A stretch of DNA of 50,827 nucleotides from the NCBI GenBank assembly GCA_028344575.1, contig JAOMBO010000006.1, forward strand, positions 1-50,827. Direction: 5' to 3'. A program made the position numbers and the translations under genes. The stretch is from Candidatus Nitrosopelagicus sp. GTDB lineage: Archaea > Thermoproteota > Nitrososphaeria > Nitrososphaerales > Nitrosopumilaceae. The notes under the pieces were generated by a model. That model saw nothing but the letters and a program-made list of their open reading frames with translations, ran no database searches and was not told the origin of the DNA. Below, piece by piece: positions 1-50,827 of the stretch. Each line of letters starts with the position of its first letter. Within the stretch, counting starts at the first letter, position 1.

Positions 1-390
1 TTTAGGAGCTGACTTTGCTTCTTTGAGAGTTTCTTCTGTTACTTCAATTGCATCTGTATCATCTGTTTGAGGTTCAACTTTTTGTTTAATCTCAGGGGAT
101 TTTTTTGAATCTGTTTCATCAGATTCTGTGCCCTCTTCATAATTAGTAACTAAAATGTAACCATCATCTGTTTTTGTCATTTTGACACGGATTTTACGTG
201 GAGGACTTCTAACACCTCTAGACCAAATCAATTGAGCGAGTTCTTCATCAATCTTGATTTCTTGAGTTTTCATGTGTTTACGGCCAAATTCACGGATCAT
301 GTTAATTGCTCTAACTGCGCGATGTTGACTTTGAGAAAGGAGTACTTTTCCTAGTGGAATTGTGTATACACGTTCAAGTTCTTGAGACAA
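1..390 (-). CDS. rpl31e: Ribosomal protein L31e with acidic C-terminal tail (partial at left edge)
   Basis: Large-subunit ribosomal protein L31e, which lies near the peptide exit tunnel. The reading frame starts at TTG 390, directly after the L39e stop, with a GGAGGT Shine-Dalgarno sequence inside the end of L39e. It begins SQELERVYTIPLGKV and carries the family features RAINMIREFG and IDEELAQLIWSRG, then RSPPRKIRVKM, with the core ending near residue 87. After that comes an acidic, Thr/Ser/Lys-rich tail of at least 43 residues, which is still open at base 1, so the C-terminus is outside the window. L31e proteins are usually about 80-100 residues. Identity is certain for the core; the tail is plain in the sequence but of unknown role. 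Confidence 0.93.
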   Translation of the reverse strand, partial: MSQELERVYTIPLGKVLLSQSQHRAVRAINMIREFGRKHMKTQEIKIDEELAQLIWSRGVRSPPRKIRVKMTKTDDGYILVTNYEEGTESDETDSKKSPEIKQKVEPQTDDTDAIEVTEETLKEAKSAPK

Positions 391-549
391 CTATCCAACC
401 TCCACATCAGTGCTACGCCATTGTCTAGCCTTTGGATTTGTTCTAACAGTACGTTTAGTCTTTAGAATAACCCATGCTGGAACAGCAGATGCTTGTTTTG
501 TTTTCTTGATTAATCTGATTTTTCTTGCAGATGTCTTTCTAGCTCCCAT
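391..549 (-). CDS. rpl39e: Ribosomal protein L39e
   Basis: A 52-residue, very basic ribosomal protein of the large subunit that lines the exit tunnel. The start is ATG 549 (MGARKTSARKIRLIKKTKQ) and the hallmark motif VPAWVILKTKR...RTNPK..QWRSTDVEV follows, matching the L39e family over its whole length. The stop codon TAG (391-393) abuts the TTG start of L31e, so the two are translationally linked, as in the common archaeal L39e-L31e arrangement. A TATA-like TTTAAAAAG on the reverse strand (572-580) lies about 27 bases upstream of the start, fitting a leaderless transcript. Confidence 0.95.
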   Translation of the reverse strand: MGARKTSARKIRLIKKTKQASAVPAWVILKTKRTVRTNPKARQWRSTDVEVG

Positions 550-571
550 GAAGTTTCAAACAGATTTTCCT

Positions 572-580
572 CTTTTTAAA
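572..580 (-). promoter_or_regulatory. TATA-like box for the L39e-L31e operon
   Basis: The reverse strand reads TTTAAAAAG, centred about 27 bases upstream of the L39e ATG. This is where an archaeal TATA box would sit for a leaderless mRNA. It lies just outside the 3' end of metH. Inferred from position and composition only. Confidence 0.45.
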
Positions 581-597
581 TCAAGCGTGATTTTACT

Positions 598-3099
598 CTA
601 TAAAACAAAGTATTCTGCTTCAGGATGATGAACAACTATTGCAGCAGTTGATTGTTCAGGAATGATTTGTCCAGATTCTGTTAGTTCCATACCAGATTTT
701 TCTCCATGAATTAATTTCCATACAAGATGTTGTTGTGTCGTATCAGGACAGCTTGGGTATCCCCAACTGTATCTTAAACCACCTTTTTCAGATAATCCAA
801 GTTCATTTTTAATTTTATGATTAATCCATTCTGCCATTGCCTCTGCGGTTTCAACGGCAAGACCATGTAGATAATATGCATCAGTATACTTGTCTTCCTT
901 ATCCCATTTTTCAATTAATTCAGCAGCTTTTGTACCAACAGTTACAGATTGGAATGCAACGATATCATTTTCACCAAAATAATCTGTCAAACACAAATGT
1001 TTTGTTTTTGATGAACGAGGAAAGTCAAAGATTATATCTTGACCTTCAGGACCATCTACAACTAATTTGTCATCACGATTATGACATGAAAAATATCCGT
1101 AAACAGCTTGTGGTTCAAAGAGATTACCATCTATCACACGTTGTTTCCATTCATCAAGAAGTTTTTCGGGATCGTCAATTGTATCAGTTTTTGAATTTCC
1201 TCTAATACCCCAAGAAAGTTTGAAGAGTGAGTTTTTGTTTAGATGATTCCAGATTTCATTTAGATCAAAGTCTTCAGATTTCAATCTAATGACATCATTG
1301 ATTTTTGGGGGAGTTGGTGGCGTTATAGGCTTAACATCACTATGAGGAAGATCTTCAGAGTCAACCTGTTTTATTTTACTTTCTTCCCATTTTGATATTT
1401 TTTCTTTCCAATTATCAACAAATGAATCCTTTTCTTCAGAGACTAGCTTGTCCATTGTTTTAAGTCCATCAAACATGGTTCCACAATAAAATATTCCAGG
1501 TTCGTAAAGTCCATCTTGTTTTGCAATACGGTTAATGTAATTGCTGTTTATTGCAGCACCACCACATAATATTGGAATATTAACATCAGTTTTTCTTGCA
1601 TGTTCAACAAAAAATTGCATTTGTTTTGATGTAGATACCAATAATGCCGAAAGACCTACAGCATCAGGTTTTACTTCATTAATTTTTTCTACAAATTTTT
1701 GCAAAGGAACTTGTTTACCTAAATCATGTACAGTATAGCCATTATTTTCAAAGATAGTTTTTACTAAATTTTTTCCAATATCGTGAACGTCACCATAGAC
1801 AGTTCCTAAAACTAGAATACCTTTGCTAGTTCCCTCTTCTTTTAGCAAGTATTTTTCTAATTCCTTAACTGCAGCCTTCATACATTCTGCAGATTTTAGT
1901 ACAAATGGAAGAATTAATTCACCAGCACCAAATTTGTCACCGACAATTTTCATTGCAGGTAAAAGATCATCATTTAATGTTTGAATAGCACCTTGATGAG
2001 TGGTTTCTTTACTAGCATTAATTGATAAAATTCCATCATTATCAACTAATAGATCTTTATCAGATAATTTTTCAGCAATAGCAGAAACTACATCATTTTG
2101 AATTCCATCTTTAAGACGATTAATTATTCTAAAGTTTGAACGCTTACCAGCAGGCCATGATGGATCAACGTCAACTTTCTTCTTTTGTGCAGTAGAATCT
2201 TGACTGATATTTTCAAAATGAGATATTAAATCAGATAATGCATTTGGATGAGTGTTAAAAATTAAATCTTCTACAAGTTTTCTTTCTTTTTCATCAATTT
2301 CAGTATAAGGTGTTATTTCTCGTGCATTGACAATTGCACTATCAAGACCTGCTTGAACTGCATGGTATAGAAATACAGAGTTCAAAACACGTCGTGTTTG
2401 TGGAGCTAAACCAAAACTAATGTTACTCAAACCAAGAGTTGTGAATGAGTTTGGAAATCTTTCTTTAACAAGTTTAATTCCTTCAAGAGTATGTTTTCCA
2501 GCATCAAGAAATTCATCTTCACCAGTTGCAAGTGTAAATGTTAGAACATCAAAGATGAATTGTTCTGGACGTAAACCATATTTTTTTCCAGATTTGTATA
2601 ATAGCTCAGCAGTTTCAACCTTTTGAGCAGGTGTTTTCGCCATCCCTTCAGGTCCAATACATAATGCAATTGCAGGAAGCCCATATTTTGCCATCAACGG
2701 TGCTAATGCTTTGAATCTACTTCCATCACCTTCCAGATTAATTGAATTGATAATTGGTTTACCAGGAATTTGTTCAATTGCAGATTCAATTACTTCAGGA
2801 TCTGTCGAATCAATTACAAGTGGTGCATCTATCTCTAAACTCAAACTTTTTACTAGTTTCAAAATGAATGCTTTTTCATCTGAACGTTCAGTTGTAGCCA
2901 CACATACATCAATACAATGAGCCCCATCTTCAACTTGATTTCTTGCAAGATCAACTAAACCGTCAAAATCATCATTTAGAACAAGCTGTTTTGCTTTTTT
3001 TGAACCCTGTGTGTTCAATCGCTCTCCAATGATAAGAGGTCCTACCTCCTGTTTCAGATCAACTGATTTTATCGATGAGCTTACTCTAGGCTTTAACAT
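598..3099 (-). CDS. metH: Methionine synthase MetH, pterin/B12/activation module
   Basis: C-terminal three-quarters of cobalamin-dependent methionine synthase, 833 residues. It transfers the methyl group of methyl-tetrahydrofolate (or a related pterin) to B12 and on to homocysteine. Domains in order: pterin-binding TIM barrel (about 20-280, with IIGERLNTQGSKK and IDSTDPEVIESA), helical cap and B12-binding Rossmann domain (about 360-580, with the cobalamin-ligand motif DVHDIGKN), and the SAM-dependent reactivation domain (about 620-833, with RYSWGYPSCPD). The homocysteine-binding domain is absent here and is encoded by the next gene upstream in the same operon, 38 bases away, so the enzyme is split in two. 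Highly confident. Confidence 0.95.
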   Translation of the reverse strand: MLKPRVSSSIKSVDLKQEVGPLIIGERLNTQGSKKAKQLVLNDDFDGLVDLARNQVEDGAHCIDVCVATTERSDEKAFILKLVKSLSLEIDAPLVIDSTDPEVIESAIEQIPGKPIINSINLEGDGSRFKALAPLMAKYGLPAIALCIGPEGMAKTPAQKVETAELLYKSGKKYGLRPEQFIFDVLTFTLATGEDEFLDAGKHTLEGIKLVKERFPNSFTTLGLSNISFGLAPQTRRVLNSVFLYHAVQAGLDSAIVNAREITPYTEIDEKERKLVEDLIFNTHPNALSDLISHFENISQDSTAQKKKVDVDPSWPAGKRSNFRIINRLKDGIQNDVVSAIAEKLSDKDLLVDNDGILSINASKETTHQGAIQTLNDDLLPAMKIVGDKFGAGELILPFVLKSAECMKAAVKELEKYLLKEEGTSKGILVLGTVYGDVHDIGKNLVKTIFENNGYTVHDLGKQVPLQKFVEKINEVKPDAVGLSALLVSTSKQMQFFVEHARKTDVNIPILCGGAAINSNYINRIAKQDGLYEPGIFYCGTMFDGLKTMDKLVSEEKDSFVDNWKEKISKWEESKIKQVDSEDLPHSDVKPITPPTPPKINDVIRLKSEDFDLNEIWNHLNKNSLFKLSWGIRGNSKTDTIDDPEKLLDEWKQRVIDGNLFEPQAVYGYFSCHNRDDKLVVDGPEGQDIIFDFPRSSKTKHLCLTDYFGENDIVAFQSVTVGTKAAELIEKWDKEDKYTDAYYLHGLAVETAEAMAEWINHKIKNELGLSEKGGLRYSWGYPSCPDTTQQHLVWKLIHGEKSGMELTESGQIIPEQSTAAIVVHHPEAEYFVL

Positions 3100-3137
3100 A
3101 CATAATTTTAAATTAAATTTTGTAAATACTTATCTCA

Positions 3138-4088
3138 TCAATCTTTCTTTTGCTGGTCAATAATTTTTCTTAATTGTGTAATATGCTCAGGATTTGTTCC
3201 ACAACAGCCACCAATTATGTTAATTTGCGGATATTCTTCAATGAATGAATTAAGTGCTGATGCCATTTTTTCAGGTGTCATTTTGTATACTGCCTGACCA
3301 CCCACATTTTCAGGCATACCTGCATTTGGAATTACCAGTAATGGTTTATGTTTTTGATCATTGAGCCACTGTATACTTGGTTCCATTTCAATTGGACCAG
3401 TAGAACAATTTAGACCAAAAATATCAATCCCCATATCAGAGACTGTGGTGTATGCAGATTGGACATTTGTTCCTAACAGCATTTTTCCATATTGATCCAA
3501 AGTTACATTTGAAATTAATGTAACCTTCCTTCCAATCTTCTCCATTGCTGAATGAGATGCCTCAACAGCCAATTTCACTTCAAGAATATCTTGACTAGTT
3601 TCAATCAGTAATGCATCTACAGTTCCTTTGATTAATCCCTCAGCTTGTAATTCAAAAGCTTCTCTTATTTGAGATAAAGGCATCTGACCAAGATCAGCAT
3701 CATTAGAACTAGGAAGATAACCAGTAGGTCCCATAGAACCAACAACAAATCTTTGCCTATCAGTAAATTCATCACAAACACTTCTTGCTAGTTCTGCATT
3801 TTTTTGATTTAATTCAACGGTTTGTGCACCAAAACCATATTCATCAAGTTTAATCTTATTTGAACCGAAAGTGTTAGTTTCAATACAATCTGCACCTGCA
3901 GTAAGATACTTTCTATGAATTTCTTTTATCCAATCAGGTTTCGTTGTAGATAATCCATCATTGAATCCATCTTTTCCATCTGGAAAATCTTCAGATTTTG
4001 GGTCATATCTTTGGATTTCTGTTCCCATTGCACCATCAAAAAGAAGAATTCTATTTTCTAATGCATCAGCAAATGTTTCTTTATTCAA
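3138..4088 (-). CDS. metH: Methionine synthase MetH, homocysteine-binding module
   Basis: A 316-residue homocysteine S-methyltransferase domain equal to the N-terminal part of classic MetH. It starts with the family signature ILLFDGAMGTEIQ and keeps the zinc-binding cysteines: one in GLNCSTGP and two in IIGGCCGTNPEHI near the C-terminus. It lies directly upstream of the pterin/B12/activation module and overlaps the MetF-like gene by four bases (4085-4088), so the three are probably co-transcribed. A stand-alone homocysteine methyltransferase using another methyl donor is possible from the domain alone, but the neighbour makes a split MetH far more likely. Confidence 0.93.
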   Translation of the reverse strand: MNKETFADALENRILLFDGAMGTEIQRYDPKSEDFPDGKDGFNDGLSTTKPDWIKEIHRKYLTAGADCIETNTFGSNKIKLDEYGFGAQTVELNQKNAELARSVCDEFTDRQRFVVGSMGPTGYLPSSNDADLGQMPLSQIREAFELQAEGLIKGTVDALLIETSQDILEVKLAVEASHSAMEKIGRKVTLISNVTLDQYGKMLLGTNVQSAYTTVSDMGIDIFGLNCSTGPIEMEPSIQWLNDQKHKPLLVIPNAGMPENVGGQAVYKMTPEKMASALNSFIEEYPQINIIGGCCGTNPEHITQLRKIIDQQKKD

Positions 4089-4819
4089 TTTTGTAATCGT
4101 GTTAAGAAATCTAAAGCTCCTTTAAAATCATTTGGAGATGTGAGTAAAACATCTCCAGTAATACTCTCAATTTCGAGAACAAAAGATGAGAAGTTATCCT
4201 CATAATTAGACCAATCAAGGTTAAGAAATTGTGCAGAACGTGAATTTTTAGGTGAAGGGAATAATAAACAAGGAATTATTGAAAAGCCTTTTGGATTCAG
4301 ATAATCATTGATTCTTTTGACTTGTGAGACATCATGAACTACTTGTGTGACAAAGCCATTTGGCTTAGCTATAACTTTCTTAGAAATCTTATCAAAATTT
4401 GGTTTACTTGGTAATGATAAATAGAAATTGATTTTTTCTCCAAAACCATTTTGAATTAAATGATTAACAGCAAAGCTCGGGATAACTCCAGATTTATAAT
4501 TATTTTCAGGAGAAGGATCACCCATCAAAATTAAAATTCCATCAAGATTGGCATGTATTGCAGAATCAACAAAATCAACAATCTGAGGAATTTTTTTATC
4601 AATTACTCGTAAACTGATTGTTACGTTAAGTTTTGGATATTTTTGTTTAATTTCTGCACCAATAATTAATGGAGAAATTCGTTCAATTCCCAGTACAGAA
4701 TCAGTTACATGAATTCCATCACAAAACTTGCTAATTTGCTCAATTCGTTCATCTAATAACTCAATTCGTGAAGGAGGATCTGATACTTTTGGAGGGTTGA
4801 TTTCATATCTAATCGTCAT
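4085..4819 (-). CDS. Methylenetetrahydrofolate reductase-like protein (MetF family)
   Basis: Probable 5,10-methylenetetrahydrofolate reductase, the enzyme supplying the methyl group used by MetH. The N-terminus TIRYEINPPK matches the FExxPP motif of MetF, whose Glu is catalytic, and the body has the look of a short TIM barrel (GILILMGDPSPEN, a typical MetF flavin-site region). The start is placed at the second ATG (4819); an in-frame ATG at 4831 would add MISH. At 244 residues it is shorter than the usual 280-300, with a shortened C-terminal part. First gene of the metF-metH-metH operon, which supports the role. Moderately sure of the exact reaction. Confidence 0.75.
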   Translation of the reverse strand: MTIRYEINPPKVSDPPSRIELLDERIEQISKFCDGIHVTDSVLGIERISPLIIGAEIKQKYPKLNVTISLRVIDKKIPQIVDFVDSAIHANLDGILILMGDPSPENNYKSGVIPSFAVNHLIQNGFGEKINFYLSLPSKPNFDKISKKVIAKPNGFVTQVVHDVSQVKRINDYLNPKGFSIIPCLLFPSPKNSRSAQFLNLDWSNYEDNFSSFVLEIESITGDVLLTSPNDFKGALDFLTRLQN

Positions 4820-4880
4820 ATGTGAAATCACGATACACTTGATTAAAACTTCTCTATGTTTAGCGATTTACTGATTAGGT

Positions 4881-4890
4881 TTTTATCTAA
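4881..4890 (+). promoter_or_regulatory. TATA-like box for the PEFG-CTERM gene
   Basis: TTTTATCTAA is centred about 24 bases upstream of ATG 4909, in the divergent gap between the MetF-like gene and the secreted protein. The position fits a leaderless archaeal promoter. Composition-based call. Confidence 0.4.
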
Positions 4891-4908
4891 TTTTAACAAA
4901 ATTAGGAC

Positions 4909-6372
4909 ATGAAAGAATTGGTTTTGACAATAATCGCTTTAGGAGTTTTTACAATGTTTTATCCAGGAATTGCAGATGCCGGAATGTACGGGGAAGTGTA
5001 TATTCCAAAGCATGAATTTATAGGATTTTTTGACGAGAATGAAACATACACAATTTTTGCAGGAGTTAAAAATAAAGAATATTTCCCAATTATACCGACA
5101 GTAACAATTTCAATTCAAGATGGCGATGAACTTATTGTCAGAGAATACAGACTTGCTGCAATAATGCCAGAGAACATGTTGCCAATGAAAGTTCAAATTC
5201 CAGAAGTTAGTACTAAAAACCCAATCTTACTTGAGCCAACAATAACATATGAAAAAACTACTGAATCATTTACAGGTGGATACATAATTTATGATGATAG
5301 TTTACAGATTTTAGATGATGGAAGTTTAGTTGGAAAAATTAGAAATGGAGGTGAAGAGACTTTTGAAAAATTTAGAATTTATGCATTAATAAAAGACAAA
5401 GATGATGTTATAATCGATATTACAGCATCAGATATCTATGATACTATGAAACCAGGAGAAGTTTTTGATTTTAAATTATTGGCATCACCAAGTATAGCAG
5501 ATAAAGTTGATTATTACAGTTGTTTTGCATTCGGTGATGATGCGATACAACCACTTACAGTAAAACAAAATGATGATACATTTACTTTCAGGTATACTGC
5601 AAATGCATGGTTTACAGATGCAGAATTTTCGAATGATGGAAGTGAATTGAACATGTACTCTTTGAATGGATTTCAGCTTCCAGTTGTAGGAAGTTTTGAA
5701 TTTCCAACTAACTCTTTGAATGAAAAATATGATGTGATATTAGATGGAGAAAAGTTTGCAAAGGGTGCAAGTTCAAAAGATCCAAAAATAAGATTTACAG
5801 AATCAGTTGAGACGTTACAAAGTATAGATGAAATGGGAAATTGGCATCTCTACTTTGAAGTACCAGAAGCATTTCAAGGAAATGTAAAAATTTCAGGATT
5901 TATGGAAAATGATGGAACTGCAGTTGTACCTGATGAGATTGATTTGACAACTCTAATTTATCATGAAATTGAAGGAGGCGAAGTAATCGACATTACAGCA
6001 AAACCAAAAAAAGCATCACTAGTTATCAACATCAATTCAGTAGATGATGGTGAACTATTATTGAAAATTAATGATTTTCTTGTTAGACCGTTTGATAATG
6101 ATGAATTCATAGCTCAAATTCATTCAGAACCAGGATTGTTTAATGAGGAAACAGAAACAGTCTACATAACAGATGAATTTGGATTTGAAAATGGACAAAC
6201 AATCACAATTCCATTTAAGAAAGGAACGGAAAAGATAGAGATTTTTGGTAGTTATGTCGTGCCAGAATTTGGTCAAATGGTTATGATAGTTCTGGCAGCC
6301 ACAATTATTGGAATTGTGGTTATTTCAAAAAAGACAAACTCATTTAGTAATTTGTTTTACACAAAAATGTGA
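4909..6372 (+). CDS. Secreted PEFG-CTERM surface protein
   Basis: A 487-residue exported protein of unknown specific function. It opens with a signal peptide (MKELVLTIIALGVFTMF, probable cleavage near IADAG). A long beta-rich extracellular region follows. It ends with VVPEFG (PEFG at 452-455), a hydrophobic segment (MVMIVLAATIIGIVVI) and a short basic tail (SKKTN). This tripartite ending is the thaumarchaeal PEFG-CTERM sorting signal, thought to be cut by a dedicated archaeosortase and anchored to the cell surface. There are few Cys and many acidic residues, as in surface-layer-associated proteins. Its stop overlaps the GTG start of the NUDIX gene by four bases. The sorting signal is clear; the ligand or role is not. 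Confidence 0.85.
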   Translation: MKELVLTIIALGVFTMFYPGIADAGMYGEVYIPKHEFIGFFDENETYTIFAGVKNKEYFPIIPTVTISIQDGDELIVREYRLAAIMPENMLPMKVQIPEVSTKNPILLEPTITYEKTTESFTGGYIIYDDSLQILDDGSLVGKIRNGGEETFEKFRIYALIKDKDDVIIDITASDIYDTMKPGEVFDFKLLASPSIADKVDYYSCFAFGDDAIQPLTVKQNDDTFTFRYTANAWFTDAEFSNDGSELNMYSLNGFQLPVVGSFEFPTNSLNEKYDVILDGEKFAKGASSKDPKIRFTESVETLQSIDEMGNWHLYFEVPEAFQGNVKISGFMENDGTAVVPDEIDLTTLIYHEIEGGEVIDITAKPKKASLVININSVDDGELLLKINDFLVRPFDNDEFIAQIHSEPGLFNEETETVYITDEFGFENGQTITIPFKKGTEKIEIFGSYVVPEFGQMVMIVLAATIIGIVVISKKTNSFSNLFYTKM

Positions 6373-6923
6373 ATTTAGAACTAATTAGAAATTCAATTAC
6401 ATCTGACATTAATCCAATTTTATCGAACAATGATGGAACAAAATTATCTTCTGTTTTGATTATCATTTTTGAGGATTCACCAAAAATTTTAATGATAAAA
6501 AAACCAATTACAATGAAACATCATGGAGGAGAAATTGCATTTCCAGGAGGAAAGATATCTAATGAAGATGATGATTTGCTAGATACCGCAATTAGAGAGA
6601 CGTTTGAAGAAACAGGAATCAGGGTTAAACGTGAAGATATAATTGGACAATTAAAACCAGTTACAACATTAAATTCTGGGTTTACAATTTTACCATTCAT
6701 CTGTATATTAGATGAAATTAAAAATTTAACACCAAATTCAGAAGTAGATGAATTTTTAGAAATTCCTTTGATGTCATTTTTAGAAACGCTTGAAAATGAT
6801 TCAGATCCAGAACATAACTCAATTCAAGAAATGTACGTATTTAGATTTGAGAAACACTTGATTTGGGGTGCATCAGCCAGAATGCTCAAGCAGATTACAA
6901 CAAAATTAAAAATAAACGAATGA
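6369..6923 (+). CDS. NUDIX hydrolase, CoA-pyrophosphatase-like
   Basis: A 184-residue NUDIX pyrophosphohydrolase. The NUDIX box is complete: the G of GGK, then the Glu/Asp-rich spacer, then RETFEETGI, preceded by GGEIAFPGGK, which resembles the NudL-type CoA diphosphatases. Substrates of that branch are CoA and its derivatives, but the box alone does not prove the substrate. The start is GTG 6369, overlapping the TGA of the upstream surface-protein gene (GTGA), which indicates translational coupling although the two functions are unrelated. Confidence 0.85.
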   Translation: MNLELIRNSITSDINPILSNNDGTKLSSVLIIIFEDSPKILMIKKPITMKHHGGEIAFPGGKISNEDDDLLDTAIRETFEETGIRVKREDIIGQLKPVTTLNSGFTILPFICILDEIKNLTPNSEVDEFLEIPLMSFLETLENDSDPEHNSIQEMYVFRFEKHLIWGASARMLKQITTKLKINE

Positions 6924-6950
6924 TTTTACCTCTTCTTTCAAATTAGGTGA

Positions 6951-8093
6951 TTGAAGAAGAAACATGTGTTACAAAGGGATAATCTGAATAACTTAGTTAG
7001 AGGAACTACATTTTTCCAACATTCTGGAATAGCAATTACATTTGTATTTATGCCAATTATTGCAAGTCTTGTTGCAAAATCTGTTTTTGAGATTGGTATA
7101 ATTGTTGCATCATTTGCGTTTGCACAAATTCTAACTGAAACATATTTTGGTCGTATGTCAGATAGAAAGGCAAAACGATTACTATTCATAAGAGTGGGAT
7201 TCATTTTATGCGCAATTACATTTGGTTTACATTATTTTGCAGATAATACCACATACCTAATCATAGCAAGATTGGGTGCAGGAATAGCGTCAGGAATTAT
7301 GATTCCACCAATGTTAGCATATGCATATGAGGCAGGAAAAGGAAAATCAAAGGTTGCATCAGTAATATCATTTCACGCTCTAGGATGGCTTGCAGGAATA
7401 GTTGCAGCAGGATTAGCAAATGATGAAAAATTAATTTTTGTTGTGAGTAGTTGTTTTTTCATTATAGGATTTATCATTTCATTGAATCTTCCTAAGATAC
7501 AAACGGAAAAAATTGTAGAAAAAGGAATAATCAAGAAGATTATTGTAAAAAACAAATTTCTTTTTTCATCATTATTAATTCGTCATATTGGAGCAGCGGC
7601 TGCATGGACAGTTCTACCTATCATGTTAATGGAATATTTCGGTGCAGAGTTATATCAAGTTTCAATGGTATACGTAGCAAATACTCTAACTGCATTTCTT
7701 GTCATGAATTTGATGTCAAAGAGGATTCAGATTCAAAATATTACAAAATTCAAGATTGGAATAGGAATGACGGTCATAGTATTCGTGGGATTAGCATTAA
7801 TTTCAGATTGGTGGATGGCATGGCCATTCATGGCCATAGTTGGATGTTCATGGGCATTTTTGTTTATTGGAGGAAACTTCCATCTGATGGAAAACAATCC
7901 AAGGTCAACATCAACAGCAATTTTTAGCTCTACATTAGCAATTTCCACAGTTATTGGTCCAGTGATTGCAGGAATCATTGCATACTATACAGACTATACA
8001 GCAGTCATGATTTTTGCAGTGGTAGTTACACTAACAGCATTCATAATTTCAACTAAAATGAAGTCAGAGAAACCTAACGAAGTCCCCATTTAG
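6951..8093 (+). CDS. MFS transporter
   Basis: A 380-residue major facilitator superfamily permease with about 12 hydrophobic segments. The conserved loop after the second helix reads YFGRMSDRKAKRLL, the MFS GxxxDRxGR-type motif. The substrate cannot be told. The start is taken as TTG 6951, which lies only one base after an AGGTGA stretch, so the true start is uncertain; the next in-frame candidate is GTG at 6966. The gene converges on the ABC permease and their 3' ends overlap by 20 bases (8074-8093). Confidence 0.8.
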   Translation: MKKKHVLQRDNLNNLVRGTTFFQHSGIAITFVFMPIIASLVAKSVFEIGIIVASFAFAQILTETYFGRMSDRKAKRLLFIRVGFILCAITFGLHYFADNTTYLIIARLGAGIASGIMIPPMLAYAYEAGKGKSKVASVISFHALGWLAGIVAAGLANDEKLIFVVSSCFFIIGFIISLNLPKIQTEKIVEKGIIKKIIVKNKFLFSSLLIRHIGAAAAWTVLPIMLMEYFGAELYQVSMVYVANTLTAFLVMNLMSKRIQIQNITKFKIGIGMTVIVFVGLALISDWWMAWPFMAIVGCSWAFLFIGGNFHLMENNPRSTSTAIFSSTLAISTVIGPVIAGIIAYYTDYTAVMIFAVVVTLTAFIISTKMKSEKPNEVPI

Positions 8094-8832
8094 TCATAAC
8101 CTTATCTTCTAATTTTTTAAAGACAAAGCCATCAATTAGAATTCCAATTCCCATAATTACAAGCATCATTGCAATAACTTGAGATACATCATTTAGTTGT
8201 CTTCCAACATTTAGCAAAAATCCAAGACCCAAAAATGAGAAAAGAAGTTCTGCACCAATTACACCTCTCCATGCAAACGCCCATCCTTGTTTGAATCCAG
8301 AAATCATGTATGGAAATGCAGCAGGTATGAGGATTGTCGTGATCAGTTGACCACCTTTAGCACCCATATTTCGCGCAGCCTCAATAAATGATGGATCGAT
8401 ATTTTTCACTCCAGTGTACGTATTGATTGTAACAGCAAAAATTGCACCAATTGCAGTGACAAATATTATTCCAGAATCAGAGAGGCCAAACCATAAGATT
8501 GCAAGTGGAACCCAAGCTACTGAAGGAATTGATTGTAATCCAAGTACAAGGGAACCAATAGTTTGATTTACAGTCTCAACACGAGCCATGAATATTCCAA
8601 GTAACATTCCACCACCAATTGCAATTGATAATCCAATTACCAAACGCCACATACTAGTTGCAATTCCATAAAACAAACTTCCATCAGATATACCATAAAG
8701 TAGATCTTCTCCAACTTCTATAGGAGAAGGAAATATGTTATCAGGCCAGATTTCTGCAGAATCAATTCCTTGCCAAACAATTATGATTAGTACATAAAAT
8801 GCAATTTTTTTACCTAAGAGATTTGCTTTCAT
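8074..8832 (-). CDS. ABC transporter permease (SsuC/TauC/NrtB type)
   Basis: A 252-residue inner-membrane subunit of an ABC importer with about six hydrophobic helices. The cytoplasmic EAA loop that contacts the ATPase is present (EAARNMGAKGGQLITTILIP). It belongs to the nitrate/sulfonate/taurine permease class. It is the last gene of a three-gene operon: substrate-binding protein, ATPase, permease, with an 11-base gap from the ATPase. The imported compound cannot be assigned from sequence. Confidence 0.88.
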   Translation of the reverse strand: MKANLLGKKIAFYVLIIIVWQGIDSAEIWPDNIFPSPIEVGEDLLYGISDGSLFYGIATSMWRLVIGLSIAIGGGMLLGIFMARVETVNQTIGSLVLGLQSIPSVAWVPLAILWFGLSDSGIIFVTAIGAIFAVTINTYTGVKNIDPSFIEAARNMGAKGGQLITTILIPAAFPYMISGFKQGWAFAWRGVIGAELLFSFLGLGFLLNVGRQLNDVSQVIAMMLVIMGIGILIDGFVFKKLEDKVMTKWGLR

Positions 8833-8843
8833 TGAATAAACAC

Positions 8844-9599
8844 CTATTTTGGCCCCTGGTGCCTTAATGCAGCAAGAATTTCTTTTTCAAATTTTCCCAA
8901 ATTTTCATCCTCTGCAACACGAGGTCTTTTGTAATCAATATCAAGAGATTTTTTTACAACTGATGGTCTGTGGCTAAATACTGCAACACGTGAACCAAGT
9001 ACAGCTGCCTCAGGCACATTATGCGTTACAAATATGATGGTTTTTTTCGTTTTTTGCCAAATCATTTGCATTTCAACTAAAAGTAAATCTCTAGTCTGAG
9101 AATCAAGGGCTGCAAAAGGCTCATCCATTAATAATACATCAGGATCCATCACAAGTGCACGTGCAATAGCAACACGCTGTTTCATTCCAGTAGATAATTG
9201 ATACGTGTATGAATTTGCAAACTGAGATAATTGCATCATGTCAAGATATCTTTTGGATATATCATGACGTTCATTCTCAGGTATGCCAGCAACTTTCAAG
9301 CCATATTCAACATTATCTTCCACAGTTAACCACGGAAATAATGCACCTTCCTGAAATACCATTATTCGGTCTGGTCCAGTGTTAACAAGTTTTTTTCCAT
9401 CAAGTAATACTTCTCCATCATCAGGTTTTTCTAATCCTGCTAAAATTCTAAGAAAAGTTGATTTACCACATCCAGATGGACCAACTATACAAACAAACTC
9501 CCCATCGTCAACAGTAAGATTCACTCCACCAATTGCTTTGAGAGGTTTACCATCATGCTGAAAATATTTTATAATATTTTTTGCTTCTATCTTACCCAT
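8844..9599 (-). CDS. ABC transporter ATPase (SsuB/TauB/NrtD type)
   Basis: A 251-residue nucleotide-binding subunit. Walker A is GPSGCGKST, the signature is LSTGMKQRVAIARAL and Walker B is VLLMDEPFAALD, followed by an H-loop in IFVTHNVPEAA. The start is set at ATG 9599 (MGKIEAKNI) because GAGGAG lies about eight bases upstream; an in-frame ATG at 9614 would add five residues. It overlaps the end of the substrate-binding protein gene by eight bases (9592-9599), so it is translationally coupled. Confidence 0.92.
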   Translation of the reverse strand: MGKIEAKNIIKYFQHDGKPLKAIGGVNLTVDDGEFVCIVGPSGCGKSTFLRILAGLEKPDDGEVLLDGKKLVNTGPDRIMVFQEGALFPWLTVEDNVEYGLKVAGIPENERHDISKRYLDMMQLSQFANSYTYQLSTGMKQRVAIARALVMDPDVLLMDEPFAALDSQTRDLLLVEMQMIWQKTKKTIIFVTHNVPEAAVLGSRVAVFSHRPSVVKKSLDIDYKRPRVAEDENLGKFEKEILAALRHQGPK

Positions 9600-10623
9600 T
9601 GTAATTCTCCTCATTTGATGTCACTGATATATTTTCATGATAGAAAAGTCCATCAAGTGAGTAACCATCACGTCCAAGATATCCTAATGCATCAGCACGT
9701 TCGGCAAAAGTGTAAACAGAATTTTCCAGAGGTTCAGATGTTATTATTATATTTGAAAAGGATTTTTCCACAATGTTTTGAGGTAATGTTCGTCCCATAT
9801 AGCTATTCAAGAATTCATTGTAAAGTTTTTTAGATTCATCAGGATGATTATTGATCCATTGGGCAGTTTTTTCATTTGCATTAATCCATTTTTTAATTAT
9901 TTCAGGATTTTTTTCAATGTAATCTGATCTACCAATTAGTAACACTGATGAAAACTGATTTTCTGGCCAAAATTCGTTTTCATCAAACAGGCGAACTCCA
10001 TCAAGTTCTTCAACTAACATGGTTGCCCAAGGTTCAGGGACCCATGCACCATCAATGTCACCTTTTGCAAAAAGTGTATAGATATCAGGATTTGCTATAT
10101 TCAAAACAAAAACATCTCCTCCTTTTTCAGCAGTGACTAAACCATTTTCTGCAAGATAATGTCGAAGAGATACATCTTGTGTGTTACTGATTTGAGGAGC
10201 TGCAATTCGTTTTCCAGAGTAATTTTCAATCAAGTCCAATCCAGAGTTTTTTTGTATTACAAAACTTGCGCCACCACTAGCAGCACCTGCAAGAATTTTC
10301 AAGTCATTGCCATCAGATTTTAGAAAACCATTGATCACAGGACCAGGACCAACATATGCAATATCAACAGAATTTGAGAATATTGATTCGATTACCTGAG
10401 GACCACTATCAAAAATCTTCACTTGGATATCCAAATCAGCATTAAGATTATTTGCAAAAGTTTGAGTTTCCATTCCTATAATGGGTACTGCATGAACTAC
10501 ACTTGGAAAGAATGCCACACGGATATTATTTTCAGAATAATTAACAGAAGATTGAGTAAAGCCTACAAAAGCAATAATTCCAATGACTACAATTACGGCA
10601 CCAATTAGATATGAGATTTTCAT
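9592..10623 (-). CDS. ABC transporter substrate-binding protein (NMT1/SsuA-like)
   Basis: A 343-residue periplasmic-type binding protein of the sulfonate/nitrate/taurine/thiamine-precursor class. An N-terminal hydrophobic segment (residues about 5-24) acts as signal anchor. The mature part begins NIRVAFFPSVVHAVPI and includes SVDIAYVGPGPVING and IDGAWVPEPWATMLVEE, which are typical of this class. No lipobox Cys is seen, so it is probably held by the uncleaved N-terminal helix. It is first in the importer operon. The class does not predict the ligand; no assimilatory sulfonate or nitrate genes lie nearby. Confidence 0.85.
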   Translation of the reverse strand: MKISYLIGAVIVVIGIIAFVGFTQSSVNYSENNIRVAFFPSVVHAVPIIGMETQTFANNLNADLDIQVKIFDSGPQVIESIFSNSVDIAYVGPGPVINGFLKSDGNDLKILAGAASGGASFVIQKNSGLDLIENYSGKRIAAPQISNTQDVSLRHYLAENGLVTAEKGGDVFVLNIANPDIYTLFAKGDIDGAWVPEPWATMLVEELDGVRLFDENEFWPENQFSSVLLIGRSDYIEKNPEIIKKWINANEKTAQWINNHPDESKKLYNEFLNSYMGRTLPQNIVEKSFSNIIITSEPLENSVYTFAERADALGYLGRDGYSLDGLFYHENISVTSNEENYNG

Positions 10624-10755
10624 AAAACAGCGTTATGTCTGAAAGTTAAATAGCCATCGAATTTTAGCTGTAGCTATTCGTTTTCTAAATAGAATCTGGA
10701 GCCCAAATAGTTATCATAAAAGATAAATGCCCACATACATTCAAACAGTTGCATT

Positions 10756-11931
10756 ATGAAACAAAAATCAATACTTGCATTTTCAGGTGGATTAGATACA
10801 TCAGTAGTTGTAAAGTATATGCAAGATATGCACGACATGGATGTAATTACAGTAACAGTGGATGTTGGTCAAGGAGATGACAGTACCAAAATTGCAAAAA
10901 AAGCAAAAAAGCTAGGAGTTAAAAAACATTACAACATAGATGCAAAAAAAGAATTCGTTACAGATTATATTTTTCCAGCAATCAAAGCTAACGCATTATA
11001 TCAAAAGAAATACTGTCTTGCAACTGCACTAGCAAGACCATTAATTGCACACAAAGTACTTGAAATTGCAAAAAAAGAAAAAGTTTCATCATTAGCACAT
11101 GGATGTTCAGGAAAAGGAAATGATCAAGTGCGTTTTGATAATACATTGAGGGCCGGTTCTAATCTTCCAATCATTGCACCAATTCGTGATATGAACCTAG
11201 ACCGCGAAACCGAATTGAAATTTGCAAATAAACATGGAATTGAGATAGATAGTGTTGCAAAAAAATTCAGTATTGATCAAAATTTATGGGGAAGGGCAAT
11301 TGAAGGTGGAGTTTTAGAGAATCCATTCAATGAACCACCAGACGATGCATTCATTTGGATAAAGACAAAAAATTTACCTGAAAAACCAACATATTTGAAA
11401 ATCAAATTCAATAAAGGAATACCAGTTGAAGTGGATGGTAAAAAAATGCCTCCGGTGAAATTAATAGAATATATGAATAAAAAAGCAGGTTCCCAAGGCG
11501 TCGGAATAGTTGATCATATTGAAGACAGAGTAGTCGGAATAAAATCACGTGAAGTGTATGAGACACCAGCAGCAATTTGTCTAATTGAAGCACACTCAGA
11601 TCTTGAAAAAATGGTACATACAAAACATGAAACTAAATTCAAAACATTAGTAGATGATGAATGGGCATGGTTAGTTTATTCAGGATTATGGGATGATCCA
11701 TTAAGAAAAGAATTGGATGAATTCATTGAACAAGCTCAAAAACGTGTAACTGGAACTGTAAGATTGAAACTTCACAAAGGAAATGTCAGAGTTGTCGGCA
11801 GAGAGTCAAAATATTCTCTTTACAGTCACGACATAGCCACTTATGGAAAAGATTCCACATTTGATCAGAAATTGGCAAAAGGATTTGTTGAATTATGGGG
11901 AATGCAGTCAACAGAAGCTAATAAATTCTAG
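10756..11931 (+). CDS. argG: Argininosuccinate synthase
   Basis: A 391-residue enzyme that joins citrulline and aspartate with ATP, the penultimate step of arginine synthesis. The N-terminal pyrophosphatase loop SGGLDTSVVVKYM and HGCSGKGNDQVRF are family hallmarks, and the length is normal. It is followed after 20 bases by lysW1, so arginine synthesis sits at the head of the LysW-dependent cluster. This supports the idea that the cluster feeds both arginine and lysine. Confidence 0.96.
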   Translation: MKQKSILAFSGGLDTSVVVKYMQDMHDMDVITVTVDVGQGDDSTKIAKKAKKLGVKKHYNIDAKKEFVTDYIFPAIKANALYQKKYCLATALARPLIAHKVLEIAKKEKVSSLAHGCSGKGNDQVRFDNTLRAGSNLPIIAPIRDMNLDRETELKFANKHGIEIDSVAKKFSIDQNLWGRAIEGGVLENPFNEPPDDAFIWIKTKNLPEKPTYLKIKFNKGIPVEVDGKKMPPVKLIEYMNKKAGSQGVGIVDHIEDRVVGIKSREVYETPAAICLIEAHSDLEKMVHTKHETKFKTLVDDEWAWLVYSGLWDDPLRKELDEFIEQAQKRVTGTVRLKLHKGNVRVVGRESKYSLYSHDIATYGKDSTFDQKLAKGFVELWGMQSTEANKF

Positions 11932-11951
11932 AGATAGGTGCAAAAAAAAAT

Positions 11952-12119
11952 ATGAATTGTCCAGAATGTGACGCAAATATGAATATCCCAGAAGATGCCG
12001 CTGTAGGTGAAATTGTTTCTTGTGGAGATTGTGGTGCAGACTATGAAATCTCAAAGAAAGAAGGTTCCAATATTGAATTAAAAGAAGCAGAAACCGTTGG
12101 CGAAGACTGGGGAGAGTAA
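11952..12119 (+). CDS. lysW: Amino-group carrier protein LysW (copy 1, Glu-ending)
   Basis: A 55-residue acidic carrier protein. The alpha-amino group of glutamate or aminoadipate is attached to the gamma-carboxyl of its last Glu, protecting it during lysine/arginine synthesis. Two Cys pairs, CPEC near the start and CGDC near residue 24-27, bind zinc. The C-terminus is the canonical EDWGE. An AGGTG stretch precedes ATG 11952. The TAA stop is directly followed by the TTG start of lysX. A second copy at 17756 ends in Gln instead. Confidence 0.95.
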   Translation: MNCPECDANMNIPEDAAVGEIVSCGDCGADYEISKKEGSNIELKEAETVGEDWGE

Positions 12120-12974
12120 TTGCAGAAAATTTGCATAGTATTTGATAGGTTAAGAACCGAGGAAAAATTACTGCAAAAAAATGCAGAGGAATTAGGTTAT
12201 GAAACCTCTATGGTTGATGCAAAGATTACTAGTTTTGATACAGATAGTAAACCTGAAAATTTTGAATTCGGTGATGTGGTTTTAGAACGTTGTGTTAGTT
12301 ATTATCGTGGATTACATTTTACAGCATGTTTAGAATTCATGGACATACCAGTGATTAACAAATTTGACGTTGCAAATACTTGTGGAAATAAAATGATAAC
12401 ATCAATGTTGTTAAAGAAAAATAACATTCCAACTCCAAAGACTTACTTTTCTTTTTCAGCGGAAACAGCATTAGATAATTTTGAAAAAGTTGGATACCCA
12501 TTAGTTATAAAACCAATAATTGGTAGTTGGGGAAGAAGTGTCATGCCAGTTAAAGATAAAGATACAGCAGAAGCTGTAATTGAAAATAGACAGGTAACAG
12601 ATGGACCTCAGGACAGAATTTATTATTTACAAGAAATGATTGATCGTCCACCACGAGATATTCGTGTAATAACTGTAGGAGACCAAGCTATATCAGCAAT
12701 GTATAGAAAATCATCTGGAGGTTTCAAAACAAACATTGCACTAGGTGCAGACCCAGAACTTTGTGAAATTACAAAAGAGATGGAAGATTTGTGTGAAAAA
12801 ACATCGAAAGCAGTTGGCGGAGGAATTTTAGGAATTGACTTGATGGAAGACAAAGAGAAAGGATTAGTTGTACATGAGGTAAACAATACTGTGGAGTTTA
12901 AAGGATTGGTAAAAGTCTCAAAGAAAAACATTCCAAAAGAGATGATCGACTATGCAATTCATAATATCAAGTGA
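12120..12974 (+). CDS. lysX: LysW ligase, probably LysX (aminoadipate-specific)
   Basis: A 284-residue ATP-grasp ligase that joins an amino acid to the C-terminal Glu of LysW. It shows the ATP-grasp features KPIIGSWGR (about 131-139) and the metal site EVNNTVEFKG near the C-terminus. Substrate choice in the family is linked to a short motif. Here residues 201-205 are GFKTN, the pattern I recall for LysX (alpha-aminoadipate), whereas the paralogue at 17920 has NWKTN, the ArgX (glutamate) pattern. The start is TTG 12120, flush with the lysW1 stop. Family certain; substrate moderately sure because the gene follows argG. Confidence 0.83.
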   Translation: MQKICIVFDRLRTEEKLLQKNAEELGYETSMVDAKITSFDTDSKPENFEFGDVVLERCVSYYRGLHFTACLEFMDIPVINKFDVANTCGNKMITSMLLKKNNIPTPKTYFSFSAETALDNFEKVGYPLVIKPIIGSWGRSVMPVKDKDTAEAVIENRQVTDGPQDRIYYLQEMIDRPPRDIRVITVGDQAISAMYRKSSGGFKTNIALGADPELCEITKEMEDLCEKTSKAVGGGILGIDLMEDKEKGLVVHEVNNTVEFKGLVKVSKKNIPKEMIDYAIHNIK

Positions 12975-13017
12975 TAATGGCAATTACTGTTAAATTATGC
13001 TTTTTTAATAATAGATT

Positions 13018-14064
13018 ATGAAAGTAGGAATTGTAGGAGCCTCAGGATATGTAGGAGGAGAAGTTCTCAGATTACTTCTCAGTCACCCTAAAGTTGAAGT
13101 TTCGATGGTAACCTCAAGACAACATGTAGGAAAATTTCTGCACAAAGCTCAACCTAGCCTAAGAGGTTTTACTGATTTAAAATTTTCAGAGCTAGATTAT
13201 GAGAAAATGAGTGATAATTGTGACGTCGTTTTTACCGCAGTTCCACATGGAACAGCAACTGAGATTGTAAAGGCATTGTATGACAGAGGAATGAAGATTA
13301 TTGATTTGAGTGCAGATTATCGTTTGCATAATCCAGAAGATTATGGGAAATGGTACGGATGGGAACACCCACATCCAGATTATTTAGAAAAATCAGTATT
13401 CGGAGTACCAGAATTACACAGAGAAGAAATTAAAAAATCACAATTAGTTTCATGCCCAGGATGTATGGCAGTAACTTCAATGCTTGCATTAAATCCATTA
13501 ATTAAAAATAATTTAATTGATGAAGATCATATTGTTGTTGATTCAAAAATTGGTTCTTCAGGTGCAGGTGCAGGTGCAGGAACAGCACATGCAATGCGTG
13601 CAGGAGTTATCAGACCATACAAACCAGCAAAGCACAGACATACAGGAGAAATTGAACAAGAATTAAGTCAAACAGCAGGTAGAAAAATCAAAGTATCAAT
13701 GAGTCCACACGCAGTAGATGTGGTTAGAGGAATTTTATGTACAAACCATACATTCCTTAAGAAAGATATTGATGAAAAAGAACTTTGGAAAATATACCGT
13801 GCAGAATACAATGATGAACGATTTGTTAGATTAATTAGAGATAAAGACGGTCTACATAAATTCCCAGACCCAAAATTCTTAGTTGGTTCAAATTTCTGTG
13901 ATATTGGATTTGATCTAGACAGAGATAACAACCGATTGATTGCTCTATCGGCATCAGATAACCTAATGAAAGGTGCAGCAGGTTCTGCAATTCAAAACAT
14001 GAACGTCATGGCAGGATTTGATGAGTTCGAAGGAATTATGTATTCCCCACTAACACCAGTATAA
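13018..14064 (+). CDS. lysY: LysW-aminoadipyl/glutamyl phosphate reductase (LysY/ArgC)
   Basis: A 348-residue NADPH-dependent reductase turning the LysW-bound acyl phosphate into the semialdehyde. The N-terminal Rossmann motif GIVGASGYVGGEVLRLL and the active-site Cys in VSCPGCMAVTSML are present, as is SSGAGAGAGTAHAMR. Its place between lysX and lysZ makes it the LysW-pathway enzyme rather than an N-acetyl-glutamyl-phosphate ArgC. With only one copy here it probably handles both the lysine and the arginine branch. Confidence 0.92.
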   Translation: MKVGIVGASGYVGGEVLRLLLSHPKVEVSMVTSRQHVGKFLHKAQPSLRGFTDLKFSELDYEKMSDNCDVVFTAVPHGTATEIVKALYDRGMKIIDLSADYRLHNPEDYGKWYGWEHPHPDYLEKSVFGVPELHREEIKKSQLVSCPGCMAVTSMLALNPLIKNNLIDEDHIVVDSKIGSSGAGAGAGTAHAMRAGVIRPYKPAKHRHTGEIEQELSQTAGRKIKVSMSPHAVDVVRGILCTNHTFLKKDIDEKELWKIYRAEYNDERFVRLIRDKDGLHKFPDPKFLVGSNFCDIGFDLDRDNNRLIALSASDNLMKGAAGSAIQNMNVMAGFDEFEGIMYSPLTPV

Positions 14065-14067
14065 TAG

Positions 14068-14868
14068 ATGATTACGATAAAAATTGGTGGAAGCGTAGTA
14101 GATAATTTACATCCATCAACAATAGACGATATCAAAAAAGTTGTAGAACAAGAAGGTGTCATACTAGTTCATGGCGGAGGCAAAGAAGTAACAAAGGTTA
14201 CAGAACAATTAGGTAAAGAACCTAAATTTGTTGTATCACCTAGTGGGATAAAGAGTCGATATACAGACAAAGAAACTTCTGAAATTTTTACAATGGTAAT
14301 GTCAGGAAGAATTAACAAAGCAATTGTTCAAATGTTACAAAAAAATGGAATTAATGCTATTGGATTGTCAGGTATGGATGGGAAAACAATTGAGGCCAAT
14401 AGGAAAAAGAAGTTAATGATTATGAATGAAAAAGGAAGAAAACAGGTAATTGATGGCGGATATACAGGTAAAATTTCAAATGTAAATTCAGATTTAATCA
14501 AAACTATCATGGATAAAGGATACACTCCGGTAATTTCCCCAATTGCAATAAGTGAAGAGTCTGAATTTCTAAATGTTGACGGAGACAGGGCAGCAGCCAA
14601 TGTAGCAGGGCATGTCAAGGCAGATAAGGTGTTATTTATTACAAATGTAGACGGATTGCTCATGGAAGACAAATTGGTTGAAAAATTATCATTACAAGAG
14701 GCAAAAGAAATGATGCCAAAAATTGGATTTGGCATGGAAAAAAAGATTCTTGCTGCAACAGAAGCACTTGAAATGGGAGTTACAGAAGCATTAATTGCAA
14801 ACGGTCAAAAAGAAAATCCAATTTCATCCGCTATAGCACATAACAATTGTACGGTGATAACTAAATGA
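14068..14868 (+). CDS. lysZ: LysW-aminoadipate/glutamate kinase (LysZ)
   Basis: A 266-residue amino-acid kinase that phosphorylates the side-chain carboxyl of LysW-bound aminoadipate or glutamate. It carries IKIGGSVVDN at the N-terminus, VHGGGKEV near residue 35 and the nucleotide site FITNVDGLL. It starts three bases after the lysY stop and overlaps lysJ by four bases (ATGA, 14865-14868). The absence of N-acetylglutamate genes nearby and the LysW neighbours favour LysZ over ArgB. Confidence 0.92.
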   Translation: MITIKIGGSVVDNLHPSTIDDIKKVVEQEGVILVHGGGKEVTKVTEQLGKEPKFVVSPSGIKSRYTDKETSEIFTMVMSGRINKAIVQMLQKNGINAIGLSGMDGKTIEANRKKKLMIMNEKGRKQVIDGGYTGKISNVNSDLIKTIMDKGYTPVISPIAISEESEFLNVDGDRAAANVAGHVKADKVLFITNVDGLLMEDKLVEKLSLQEAKEMMPKIGFGMEKKILAATEALEMGVTEALIANGQKENPISSAIAHNNCTVITK

Positions 14869-16046
14869 GTGAAGATAAATTTCTTGGTAATCTTTACCAA
14901 AGATTTCCAGTAACAATAGAAAAAGGCGTGGGTGCACATGTATGGGATACCGATGGTAAGGAATACATTGATTGTATGGGAGGATATGGAGTCGCATTAC
15001 TTGGACACCAAAATGAAAGAGTTACCAATGCGTTGAAAGCACAACTTGAAAAAATTATTACAGTTCATAGTTCACTTTACAGTAAGACTCGTGAAGAATT
15101 TTTGGAAAATCTTTTCAAAGTTGCTCCAAAAAATTTGTCACAAGTTCATCTGAATAATAGCGGTGCAGAAGCAATTGAGGCTGGAATGAAATTTGCACGT
15201 AAGTTTACAGGAAAAACCGAGATGGTTGCAATGAATGGTTCATACCACGGAAAAACACTAGGTGCACTTTCAATTACATTTAATCCAAAATATAGAAAGG
15301 CGTTCAAACCACTTGTGGAAAAAGTATCATTTTCACCTTTCGGCGATATTGAAAAGCTTCGTGAAACAGTTAATGATCAAACAGCATTTGTAATTTTAGA
15401 ACCTATTCAAGGAGAAAGCGGTATTCATGTGGCCCCTGATGGATTTTTACAAGATGTTAGAAAATTATGTGATGAAAAAAATATTCTATTAATTTATGAT
15501 GAAATACAAGCAGGACTGGGACGTACAGGAAAGATGTGGGCACATCAACATTGGGATACCGCACCAGACATACTTTGTTTAGCAAAAGGAATTGCAGGAG
15601 GAGTACCAATGGGCGCAACATTAGTCAAACCAGAAATTTTAGACTGTATCTCAAAGGGAGAACATTCATCAACGTTTGGAGGAAATCCATTATCATGTGC
15701 AGCAGGAACCGCTACAATGCAGGCATTGACACAAGATAAACTAGTGGAAAATTCTGCAAATATGGGAAAAATATTCAGAGAAGGATTGGATAAATTAAAA
15801 GAAAAACATTCGGTAATTAGAGAGGTTCGCGGTAAAGGATTGATGATAGGAATTGAGTTAAAATTTGAAGTTAGAGATATACTAATGGAAGGTATTCAAA
15901 AAGGATTACTTTTACTATATTCGGGTAGAAATATCTTAAGGTTACTTCCACCACTAGTCATAACACAAGAAGATGTAACAAAATCTTTAGAAATACTAGA
16001 TGAATTATTTACTAATGAGGAAAAAAGAAAAAATGGCCAAGGATAA
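14865..16046 (+). CDS. lysJ: LysW-lysine/ornithine aminotransferase (LysJ)
   Basis: A 393-residue class-III PLP aminotransferase converting the LysW-bound semialdehyde to LysW-lysine or LysW-ornithine. The PLP lysine lies in CLAKGIAGGVPMGA, preceded by LIYDEIQAGLGRTG, and HSSTFGGNPLSCAAG is the phosphate-binding region. It overlaps lysZ by four bases and the downstream regulator gene by 14 bases. Same family as ArgD; context decides the name. Confidence 0.92.
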   Translation: MSEDKFLGNLYQRFPVTIEKGVGAHVWDTDGKEYIDCMGGYGVALLGHQNERVTNALKAQLEKIITVHSSLYSKTREEFLENLFKVAPKNLSQVHLNNSGAEAIEAGMKFARKFTGKTEMVAMNGSYHGKTLGALSITFNPKYRKAFKPLVEKVSFSPFGDIEKLRETVNDQTAFVILEPIQGESGIHVAPDGFLQDVRKLCDEKNILLIYDEIQAGLGRTGKMWAHQHWDTAPDILCLAKGIAGGVPMGATLVKPEILDCISKGEHSSTFGGNPLSCAAGTATMQALTQDKLVENSANMGKIFREGLDKLKEKHSVIREVRGKGLMIGIELKFEVRDILMEGIQKGLLLLYSGRNILRLLPPLVITQEDVTKSLEILDELFTNEEKRKNGQG

Positions 16047-16452
16047 GATTGATGAGAAGATTTTAGACTATTTGAGGAATGATTCTAGAGAATCATTTGT
16101 AGAGATTGGAAAAAAATTAAAGCTTTCAGAATCAGCAGTTCGTAGAAGAGTAAAGAATTTGGTAGATAACAAAGTCATTGAAAGATTCACAATTGAAATG
16201 GGAGAGACCAATTCTACAAGTGCAATAGTTTTGATATCTGTTGATTCAACTACAGATACATCAAAAGTGTCATCCAGATTAACAAAATTGTACGCAGTGA
16301 AAACAGTTTATGAAATTACAGGACAGTATGATATCAGTGTGATCATAAAAGCGCCAAGCATAACTGAAATTAATGCTGCAATTGATGAACTAAGAAAAAT
16401 TCCAGGAGTAATAGATACAAACACAGTAATTATTCTGAGAACAATCAGATAA
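16033..16452 (+). CDS. lysM: Lrp/AsnC-family regulator, LysM-like
   Basis: A 139-residue transcription regulator: N-terminal winged HTH (KIDEKILDYLRNDSRESFVEIGKKL, SESAVRRRVKNL) and C-terminal RAM ligand-binding domain with a GQYDISVIIKA strand. ATG 16033 is chosen because the translation from there (MAKDKIDEK) matches normal family starts; an ATG at 16000 would reach further into lysJ. In Sulfolobus an Lrp homologue called LysM sits in the same cluster and responds to lysine, so a local regulatory role is likely. A 17-bp inverted repeat follows its stop at once. Confidence 0.85.
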   Translation: MAKDKIDEKILDYLRNDSRESFVEIGKKLKLSESAVRRRVKNLVDNKVIERFTIEMGETNSTSAIVLISVDSTTDTSKVSSRLTKLYAVKTVYEITGQYDISVIIKAPSITEINAAIDELRKIPGVIDTNTVIILRTIR

Positions 16453-16455
16453 ACG

Positions 16456-16472
16456 AAAATCGATACGATTTT
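16456..16472. repeat. Perfect inverted repeat after lysM, followed by a T-run
   Basis: AAAATCG, three-base spacer ATA, CGATTTT: 7-bp arms that match perfectly, starting four bases after the lysM stop and 96 bases before the homocitrate synthase start. The 3' arm runs into five T residues. It could form a terminator-like hairpin or serve as a dimeric Lrp-type operator. Position alone does not decide. Confidence 0.5.
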
Positions 16473-16532
16473 TCAAATTCATACTAAATTAGATAAGAAA
16501 TAACTGAATACCTGCGAAGATAGTACGATTAT

Positions 16533-16542
16533 GTTTATATTA
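16533..16542 (+). promoter_or_regulatory. TATA-like box for the homocitrate synthase operon
   Basis: GTTTATATTA, centred about 31 bases before ATG 16568, in the only sizeable gap (115 bases) inside the lysine/arginine cluster. It suggests a second, separately controlled transcript: homocitrate synthase, lysW2, argX, lysK. Confidence 0.5.
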
Positions 16543-16567
16543 ATCATTTATTGCAACGAAATTAGTA

Positions 16568-17749
16568 ATGACTGATCCGAATCACTATGCAGATATGTAT
16601 AACTCATATGAAAAAACTCCAAAAAAAATTCGAGTATTAGATTCAACTTTACGAGAAGGGGAACAACATCCAGGAGTTTCATTTACAAATAAACAAAGAA
16701 TTCAGATAGCATGGATGCTAGATTATTTTGGTGTGGATCAGATTGAAATTTCACCCGTAGTATCACCAGATCATAAAGAAGCAACAAAAACAATTATCCA
16801 ACAAGGATTAAAGGCAGATATTGTTTCACATGGCAGAGCGTTAAGACAAGACATTGACACATCATTATCATGTGATGCAAAATGGGTAGCTGCATATCTA
16901 GGAATATCAGATATTCATCTAAAAGATAAATTACGAATTACAAGAGAGGAAGCATTAGAACGCGCAGTAGATACAGTAACTTATGCAAAGGATCATGGAT
17001 TAAAAATTAGATTCACGGTAGAAGATGGAAGTAGAGCAGAACCTGAATTTTTATTACAATTATGTAAATCAATTGAAGATGCAGGAGTTGATAGAATTAG
17101 CTTACCAGATACAGTTGGAATAATGCGACCAATTGGGATGTATAATTTTGTTAAGAGAGTTCGTTCAGAAATAACTACACCGCTTGATGTTCATGTACAT
17201 AATGATATTGGATTTGCACTAGCAAATGCATTTTCAGCATGCGATGCAGGAGTTGATCAAATCCATACTACAATAGATGGAATCGGAGAAAGAACAGGCA
17301 TACCAGCATTAGCAGAAGTAGCAGTTGCGTTAACATATCTCTTCAAATCTCCAAATGATTTTAGATTAGATATGTTAGCAGATCTTTCAAGACTCATAGA
17401 ACAATACACCACAATTCAACCATATGATTCAAAACCAATTGTAGGGTCATCAGCTTACAAGCATAAAGCAGGAACACATTTAGCTGCAATACTCAATAAT
17501 CCAGCAGCCTATGAACCAATTCCACCAAGAGTAGTCGGAAATAGAAGAAAAATAGTATTTGGTGAGTTAGCAGGTAAAACAGGTGCAAGTTATCTTATGT
17601 CATTATTAGGAATAGAGAAAGATCCTGAGACTGCAAAGAATGTTGCAGCAGGGTTGAAAAATCTCAGAATGGGTGATGTTTTAGAAATTCCACTAGAGGA
17701 TCGCCTTGAACGTAAAATAATTAAGGATGAAAAAATAGAGGAAAAATAG
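16568..17749 (+). CDS. hcs: Homocitrate synthase
   Basis: A 393-residue DRE-TIM metallolyase condensing acetyl-CoA with 2-oxoglutarate to homocitrate, the first committed step of the aminoadipate route to lysine. The N-terminal DSTLREGEQ motif matches homocitrate synthases (isopropylmalate synthases usually read DTTLRDGEQ). LDVHVHNDIGFALANA supplies the metal His pair, and GIGERTGIPAL follows. Its length lacks the long regulatory domain of LeuA. It is followed after six bases by lysW2, which supports the lysine role. Other genes of homocitrate-to-aminoadipate conversion are not seen beside it. Confidence 0.87.
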   Translation: MTDPNHYADMYNSYEKTPKKIRVLDSTLREGEQHPGVSFTNKQRIQIAWMLDYFGVDQIEISPVVSPDHKEATKTIIQQGLKADIVSHGRALRQDIDTSLSCDAKWVAAYLGISDIHLKDKLRITREEALERAVDTVTYAKDHGLKIRFTVEDGSRAEPEFLLQLCKSIEDAGVDRISLPDTVGIMRPIGMYNFVKRVRSEITTPLDVHVHNDIGFALANAFSACDAGVDQIHTTIDGIGERTGIPALAEVAVALTYLFKSPNDFRLDMLADLSRLIEQYTTIQPYDSKPIVGSSAYKHKAGTHLAAILNNPAAYEPIPPRVVGNRRKIVFGELAGKTGASYLMSLLGIEKDPETAKNVAAGLKNLRMGDVLEIPLEDRLERKIIKDEKIEEK

Positions 17750-17755
17750 GTAAAA

Positions 17756-17923
17756 ATGGCAAATTGTCCTGAATGTGATGCAAACATAGGTATCCCTGAC
17801 GATGCAGTAGAAGGCGAAATTGTCACCTGTCCAGATTGCGGTGCAAGTTATGAACTTAGCAAAGCATCCGAAGGTTTTGAGTTAAAACCAGCTCAAACAG
17901 TCGGAGAGGATTGGGGACAGTGA
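17756..17923 (+). CDS. lysW: LysW-like carrier protein (copy 2, Gln-ending)
   Basis: A second 55-residue LysW. It keeps both zinc Cys pairs (CPEC near the start, CPDC near residue 24-27) and the acidic body, but its C-terminus is EDWGQ: the last codon before TGA is CAG. In known LysW proteins the last residue is Glu, whose side chain is the attachment site. As written, this carrier cannot be charged unless the Gln is deamidated or the protein works otherwise. AGGT lies upstream of ATG 17756. The stop overlaps the GTG start of argX (GTGA). Confidence 0.92.
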   Translation: MANCPECDANIGIPDDAVEGEIVTCPDCGASYELSKASEGFELKPAQTVGEDWGQ

Positions 17924-18765
17924 CCGGCAAAATTTCAATCCTTTACGATACAATCCGTCTTGAAGAAAAATTACTAATTGAATCTGCAAAGAAAAATGAT
18001 ATCGCAATAGATATGGTAGATTGTAAAAAATTGTTTTTGGATTTGAATGAAAAAAATTGCTTAGAGGGACCAGTGCTACAAAGATGTGTTAGTTATTATA
18101 GAAATTTACACTCTACTGCAGCTCTTGAAGGTCAAGGTGCCAAAGTAGTGAATTGTTTAAACACAGGTATCTTTGCGGGAAATAAATTATTTACACATAT
18201 GTTGTTGCAAAAAGCAGGAGTTCCAACGCCTGATGCAACAGTTGCATTCTCAAAAGATTCTGCACTAGAAGCATTGAAAAAACATGGATTTCCAAAAATA
18301 ATTAAACCAACAGTAGGTAGTTGGGGAAGAATGGTTTCCAAGTTAAATGACATGGATGCTGCAGAAGGAATTATAGAAGGAAGAGAAGCAATGTATCCAA
18401 TTCATCACATTCATTTTCTAGAAGAGTTTGTTCAACGTCCTCCAAGAGATCTTCGGGTAATTGTCATAGGAGATAATGTCGCAGCTGGAATATACCGAAA
18501 TTCTGGAGATGGTAATTGGAAAACAAATACACATCTTGGTGGATCTGCAGAAACATGTGAGATTACTAATGAACTTGAAGACATATGTATTAAAGCAAAA
18601 GACGCAGTGTTTGGAGATATTGTTGGAATTGACTTAATGGAGAGTAATGAGAAAGGTATGGTCGTACATGAAATAAACAATACAACCGAATTTAGAAATG
18701 TTGTAAGAGTTACAGGTGTAGATATTCCAGGATTAATGTTAGAACATGTTAAGGGGTTAGCATAG
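17920..18765 (+). CDS. argX: LysW ligase, probably ArgX (glutamate-specific)
   Basis: A 281-residue ATP-grasp ligase paralogous to the one at 12120. It has KPTVGSWGRM, RPPRDLRVIVIG and the C-terminal metal site EINNTTEFRN. Residues 199-203 read NWKTN, the motif I recall as marking ArgX (glutamate-LysW ligase). The start GTG 17920 is chosen because it overlaps the lysW2 stop by four bases; an upstream in-frame TTG at 17911 would overlap by 13. Its carrier neighbour is the Gln-ending LysW2, so which carrier it charges is an open question. Confidence 0.82.
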   Translation: MTGKISILYDTIRLEEKLLIESAKKNDIAIDMVDCKKLFLDLNEKNCLEGPVLQRCVSYYRNLHSTAALEGQGAKVVNCLNTGIFAGNKLFTHMLLQKAGVPTPDATVAFSKDSALEALKKHGFPKIIKPTVGSWGRMVSKLNDMDAAEGIIEGREAMYPIHHIHFLEEFVQRPPRDLRVIVIGDNVAAGIYRNSGDGNWKTNTHLGGSAETCEITNELEDICIKAKDAVFGDIVGIDLMESNEKGMVVHEINNTTEFRNVVRVTGVDIPGLMLEHVKGLA

Positions 18766-19887
18766 ATGGATGAACATTTAGAGACTTCCAGATATGCAAT
18801 TAAAACTTTAGAAAAAGCATTACGAATCTACACTCCATCATTAAGTGAAAAGGCTTTGGCTGATTTTCTTGCAGATAGATGTGATGATTTAGGATTTAGA
18901 GATATTCATCAGGATGAAGTTGGAAACTTGATTGCAACTAAAGGCTCAGGAGAACCAAAAATAATGTTATGTGGTCATATGGATGTGGTTCCAGGAAAGA
19001 TTAAGGTAAGAATAGAAGGCAATATGCTACATGGCAGAGGTGCCTCAGATGCAAAAGCACCACTAATTGCAATGTTATTTGCTGCTGCAAGTATAGGAGA
19101 GGATCAAGGAACTATAACATTTGTTGGTGCAGTTGATGAAGAAGGTAATGCAACAGGAATAAAGAATTTAGTAAAAAATAAGCCGGATGTAGATTATGCA
19201 GTTTTTGGAGAACCAAGTAGCATTCAAAAAGTTACAATTGCCTACAAAGGTCGTTTAGCAATTAATCTTAGAGTGAATGTAAAGGATAGTGCTCATGCAA
19301 GTGCACCTTGGTTGGCAAAAAATGCAATAGAAGAAATATCATCAGTTGCAACTGAATTGAAAAATGAGTTAGAAGGAGGTCAAGAAGAGAAAAGTAAGGG
19401 AATGATGCTTACTGCAACCCTTACAGAAATTCGTGGAGGTACAAGCCATAATGTTACACCAAAAGAATGTGTAGCAACATTAGATATTAGAATTCCAGTA
19501 GACATGAATTGTAACAATGTTGAAGAAAAAATAACCAGAATAGTCAATGAAATATCAACAAAAAGAGAGATCGAAGTTTTGTATTCGGTAATTGATGAGA
19601 CAGAACCATTTGAAGCAGCACATAATTCACCATTAGTAAGAGCATTAACATTATCCGTTTTGGATGTAGAAAAGAAAAGACCAATGTTAATTAGAAAAAC
19701 AGGTACAGGAGACATGAATGTAATAGGAAATCAATTGAAGATACCAGTAATTACATATGGCCCAGGAGATCCTCATGAGGCTCATACAATTGATGAAAAA
19801 GTTTCAATTGATGAATTTGTCAAAGGAATAGAAATTCTAAAAAAATCACTACATCATTTAAAAAGACTGCATGATAGAACGAAATAA
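18766..19887 (+). CDS. lysK: LysW-lysine/ornithine hydrolase (LysK)
   Basis: A 373-residue M20-family zinc carboxypeptidase that releases lysine or ornithine from LysW. Metal and catalytic motifs are visible: CGHMDVVPG, GRGASDAK, the catalytic Glu pair in VDEEGNATG, FGEPSS, and the C-terminal His in PHEAHTIDE. It starts directly after the argX stop and overlaps the diphthine synthase start by one base (TAATG). It completes the set of LysW-pathway enzymes in this window. Confidence 0.92.
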   Translation: MDEHLETSRYAIKTLEKALRIYTPSLSEKALADFLADRCDDLGFRDIHQDEVGNLIATKGSGEPKIMLCGHMDVVPGKIKVRIEGNMLHGRGASDAKAPLIAMLFAAASIGEDQGTITFVGAVDEEGNATGIKNLVKNKPDVDYAVFGEPSSIQKVTIAYKGRLAINLRVNVKDSAHASAPWLAKNAIEEISSVATELKNELEGGQEEKSKGMMLTATLTEIRGGTSHNVTPKECVATLDIRIPVDMNCNNVEEKITRIVNEISTKREIEVLYSVIDETEPFEAAHNSPLVRALTLSVLDVEKKRPMLIRKTGTGDMNVIGNQLKIPVITYGPGDPHEAHTIDEKVSIDEFVKGIEILKKSLHHLKRLHDRTK

Positions 19888-20924
19888 TGCTGTGGTTTAT
19901 CGGGTTAGGAATTTCAGGTATTTCAGAATTATCAGATAGTACATTAGATGTAATAAAAAATGCAAAAATTGTATATTTAGAATCATTTACCAGTCCAATT
20001 TCAGAAACTGAAAAAAAACAATTAGAAGATATTTCAAATGGTGAATTTAAAATTGCAAAACGATGGTTAGTTGAGGATGGAAATGAAATTCTAAAAAGTG
20101 CAAAAAATGAAGAGACAGTATTAATTTCATATGGCGACCCATACATTGCTACAACACATCTTGAGCTAAAGACACGAGCAATGAGAGATGGAATAGAAAC
20201 AAAGACAATCCATTCAGCTTCAATTGTTTCATCATTAATTGGAGAAGTAGGATTACATTATTACAAAGTTGGAAAGGTGTTAACCATTATGAATGATCCA
20301 AAATCAATGATTACACCATACAATACAATTTTTGATAATTTATTGAGTAAAACACATTCAGTGATTTTACTTGAATATAATGAAGATAAATCATTTTTCT
20401 TAGATCCGAAAGATGCATTTTCATTATTGCTAAATGCTGAAAAAGCGCAAAATCGTAAAGTCATTTCAAAAGAAACTTTTGCAATTGTTGCATCTAGAAT
20501 TGGAAAGAATAATCAAAAGATAATTTCAGGACATATATCAAATTTAATTAAAAAAGAATTTGGAGAATCCCCGCACAGTATAATCATACCTGGAAGATTA
20601 CATTTTACAGAGTCAGATGCACTAAAAACCGTTACAGAATGTCTAGATGAACCAACCGATAATTCTGCAGATGTAAAGAGCATTTCAGAACAGATGATTG
20701 AAAAATATGTTCCAATGGTAAGAGAAGCACTAGAAGAAATTAAACCACATTATGATAATCTTAAAGAATATGAGGATGTTTTGATAAATGCAAAATTGTA
20801 CATTGATGATGCAGAAAATTTTCTAAAAGAGGGAAAAAAGGAATATGCCGTATTAAGTATAGGGTATGCAGACGGTTTGGTTGATGCATTACGTATTGCA
20901 AAAGGTTTTGACCCAAAAATGTGA
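19887..20924 (+). CDS. dphB: Diphthine synthase fused to a DUF357 domain
   Basis: Residues about 1-255 are diphthine synthase, the SAM methyltransferase that methylates the modified histidine of elongation factor 2. It has LWFIGLGISGISELS, the SAM loop ISYGDPYIATTH and SIIIPGRLHFTESDAL. The usual length is 255-265 residues, but this protein continues to 345. The extra C-terminal part (KLYIDDAENFLKEG, then YADGLVDALRIAKG) resembles DUF357, a small archaeal domain often encoded next to the riboflavin/FAD genes. The next gene is RibL, so the fusion joins two familiar neighbours. DphB is certain; the DUF357 call is by motif memory. Confidence 0.88.
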   Translation: MLWFIGLGISGISELSDSTLDVIKNAKIVYLESFTSPISETEKKQLEDISNGEFKIAKRWLVEDGNEILKSAKNEETVLISYGDPYIATTHLELKTRAMRDGIETKTIHSASIVSSLIGEVGLHYYKVGKVLTIMNDPKSMITPYNTIFDNLLSKTHSVILLEYNEDKSFFLDPKDAFSLLLNAEKAQNRKVISKETFAIVASRIGKNNQKIISGHISNLIKKEFGESPHSIIIPGRLHFTESDALKTVTECLDEPTDNSADVKSISEQMIEKYVPMVREALEEIKPHYDNLKEYEDVLINAKLYIDDAENFLKEGKKEYAVLSIGYADGLVDALRIAKGFDPKM

Positions 20925-20951
20925 TAACGATGAGTTGAAATTGGACATAAC

Positions 20952-21425
20952 ATGAATGAAAGTAATATGAAAACACTTTCAGAAATACAAAATTCATCAT
21001 CAAAAATTGTTTTAGCAGGAGGGGTTTTTGACATAATTCACCCTGGACATATCAATACATTGAACGCTGCAAAGAAGCTAGGAGATTTTTTGGTTGTGGT
21101 AATAGCCACAGATAAAACAGCAGTTAAAATGAAAAAACGTAAGCCGTTACATAGTGCTCAATTAAGACAAGAGTTAGTTTCATCATTAAATATGGTTGAT
21201 TTATGTATTATTGGAAATGATGAAGATATTTTTAAAACAGTAGATTTAGTTAAGCCACAAGTAATTGCATTAGGTTATGATCAGACCCACCAAGAAAAAT
21301 TCATCACCGAAGGTTGTAAAAAAATAAATTTAGAGGTAACAGTGGCTAGATTAGAATCCCCAAGACCTGAAACCTCCAGTTCAGCAATTCAAAAAGAATA
21401 TGGTGAAGATATTCACGATCTTTAA
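20952..21425 (+). CDS. ribL: FAD synthetase RibL (nucleotidyltransferase)
   Basis: A 157-residue cytidylyltransferase-fold enzyme that adenylates FMN to FAD in archaea. The HxGH nucleotide-binding motif lies in GGVFDIIHPGHINTL, and KMKKRKPLHS and the distal SSSAIQKEYG match the RibL/TagD family. It converges on ribK with a four-base overlap of the 3' ends (21422-21425), so the two enzymes of flavin cofactor synthesis are side by side, which supports RibL over other cytidylyltransferases. ATG 20952 is used; ATG 20967 is also possible. Confidence 0.88.
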   Translation: MNESNMKTLSEIQNSSSKIVLAGGVFDIIHPGHINTLNAAKKLGDFLVVVIATDKTAVKMKKRKPLHSAQLRQELVSSLNMVDLCIIGNDEDIFKTVDLVKPQVIALGYDQTHQEKFITEGCKKINLEVTVARLESPRPETSSSAIQKEYGEDIHDL

Positions 21426-22114
21426 GAAAAATTATCTAAGATTGAGATTTTAACTTTAATATTTGATTTATCAGAGATTTTTAATGCTTTTCGTATATTA
21501 TGTTTTGAAATAAATTCAACAATTGTCGTATCATGGTGTGTTCTTTCCAATAAAATTAATTCACAATCAATTTTGTTATTTATTTTTGATTTGAAACATT
21601 TTACCCATCCAAAGGTTCGCTTACCATCAGAAAATGGACTAATCTTTGTTCCTTCATAATTTGATAATTGTGAGATAGCTTCAGAAAACTTTTTTTCTTT
21701 AATTTGTACATTCAAAGTTCCAGGATATGGAATATAACCCAATTTTGATTTGAATTGTTTGGTATATCCCTTCATCGACATATAGTATGCACCTTCTCCC
21801 ATTCCAGAAGTTATTGTACCAGTAAAAGTTAGGGAGTTAGGAGATTTAGATATTAACTTTGATAGAAGATTGTTTAGTGTTGATAATTCAATAAATCCCT
21901 TATTGGTGATTTTTATTGATTGTTTTCGTCCAGATTGAATTCTTTCAATAAACCCCCCTAACTCCAACTCTTTTAGATGAAGAGATGCAGATTGTTGTGA
22001 TTTTCCTATTTCTTTTCCAAGTGAGGTGGTAGTGATGTTAACAAAATTGTGTTTTCCTCCTTTTGATAAAATATGTGCTAAAGTTAGAAGATGTTGTGTT
22101 TTTAAATCAGCCAT
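21422..22114 (-). CDS. ribK: CTP-dependent riboflavin kinase RibK with N-terminal HTH
   Basis: A 230-residue two-domain protein. The N-terminal 90 residues form a winged HTH of MarR/ArsR type (TTTSLGKEIGKSQQSASLHLKELE). The C-terminal part is archaeal riboflavin kinase, which uses CTP to make FMN: GEGAYYMSMKGYTKQF, GYIPYPGTLNV and LLERTHHD. In several archaea this enzyme carries such an HTH and may control flavin genes. The start overlaps the dnaG stop by one base, so ribK is co-transcribed with dnaG. Confidence 0.93.
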   Translation of the reverse strand: MADLKTQHLLTLAHILSKGGKHNFVNITTTSLGKEIGKSQQSASLHLKELELGGFIERIQSGRKQSIKITNKGFIELSTLNNLLSKLISKSPNSLTFTGTITSGMGEGAYYMSMKGYTKQFKSKLGYIPYPGTLNVQIKEKKFSEAISQLSNYEGTKISPFSDGKRTFGWVKCFKSKINNKIDCELILLERTHHDTTIVEFISKHNIRKALKISDKSNIKVKISILDNFS

Positions 22115-23262
22115 TAACTAGATGCTATACCAAGTTCTCTAAATGTTTTTAATGATATACCATCAGAGTCAGATAATTTTGCAGCTCTATGACCAATGAT
22201 ATTTTCAACACCTGCTGTTTTTGCAGCATCAACGAGTCTTTGAGTGATTATTCCATCTAGAATTAGGTATTTTATTCCAGATTGACCAGAAATTTTTCCA
22301 ACTAATTCAGGGATTGCAACTCTAAACACTTCAGCATCACTTGAATCAAGTGCAATTGCTTCTAGAGATTCATTTAATTCTGAGAATTTATTTTTACATA
22401 ACTCTGCAAGAGGTCCGTCATCTACATTTTTAATTTCAGGTGCAGATAATTCTTCTTCCATCTGTTTTTTTACAGGACTCAAAAGTTCATCAACTCGTTT
22501 TGGGGTTAATTCTTCAACTTCAATTCCAGTATCAGCACGTAGTTCAAGATCAACATGTACAACAGATTTTAGTTCTTTTAAAATAAATCCGCCGGCTCTA
22601 TCACCATCGGTGAATGCTACAACCTTTTCTTTTTCTTCACATATCTCTTTAATTGATTCATCAATTCGACCACCTTCAAATGCTAATGCATTATCATAAC
22701 CTGCTCTTAAGAGATTGATTATGTCAGCACGTCCTTCTACAAGGATTATCCATTTAGAATCAAATATTCCTGTACTACAATGAAGTTTTTTAGGACCGTA
22801 TGTGGTAATTTTTTCTGAATTATTTTCATGAACTTGTTCAAGCATTTCTTGTCCTTCACTAACAGAATTTGTTGACCATTTTTGTTTGATTTCTTTAGCA
22901 CGTTGTAAAATATCTTGTTTTTTTGTTGCTCTAACATCATCAATGCCTTCTAATCTGAATGTGCTATCAAATGGGCCGACCTTGTCTATGCTTTCAATTG
23001 CAGCTGAGATTAACGAACATGTGTCAATGTCAGTACTCATTGGTAGCAATGAATCACCTTTAGTATTATTTTCAGATTGGAAAGTATTTACTTCAATTCG
23101 ACCGACCTTAGATACTCTTTGCAGTTCATTCAGATTCATTTCAGGTCCCAAAAGACCTTCAGTTTGTCCGAATATAGCGCCGATTATATCTGCTCGTTCG
23201 ACAAGCCCATCAACTTCGAATGAAAGTTTAACGTGATACTTGACAATACCGGTATATGGCAA
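22114..23262 (-). CDS. dnaG: DnaG-like primase
   Basis: A 382-residue archaeal DnaG, a TOPRIM protein linked to priming and to the RNA exosome. TOPRIM motifs: the Glu in ILVEGRADIINLLRAG and the DxD in VVAFTDGDRAGGF. The N-terminus MPYTGIVKYHVKLSFEVDG is typical. The start is TTG 23262: an in-frame TAA lies directly upstream, and GGAG sits about 11 bases before it. A TATA-like box about 53 bases upstream leaves room for a short leader carrying the Shine-Dalgarno sequence. Confidence 0.94.
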   Translation of the reverse strand: MPYTGIVKYHVKLSFEVDGLVERADIIGAIFGQTEGLLGPEMNLNELQRVSKVGRIEVNTFQSENNTKGDSLLPMSTDIDTCSLISAAIESIDKVGPFDSTFRLEGIDDVRATKKQDILQRAKEIKQKWSTNSVSEGQEMLEQVHENNSEKITTYGPKKLHCSTGIFDSKWIILVEGRADIINLLRAGYDNALAFEGGRIDESIKEICEEKEKVVAFTDGDRAGGFILKELKSVVHVDLELRADTGIEVEELTPKRVDELLSPVKKQMEEELSAPEIKNVDDGPLAELCKNKFSELNESLEAIALDSSDAEVFRVAIPELVGKISGQSGIKYLILDGIITQRLVDAAKTAGVENIIGHRAAKLSDSDGISLKTFRELGIASS

Positions 23263-23309
23263 TTATTTATCATCTCCTTATTATTCAATATTCAGAGATA
23301 TAATTTGAG

Positions 23310-23318
23310 ATTTATAAA
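23310..23318 (-). promoter_or_regulatory. TATA-like box for dnaG-ribK
   Basis: The reverse strand shows TTTATAAA, centred about 53 bases upstream of the dnaG TTG. Unlike most first genes here, this spacing predicts a leader of about 25 bases, in agreement with the visible GGAG ribosome-binding site. Confidence 0.4.
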
Positions 23319-23364
23319 CGATTTGAATAAATTAAATCAAAAAGAGAGAGAAGAGAAAAAATGT

Positions 23365-23802
23365 TTACTCAGTACTGAATGAAGAGCCGCAAGAACAAGA
23401 TTTTGTTACATTTGGATTGTTGATTTTAAAACCAGAACCCATTAGGCTTTCAATATAATCGACGTTTGCACCGTTCAAATGATCAATGCTCATACTATCG
23501 ACTAGTACTTTAACACCATTTTCTTCAATTACTCTATCATCTTCTTCAGACTCTTTTTCAAAGCCCATTCCGTATGATAGACCAGAACAACCGCCACCTT
23601 GAACGTAAATTCTTAGAAATTGGGGGTTACCATCTTCCTCAGCCATGAACTCTTTAATTTTTTCAGCGGCTGGTGCAGTGATTGTCACCAATTTACCTGA
23701 TTGTGTTGTAGGTTGTTGTAATTCAGCGGATGCTTCCTGTGGTTTTGGAGTCTCATTATGAGTACTACAAGAATCACCGACTGTTTCAGCTTCTGTTGCC
23801 AT
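23365..23802 (-). CDS. A-type iron-sulfur carrier (IscA/ErpA family)
   Basis: A 145-residue Fe-S cluster carrier. The C-terminal HesB domain (about 45-145) contains the three cluster-binding cysteines: one in YVQGGGCSGLSYGM and two in TKSCSCGSSF near the end. The first 40 residues are a Pro/Gln/Thr-rich extension with its own Cys, absent in bacterial IscA. The start is set at ATG 23802 (MATEAETVG) because a TATA-like TTATAATT lies about 24 bases before it; ATG 23814 would add MKIC. Confidence 0.9.
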   Translation of the reverse strand: MATEAETVGDSCSTHNETPKPQEASAELQQPTTQSGKLVTITAPAAEKIKEFMAEEDGNPQFLRIYVQGGGCSGLSYGMGFEKESEEDDRVIEENGVKVLVDSMSIDHLNGANVDYIESLMGSGFKINNPNVTKSCSCGSSFSTE

Positions 23803-23885
23803 ACAGATTTTCAATCCTCAAATTATAAGAAGCTTTTCCCCCTTTGTAGCGTATTAATAAAGAAAATAAGAAAAATAGAGTGGTT

Positions 23886-24647
23886 CTATTTTTTTGATTT
23901 ATTGACAAAGTCTACCATGCGTTGTTCCCTATCAGGATCAGAGAAACAGTTTCTCCAGGCCAATAGTTCGACACCTAATCCGGTATCTAGATCTGCATTT
24001 CGTCCTTTGTTAATAGCTGTTTTTGACATGCGAACTGCGAGTGTAGCGTTTGATGCAATAGTTTTTGCCATGCTCATAACCTCTTCCATTAGAGATTCTA
24101 AAGGAACGACATTATTTACAAGACCGATTTCTTTTGCTTCAGCAGCCTTGATCATTTTGCCAGTGTAGACAAGTTCTTTTGCTTTTGCAATACCAACTAT
24201 TCGCATCAATCTTTGTGTTCCACCCCATCCAGGAGGGATTCCAATTGTAACTTCAGGTTGGCCCATTCTTGCATTTTCAGATGCGATTCTAATGTCACAA
24301 GACATTGCAACTTCACAACCACCACCCAATGCAAATCCATTCACTGCAGCAATTGTTGGTTTTGAAACATTTTCAACAGTTGCAGTTACTTCTTGTCCAA
24401 GCTTTGCATATACTTCAGATTCATCAGCAGATATTTTTGACATGTATTCAATGTCAGCTCCAGCTGAGAATGCCTTATCACCTTCGCCAGTCAAAACAAT
24501 TACTTTTACACTATCATCTTTATCGAGTTGCTGAAAAATAGAAATAATTTCTCTTGCAACATCAATATTCATAGCGTTAAGCTTTGTTGGGCGATTAATC
24601 TTTACGACACAAACGCCTTCATCTTTGCTTGTTGTAATCATTGACAT
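23886..24647 (-). CDS. Enoyl-CoA hydratase family: probable 3-hydroxypropionyl-CoA dehydratase/crotonyl-CoA hydratase
   Basis: A 253-residue crotonase-fold enzyme. The oxyanion-hole and catalytic regions are intact: [26 protein letters not shown] with the first catalytic Glu, and [11 protein letters not shown] with the second. In Nitrosopumilus maritimus the homologue in the same gene neighbourhood is a promiscuous dehydratase/hydratase of the 3-hydroxypropionate/4-hydroxybutyrate cycle. The gene next to it encodes an ADP-forming acyl-CoA synthetase of the same cycle. The family is certain; the cycle role rests on neighbourhood and known biology. Confidence 0.87.
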
Positions 24648-24683
24648 GATAGAAAACGAATAGAATGTGAAATTAAATGTTGT

Positions 24684-26804
24684 CTATTTTCCACGGACTT
24701 TGCCCCATTGGGCTAGTGCAGATGCTGCTGCAATCCAAGTTCTAAGGTCTTGGTAAACTGGAACATTGTGTTTTTCAATCAGTTTAATCATTTTTTCAGT
24801 ATATGGTCCACCATTTCCACCACATAAGATTGGCTTTTTTCGTTTCTTTGATAGTGCAGCTAAATGTTGGACAATTGTTTCTTCAAGAGGATCATCTTGG
24901 AAAACGAACCAAGGCATTGCGATATCAATATTTTTGTCTGCCAAGAATTGTTCAAGAACAAAATTGTAATCACCTGCAGTTGCACCACCACCAACATCAG
25001 CTGGATTTCCATTATGAATTGGAACAGTTGGCGGGAAATGTTCTTTAATTTTTTTACGAGTTTTTGAATCTAATTTTCCAATTGTGAGTCCTAATCGTTC
25101 TAAATGATCAATTCCTCCAATCATAGGACCAGCGCCATTACTTGTCATTGCAACACGATTACCATTTGCGTGTGGTTGCCATGCCATTGCCTTCAAGACA
25201 CCAACTAGTTCCTGATAACTGTCAACGGATATTATTCCTGCTTGTTTGAATGCACCCATTATCATTGCATTAGAACCTCCAAGTGAACCTGTATGAGATG
25301 CTGCTTGTTTTGCACCAGCTGCGGTTCTTCCACTCTTCCAAATAATAACCGGTTTTTTCTTTTCTTTCATTACACGTTTTGCAGTGTTGATGAATTTTCG
25401 TCCATCACCAAATCCTTCAACGTATAATCCAATTACTTTAGTTTGAGGATCATTTGCTGCATACCATATCATATCTGCTTCATCAACATCAGAGCGATTA
25501 CCAAAGCTAATCATTTTTGATAGACCAAACAAATCTGCACTTTCTAACATACTAATTCCCATAGTTCCACTTTGTGAAAAGAATGCAACATTACCAAGTT
25601 TTGAACGAACCATTCTTGCTTGTCCTTGGAATGCACAATCAAGTCTATTTGCTGCATTAAACATTCCAATACAGTTAGGACCAATTACACGAATTTTGTG
25701 TTTTAATGATAATTCTTTAACTTCAGCTTCCATGGCTGCTCTATCACCACCAAGCTCTTTTCCACCACCAGATACAATCACTACATTATGAATTCCTTTT
25801 TTTGCACATGTCTTCATTATTGGTCCACATGCAGACAGATCAACACAAACAACAACAAGATCAACTTTATCTTTTATTGCGTCTAATGAAGGATAACATT
25901 TGATTCCAAGGATTTTCTTTTGTTTAGGATTAATTGGATAAACTTTACCTTTGTAATCTTGTTTTCCAAGTGCATCTAATACAGAGTTACCAATTTTACC
26001 AGGAGTTGCGGATGCACCAACTAATGCAACAGATTTTGGCGTGAAGAATTTTTCCATTGATGCAATTACCGGTTTTGCTTTTGAGATTGAATTTTTTCTT
26101 AATTCTTTATTGAGAATGATTTTTGCATCTACTACAAAGTAAGATTTTGGGTATACGATTACAGGGTTAAAGTCAATACTGTTGATATAATTTGCATTTT
26201 CAACACCAATTTTTCCAATTTGTACCAATGCTTTTGCAACCATGTTTGTGTCTATTGGTGCGCTGCCACGAAAACCTTTGAGAAGTTTTGAGCCTTTTAA
26301 CTCGTTTAACATTGATTTTGCATCTGATGTAGTGATTGGAAGCATTCTGAATGCAACATCTTTGAATACTTCGGTCATGACACCGCCTAATCCAGCCATA
26401 ATCATTGGTCCAAATTGTGGGTCGTTTTGTATACCTACAATTAATTCAACGCCTCCTTTTGGAACCATTTTTTCTAAAAGAATTCCTTTTACGTCAACAC
26501 CTTTCTTTTTAGATAATCTACCATACATGTCATTGAATGTTTTTTTAACATCAGCAACATTATCGATACCAACTTTTACTCCACCAACATCAGTTTTGTG
26601 TAGAATTTGTGGAGAAACGACTTTCATTACTAATGGGAATCCTAATTTCTTTGCCTGTTTTGCGGCTTCATCAGCAGATTTTGCTAGAGCAAAACCAGGT
26701 ACTTTAACACCATATTTCTTTAAAATTCCTTTTGATGATTCTTCAGTGATAACTTTATGATCAGTTTTGATTATTTCTTCAAAGGTATTTTTTACAGAAG
26801 ACAT
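24684..26804 (-). CDS. ADP-forming acyl-CoA synthetase: probable 3-hydroxypropionyl-CoA synthetase
   Basis: A 706-residue single-chain acid-CoA ligase (ADP-forming). Domains: N-terminal ATP-grasp (about 1-235, [19 protein letters not shown]), CoA-binding Rossmann domain (about 245-380, [18 protein letters not shown]), then the succinyl-CoA-ligase-like domains with the phosphorylated His in [10 protein letters not shown]. In N. maritimus such an enzyme activates 3-hydroxypropionate at the cost of one ATP to ADP, which makes the thaumarchaeal carbon-fixation cycle energy-efficient. Adjacent to the dehydratase gene, which backs the assignment; 4-hydroxybutyrate activation is the main alternative. 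Confidence 0.86.
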
Positions 26805-26830
26805 TATTCGATCGATGAAAAAATTTTTCG

Positions 26831-26841
26831 TTATATTAATC
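26831..26841 (-). promoter_or_regulatory. TATA-like box for the acyl-CoA synthetase gene
   Basis: The reverse strand reads ATTAATATAA about 32 bases before ATG 26804, in the gap behind gdhA. It fits a leaderless or nearly leaderless promoter. An 8-bp palindrome TCGATCGA (26808-26815) lies near the predicted transcription start. Confidence 0.45.
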
Positions 26842-26859
26842 TTTGATCAAAATTTTTGT

Positions 26860-28134
26860 TTAAGGCCAGATTCCCTTGTGTTCAAATGCTTCCATGACTC
26901 TTTGTACTGCAAGAACCATTGCGGCACGTCTCATGTCAATTTTGTACTTTTTAGAAATATCATAACTATCTTTTAGGCCTCTCACAATATTTGCTTCCAT
27001 TTTTCCTGCAACTTCATCAAAGCTCCAGTAATATCCCATGTTGTTTTGTACCCATTCCAAGTATGAGATACAAACACCACCAGAGTTTGCAAGTATGTCA
27101 GGAATAACCATAATTTTTTTCTTGTAAATGATTGGATCGGCTTCAGGTAATGTTGGCCCATTTGCAGCTTCACCGATAATTTTACACTGTAGTTTGTTTG
27201 CAAGTTTAGCGTCAATTTGGTTTTCTAATGCTCCCGGAATTAGAATTTCACATTTTGTCGTCAATAGTTGTTCAGTAGAGACTTTTTTACTTCCCGGGAA
27301 ACCCACTACACTTCCTTTCTTCTTCTTATGTTCAATTAATTTACTAACTTTGAATCCATTTGGAACAATTATTGATCCTTTAGAATCACTTGCACCAATA
27401 CATTTTGCACCCATCTTTTCAAGATATTCACCTGCAAAAGTAGATGCGTTTCCAAATCCCTGTAAAACAACTTTAGCACCTTTAAGGTTAATTTTTAATA
27501 TTTTGGCAGCACCTCTAACACAATATGCAGTACCCAATCCAGTAGCAACATTTCTTGCAAGTGAGCCACCCATTGGAATTGGTTTTCCAGTAATTACACC
27601 TGGAGAGTATTTGTTACCATTCATCTTGCTCCAAGTATCCATTATCTGTGTCATTTCTTTTCCAGTTGTGTAAACATCAGGTGCAGGAATATCTTTTTGA
27701 GGTCCTATTATTTCACCGATTTTATATGCAAATCCTCGAGTTAATCGTTCTAATTCTCCGTCACTAAGTTTGTCTTTTTTTGGATTGACAAAAATTGCAC
27801 CTTTACCGCCGCCAAGTGGCACATCAACTACAGCACATTTCCATGTCATCCAAGATGACAAAGCCATAACTTCGCGCTCCATATATTGTACACCACCTTC
27901 AGGATCAAAATATCTAATTCCACCTTTGTATGGACCACGGTCGTTGTTATGTTGTGATCTAAATCCAGTGAAGACACGTATTTTTCCATTATCCATTTTT
28001 ACAGGAATTTTAACACGGAGAACTTTATTTGGCATTGCAAGATATTCGCGTATACCTTTATCTTTAATTTTTAAAACGTCACAAGCGTCATTAACTTGCT
28101 TTGTTGCATTAGCAAAAGGATCATGTTTTACCAA
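26860..28134 (-). CDS. gdhA: Glutamate dehydrogenase
   Basis: A 424-residue Glu/Leu/Phe/Val dehydrogenase that links ammonia and 2-oxoglutarate to glutamate. The substrate-binding GPYKGGIRYF, the catalytic Lys in VPLGGGKGAI and the Rossmann motif VVLQGFGNASTFAGEYL are visible, and the length is standard. The start is TTG 28134; no ATG lies in frame between it and the upstream region. Whether it uses NAD or NADP cannot be read safely. The gene stands alone, with a palindrome in its promoter region. Confidence 0.95.
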   Translation of the reverse strand: MVKHDPFANATKQVNDACDVLKIKDKGIREYLAMPNKVLRVKIPVKMDNGKIRVFTGFRSQHNNDRGPYKGGIRYFDPEGGVQYMEREVMALSSWMTWKCAVVDVPLGGGKGAIFVNPKKDKLSDGELERLTRGFAYKIGEIIGPQKDIPAPDVYTTGKEMTQIMDTWSKMNGNKYSPGVITGKPIPMGGSLARNVATGLGTAYCVRGAAKILKINLKGAKVVLQGFGNASTFAGEYLEKMGAKCIGASDSKGSIIVPNGFKVSKLIEHKKKKGSVVGFPGSKKVSTEQLLTTKCEILIPGALENQIDAKLANKLQCKIIGEAANGPTLPEADPIIYKKKIMVIPDILANSGGVCISYLEWVQNNMGYYWSFDEVAGKMEANIVRGLKDSYDISKKYKIDMRRAAMVLAVQRVMEAFEHKGIWP

Positions 28135-28159
28135 GATGAATATTGTGTAATTTCAAATT

Positions 28160-28173
28160 ATACTTAAAAGTAT
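28160..28173. promoter_or_regulatory. Palindrome overlapping the gdhA TATA-like box
   Basis: ATACTT-AA-AAGTAT, 6-bp arms that match perfectly around a two-base centre. It is centred about 32 bases upstream of the gdhA TTG start, exactly where the TATA box should lie (reverse strand reads TTTTAAGTAT). Either an AT-rich coincidence or an operator that would block TBP. Confidence 0.4.
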
Positions 28174-28190
28174 CTTTCAGAAATATCAAA

Positions 28191-28200
28191 TTTTTTATCA
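28191..28200 (+). promoter_or_regulatory. TATA-like box for the epimerase-like gene
   Basis: TTTTTTATCA centred about 25 bases upstream of ATG 28221. The spacing fits a leaderless transcript. AT-rich background limits certainty. Confidence 0.35.
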
Positions 28201-28220
28201 TCTAACGTATTAGATAGTTT

Positions 28221-29099
28221 ATGAAGATGTTAGTTACCGGAGCAGGGGGTTTCATAGGCTCCAGACTATCAAAGAAATTGATTTCAGAAGGTCATGATGT
28301 TTACGGGATATTTCACGACTCTCCATGTCAGATAGATGGAATTCAAGTTATTAATGCAGATTTAAGAGAAGATGATTTTGATATTCCAGATGTTGAATTT
28401 GATGTTGTTTTTCATCTAGCAGCTGCCACCCCACTAGTTAAAGACAAAAAGAAACAAAAAAAAATCAATTATGATGGAACTGTAAATTTATTCAATAAAA
28501 TTAAAGATAAAACAGATTTCATAATTTATGCATCAGGATTAGGAGTATTTGGTAATCCAAAGGGCATAGTTGATGAACAAAGCCCTATCAAACCAGATAC
28601 AGATTTTGTCAAGATAAGATTAGATGCACAAAAATTTCTTGAGGATTCATGTAAGGAAAATGGTATTGGGTTTTCAGTGTGTTATTTTGGTGATGTATAT
28701 GGTGACGGTAGTTGGTTTACAGAGATGGTAGTTAAGAAATTAAAGAGTGGAATGATGAAGACTCCTGGAAAAGGTGATTACGACAAATGCTTCATACATG
28801 TTGAGGATGCAGTGGGAATTTTAGTATCGATTGCAAAAAATAATTTAAAAGATCAATCATATGTTTGTGCAGATTCAACCTCAGTTACATTCAAAGAATT
28901 TGTAGATTATACAGCAGATAAAATTGGAACAAAACATCCTGGAGGAGTTCCAATGTTTCTTGCAAAAGGAGTATTGGGAGGAGACTTGGTAAAATTATTA
29001 ACAACTCCTATGAAAATTTCAAACAAAAAAGTTTCAGAGATTTACAGTTTTGTTTACCCTTCATACAAAGAAGGGATCAATTCAATTCTTGATTCATAG
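28221..29099 (+). CDS. NAD(P)-dependent epimerase/dehydratase-like protein with altered active site
   Basis: A 292-residue extended short-chain dehydrogenase. The N-terminal cofactor motif VTGAGGFIGSRL and FHLAAATPLV are clear. The catalytic YxxxK pair expected after SPIKPDTD is replaced: F129 stands where Tyr is expected and R133 where Lys is expected. This suggests loss of the normal proton-transfer chemistry, or a binding or non-canonical role. Later parts (CYFGDVYGDG, CFIHVEDAVGI) still follow the sugar-nucleotide epimerase pattern. No sugar genes lie nearby. Substrate unknown. Confidence 0.8.
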   Translation: MKMLVTGAGGFIGSRLSKKLISEGHDVYGIFHDSPCQIDGIQVINADLREDDFDIPDVEFDVVFHLAAATPLVKDKKKQKKINYDGTVNLFNKIKDKTDFIIYASGLGVFGNPKGIVDEQSPIKPDTDFVKIRLDAQKFLEDSCKENGIGFSVCYFGDVYGDGSWFTEMVVKKLKSGMMKTPGKGDYDKCFIHVEDAVGILVSIAKNNLKDQSYVCADSTSVTFKEFVDYTADKIGTKHPGGVPMFLAKGVLGGDLVKLLTTPMKISNKKVSEIYSFVYPSYKEGINSILDS

Positions 29100-29127
29100 A
29101 TTAGTATCAGTGCCTAAAAGAACTAAC

Positions 29128-29137
29128 CCTTAAATTG
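29128..29137 (+). promoter_or_regulatory. TATA-like box for psmA
   Basis: CCTTAAATTG centred about 28 bases upstream of ATG 29161, fitting a leaderless transcript. Confidence 0.35.
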
Positions 29138-29160
29138 ACTCAGTAACTAAGTTTTTCATT

Positions 29161-29886
29161 ATGATGCCAAATCGTGGTTATGACATGACACCAACTATGT
29201 ATTCACCTGATGGAAGAATCTATCAAGTAGAATATGCATTAGAGACAGTCAAACGTGGTACACTGGCAATAGGAATTATGACAAAAGACGGCATAGTTTT
29301 GGCGGTTGAAGAAAAGACAAGAGCATTGCAGGTAGAAGGAATTACACAGAAAATTTTTCAGGTTGATGATCATATAGGAGTTGCAGCTGCAGGTTATATC
29401 CCTGATGCAAGAGTTCAAGTAGACAATGCAAGATATTTTTCTCAAAGTAACAAATTAACTTATGATGAACCAGTAGACATTGAAACAGTTGCAAAACATC
29501 TAGCAGATCAAAATCATCAATTTACACAATATTCAGGGGTAAGACCATTTGGCGTTGCATTAATTATTGCAGGAATAGACAGAAAAGGCGTAAACGTTTA
29601 CGTAATTGATCCTAGCGGAACTTACAATTCCTATTCCGCAATAGCAATAGGAACTGGCTCAGATGAAGTAAATGAATTTCTTGAAAAGAACTACAAAGAA
29701 GGATTAACAATTGACGAAGCTGCATCACTAGCAATCGCTGCAATCAATCTAAAAAGCGAAGAAAAATCTGGCATCGAACACATAAAAATGTCAAAAATAC
29801 TATCAGATGGAAAAATGATAGAAAAAATTTCTACTGAAGACCTAAAGAAATTTGACGAGGCCGCAAAAGGCAAATTTGTTAAATAA
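29161..29886 (+). CDS. psmA: Proteasome subunit alpha
   Basis: A 241-residue alpha-type 20S proteasome subunit forming the outer rings that gate substrate entry. The N-terminal YDMTPTMYSPDGRIYQVEYA signature is diagnostic, the processed Thr of beta subunits is absent, and GYIPDARVQVDNAR and SGVRPFGVALIIAG are conserved. Two tandem ATG codons begin the gene; the first is used. No beta subunit lies in the window. Confidence 0.97.
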   Translation: MMPNRGYDMTPTMYSPDGRIYQVEYALETVKRGTLAIGIMTKDGIVLAVEEKTRALQVEGITQKIFQVDDHIGVAAAGYIPDARVQVDNARYFSQSNKLTYDEPVDIETVAKHLADQNHQFTQYSGVRPFGVALIIAGIDRKGVNVYVIDPSGTYNSYSAIAIGTGSDEVNEFLEKNYKEGLTIDEAASLAIAAINLKSEEKSGIEHIKMSKILSDGKMIEKISTEDLKKFDEAAKGKFVK

Positions 29887-29937
29887 AATAGAATTTCTCA
29901 CGAATTGAATTATTAGAGTAATGATTTTGATGCAGAT

Positions 29938-30627
29938 ATGGGTTTAGGAAGCTATTGGGGAGAAGTAATAGACGTACTTCGCGAGATTATACCAGTTTAT
30001 GATAAAGTGAATTCATTTATCTCATTAGGAAAAGATGTTGAACATAGAAATAGAGCGATTAAGGGCAGAGTGAAGAAAGGAGATAAAATTCTTGATGCAG
30101 GTTCAGGATTTGGGAACATGTCAAAAACTGCAGCAAAGATTGTAGACAATGATTTGAAGATTATTCTTTATGATCCACTTGTGCCAATGCTAAAAAATAC
30201 GGATAGACTGTTCGATGAAAAAATTGATTCAGCATGCGGAGTATTTGAACACGTTCCATTTCAAGATAAAGAATTTGATGCAGTACTATCAGGATATTCA
30301 TTACGTGATGCAATTAGTTTGAAAACTGCAATTTCAGAAATGCACCGAGTTTTAAAAGAAGATGGTAAATGGGTGATAGTTGATTTGGGAAAACCAGATG
30401 AACCATTTTTTAGATTTGGTGTAACATTTTATCTTAGAATGATTTTACCAGTAATAGCACTAATAGCAGGAGGTAGACTTGGATTAAAGTTTGGTACACT
30501 GTATGGAACATACAAGCTTTGGCCACAAAATAAAAAATTAGAATCCATGTTGCTTGAGAAATTTTCAAGAGTAGAATTTGAAAAAGACCTTATGGGCGGA
30601 GCTATTATGGTTGCTGCGTACAAATGA
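29938..30627 (+). CDS. UbiE/MenG-type SAM methyltransferase
   Basis: A 229-residue class-I methyltransferase with N-terminal YDKVNSFISLGKDVEHRNRAI and SAM motif KILDAGSGFGNMS, both typical of the UbiE/MenG quinone C-methylases, then EHVPFQDKEFDAVLSGYSLRDA, close to the family's SLRN/SFGIRN region. Thaumarchaeota make menaquinones, so a quinone methylation role is plausible but not shown. Its stop overlaps the start of the MFS gene by four bases (ATGA). Confidence 0.8.
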   Translation: MGLGSYWGEVIDVLREIIPVYDKVNSFISLGKDVEHRNRAIKGRVKKGDKILDAGSGFGNMSKTAAKIVDNDLKIILYDPLVPMLKNTDRLFDEKIDSACGVFEHVPFQDKEFDAVLSGYSLRDAISLKTAISEMHRVLKEDGKWVIVDLGKPDEPFFRFGVTFYLRMILPVIALIAGGRLGLKFGTLYGTYKLWPQNKKLESMLLEKFSRVEFEKDLMGGAIMVAAYK

Positions 30628-31781
30628 ATAATAGACTAATCCTAGTTTACATAACCGGCATTTTAATTGGAATTTCATACGGACTCCAGGGTCCACTGTT
30701 ACCTGTTTTTGCAAAAAATGTAATCGGTGCATCATATGCCGATCTTGGAGCCATAGGTTTTGCTAATTTTATTCCATACATGTTCTTTCCGTTGTTTGTT
30801 GGGATTTTACTAAATCGCTTCAACAATGCGCATCTGCTTTCACTAGGAATTGGAATAAATTCAGTATCAGTATACTTACTTTCAATTTCACAGTCAGTTC
30901 CAGAAATAATGGGATATCGAGTCCTTACAGGAATCGCTCATGCATTCTTTTGGCCACCATGTGAAGCAATTATTTCAAACGTAAGCAAAGGAAAAACTCG
31001 CGTCAGAAACATTGCGACGTTTACCGGATTCTTTACAACGGGATTCATGATAGGACCGCTAATAGGATCAATTGTCTTAGAAAACTTTGATGAAAATTAT
31101 AGATTCATCTTTGAAATCGCAACTTACGTGCTAGTAGCATCAATTGTTTCGGCAATTGGACTTTCAAGAAACAGACCAATTGTAAACCATGAAAAGTTTT
31201 CATTTTCGTCAATCAAGGAAATAATAAAATTTCCTCATGTCATTATGATGTTAATTTACTGTACTGCATCATTTGGCATAATTTTGAGCATTTATCCGGC
31301 ATTTCTCAACGACAGGACCATGACTCCGGTCAACATTGAAATTTTATTTTTCATTTTTGGACTGTCCAGAATTATAACCCTCATAATGGCAAGCAAGCTT
31401 GCTAAAAATACAAGCCTTACGCTGATTTTAGCAACCTTTTCCATAGCAGCAGGATTGGGATTATCATTTTTTGTAGAAAGCATAGTTGAATTTGCAATTG
31501 CATTAACGCTTATGGGATTTGGATTCAGCATCTTCTTCCCACTAACACTGGAAATTGTTTTGAGCAAAACAAGAAAGGAAATTTCAGGTACAATGATTGG
31601 AGCTTACGAAACCATATTTGGTATAGGATGGGCTAGCGGACCGCTAATTGCAGGTGTGATATCCTATTTCTTTGGAAATGAAACGCCATATTTGGTGTTC
31701 TTTGTAATAGGAATTGGAGTTGCGATACTTTCAATATCAAAAAGAAAACTCCTTGAGCCTAGCAGGAATACAAATCTTTAA
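30624..31781 (+). CDS. MFS transporter
   Basis: A 385-residue permease with about 12 hydrophobic segments of the major facilitator superfamily (GLQGPLLPVFAKNVIGAS at the first helix; loop LLNRFNNAHLL in place of the usual DRxGRR). It is translationally coupled to the UbiE-like gene and followed after 15 bases by tatA. Substrate unknown. The base composition of the 3' half is slightly richer in GC than its neighbours, but not enough to argue for transfer. Confidence 0.82.
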   Translation: MNNRLILVYITGILIGISYGLQGPLLPVFAKNVIGASYADLGAIGFANFIPYMFFPLFVGILLNRFNNAHLLSLGIGINSVSVYLLSISQSVPEIMGYRVLTGIAHAFFWPPCEAIISNVSKGKTRVRNIATFTGFFTTGFMIGPLIGSIVLENFDENYRFIFEIATYVLVASIVSAIGLSRNRPIVNHEKFSFSSIKEIIKFPHVIMMLIYCTASFGIILSIYPAFLNDRTMTPVNIEILFFIFGLSRIITLIMASKLAKNTSLTLILATFSIAAGLGLSFFVESIVEFAIALTLMGFGFSIFFPLTLEIVLSKTRKEISGTMIGAYETIFGIGWASGPLIAGVISYFFGNETPYLVFFVIGIGVAILSISKRKLLEPSRNTNL

Positions 31782-31796
31782 TTTTAAAACAGAATA

Positions 31797-32162
31797 ATGA
31801 CAAGCATGGAATATTTCCTAAACATAATGGGAAGTGAATGGATGATAATCATTTTTGTTGCACTGATTTTGCTGTTTGGTACTAACAAACTTCCAGAAGC
31901 AGGTAAAAAAATTGGAAAGATGGTAGGAGAATATAACAAAGCAAAAACAGAAATGCAGAATCAAATCAACGATATGTCAAAAACAGAACCAGATAATCCT
32001 ACAATCGATGGACCAGTACAGACAGAGAGACAAAAATTAGAAAGAATGGCACAAACATTGAGAATTAATACTGAGAATAAATCAGATGTTGAGTTAAAAA
32101 ATGCAATTGATGCAAAATTTGGACCTCAAGAAAATAATGCAGAAAATAAATTTAAGAACTAA
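31797..32162 (+). CDS. tatA: Twin-arginine translocase subunit TatA/TatB-like
   Basis: A 121-residue Tat pore subunit that exports folded proteins. A short N-terminal region leads to one membrane helix (WMIIIFVALILLF), then the hinge and amphipathic helix GTNKLPEAGKKIGKMVGEY, as in the family, then a hydrophilic charged tail longer than in most TatA. No TatC is in the window. The stop overlaps the stop of the convergent methyltransferase gene by four bases. Confidence 0.87.
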   Translation: MTSMEYFLNIMGSEWMIIIFVALILLFGTNKLPEAGKKIGKMVGEYNKAKTEMQNQINDMSKTEPDNPTIDGPVQTERQKLERMAQTLRINTENKSDVELKNAIDAKFGPQENNAENKFKN

Positions 32163-32935
32163 TTCTTTTTATTTAATCGATATACATTTTTTCGTAATCG
32201 TTTTTGTGCAAAATTATAATATTCTTTAACAATTTCAAATCCACAAAAACGTCTATCTAACATTTTTCCAACTACTGCAACTTGACCAGAACCAAGAAAT
32301 GGATCAAATACAACATCATGTTTTTTACTAGAATACATCATTATTTTTTTAATTATTTCAGCAGGTAGTTTTGTTGGTGTTTTATCTTCACCAGTCCAAT
32401 ATTCACGCTTAATTTCCCATACATCCTCTTTATCACGATAATGTAGGCTATGACCATCTTCAGATTTTTCATTTTTCTTATATCTTGAAAATGAGTAAAA
32501 TTTTCTTTTTTTGGGATTTTTACATACATAAAGACAATGATAATGAGAGGTAACAAATTTATTTTTTGTAACAACGCCAAATTGATATTTCCAAATTATG
32601 TGATTAACTACAGTCAAACCAACATTATCAATTGCAATTAGTATATCTTTGAGATTATTCCAACCTGAAAAAATGTACATGCTTCCAGATTCTTTCAATA
32701 TACGATTAGCTTCAGAGATCCAATCATAACTAAATTGATAATAATTTTCAGGTAAAATTTCATTATAACCTTCTATGACATTAGAGCCTTTTCTATTGTA
32801 ATTTGCTTTTTTTGCTTTAAAATTAATGGCAAATGGAGGATCAGTGATTATTAAATCAATTTTATTTTTATCAATTAATTTCATTCCCTCTAGGCAATTT
32901 TTATTATAGATTTTATCGAAAACAATTTTTTGCAT
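32159..32935 (-). CDS. Site-specific DNA methyltransferase (orphan)
   Basis: A 258-residue amino-type (N4-cytosine or N6-adenine) DNA methyltransferase. The catalytic motif DPPF lies in LIITDPPFAINFK near the N-terminus and the SAM motif DPFLGSGQVAVVGK near the C-terminus, an order typical of the beta class. The target-recognition region lies between them. No restriction endonuclease gene is next to it, so it may be an orphan methylase for regulation or protection. The recognition site cannot be read. Confidence 0.88.
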   Translation of the reverse strand: MQKIVFDKIYNKNCLEGMKLIDKNKIDLIITDPPFAINFKAKKANYNRKGSNVIEGYNEILPENYYQFSYDWISEANRILKESGSMYIFSGWNNLKDILIAIDNVGLTVVNHIIWKYQFGVVTKNKFVTSHYHCLYVCKNPKKRKFYSFSRYKKNEKSEDGHSLHYRDKEDVWEIKREYWTGEDKTPTKLPAEIIKKIMMYSSKKHDVVFDPFLGSGQVAVVGKMLDRRFCGFEIVKEYYNFAQKRLRKNVYRLNKKN

Positions 32936-33006
32936 TAAATGATTCTACATACATCATTACTTAAAATTTGAGCAAAAAGAAAAAATGTAATGTATTAACA
33001 TTACAG

Positions 33007-33201
33007 TTAACGATAAGGGATCTTTGCCTTTTTTTTGTTCACTTCTGCTAATTCCTCTTTCAGATGTTTTTTGAGAAGATTTTCATGCTCTTTCTTATGT
33101 TTCCAGTATGCGTTAAGACATGCCTGTCTGGTTTTTGCACGATTTAATGCAGTTGTGAATTTTTTATGGCTTTTAGCCACATCAGATGTATAACCTGCCA
33201 T
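33007..33201 (-). CDS. Small basic hypothetical protein
   Basis: A 64-residue Lys/Ala/His-rich, mostly helical protein (MAGYTSDVAKSHKKF to KKAKIPYR) with one Cys and no membrane segment. Not recognised. It lies in its own space between the DNA methyltransferase and the SDR gene and does not overlap another gene. The high Lys content would suit nucleic-acid binding, but this is only composition. Confidence 0.55.
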   Translation of the reverse strand: MAGYTSDVAKSHKKFTTALNRAKTRQACLNAYWKHKKEHENLLKKHLKEELAEVNKKKAKIPYR

Positions 33202-33296
33202 AATTCCATGAGACCCAACATTGTAGTTAACCTTTTTTGTTTTATCATTATAGTGCCAAGAATAAGACTATTACAGAGATGGCCAGGAGATACAAT

Positions 33297-34124
33297 ATGG
33301 AAAAAGTTGCATTAGTTACAGGTAGTTCAAGCGGAATTGGGTATGAAACATCACTGGCATTAGCAAGAGAAGGATATTTCACATATGCAACAATGAGAGA
33401 TTTGAAAAAAGAGGCAGTAATTAAAAAAATTGCAGAAGAAGAGAATCTCCCTCTCAAAGTAATTGAATTAGACGTAGACAATGATGATTCTGTACAAAAT
33501 GCAGTGAAAACAATCATTGAAGAGAAACAAAGAATCGATGTACTAGTAAATAATGCAGGATGGGGCATATGGGGAACTGCAGAAAATATTTCAATTGAAG
33601 AATTTAGAGCACAATTTGAGACAAACTTTTTTTCAGTAGTCAGAATGATACAGAAAGTTGCACCCATTATGAGAAAACAGGGAACAGGAGATATAGTTAA
33701 CATTAGTTCAATTGCAGGAAGAATAGGATTTCCGGTTTCAACAGCTTACATTAGTTCAAAATTTGCAATAGAAGGTCTATCAGAATCTCTAAGATATGAG
33801 CTTGGGCCTTTTGGGATAGATGTCATAATTATTGAGCCAGGAGTCATAAAAACAAATTTCTTCGATTCAATGAAAACAGCAAAAAAAGCAGATGATGTAT
33901 ACAAAGAGATTACTGAAAAAGTGATTTCAGGTGTTAAAATGATGGCAGAAATGGGTACACCTCCAAAAGAAGTTGCAAACGTGATAATCAAATCATTGAA
34001 AGAAGAAAAACCACTACCAAGATATGTGGTAGGTAATGATGCAGCGATGTTTTTGGAAGCTAAAAAAATGAAAACAGACATTGAATTTGAAAATTATCTG
34101 AAAAAGGAATTGTATGGGGAATAA
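33297..34124 (+). CDS. Short-chain dehydrogenase/reductase
   Basis: A 275-residue classical SDR oxidoreductase. Cofactor motif TGSSSGIGYE, NNAGWGIWG and the catalytic Ser-Tyr-Lys set (NISSIAGRIG, then YISSK) are intact. ATG 33297 is used because AGGAGAT lies about seven bases before it; in-frame ATG codons at 33237 and 33279 add residues unlike the family. The substrate is not predictable. Confidence 0.88.
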   Translation: MEKVALVTGSSSGIGYETSLALAREGYFTYATMRDLKKEAVIKKIAEEENLPLKVIELDVDNDDSVQNAVKTIIEEKQRIDVLVNNAGWGIWGTAENISIEEFRAQFETNFFSVVRMIQKVAPIMRKQGTGDIVNISSIAGRIGFPVSTAYISSKFAIEGLSESLRYELGPFGIDVIIIEPGVIKTNFFDSMKTAKKADDVYKEITEKVISGVKMMAEMGTPPKEVANVIIKSLKEEKPLPRYVVGNDAAMFLEAKKMKTDIEFENYLKKELYGE

Positions 34125-34190
34125 CTCCCAGATTAGAATATATACGCCAAAGATTGATTTTTGTCAAAGTCCACAGGATTGTAAATTATA

Positions 34191-35861
34191 ATGAAATGGA
34201 AAAAATTAGAGCACAATGGAATACTTTTTCCGCCAGATTTTGAAACAAAAAAGATCAAGATCAAGATCAAAGGAGAAAGCGTAGATCTGGATATTAAACA
34301 AGAAGAAATGATTTACCAATGGGCAAAAAAGAAAGATACCCCTTATGCGCAAGATAAGATTTTTCAGAAGAATTTTGTTGCAGATTTTGCAAAAACATTT
34401 GGAAGTAAATATAAAAAATTAGAATTAGGAGATATTGATTTTAAAAATGCGTTTAATCTTGTAGATAAAGAAAAAGATGCAAAAGAACTTCTTACAAAAG
34501 AACAAAAAAAGGCACTTGCACTAAAACGTAAAGAATTGAGAGAAGAGATGAAAGAGAAGTTTGGAAAAGGTAAGATGGATGACAAAGAAGTAGAAATTGC
34601 AAATTACATGGCAGAACCTCCTGGAATATTCATAGGGCGAGGAGAACATCCACTACGTGGAAAATGGAAACCAAAAGTTACATCAAAAGATGTCACATTA
34701 AACTTGGGTAAAGAAGCAAAAATCCCAAACGGAGATTGGGGTAAAATTGTACATGATAAAGAATCAATGTGGATGGCAAGCTGGACAGATTATCTAACAC
34801 AAAAAAGAAAATATGTATGGTTAGCAGATACAGCAGGGATAAAGCAAGATAGAGACAAGGCAAAGTATGACAAGGCAAAGATGTTAGCAGGAGAAATTGA
34901 AACTGTCAAAAATAAGATTGTTAAAGATATGGGAAGCAAGGACGCAAAAGTTAGAAGAATATCTACAGTATGCTGGCTAATTTATCGTACCGCAATGAGA
35001 GTCGGAGATGAAAAAGATCCCGAGGAAGCAGATACAGTTGGTGCAACTACATTAAGAAAAGAACATGTAACATTAACATCTGATTCAATAAAATTTGATT
35101 TTCTTGGAAAAGATAGTGTGAGATGGCAAGAGACGGTTCCAGCGGTTAACAATGATAAACAATTCCATAAAAATCTTAAAGAATTAACATCAAAAATTAA
35201 ACCGGCCGATGAAATTTTTGGTAATTTAACATCAAGAGATGTTAATGAATATTATAAAACCGTTGTAAATGGATTGACTGCAAAAGTTTTCAGAACATTT
35301 AGTGCATCTACAGTTGTATCAAAATATCTTAACGATAATGGAGATGTCAAAAAAAGTTCCCAAATGGAAAAACTTTATCACGCAAAGCTTGCAAATCTAG
35401 AAGCTGCTAAAATGTGCAATCATAAGAGAACGATTCCTAAAACATTTGAGCAATCTCTTCAAAAAAAGCGTGATACACTGAAAGTGGCAGAGAAAGCAAC
35501 ACCTTGGGAGAAAAATGAAGAGACATTGAAGAAAGCAGAAACTACAACGACCAAAACGGATGCTCAAGAAAAGAAAAGAAAAGAGCGAATTTCAAAAATT
35601 AAACAAATGATCAAAAAATCAAAAACGAAGCAAAAAGAAAGAGTGGAGAAATTAAAATTACAATTAGACCTTACAGAAAAGACAAGAGATTACAATCTTG
35701 GTACATCATTAAGAAACTATATCGACCCACGAATTTTCAAATCATGGACAGATGAAGTAACAGCAGATTGGGAGAAACTCTATACATCTGCACTGCAGAA
35801 AAAATTCCTGTGGGTAAAGTCAGAAAATGAGTCATGGCAAAATGTCTCAAAACATTATTGA
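34191..35861 (+). CDS. DNA topoisomerase IB, eukaryote type
   Basis: A 556-residue type-IB topoisomerase that relaxes supercoils through a 3'-phosphotyrosyl link. The N-terminal DNA-binding core starts WKKLEHNGILFPPDFE, and GIFIGRGEHPLRGKWKP matches eukaryotic Topo I. The catalytic core holds TAMRVGDEKDPEEADTVG and FRTFSAS, a Lys-rich coiled-coil linker (about 440-495) follows, and the active-site Tyr lies at about residue 510 in TSLRNYIDPRI. This enzyme is present in Thaumarchaeota and eukaryotes but not in most other archaea, and is a lineage marker. Confidence 0.96.
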   Translation: MKWKKLEHNGILFPPDFETKKIKIKIKGESVDLDIKQEEMIYQWAKKKDTPYAQDKIFQKNFVADFAKTFGSKYKKLELGDIDFKNAFNLVDKEKDAKELLTKEQKKALALKRKELREEMKEKFGKGKMDDKEVEIANYMAEPPGIFIGRGEHPLRGKWKPKVTSKDVTLNLGKEAKIPNGDWGKIVHDKESMWMASWTDYLTQKRKYVWLADTAGIKQDRDKAKYDKAKMLAGEIETVKNKIVKDMGSKDAKVRRISTVCWLIYRTAMRVGDEKDPEEADTVGATTLRKEHVTLTSDSIKFDFLGKDSVRWQETVPAVNNDKQFHKNLKELTSKIKPADEIFGNLTSRDVNEYYKTVVNGLTAKVFRTFSASTVVSKYLNDNGDVKKSSQMEKLYHAKLANLEAAKMCNHKRTIPKTFEQSLQKKRDTLKVAEKATPWEKNEETLKKAETTTTKTDAQEKKRKERISKIKQMIKKSKTKQKERVEKLKLQLDLTEKTRDYNLGTSLRNYIDPRIFKSWTDEVTADWEKLYTSALQKKFLWVKSENESWQNVSKHY

Positions 35862-35900
35862 TTTTAACATTTAATTGCCATATTCTTAGATAAAATTCAT

Positions 35901-36016
35901 GCCGGGGTAGCTCAGCCTGGTTAGAGTGCCAGTTCGAATGGTAAACTCTAACGGTTCTTCCATAGAAGGCAATACTCATAATCTGGAGGTCGTGGGTTCG
36001 AAACCCACCCCCGGCA
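35901..36016 (+). tRNA. tRNA-Met (CAT), elongator-like, with intron at position 30/31
   Basis: 5' exon 35901-35932 and 3' exon 35974-36016 join to a 75-base tRNA. Acceptor GCCGGGG pairs with CCCCGGC, the D-stem is GCTC/GAGT, the T-arm GTGGG/CCCAC. After removing 35933-35973 the anticodon stem is CCAGA/TCTGG and the loop CTCATAA, giving anticodon CAT (35977-35979). The stem lacks the GGG/CCC of initiators, so elongator Met is likely; an agmatidine-type Ile tRNA is the alternative. No CCA is encoded. Confidence 0.88.
35933..35973 (+). other. tRNA intron (41 bases), non-canonical position 30/31
   Basis: The junction is fixed by pairing: only G35932 joined to A35974 gives a perfect five-pair anticodon stem. 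Around it a bulge-helix-bulge fold is possible: exon GAG (35924-35926) with exon CTC (35975-35977), and central helix TGCC (35927-35930) with intron GGCA (35968-35971). This leaves bulges cut between second and third base on both sides. The inner intron helix TTC/GAA is imperfect in register, so it is a relaxed form. Confidence 0.8.
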
Positions 36017-36035
36017 TTACAGATTTTTTTTGATA

Positions 36036-36857
36036 TCAAGGAAATTTTGTGAATATGTATGGAGTTTCAGTTGTTTGATCAAAGCTCCATACAGTCGGAA
36101 GCGAATTAGATTGAATTATTTTAAGACCAGTATCATCAATTAACTTTCTCCATCCTCCATCTTTTGTATCATTGACAGAATATTTTTCAGAATAACTTCC
36201 AGTCAAAACCATACATGTTTTTTCTTTTAGATTATTATTCAAATTTGAAATGATATTACTGGCCAATACATCACCACCCATTTGAGGTAAGCCTCCGATA
36301 AAAAATGCAGGTTCAGTTAATTTCAGAGAATCATAGTCAAATGTTACTGCATCAGAACAAATGGGATTAAAATCAATCACTGTTTTTTTAGAAATATAAT
36401 TTTGTAAGTCAACTAACATATTATCAATTTCAATTCCATATGCATTTAATCCCAAGATTTTTCCACAGTATGCAATACGACCATCTCCTGAACCAATATC
36501 AAGTACTTCTTTATAATTTAAAATTTTTGCTATAGACGTAATTATGTATGCAGTTAACATCCATGTTGGAGAAAATGGCTGAGTACTTGACTCATGACCA
36601 ATGCTATTTAACCAATACTTGTTAATGTCACCTTCATAAATCATATAATTAACATCATTAATTTTTTCTTCAAATGTATTATAGTAAATAGAATTATTTT
36701 GTAAAAAATAATGAAGAGAATCAAGATCATTTTGAGGTATAGGAAAAATATCAGATTCAGATAGTGGTAGAATTTCTTGTATATGACTAGTTCCAGAATA
36801 AATACGCCGGAATTCTAGTTTCAGATTTACAAGATTTTCAGAAATAGTTTCAATCAT
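36036..36857 (-). CDS. SAM-dependent methyltransferase-like protein
   Basis: A 273-residue protein with a class-I methyltransferase core in the middle (VLDIGSGDGRIAYCGKILG, about 115-135). An N-terminal domain of about 100 residues has no recognised match, and the C-terminal part (FIGGLPQMGGDVL) lacks the usual NPPY/DPPY motif of nucleic-acid N-methylases. It overlaps the coiled-coil gene upstream by eight bases, so the two are one unit. Substrate unknown. Confidence 0.72.
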   Translation of the reverse strand: MIETISENLVNLKLEFRRIYSGTSHIQEILPLSESDIFPIPQNDLDSLHYFLQNNSIYYNTFEEKINDVNYMIYEGDINKYWLNSIGHESSTQPFSPTWMLTAYIITSIAKILNYKEVLDIGSGDGRIAYCGKILGLNAYGIEIDNMLVDLQNYISKKTVIDFNPICSDAVTFDYDSLKLTEPAFFIGGLPQMGGDVLASNIISNLNNNLKEKTCMVLTGSYSEKYSVNDTKDGGWRKLIDDTGLKIIQSNSLPTVWSFDQTTETPYIFTKFP

Positions 36858-37314
36858 TCTTTAAACCAATTTCATATTGTTCAACAAATTCTTTAGTACT
36901 CATTAATTCACGTAGTTTTTTGTATAGTAATGCCTCTTTTTCAATAGTTTCTTTAGTTTTTTGTTCAGAATTTTGTCCAAGTGATTTGAGACTTTCAGTA
37001 TAATTTTGAATTGAATTTGTTAATTGAGTTAATATTTCAGGATGAAGAGATTTTGTAAAATTATCAACTAGATATTTTTCAATTTCTTCTATTTTATCTA
37101 ATAATTTTTTATGTTCAAATGTAGTAGAAGATTCAAAATCATTTTTGAGTTTTTTGGCCAGGGTTTGAACCACGGCTGCTTGATAATATAGATTGATTAT
37201 ATCAGGTATGCTTTTTTCATTGATTTTAGAGATGATTTTGATGGTTTGCTGTAGTTTTCCTAGTTCAGAAGTAACAAGTTGTAATGAATTCTTGATTGAT
37301 GAATCTGGAACCAT
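36850..37314 (-). CDS. Coiled-coil hypothetical protein
   Basis: A 154-residue, almost wholly helical protein with heptad-like stretches (KKLLDKIEEIEKYLVDNF, TKETIEKEALLYKKLRELM). No Cys, no membrane segment and no recognised domain. It is the first gene of a pair with the methyltransferase-like gene (8-base overlap), so a partner or scaffold role for that protein is the natural guess, without direct support. Confidence 0.65.
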   Translation of the reverse strand: MVPDSSIKNSLQLVTSELGKLQQTIKIISKINEKSIPDIINLYYQAAVVQTLAKKLKNDFESSTTFEHKKLLDKIEEIEKYLVDNFTKSLHPEILTQLTNSIQNYTESLKSLGQNSEQKTKETIEKEALLYKKLRELMSTKEFVEQYEIGLKND

Positions 37315-37408
37315 ATAGGAACATTATTTCATGTATTTTTATTTCATTCATACAACATGAACCTCAGTGACTCTAATGGATTAAATAATTGAAAATTATG
37401 ATTTTCAT

Positions 37409-38443
37409 ATGACAAAAAAAGTTGCAATAATGAAGGGTGACGGAATTGGACCAGAAATTGTAGATGCAATGACTGGAATTTTAAAAGAATGTAATTTGCA
37501 AGCAGAAATGATATTTTGTGATGCAGGATCTGAACAATGGGAAGAAAATGGCAGAAAAGATACATCGTACATTCCTGATTCAACTATGCAAACATTAGAA
37601 GAGGTTGATGCATGTTTCAAAGGTCCAACTACAACTATACCAGTACCAGGAGCACCAAGAAGTGTTGCAGTGACTTTAAGGCAAAAATTTGAATTATTTT
37701 CAAATATTAGACCAGTAAAAACTTTCAAGAGATTGACACCAAACAGAAATGTAAATTTTGTATGTTTTAGAGAGGCAACAGAAGGATTGTACACTGGTGT
37801 TGAGACACAGCTAAATGAAGATACAGCAATTGCAATTAGAAAAATTTCAAGAAAAGGGTGTGCAAGATTTATGAATTCAGCTCTTGATTGGGCAAAAAAG
37901 TACGAGTTGAATAAAGTTGTAGCAATAACAAAACGTAATATTTTGAAAAAAACGGATGGTTTATTCTTTGAAGAAGTACAAAATTCATTAAAAAAATATC
38001 CAAATATGGAATTACAAGAAATTTACATTGATAATATGGCACAACAGTTAGTTATCAATCCAGAACAGTTTAACAACTCAGTATTGGTAAGCACAAATTT
38101 ATTCATGGATATTATTTCAGAGCTTGCTTCAGGAATTGTAGGTTCAATTGGATTGATTTATTCATCCAACATGGGAAAAGATTATGCAATGTTTGAAGCA
38201 GCACATGGAAGTGCACCCTCATTCAAAGGTCAGAATAAAGTTAATCCTACCGCCACAGTACTTGCAGGTGCATGGATGGCAGATTATTTAGGAGAAAGAG
38301 ACATCAGAGATGCAATATTTGATGCAACTGAACAAATAATCAATGAAGGAAAATATGTTACATTTGATATCGGAGGAGATGCCACAACTACTCAGATGTC
38401 AGAACAGATTACAAATCTCGCAAAATTAAACTTACGAAAGTGA
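37409..38443 (+). CDS. icd: Isocitrate dehydrogenase-like beta-decarboxylating dehydrogenase
   Basis: A 344-residue member of the isocitrate/isopropylmalate/homoisocitrate dehydrogenase family. It has MKGDGIGPEIV, the substrate loop RSVAVTLRQ with the Ser that isocitrate dehydrogenases use, LFSNIRP, FREATEGLYTG, and the C-terminal EAAHGSAP motif. The Ser-x-x-x-x-LR loop favours isocitrate over isopropylmalate; homoisocitrate (the lysine pathway) cannot be excluded, and a homocitrate synthase lies elsewhere in the window. Stand-alone gene, convergent with the HemK-like gene (12-base overlap). Confidence 0.78.
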   Translation: MTKKVAIMKGDGIGPEIVDAMTGILKECNLQAEMIFCDAGSEQWEENGRKDTSYIPDSTMQTLEEVDACFKGPTTTIPVPGAPRSVAVTLRQKFELFSNIRPVKTFKRLTPNRNVNFVCFREATEGLYTGVETQLNEDTAIAIRKISRKGCARFMNSALDWAKKYELNKVVAITKRNILKKTDGLFFEEVQNSLKKYPNMELQEIYIDNMAQQLVINPEQFNNSVLVSTNLFMDIISELASGIVGSIGLIYSSNMGKDYAMFEAAHGSAPSFKGQNKVNPTATVLAGAWMADYLGERDIRDAIFDATEQIINEGKYVTFDIGGDATTTQMSEQITNLAKLNLRK

Positions 38444-38989
38444 ATGAGTTACCTGTACAATTATGAGTTCTTCATAAAATAATTTTTTTTTATCTATAAT
38501 TTTAACTTCAAAATTTTTAGATTTTACAAAATCTATTAAGCCCATATAATCAGATAAAGATGATGTTACAAAAAGAAATTTTCCTTTTTTAGACAAGTGT
38601 GGTAAAGCAGAGTTTATGATTTCTATAGGTATTTCCAATCCATCTTTGCCACCATCAGTTGCAACATCAATAATTTCATCAGTTGCAAGATACGGAAGAT
38701 TACAAATTATTAAATCAAATTTTTGATTTAATGCATCAGCAGAGTTACAGCATATTACATTTTGAGTTTTATAATTTTGTTCAAGAAGAGTATTGAAACT
38801 AATATCAGTACCAACCACAAGATCAAAAGCAGATTTTAAAAGATCGGTCAAATATCCAGAGCCACATCCAATATCTAATGCAGAATTTCCACTTAGACCC
38901 TTTAGCTGATCTGCAAGGAAAAAGGTATCTTCAGCAGGCAGATATTGTTCAGAGTTTTCTAGTTTTTTTTGCAAATTTGATAATTTCAT
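38432..38989 (-). CDS. HemK/PrmC-like methyltransferase (archaeal Mtq2-type)
   Basis: A 185-residue class-I methyltransferase with LDIGCGSGYLTDLL and the catalytic NLPY, a variant of NPPY, in DLIICNLPYLATDE. It belongs to the HemK-related proteins whose archaeal/eukaryal members methylate the Gln of the release-factor GGQ motif. It ends the conserved archaeal cluster L21e, RpoF, DUF655, KsgA, HemK-like. ATG 38989 is preferred; an in-frame ATG at 39004 would lengthen the overlap with ksgA. Confidence 0.82.
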   Translation of the reverse strand: MKLSNLQKKLENSEQYLPAEDTFFLADQLKGLSGNSALDIGCGSGYLTDLLKSAFDLVVGTDISFNTLLEQNYKTQNVICCNSADALNQKFDLIICNLPYLATDEIIDVATDGGKDGLEIPIEIINSALPHLSKKGKFLFVTSSLSDYMGLIDFVKSKNFEVKIIDKKKLFYEELIIVQVTHSLS

Positions 38990-39653
38990 TATTGTCCATC
39001 TCATCTAATCTCTGATTAGATTCTATTTCTATTCCTAGTTTTTTTCCTATGTTTTGAAGTTTTTTACGCCTAAATGAGAACATGAGATTTACAGATTGAA
39101 TCAATTGTTTTGAAAATGTGTCTTTTCTTGAAAAGAACATTATGGCAGAATCAATTTTTGGATTTGGAGCAAAATTTTCTTTACCAATCTTTTTTAAAAT
39201 TTTCATCTCAAATCCTGATTGCGCTAAGACAGATATTGCCTTTCGTTCTTGTTTTTCAGCCAATAGTTTTTTTGCAAAATCATATTGAACCATGACTATT
39301 CCGTGTGTGAATTTATTCATGAGCATCCATTGTATTGCTTTTTTACTTTCTGAATATGGTAGATTTGAAACAAAAATATCAAATTTTTCATTTTGTTTAA
39401 ATCCATCACCGTGGATGATTTTGAGATTTTTAATTTTAGAAAATTTGGCAAGAGTTTCCTCATAAAGTCGATGATCTTTTTCAACAGAAATTACATTTTT
39501 TGATTTTTCACAAAGAAATGGAGTAAGAATTCCTTTACCAATTCCGATTTCATAAACAATATCATTTTTTGATATTTTTGCTGAATCAACAATGAATTTT
39601 GCAATTGATTTTGAATTAAGAAAATTTTGCCCTAATTTTTTTCTAATACTCAT
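38949..39653 (-). CDS. ksgA: 16S rRNA dimethyladenosine transferase KsgA/Dim1
   Basis: A 234-residue enzyme that dimethylates two adjacent adenines at the 3' end of 16S rRNA. Hallmarks: KKLGQNFLNSKSIAKFIV, VYEIGIGKGILTPFL, ISVEKDHRLYE and the catalytic VSNLPYSESKKAI. Somewhat short at the C-terminus against bacterial KsgA (about 270). Its start overlaps the DUF655 gene by four bases. Confidence 0.93.
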   Translation of the reverse strand: MSIRKKLGQNFLNSKSIAKFIVDSAKISKNDIVYEIGIGKGILTPFLCEKSKNVISVEKDHRLYEETLAKFSKIKNLKIIHGDGFKQNEKFDIFVSNLPYSESKKAIQWMLMNKFTHGIVMVQYDFAKKLLAEKQERKAISVLAQSGFEMKILKKIGKENFAPNPKIDSAIMFFSRKDTFSKQLIQSVNLMFSFRRKKLQNIGKKLGIEIESNQRLDEMDNNEIIKFAKKTRKL

Positions 39654-40216
39654 TTTTTGACAAATAGTCTAAACTGAGTTTCTCCGGAAATTTCTTCAAT
39701 AATTCTTTTAGATAGATGATTTACAGGGTCTTTTATTCCTGCACGAGATTCAAGATCTTCATAGTTATCAAATTTCTTTTTATTAATTTCATTGATTATT
39801 ACTTTAAGGTATGTTTTTCCAATTCCAGGAATTAGTTCAAGTGAATGTTTTCTAGGTGTTAATGGCTGTGCATTATTAATATAATTTACAAATCGTAATT
39901 CATTATTTGTGACAATTGTAGATACGACATTATTTAATTCAGTTTGAGCAGAGTCGGTGATTTGTTCATAATCTAATTTTCCCAACACTGATTGAACTTT
40001 AGTTCGCCCTTCTTTACCAATGTAGATTTTTTCTCCAATTTCAAATTCAGATTCATCTAAACCAAGAATTTCAAGTAATGTTAAACGTTCTTCACCTAAC
40101 GCAGTTACAATAATTCCATCACGTCCACGTACAGTTTTTGATCTACCTCTGGATGTAAAATCTAGTACGTATGCATATTCTTCATATTTTCGTGATTGGG
40201 GTGTTCCCATTTCCAA
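39650..40216 (-). CDS. DUF655 putative RNA-binding protein
   Basis: A 188-residue archaeal DUF655 protein: an OB-like N-terminal region (EEYAYVLDFTSRGRSKTVRGRDGIIVTALGEERL) and a helix-hairpin-helix element near the C-terminus (LELIPGIGKTYLKVIINEINKKKF). Function is not established; its constant position between rpoF and ksgA in archaea suggests a job in ribosome maturation or transcription-translation linkage. Confidence 0.85.
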   Translation of the reverse strand: MEMGTPQSRKYEEYAYVLDFTSRGRSKTVRGRDGIIVTALGEERLTLLEILGLDESEFEIGEKIYIGKEGRTKVQSVLGKLDYEQITDSAQTELNNVVSTIVTNNELRFVNYINNAQPLTPRKHSLELIPGIGKTYLKVIINEINKKKFDNYEDLESRAGIKDPVNHLSKRIIEEISGETQFRLFVKK

Positions 40217-40234
40217 AAAAAATCACCTAAGTAT

Positions 40235-40570
40235 TTAGCTATTATCCTTGATAATTTTGAGAATTTTTTCTAAAGTTTCAGTGAGGATTAGTTTCTTCCA
40301 TCCAAAAGTAAATGAACGTAATTCAGACATTGTATTTGGGCAGATGTTAATTAATTCAACAGCTTCTTCTTCTGTAATGTTACAATCTTTTACTAATTGT
40401 TGTTTCATTTTTTTTGCAGAGTCAGCCTCTAAGGTTGAAACTTTTGAAACATAATCAAAGGTCCATCTTTGAATTTGATCCATGTTTTCAGGATCTTGAT
40501 TCTTCAATAGATCTTTTACTTCAGATAATGAAACTGCTACTTTCTTTTTTACTTCTTCCATATTATACAC
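40235..40570 (-). CDS. rpoF: RNA polymerase subunit F (Rpb4)
   Basis: A 111-residue subunit that pairs with RpoE (Rpb7) in the RNA polymerase stalk. The body LSEVKDLLKN, IQRWTFDYVSKVS, ITEEEAVELINICPNTMSEL fits the Rpb4/RpoF fold of stacked helices. The upstream L21e gene overlaps its start by eight bases. Start at ATG 40570; ATG 40561 (MEEV) is also possible and would remove the overlap. Confidence 0.9.
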   Translation of the reverse strand: MYNMEEVKKKVAVSLSEVKDLLKNQDPENMDQIQRWTFDYVSKVSTLEADSAKKMKQQLVKDCNITEEEAVELINICPNTMSELRSFTFGWKKLILTETLEKILKIIKDNS

Positions 40571-40862
40571 CGAATGGTTTGATATGGTCTAATCTAGTGA
40601 TTAAAGTTTTTGATTTTTCACCTAATTTTACATCTAAAACTACATGCCGTCTACCCACTTCAGTGACAAGCCCAACTTTTCCGTGATAACGTCTATGAGG
40701 TAATCCTTTGTGTTGTGCAGGATCAATTTGTACTAGAGCCCTATCACCAACATTATACTCTCTTAACATGAAAGATACACCACGAGGACCTTTCTTTGTC
40801 ATTACAGATCTAGATTTGTGTTTAAATCCATGAGAACGACCAGATGTCTTTTTAGTTGCCAT
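40563..40862 (-). CDS. rpl21e: Ribosomal protein L21e
   Basis: A 99-residue large-subunit protein. KKTSGRSHGFKHKSR at the N-terminus, GVSFMLREYNVGDRALVQIDPAQHKGLPHRRYHGK and VGRRHVVLDVKLG are diagnostic. It is first in the L21e-rpoF-DUF655-ksgA-hemK cluster. A TATA-like CTTAAAATAAG on the reverse strand lies about 31 bases upstream. Confidence 0.95.
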   Translation of the reverse strand: MATKKTSGRSHGFKHKSRSVMTKKGPRGVSFMLREYNVGDRALVQIDPAQHKGLPHRRYHGKVGLVTEVGRRHVVLDVKLGEKSKTLITRLDHIKPFGV

Positions 40863-40956
40863 ATTAAAAAAAATACTCGCTTTCCCTTATTTTAAGACTA
40901 GTATAGGATTTGGCAGGAAGTTTGAGAGATAAAATGAAAAGAGGAGGGAATTAAGA

Positions 40957-42147
40957 CTATTTCAAATCAGTTGATTCAGAATCTATTGGTTCTGCGCTAA
41001 TATCAGGAGTTTCGGTAACTTCTTCTTTAGGCTCAGAATCTATTGGTTCTGCGCTAATATCAGGAGTTTCGGTAACTTCTTCTTTAGGCTCAGAATCTAT
41101 TGGTTCTGCGCTAATATCAGGAGTTTCGGTAACTTCTTCTTTAGGTTCTGACTTTTTTGTGGTCTTCTTTTTCTTTGTTGTTGCATCTTCTGGATCAATT
41201 ACACCTGCTTCACCTAATGCAAAGACTACATCCATTTCTGGGTGGTGTGGACTATCAACCATTCTTGCAATTCTCTTTTTACCAGATTTCTTAAAGTAAA
41301 TTCGGTATGTGCTTGTATGTGCAACCACATTACCTCCAACAGGTCTTGTTGGATCACCAAAGAATTGGTCAGGAGAATGCATTACCTGGTTTGTTGCAAG
41401 TGCAGCAACATTGTATGTTTCAGCCAATCTAACTAACAAATGGACAAATTTGTTTAGTTTTTGTTGACGTGTTGCTAGAGTACCTCTTCCAAGGTATTCA
41501 GATCTAAATAGACCAACTGCAGAATCTGCTACAACTAATTTGATATTGTGTTCTTTTATCAAAGTACTGGCTTCTTCAAGAATAAGAATTTGATGAGAGC
41601 TGTTATAGGCTCTTGCAACAATAATGTTGTCAAGTACTTTTTCAGGATCCATTCCATTTGCTTGTGCAATTGAAACTATTCTTTCAGGTCTGAAAGTATT
41701 TTCACTATCGATGTACAATACACCACCTTCAAGACCACCTTCTTGTTTTTGTTTTTGGACTTGTACACACATTGTATGACAAAATTGTGTTTTACCACAT
41801 CCAAATTCTCCATAGACCTCAGTCAATGCTTGAGTTTCTACTCCACCAGCAAATAGTGTATCAAGAGCTTCAGTTGCAGTGGTAATTTTACCAATGGACT
41901 GTCTCTTTTTGTATAACTCGTTTGCACTAACAAAATCTTTCTGAATTAATCCACCTTCAACTAGACCTTCTCTTGCTTTTTCTACAAGTTTTCCTGCAGT
42001 TTCAATATCCATACTTGTAAGTTCGGCTATCTCTACGGGACCTCTGACTACTAGATCCATAATATTATGAATTCCAGCATCATTGAGCTTTCTAGTTGTT
42101 ACTGGACCAACACCGGCCAGACTTTCTAAAGTTATTTCTTCAGTCAT
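40957..42147 (-). CDS. radA: DNA recombinase RadA with repeated acidic tail
   Basis: A 396-residue RecA/Rad51-family recombinase. N-terminal helix-hairpin-helix (SLAGVGPVTTRKLNDAGI), Walker A GEFGCGKT at residues 113-120, Walker B LKLVVADSAVGLFRSEY and the L2 region (ALATNQVMHSPDQFFGDPTRPVGGN). The family core ends near residue 318; after a Lys stretch (TKKKKTTKKSEP) comes an acidic tail built from three identical 19-residue units encoded by a perfect DNA repeat. Other archaeal RadA proteins are near 320-350 residues. Recombinase identity is certain. Confidence 0.96.
   Translation of the reverse strand: MTEEITLESLAGVGPVTTRKLNDAGIHNIMDLVVRGPVEIAELTSMDIETAGKLVEKAREGLVEGGLIQKDFVSANELYKKRQSIGKITTATEALDTLFAGGVETQALTEVYGEFGCGKTQFCHTMCVQVQKQKQEGGLEGGVLYIDSENTFRPERIVSIAQANGMDPEKVLDNIIVARAYNSSHQILILEEASTLIKEHNIKLVVADSAVGLFRSEYLGRGTLATRQQKLNKFVHLLVRLAETYNVAALATNQVMHSPDQFFGDPTRPVGGNVVAHTSTYRIYFKKSGKKRIARMVDSPHHPEMDVVFALGEAGVIDPEDATTKKKKTTKKSEPKEEVTETPDISAEPIDSEPKEEVTETPDISAEPIDSEPKEEVTETPDISAEPIDSESTDLK
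40976..41146 (-). repeat. Three tandem 57-bp repeats in the radA tail
   Basis: Units at 40976-41032, 41033-41089 and 41090-41146. They are identical except for the last base of the third unit. Each encodes 19 residues starting SEPKEEV and ending EPID. The length is a multiple of three, so changes in copy number keep the frame. Perfect identity at the DNA level, including synonymous positions, points to recent duplication or slippage. Confidence 0.95.
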
Positions 42148-42154
42148 ACTGTAA

Positions 42155-42165
42155 GGTACGGTACC
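42155..42165. promoter_or_regulatory. Palindrome between radA TATA box and start
   Basis: GGTAC-G-GTACC, 5-bp arms around one base, 8-18 bases upstream of the radA ATG, near the expected transcription start. Candidate operator; AT-rich surroundings make this GC-richer palindrome stand out. Confidence 0.35.
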
Positions 42166-42169
42166 AGTA

Positions 42170-42177
42170 CTTTATAA
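42170..42177 (-). promoter_or_regulatory. TATA box for radA
   Basis: The reverse strand reads GGTTATAAAGT, a strong archaeal-type TATA box about 26 bases upstream of ATG 42147, consistent with a leaderless radA mRNA. Confidence 0.55.
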
Positions 42178-42223
42178 CCATTTTGTTTTAGAAAATTTAA
42201 ATTTAAAATCAATAAATTGAAGC

Positions 42224-42427
42224 CTAACGACGTCTTCGTCTTTGTGCACTTGCTTTGTTTTGACCTGGCATTTTTCCGACTAGTCCTTTTTCAACTAGAA
42301 CAAATCGTTTATTGTAATTACTTTTGTTACGCAATTTTGAGTTTGTTCCAACGATCTTTCTTCCCTCTACTTTAGGAGTTTGACCTCTGACTTTGCCTGC
42401 TTTTGTAAGCGAACCGTGTGTTGCCAT
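42224..42427 (-). CDS. rps30e: Ribosomal protein S30e
   Basis: A 67-residue, very basic small-subunit protein. THGSLTKAGKVRGQTPKVE is the family signature and the C-terminus is arginine-rich (SAQRRRRR). The length is typical for archaea, where it is not fused to a ubiquitin-like domain. A TATA-like AATACATAAAT lies about 27 bases upstream on the reverse strand. Confidence 0.95.
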   Translation of the reverse strand: MATHGSLTKAGKVRGQTPKVEGRKIVGTNSKLRNKSNYNKRFVLVEKGLVGKMPGQNKASAQRRRRR

Positions 42428-42446
42428 ACAATTACGCTAAAATTTA

Positions 42447-42460
42447 GGAATTTATGTATT
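42447..42460 (-). promoter_or_regulatory. TATA-like box for S30e
   Basis: AATACATAAATTCC on the reverse strand, about 20-33 bases upstream of ATG 42427. It separates S30e from the upstream radical SAM gene as its own transcript. Call by position. Confidence 0.35.
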
Positions 42461-42466
42461 TGGGAA

Positions 42467-44203
42467 TTACCAATATTCGGCTTTAATTTTCTCTATAACA
42501 CGTTCATGTTCTGGACCTTTTCTTCGAGCATATCGTTCCATAGCGCCTAATGGAACACCACCTAAGGAACGTGCAAGTCCATTAAATGCAGTAGCTTTGA
42601 GTTTTCCTGCTGCACCATGTTTTCCAGTTCTAGTCATGAATTTTTGAATTCCATACTTGAAGTTATGTTGCCAAGTCTTGTACATTACACCTAATTGAGT
42701 TGGGTCACCATCTTGACCCATATCATAAAATTCAGATTTTTCAAGTAATCCTATAGGAACAAATGTCAAAGGAGTAGCAGTAAACATTGCTTCTGGTTGT
42801 TCTCTTTCTAATTCACTGATTAATCGAATTGTCTCCCATCCATCTTCTGGTTGTTCATCATTATCGAGACCCATAATCAGAGTAAATGCAGGAATCCAAT
42901 AATTTTCATTAAGAGTTTTTACACCTTCTTTCACAACCCAGTGCCATTCATCTGGACTGTATGGTGCAAGTTTTCTATCTGCATATTTTTCAATTAATCT
43001 TGTACTACCAGTTTCGAATCCACATTGAATACCGGTTAGATTATCAGGACCTGCATTTGTAATTTTTGAGAGACTTGGTAGAAGATATTCATCTGCAATT
43101 GCACCTGAAAGTGTTCCATGGGTTGGGTTGGTATGTTTTACACCAGTAGACATTATTGCTTTAAACAAATCTTCTAATGCATCTCTATTTGGTTCCATGT
43201 TTTTAGCTGTTCGTATATCCATTCCATAAACAAAAATATCATCACTATGAATCCAGGCTCTATCCATTCCACCTTTCTTAATATTTACTTCAATCTCTTT
43301 TTTCACTTTTTCAGGAGAATAGTATCTCAAAGAACGAAGTGTTACATCACAGAATTTACATCCACGACCACAACCACGCATTACCTCAACCATTCCATGC
43401 ATACTTGGCTCCACAATTTCTGGAATATCATCTAATTCAGGTCTATCCCAGAAATTAACAAATCTTCCATGATACGTGTTATCACCACGTTTGTATTCTT
43501 TAATATCAACTTTGAAATCTTTTCTTTTTCTGAAAGGATCCATATTTTCAAATTGTCCATCAATAAGATAATCGAAAAATCGTCCAGCATGTCCATCTAT
43601 TTCAGGAGCAATACCACCTAATTCCCCTTCTAAAATTGCATAGAGTCCATATTCTTCAATTTTTTCTGGAGCGTAGTTGTATTGCCATGTACCAGATGCA
43701 CCGGCAATTACTTTAGCATGACTACCATTTTTTTTCTTTGCTGCATTAATTCTATGATGTAATTCTGCATTGTAAAATTCATCGTAAGATGTTTGTTTAC
43801 GTCCAAAAGTAAAGGTCATTGTTACAGGACCCATTCCAAGAGGATCCATTTCATAAGTTCCAACAACTTCTGTTTCAGGACCAATGAATTTTTCAATATG
43901 ATTTGGATGAGCGATGACTACATCTTTTCGTGCATATCCATCACGTAGTAATCCAGCCTCAACTTTTCGTAATCCATATGGAGCGTATTTGGCTACACCG
44001 TTAATGTCAGGGGACCAATTACAAATAAAATCAAATAGTACTTTTGGAGTAACTTGATTTTTTAATATCTTATACCAAAAACTGTTTTTATCACGATTAG
44101 GATCAATTGCAGGAGCACATCCAAAGAAGGTTGCAAGAGAAATTCCTCTATAAGGAGACATCAAAGTTCTATCAGCGGTTAAAACTATCTTGGGAGTTGC
44201 CAT
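42467..44203 (-). CDS. Radical SAM protein with B12-binding-like N-terminal region
   Basis: A 578-residue radical SAM enzyme. The 4Fe-4S/SAM motif CxxxCxxC is at Cys278, Cys282 and Cys285 (RGCGRGCKFCD). The N-terminal 260 residues resemble a cobalamin-binding-type domain without an obvious DxHxxG ligand motif (YAPYGLRKVEAGLLRDG, EVVGTYEMDPLGMGPVT). The region after it (FTLIMGLDNDEQPEDGWETI) follows the family pattern. Homologues seem widespread in archaea, but I know no settled function; lipid or RNA modification are possibilities only. Single gene with its own start at ATG 44203. Confidence 0.85.
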   Translation of the reverse strand: MATPKIVLTADRTLMSPYRGISLATFFGCAPAIDPNRDKNSFWYKILKNQVTPKVLFDFICNWSPDINGVAKYAPYGLRKVEAGLLRDGYARKDVVIAHPNHIEKFIGPETEVVGTYEMDPLGMGPVTMTFTFGRKQTSYDEFYNAELHHRINAAKKKNGSHAKVIAGASGTWQYNYAPEKIEEYGLYAILEGELGGIAPEIDGHAGRFFDYLIDGQFENMDPFRKRKDFKVDIKEYKRGDNTYHGRFVNFWDRPELDDIPEIVEPSMHGMVEVMRGCGRGCKFCDVTLRSLRYYSPEKVKKEIEVNIKKGGMDRAWIHSDDIFVYGMDIRTAKNMEPNRDALEDLFKAIMSTGVKHTNPTHGTLSGAIADEYLLPSLSKITNAGPDNLTGIQCGFETGSTRLIEKYADRKLAPYSPDEWHWVVKEGVKTLNENYWIPAFTLIMGLDNDEQPEDGWETIRLISELEREQPEAMFTATPLTFVPIGLLEKSEFYDMGQDGDPTQLGVMYKTWQHNFKYGIQKFMTRTGKHGAAGKLKATAFNGLARSLGGVPLGAMERYARRKGPEHERVIEKIKAEYW

Positions 44204-44260
44204 TTTTTACCTACTCGGCTTGAAAAATCATTTATTTTAAACCTTGCTTGAGTTCTATCG

Positions 44261-45088
44261 TTATATTTCTTCTAAAATACCAGATTTTGTTCTGTGAGAG
44301 TGACCAAACTCAGATTTGGTAGATAAATGATCCCCGTCAAAAACAGTTCCATCACGACATGCAAGGTCATCATTGACACAACAACTTCCACATATTCCAA
44401 CACCACATTTCATCATTCGCTCTAAACTTGCTTGGACAAATATTCCTTTTTTTTGAGCCATTTGAACAGTTTTGTACATCATCAATTCAGGACCACATGT
44501 GTATATGGCATCATAAGAATTTTTTTCTAAGAGATTTTCCAAGACATCAGTAACATATCCTTTTTCGCCATAACTGCCATCTTCAGTAACAGGAATAATT
44601 TCATGGGAATTATTTTTCAATAATTTTTTCGCAGTTTCTTCAAAAAATACTTCATTTTTTGTCTGTGACCCCATTAAGACAGTTATGTGATTTGAAGGAT
44701 TTGAGAATTTTATCAACCTCATTAAAGGAACCAAACCGGTTCCACCTCCAATCAATAGAATTTTTCCATCTTTAATTTCAAAAGAATTTCCGTATGGACC
44801 TCTCACGCCTATTTGTTTACCTGGAGAAAGATTGTATAATGCACTAGAAGATTCACCACGTTTTCTGACAGTTAGTGCCGCTTGATCATTTACATCAGAC
44901 ACCATAACACTCATCGGAAGTTCATTTACACCAGGAATCCAAATCATTGCAAATTGACCAGGTAACACATTGGCAAGTATCGAGTCCTTGAAATATAGTG
45001 TTCTAACTGTAGGAGTTTCATCTACAATTTTTTCTATAACACAAATGTGTGGATGATTATTGTCCCTTTGCTCTTCCAACCATTTCAC
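44261..45088 (-). CDS. pyrK: Dihydroorotate dehydrogenase electron-transfer subunit
   Basis: A 275-residue FAD and 2Fe-2S protein passing electrons from PyrD to NAD+. FAD-binding LPMSVMVSD (in place of the common RPxS), the nucleotide region ILLIGGGTGLVPLMRL and the Cys cluster MKCGVGICGSCC...LACRDG near residues 230-250 are visible. It overlaps the end of pyrD by 32 bases, so the real start may be a little further in; the pair forms a class-1B enzyme of pyrimidine synthesis. Confidence 0.92.
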   Translation of the reverse strand: MKWLEEQRDNNHPHICVIEKIVDETPTVRTLYFKDSILANVLPGQFAMIWIPGVNELPMSVMVSDVNDQAALTVRKRGESSSALYNLSPGKQIGVRGPYGNSFEIKDGKILLIGGGTGLVPLMRLIKFSNPSNHITVLMGSQTKNEVFFEETAKKLLKNNSHEIIPVTEDGSYGEKGYVTDVLENLLEKNSYDAIYTCGPELMMYKTVQMAQKKGIFVQASLERMMKCGVGICGSCCVNDDLACRDGTVFDGDHLSTKSEFGHSHRTKSGILEEI

Positions 45089-45968
45089 CTATTGTCGCAT
45101 AACCTTTTCTTTCCATATAATTTTGAATACCTGAATTAATTTCACTAAATGTTTCAACCCAATGATCACCCATTACACTACCAAATTGTACTACAGATGC
45201 ACCTGCCAAGATAAATTCAACTGCATCTTCCCAACTAGAAATTCCACCACATCCCATAATTGGAATATCAAACTTTGATGAAATTTCATAAACACATCTT
45301 AAAGCAATTGGTTTGATTGGAGTACCAGACAAGCCACCGATTTTATTACTAAGAATTGGCATCTGAGTTTCAACATCAATGGCCATTGCTCTAACTGTGT
45401 TAATTGCAGTAATCGCATCAACCCCAGAGGATACAGCAGCTTCAACAGTTTTAAGATAATCAGATTTACCCAATCCAACTTTTGCGATAATTGGTACATC
45501 GGTCACAGATTTTACTCGTTTAATTATTTTAGAAACAAGTTCAATATCATCACCGACTTCTAAACCAACTTTAGCTACATGTGGGCATGAAAGATTTAGT
45601 TCATAAGCAGCAACATTACATTTCTCGAATTTTTTCATCATGTACTCAAAATCATCTTCAATAGAGCCAACTAAACTTACAATTATTGGAACATCATTAT
45701 TTGGTTCAATCATTTTAGCAAAAGTTTCTGCACCAGGATTTGATAATCCAACTGCATTAATCCACCCTCCACCTTTAACACTAAAAATAGTTGGGTTTGG
45801 ATAACCTTCCCACGGTTCTTTACTTAGGGATTTAGTGACAACTGCACCAGCACCTGCATTATGCAATCGTTTGAAAACATCAAGAGATATACCTAAAATT
45901 CCAGATGCAAGAACGGTTGGTTGGTCAAGTCTAAGAGAGCCAATATTTGTGGAAAGACTTGGTTTCAT
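45057..45968 (-). CDS. pyrD: Dihydroorotate dehydrogenase catalytic subunit (class 1B)
   Basis: A 303-residue FMN enzyme oxidising dihydroorotate to orotate. VLASGILGISLDVFKRL, VVTKSLSKEPWEGYPNP, the active-site Cys in YELNLSCPHVAKVG and the phosphate loop MGCGGISSWEDAVEFILAGAS are present. The Cys, rather than Ser, base and the neighbouring pyrK mark class 1B. A clear TATA box lies 27 bases before the start. Confidence 0.95.
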   Translation of the reverse strand: MKPSLSTNIGSLRLDQPTVLASGILGISLDVFKRLHNAGAGAVVTKSLSKEPWEGYPNPTIFSVKGGGWINAVGLSNPGAETFAKMIEPNNDVPIIVSLVGSIEDDFEYMMKKFEKCNVAAYELNLSCPHVAKVGLEVGDDIELVSKIIKRVKSVTDVPIIAKVGLGKSDYLKTVEAAVSSGVDAITAINTVRAMAIDVETQMPILSNKIGGLSGTPIKPIALRCVYEISSKFDIPIMGCGGISSWEDAVEFILAGASVVQFGSVMGDHWVETFSEINSGIQNYMERKGYATIGEMVGRAKGQ

Positions 45969-45991
45969 TTGAAAAGAATTCGCACATTTGT

Positions 45992-45999
45992 CTTATAAC
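45992..45999 (-). promoter_or_regulatory. TATA box for pyrD-pyrK
   Basis: TTATAAGA on the reverse strand, centred about 27 bases upstream of ATG 45968. Leaderless promoter of the pyrimidine operon, divergent from nop5. Confidence 0.5.
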
Positions 46000-46020
46000 A
46001 GTTGATTTACAATATGTAGA

Positions 46021-46030
46021 TTTTTTAATG
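46021..46030 (+). promoter_or_regulatory. TATA-like box for nop5-flpA
   Basis: TTTTTTAATG centred about 27 bases upstream of ATG 46053. It shares a short divergent gap with the pyrD promoter. Confidence 0.4.
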
Positions 46031-46052
46031 AGGATTTGATGGGATCAGTGTT

Positions 46053-47291
46053 ATGTTATCGGTAATACTTACTGAATTAGGAATTGTTGTTTTTGAAGAG
46101 CAAAAATTTGTGAAATCTTTTCCATTTTCAGTGCCTGCAGAAGATTATGTTTTTGCAAAAAAAGGTAAATCGAGATTAAGTGAATTAGTAAAATTTTTGC
46201 ACGAAGAGGGTTTTGATGTCCTTGTTAACGATATAGGATTACAAGATTTACTAAAGAAAAAATCAATAGAATCCCAAATAATGAGTCAAGCAAAATTAGA
46301 AGATATTCAATTGACAAAACCACAAATTTTGGTTGATGCAAAATTTGCAAATGATCATGACGATGCGATACAGAAACTTAGAGATTTTGCAATTCAATTA
46401 TCTTCATCAAAAGTAACAGAAGTATCATCAAGTCCAGACTTGCACATAATTCAGTGTATCAATTCATTGGATGATACTGATAAAATAATCAATGGAATGA
46501 GTTCACGATTAAGAGAATGGTACGGACTACATTTTCCAGAGTTAGATAATATTATTGATAGCATAAACGGATATGCACAAATTGTTGTTGCAGGAAAAAG
46601 AGATGGAATGTCAGATGACGTATTTGTGGATGCTGGATTTCCAGATTCTAAAGTTCAAATGCTTTCACTTGTAAAACAAAAAAGTAGAGGAGGGGATATT
46701 ACAGAAGAAAATCTAAAAATTGTTCAAAATTTGGCTAAGAATATCTTAACCTTGTTTGATTTAAGAAATGATTTAGAAAAACAAGTAGATACAGAAATGG
46801 AAAAAGTTGCTCCAAACTTATCTGCTGTTTTAGGAACAACTGTAGGAGCAAGAATTTTAGCAAAAGCAGGAAGTCTTGCAAAAATGGGCACAATGCCCGC
46901 AAGTACAATTCAGGTATTAGGTGCAGAAAAAGCATTGTTTAGAGCGTTAAAGACTGGTTCAAATCCACCAAAACATGGAATACTTTTCCAACATGCAGTA
47001 GTACATGCAGCCCCGAGATGGCAAAGAGGTAAAATTGCAAGAGCAATTGCTGCAAAAGCGGCAATTGCAGCAAGAGTTGATGTTCATGGAGCAGGATTAA
47101 ACACAACATTGCTAGAGAAATTAAATATCAGAGTAAAGGAAATCGAAGAAAAGAATTCAAAACCAGTTAAAAAACCTCAACCACAAGAATATCAACAAAG
47201 AGGAAATTTCCGTAAGAGTAAAGAATCTAAACAAAAGAGACGCGGAGATAGATTCAAAAACAGAAAGCGAAATAACTTTGAAAGAAGATAA
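46053..47291 (+). CDS. Nop5/Nop56-58-type C/D-box RNP core protein
   Basis: A 412-residue scaffold protein of archaeal C/D-box guide RNPs, which carries fibrillarin and binds L7Ae-RNA. N-terminal fibrillarin-binding region, central coiled coil (LREWYGLHFPELDNII) and the NOP domain with GARILAKAGSLAKMG, GAEKALFRALKTGSNPPKHG, WQRGKIARAIAAKAAIAARVD. The last 45 residues are a Lys/Arg/Gln-rich tail. The flpA gene starts inside its end (14-base overlap). Confidence 0.95.
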   Translation: MLSVILTELGIVVFEEQKFVKSFPFSVPAEDYVFAKKGKSRLSELVKFLHEEGFDVLVNDIGLQDLLKKKSIESQIMSQAKLEDIQLTKPQILVDAKFANDHDDAIQKLRDFAIQLSSSKVTEVSSSPDLHIIQCINSLDDTDKIINGMSSRLREWYGLHFPELDNIIDSINGYAQIVVAGKRDGMSDDVFVDAGFPDSKVQMLSLVKQKSRGGDITEENLKIVQNLAKNILTLFDLRNDLEKQVDTEMEKVAPNLSAVLGTTVGARILAKAGSLAKMGTMPASTIQVLGAEKALFRALKTGSNPPKHGILFQHAVVHAAPRWQRGKIARAIAAKAAIAARVDVHGAGLNTTLLEKLNIRVKEIEEKNSKPVKKPQPQEYQQRGNFRKSKESKQKRRGDRFKNRKRNNFERR

Positions 47292-47949
47292 TAATTATTT
47301 CTGGTTTTCACTAGATGGAGAGAAAAAGCTCTTCACAGAAAATTTTACACCTCAAAAACAGGTTTACAAAGAAAAATTAGTTGTAAAAAATGGAATAGAG
47401 TATAGAAACTGGGAACCTTTTAGAAGTAAATTGGCAGCATGTATAATGAATGGCTTAGAAGAATTTCCATTCCACGACAAATCAAGTGTCTTGTATCTAG
47501 GAGTATCAACGGGTACAACAATAAGTCATATTTCAGATATAGTTGGTCCTAAGGGTATGATTTTTGGAGTTGAGCATTCGAGTCGAGTTGCGAGAGATTT
47601 TCTTGACAGAGTTGCAGTGTATAGAAAGAATATCGTTCCAATAATTCAAGATGCAAAAAGACCTGATCAGTATTTTTCAGTTTTTACTAAAGTTGATGTT
47701 GTGTACGTTGACATTGCACAACCAGAACAAACAAAAATTGCAATTGATAATTGCAAAATGTATCTTAAAAAAGGTGGATTTCTATTTCTAGTGATTAAAA
47801 CAAGAAGCATAGATGTCACAAAAGATCCAAACCAGATAATTAATCAAGAAATGAAAAAATTAGAAAATGATTTTAAAATATGTGAAAAAATTGATTTAAG
47901 ACCATTTGATAAAGATCATGCAATGGTTATCGCAAAATCAATTAACTGA
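47278..47949 (+). CDS. flpA: Fibrillarin-like rRNA/tRNA 2'-O-methyltransferase
   Basis: A 223-residue SAM methyltransferase guided by C/D-box RNAs. YRNWEPFRSKLAACIMNG, the SAM motif VLYLGVSTGTTISHI, GVEHSSRVARDFL, PIIQDAKRPDQY and DVVYVDIAQPEQ are classic. The start is TTG 47278, within the nop5 tail; the coupling matches the fixed partnership of the two proteins. It converges on rnhB with an 8-base overlap of the 3' ends. Confidence 0.95.
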   Translation: MKEDNNYFWFSLDGEKKLFTENFTPQKQVYKEKLVVKNGIEYRNWEPFRSKLAACIMNGLEEFPFHDKSSVLYLGVSTGTTISHISDIVGPKGMIFGVEHSSRVARDFLDRVAVYRKNIVPIIQDAKRPDQYFSVFTKVDVVYVDIAQPEQTKIAIDNCKMYLKKGGFLFLVIKTRSIDVTKDPNQIINQEMKKLENDFKICEKIDLRPFDKDHAMVIAKSIN

Positions 47950-48562
47950 GACCAAGTATTTTTTGTACCGGTTTCCAACTTTTACGTACAAATGATGGAA
48001 GAGGTTTTTTTGCAGAAACTAATTTTTTAACAAAATTTACACTTTTTTTATCTGAAGGATAGCCACTTCCAAATTGGTAATTTTTGTTTAAACGTGCAAT
48101 GGAACGATCTCGTGAAACTTTAGCGATTATTGAAGCAGCAGAAACAACAACAAATCTAGAATCTGCATAATGGTATGATCTTACTTTAGATTTATTTGAT
48201 AAATCAGATATTTCACGACCAAATCTAACAGCGTTTACATCACAAGAGTCTACATATGATATTTCAGACTTAAGATGTGTTATAACAGCAGCCATTTTTT
48301 TTGCTTCTAGATGATTCAAGTTATGTCCAAAAACGTATTTGTCTATAGTTTTTGGAGGAATTCGAATTACATGGTAATCGTCAACAAGTTTTATGATTTC
48401 TTTATACAATAATTCACGTTTTTTAGGGCTAAGTTTTTTTGAATCACGAACACCGAGTTTACGAAGTTTGGGGATATTTTTTTTCTCGATACTAATTCCA
48501 GCTATAACCATAGGTCCAATCATACATCCTCTTCCAGCATCATCCACACCGCATATTTTCAT
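47942..48562 (-). CDS. rnhB: Ribonuclease HII with E8D active-site variant
   Basis: A 206-residue RNase HII that cuts RNA in RNA-DNA hybrids and at single ribonucleotides. The N-terminus reads GVDDAGRGCMIGPMVIAG; the family consensus is DEAGRG, so the second acidic residue is Asp8 instead of Glu. GVRDSKKLSPKKRELL, the Asp in YVDSCDVNAVRF and VSAASIIAKVSRD follow the family. The Glu-to-Asp change is conservative but at a metal ligand. The overall match is strong. Confidence 0.92.
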   Translation of the reverse strand: MKICGVDDAGRGCMIGPMVIAGISIEKKNIPKLRKLGVRDSKKLSPKKRELLYKEIIKLVDDYHVIRIPPKTIDKYVFGHNLNHLEAKKMAAVITHLKSEISYVDSCDVNAVRFGREISDLSNKSKVRSYHYADSRFVVVSAASIIAKVSRDRSIARLNKNYQFGSGYPSDKKSVNFVKKLVSAKKPLPSFVRKSWKPVQKILGLS

Positions 48563-48622
48563 AAATTTTGAATTGTATAGACGTATTAGAATATAGGGGA
48601 TTTGATTTCATAGACGACAAGA

Positions 48623-49759
48623 ATGAATGATGAAATTATTGAGATCATAGAAGGAGGCACAAAATTACTTGTTCCGAAAGGGTCTATGACAGAAAAAGTT
48701 CCACCAAAAGAACCTGCATTTTTTAATCCTCGAGCAAGTTTGAGTAGAGATTTATCAATAATTGCATGTTCGGCATTTTGGAAAGATTATAAATTTCCAA
48801 AAATTTTCTTTGATGGATTATCAGGACTAGGTGCAAGAGGATTAAGAGTTGCAAATGAGGTGAGTAATGTTGAGAAAGTCATTGTGAACGATGTCAATCC
48901 CAATGCACTTGAAATTGCGTCAAAATCAGCAAAAATAAATAATTTAGAAAATTTTGAGATTTCTGAAAACGAAACATGTAGATTTCTTAGTTCTCATTCA
49001 AGAATGAATGAACGTGCATCAATTGTAGACATAGATCCATTTGGATCACCGTCAAAATACATTGATTGTGCCATAAGGGCAACAATGCATAGTGGAATGT
49101 TAGCACTTACTGCAACTGATCTCCAGGTTTTACATGGATTATTCAATAAAGCTGCTAAGAGAAGATATTATGGAACACCAGTTAAAACGGAATTTAGTAA
49201 TGAGATTGCAATTAGACTAATTTTAGGATGTGTGAGTTTTGTTGCTGGAAGACTAGATATTTCATTTCAACCACTGTTTGTTGATCACGATATGCATTAC
49301 TATAGAACATACATGAAAATTTTGAATACGCCTGAAAAAGAGGAAAAAATTGGGTACATAATTTTTTGTAGAAATTGTAAAGACCGTCACACACAAATCA
49401 TCAAACAAAATGAATGTAGGAAATGTGGTCATGAAACTGAAATAGCAGGTCCACTATGGATAGGAAAATTATTTGATAAAGAATTTGTACAAAAAATGAA
49501 AGATGTAAAGAATGACCTCAAAATAAATAAAAGATGTGAGAGAATTATTGAAAGATCAGAAGAAGAAGCAGAACTTCCTGCAACATATTATACATTAGAT
49601 GAAATTGCATCAATGATAAAATCAGCACCATTGAAATTGAGTGATGCAGTTGAAAGACTTAGATCACAAGGATACAAAGCATCAATGACTTCATTAAATC
49701 CAGGTGGATTTAGAACAGATTGTGAAATTGATAAAATTAGTCAGATTTTTCAGGATTGA
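48623..49759 (+). CDS. trm1: tRNA (guanine26-N2)-dimethyltransferase Trm1
   Basis: A 378-residue enzyme making N2,N2-dimethylguanosine at position 26 of tRNA. FFNPRASLSRDLSI, FDGLSGLGARGLRVANE, the catalytic VDIDPFGSP and the C-terminal zinc-ribbon-like cysteine pairs (CRNC, CRKC) are present. It converges on rlmE with a 23-base overlap of the 3' ends. The tRNA-Met in the window has G at position 26, a fitting substrate. Confidence 0.95.
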   Translation: MNDEIIEIIEGGTKLLVPKGSMTEKVPPKEPAFFNPRASLSRDLSIIACSAFWKDYKFPKIFFDGLSGLGARGLRVANEVSNVEKVIVNDVNPNALEIASKSAKINNLENFEISENETCRFLSSHSRMNERASIVDIDPFGSPSKYIDCAIRATMHSGMLALTATDLQVLHGLFNKAAKRRYYGTPVKTEFSNEIAIRLILGCVSFVAGRLDISFQPLFVDHDMHYYRTYMKILNTPEKEEKIGYIIFCRNCKDRHTQIIKQNECRKCGHETEIAGPLWIGKLFDKEFVQKMKDVKNDLKINKRCERIIERSEEEAELPATYYTLDEIASMIKSAPLKLSDAVERLRSQGYKASMTSLNPGGFRTDCEIDKISQIFQD

Positions 49760-50345
49760 GATATCCCATACAAATACAGTATAATTCACTACTAGATTTT
49801 CTACTTGCTTTTGGTTTTAATAATTTAGTTTTAATGAATTTTTTTCTAATGAACTCATAAAATTCAGCAGAATATTCACCATCAAATACCTTAAACAATG
49901 CATTCCCCTTATTAGACAAAGTTTTTTCCATTAATTTTTCTGCGGTGTAATTAAGAGATATTTGTACAGCATGATCAACAGACCAATTTCCTGAAACATT
50001 TGGAGATAAATCACAAATGACAGAATCGACTTTTCTATTAAAAAAAGACATAATTTCTTCTAGTATGTCTGGATCTTCAATGTCTCCACGAATTAGTTCA
50101 ACACCAGGAAGTTCTTCAACAAATGATAAATCAATTCCTAAAACTTTACCTTGATTACCTGCAACTTGATGAGCCACTTGTGACCATCCACCAGGGGCAC
50201 ATCCCAAATCCAAAACATATGAACCAGGACCAATTATACGATATGATTTATTGATCTCTTTTAATTTGTAAGAAGCTCTACTACGATAACCTTGTTCATG
50301 AGCAAGTCGTCTATAATGATCTTTTTTCGCATCTATTAGTTTCAT
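49737..50345 (-). CDS. rlmE: rRNA 2'-O-methyltransferase RlmE/FtsJ
   Basis: A 202-residue FtsJ-family enzyme that methylates a ribose in 23S rRNA. The start YRSRASYKLKEI holds the first catalytic Lys, VLDLGCAPGGWSQVA the SAM site, VICDLSPNVSG the Asp, LFKVFDGE the second Lys and SSELYCICMGY the Glu of the K-D-K-E tetrad. ATG 50345 overlaps the stop of the TFE-beta-like gene by four bases. Confidence 0.94.
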   Translation of the reverse strand: MKLIDAKKDHYRRLAHEQGYRSRASYKLKEINKSYRIIGPGSYVLDLGCAPGGWSQVAHQVAGNQGKVLGIDLSFVEELPGVELIRGDIEDPDILEEIMSFFNRKVDSVICDLSPNVSGNWSVDHAVQISLNYTAEKLMEKTLSNKGNALFKVFDGEYSAEFYEFIRKKFIKTKLLKPKASRKSSSELYCICMGYLNPEKSD

Positions 50346-50827
50346 TTCTTTTTCTTAGAGAATTCAACAGCAACCCAATCTTCTATAAGTTGACAGTGAA
50401 GAGGACTAGGTTCAGGATATGCATTTTCAAAGTCACATTTTTGTTCTACAGGACAAGTTAAACATGGAGAATCTATTAATGATTCAAGTTTGATTGGAGC
50501 CTGTTCAATAATTAATTTGTAAGTCCATCTTCCTTTCTGTAATATTTTTTCACGAGAAATTAGACCACGTCTTTCTAATCGAAGTGCAAGTCTTGAACCA
50601 TCTCTACTGTTAAGTTTTAATTTTTTCCATAATTCACTTTGTAGTACACCTTTATCTTCAAAATCAGCAATTATTTCACAAACTTTGTTTGTAAGTTTAT
50701 CCATATCCATTTTCTCAATTTGGAAGTTACGTATTTGTTCATCAGAAAATTCTTCTTCTAAATCATCTTCAGGAGTTCGTTCTGCAGCCTCTTTTGCAGC
50801 TTTTGCTTCAGCCTCTTCTTTTTCTTT
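50342..50827 (-). CDS. TFE-beta/RPC39-like transcription factor (partial, open at right edge)
   Basis: The part from internal ATG 50710 encodes 122 residues: a winged helix (VCEIIADFEDKGVLQSELWKKL, then SRLALRLERRGLISREK) followed by four cysteines, Cys83, Cys86, Cys92 and Cys106 by that numbering. Their spacing and the final CQLIEDWV recall the Fe-S end of RPC39 and of archaeal TFE-beta. The same frame is open for a further 39 codons to the window edge, coding an Ala/Glu/Lys-rich then acidic stretch ending DEQIRNFQIEK, so the gene probably starts outside. It is followed by rlmE (4-base overlap). Confidence 0.72.
   Translation of the reverse strand, partial: KEKEEAEAKAAKEAAERTPEDDLEEEFSDEQIRNFQIEKMDMDKLTNKVCEIIADFEDKGVLQSELWKKLKLNSRDGSRLALRLERRGLISREKILQKGRWTYKLIIEQAPIKLESLIDSPCLTCPVEQKCDFENAYPEPSPLHCQLIEDWVAVEFSKKKK

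Follow-up and report, generated by a model that had tools for sequence, protein, structure and literature searches.

The second LysW-type carrier (LysW2) encoded in a 50,827-nucleotide stretch of Candidatus Nitrosopelagicus DNA, hereafter the window, ends in Gln; it is a variant within a known family and lacks one of that family's defining features. On the strength of sequence comparison and analogy, we consider it an evenly balanced proposition that LysW2 is a working lysine-branch carrier, made as a Gln-ended pro-form that would be deamidated to Glu and then charged, with LysK as the likeliest deamidase. The Gln of this lysine-branch carrier is under strong purifying selection.

A Gln-ended carrier in an arginine-lysine gene cluster

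The 55-residue LysW2 (MANCPECDANIGIPDDAVEGEIVTCPDCGASYELSKASEGFELKPAQTVGEDWGQ, translation of the plus-strand ORF) has two CxxC pairs and a tail reading GEDWG-Gln, the CAG codon being followed directly by a TGA stop (17921-17923). Both carriers of the window pass NF041070, the NCBIfam LysW/ArgW model (91.6 bits for LysW2 and 87.7 bits for LysW1, cut-off 75), and LysW2 also matches PF21344 at 50.2 bits, above the cut-off of 27. LysW2 thus has the profile score, the two CxxC pairs expected to bind zinc and the length (about 54-57 residues) of the family, but not the C-terminal EDWG-Glu attachment residue that defines LysW/ArgW. Because its tail is EDWG-Gln, it is a variant and not a standard member. 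The ORF translations bear out the earlier note, which had read a Gln end (CAG) in this copy and a Glu end in the paralogue at 11952, with both zinc Cys pairs, the length and EDWG retained. The nearest named relative of LysW2, from Candidatus Nitrosopelagicus, is 100% identical across the carrier, which assigns the window to a marine ammonia-oxidising archaeon or a near relative.

The GTG start of the downstream ligase shares its first base (17920) with the last G of the Gln codon, which makes the translational coupling suggested earlier plausible. The CAG TGA ending is present in all of the 80 best among 215 relatives found in genome contigs (picked by protein similarity). The overlapping start codon was considered as the force behind Gln and ruled out, since GAG TGA overlaps a GTG start just as well; moreover, Gln is retained despite a differing stop and overlap in families f2, f3, f12, f17 and f35.

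The genes of the cluster follow one another in the order of Table 1. A single ArgC/LysY reductase set is probably common to the arginine and lysine branches. The protein upstream of LysW2 is read as a homocitrate synthase from gene context, the substrate not being settled by profile: it scores 371.7 bits with TIGR02146, under the cut-off of 413.55, and its family-level scores are below cut-offs. Adjoining the cluster, an ABC-transporter ATPase and a substrate-binding protein are encoded on the minus strand (8844-10623); read from their ORFs, they resemble a taurine/nitrate-type uptake system.

Table 1. Features of the arginine-lysine gene cluster in the window
Feature	Position	Strand	Evidence
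Argininosuccinate synthase ArgG	10756..11931	+	label from reading sequence
LysW1, EDWG-Glu-ended comparison copy, 55 aa	11952..12119	+	NF041070 match, ORF translation
ArgX-type ligase, signature EFK-Gly, GSWGR motif	12120..12974	+	TIGR02144 305.5 bits
ArgC/LysY reductase	13018..14064	+	TIGR01850 418 bits
[LysW]-aminoadipate/[LysW]-glutamate kinase ArgB/LysZ	14068..14868	+	NF010662 311.2 bits, above cut-off
ArgD/LysJ aminotransferase	14865..16046	+	TIGR00707 440.5 bits
Lrp/AsnC-type regulator	16000..16452	+	label from reading sequence
Homocitrate/isopropylmalate-synthase family protein	16568..17749	+	PF00682, HCS_D2
LysW2, EDWG-Gln-ended carrier	17756..17923	+	NF041070 91.6 bits, PF21344 50.2 bits
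LysW2 terminal Gln codon CAG	17918..17920	+	last G is first base of ligase GTG start
LysX-type RimK-family ligase, signature EFR-Asn, GSWGR motif	17920..18765	+	TIGR02144 307.5 bits, over cut-off; PF08443
LysK/ArgE-type M20 hydrolase	18766..19887	+	TIGR01902 268.6 bits, over cut-off

The earlier note had called the partner of LysW2 ArgX-like, an assignment that the alignments overturn. The specificity signature was placed by us directly after EF[K/R], by alignment to 3vpd, 3vpb and 5k2m, which we take to be Thermus LysX, Sulfolobus ArgX and Thermococcus LysX, respectively. The signature published for Sulfolobus LysX is Asn-Thr, and that for ArgX is Gly-Phe (PMC10433800, in part). At this site, the ligase beside LysW2 has Asn (EINNTTEFRNV), whereas the first ligase of the cluster has Gly (EVNNTVEFKGL), and the solved chain nearest to the former is 3vpd; the partner is thus LysX-type and not ArgX-type. 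Another candidate motif, GNWKTNT versus GGFKTNI, proved to be the wrong one and was dropped. Because the LysX-type partner lies between the homocitrate-synthase-like gene and LysK, LysW2 belongs to the lysine branch.

The same association holds among 163 non-identical carrier-ligase pairs, a set biased towards LysW2 relatives. Gln carriers adjoin Asn-type ligases in 123 cases and Gly-type ligases in 5, and Glu carriers adjoin 29 Gly-type, 3 Asn-type and 3 other ligases. The tail-recognising GSWGR motif is present in the window ligase and in 162 of the 163 carrier-adjacent ligases. The sole exception, GSHGR, lies near the Gln carrier of G343 (loci L115 and L234).

Distribution of Gln-ended carriers

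In a sample of 398 genomes of the phylum, the Gln-tail pattern was matched in 87 and the Glu-tail pattern in 246. Within the window's family, 62 of 63 genomes have a Gln-ended copy and 61 of 63 have a Glu match; elsewhere in the order, the Gln-ended copy occurs in 10 of 11 genomes from other families. A further 15 Gln-pattern genomes lie outside the order; 14 of them coincide with profile matches and one (G277) is a chance match. EDWG tails ending in Glu or Gln were found in 235 of 250 genomes of the family, mostly one of each among the matches listed. Two genomes of the order depart from this: G147 (family f1), whose two copies end in Glu although the operon is intact, and G536 (f4), also with two Glu ends. 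The outcome named in advance as refuting, that all relatives would read Glu, is therefore the opposite of what the family shows, and a private mutation or sequencing error as the source of Gln is ruled out by the Gln copies across the family, the order and beyond.

Only two terminal residues were seen. The loci contain 252 LysW ORFs when duplicates are counted; 174 end in Gln, 78 in Glu and none in another residue, a tally that is weak by itself because most loci were picked by tail patterns. A pattern admitting any last codon was matched in 285 of 398 genomes, versus 266 with Glu or Gln (246 + 20); its final three letters can also be TGG, a sense codon, and one of the two Gln-pattern matches of G433 does end in TGG. 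Among the matches listed, nine places with other letters were opened, four of them in the 19 extra genomes; all were non-LysW, and no third terminal residue was found there. Carriers on three bacterial plasmids (Deinococcus, Pseudalkalibacillus and Streptomyces) are all Glu-ended.

Two database entries appear to be contaminated or misnamed. Locus L059 (JAKUUR010000053.1), filed as Candidatus Thioglobus autotrophicus, has a marine-group-I-like LysW2-LysX pair, and its bin seems contaminated. Locus L085 (JAICHE010000049.1) bears the name Nitrososphaeraceae, yet its position on the LysX tree is beside a Nitrosopumilaceae contig; it is probably misnamed or contaminated.

Genomes whose only carrier ends in Gln

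A Gln match without a Glu match was found in 20 of the 398 genomes. According to an NF041070 profile search, 16 of these 20 have exactly one LysW, which is Gln-ended; five are single contigs (G433, G526, G550, G264 and G367), and the remaining 11 are G257, G271, G278, G285, G299, G354, G359, G379, G292, G364 and G440. Three others (G244, G444 and G578) have two LysW copies, both ending in Gln, and G028 has one Gln copy, its Glu copy possibly being unassembled. Two LysX/ArgX ligases were found in each of the 19 Gln-without-Glu genomes searched, that is, all but G028; in G359 the second ligase is 0.4 bits under the cut-off, and G367 has a third, weak one. A LysK-type hydrolase scores over the cut-off in all 27 genomes searched, including each of the 20 with a Gln match only, and ArgJ was absent from the 26 genomes searched for it, including all 16 with a sole Gln carrier.

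Judging from these genes, the 16 genomes are assumed to synthesise both lysine and arginine themselves. As for the diaminopimelate route, its LysA passes the cut-off only in G305, a Glu genome, with weaker LysA-like matches in G433, G444, G526, G550, G578 and G536. In the five f3 genomes of this list (G433, G444, G526, G550 and G578), the LysA-like protein scores 235-248 bits against a cut-off of 297.9, and another lysine route is possible there. In three f3 genomes (loci L211, L212 and L213), argX lies in an otherwise intact operon with no adjoining carrier gene. Since G433, G526 and G550 have kept ArgX with no carrier beside it, their Gln carrier must serve both ligases.

Exchange of Glu and Gln among relatives

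The two ends alternate between close relatives. Congeners differ at the tail, with Gln in G367 and Glu in G332, or Gln in G359 and G379 and Glu in G305, G339 and G384, and family f17 is mixed (Gln in G264, G292, G364 and G440, Glu in G311 and G394); second, weak profile matches in G305 and G394 (20 and 25 bits) were not counted as LysW. The exchange also affects the other carrier: the ArgX-adjacent copy ends in Gln in G018, G444 and G578 versus Glu in G017 and G493, and the copy not beside LysX ends in Gln in G244 and G245 versus Glu in G246. On a tree of 104 partner ligases, obtained by a quick search and with some long branches, at least 10 Glu/Gln changes are required.

A ligase residue tracking the exchange was sought in six Glu/Gln contrasts, and none was found: no column differs in all six, and the one that differs in five has unlike letters. 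Four of the contrasts set distant ligases against each other, with 60-98 columns differing, and the weight therefore falls on the two close ones. In these, 7 of 282 (f12 g63) and 8 of 280 (G147) ligase columns differ consistently, and the one column common to both has different letters.

These comparisons bear on the possibility that LysX uses the Gln tail directly, joining aminoadipate to the terminal alpha-carboxyl or activating or exchanging the side-chain amide, with no Glu stage. Other RimK-family enzymes join their substrates to a terminal alpha-carboxyl, the partner of LysW2 belongs to this family (PF08443), and Gln-ended proteins occur as sole carriers. Furthermore, attack of the amide oxygen on ATP has been proposed for PupQ (PMC8599861, in part). 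However, alpha-carboxyl chemistry should tolerate other side chains, whereas only Glu and Gln ends are seen, which fits side-chain chemistry. Moreover, the ligases do not track the exchange in the two closest contrasts, and the published linkage, in Thermus, is the gamma one (PMC10433800, in part). Direct use of the Gln tail is, in our judgement, unlikely.

Selection on the terminal codon

The terminal codon of LysW2 behaves differently from what free exchange would predict. Among 115 LysX-partnered carriers, chosen by their KPAQ-like motif, 114 end in Gln and one, that of G147, in Glu. On the tree of these carriers, a single change is seen at the first position of the last codon, against 18 at the third position of the Gly codon before it. 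Selection thus actively maintains Gln in LysW2, though the family overall can switch. Were Glu and Gln fully equivalent, such strict retention in Nitrososphaerales would not be expected, which implies something beyond a neutral pro-form.

This retention weighs against deamidation by chance chemistry or some other general amidase, under which Glu versus Gln would be biologically meaningless. Such indifference would agree with exchanges that recur while gene neighbourhoods stay unchanged, but not with a single change against 18 at the neighbouring silent site; in addition, spontaneous Gln deamidation is slow. We hold this explanation to be improbable. Very improbable is the scaffold, decoy or regulator offered by the earlier note, which here would mean that LysW2 stays uncharged and binds LysX, with LysW1-Glu as the carrier for both amino acids: a single LysW serves both ligases in Sulfolobus (PMC10433800, in part) and most genomes of the family (61/63) also have a Glu match, but the 16 sole-Gln-carrier genomes with two ligases contradict it, as do the two Gln copies of G244, G444 and G578 and the Glu-ended LysW2 in the intact operon of G147. 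The other option of that note, Pup-like deamidation, stays the best explanation.

Proposed maturation of LysW2

A common mature form is favoured, and the decoy reading disfavoured, by three observations: Gln-ended sole carriers lie beside ligases and a hydrolase, the ends are exchanged repeatedly without a common ligase change, and no third residue occurs. A Gln side chain offers no free gamma-carboxyl for attachment, and hydrolysis of its amide to Glu is the simplest path to such a form. According to the deamidation model, LysW2 would be made Gln-ended and its side-chain amide hydrolysed once to yield Glu. The likeliest hydrolase would be LysK/ArgE, encoded directly downstream of LysX. LysK ordinarily releases lysine or ornithine from LysW by cutting the gamma-glutamyl amide that joins them, which leaves the carrier with a Glu end; it is proposed as the deamidase because in a Gln end the bond is identical except that ammonia is the leaving group. 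LysX would then presumably attach alpha-aminoadipate in the usual way to the resulting gamma-carboxyl, the attachment point published for the terminal Glu in Thermus (PMC10433800, in part).

The closest solved chain to the putative deamidase is 5xoy, a [LysW]-lysine hydrolase (173 bits); deamidase activity of LysK does not appear in the literature consulted and is our own proposal. The presence of LysK does not discriminate between the readings, and genomics cannot prove its role, because the Glu genomes searched carry LysK equally. LysK may also require lysine or ornithine as the leaving group, ammonia being perhaps a poor one. If LysK is the deamidase, the pro-form would be unchargeable until LysK is made, which would couple activation of the carrier to completion of the pathway and might be the reason why Gln is retained.

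Relation to known carriers and to Pup

The solved LysW/ArgW chains 3wwl, 3vpb and 5k2m resemble LysW2 in length, zinc Cys pairs, EDWG tail and a GSWGR ligase neighbour, but they end in Glu, where the amino acid is attached in LysW/ArgW (PMC10433800, in part). No report of a Gln-ended LysW was found in the open-access literature searched, a body without the main LysW biochemical papers; the Gln end is not treated in the lysine/arginine parts of PMC5797428 or the LysW parts of PMC4745020. In a metabolic model of Nitrosopumilus maritimus, one LysW gene is named beside argX and the LysW lysine route is gap-filled (PMC6038301, in part).

A close parallel is Pup of actinobacteria, also a small protein, whose gene in some species specifies Gln although ligation proceeds through a terminal Glu. 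Dop acts both as deamidase of PupQ and as the enzyme that breaks the isopeptide; a ligase forms, and a hydrolase breaks, the same gamma-amide (PMC8599861, in part). LysW shares with Pup the alternation of Gln and Glu ends among species. No homology is claimed: Pup tags proteins for the proteasome, whereas LysW is a carrier of amino acids; the enzymes acting on Pup resemble glutamine synthetase, LysX is an ATP-grasp enzyme, and deamidation of LysW is so far only proposed.

In the accepted account, the C-terminal Glu of LysW is the attachment site, yet ammonia-oxidising archaea and relatives in several families encode Gln there, in some genomes in the only carrier, which points either to an unrecognised maturation step of the carrier or to a differing chemistry. 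It is conceivable, at somewhat less than an even chance, that the lysine carrier of a whole archaeal clade is an inactive Gln pro-protein activated by LysK, the last enzyme of the pathway, or, more radically, that LysX charges the Gln tail by an undescribed linkage. With LysK as activator, charging of each new carrier would depend on LysK, a self-priming loop parallel to that of PupQ and Dop and evolved independently on unrelated proteins. Deamidation of LysW2, if true, would add an independent second example of the Gln/Glu switch already described for Pup.
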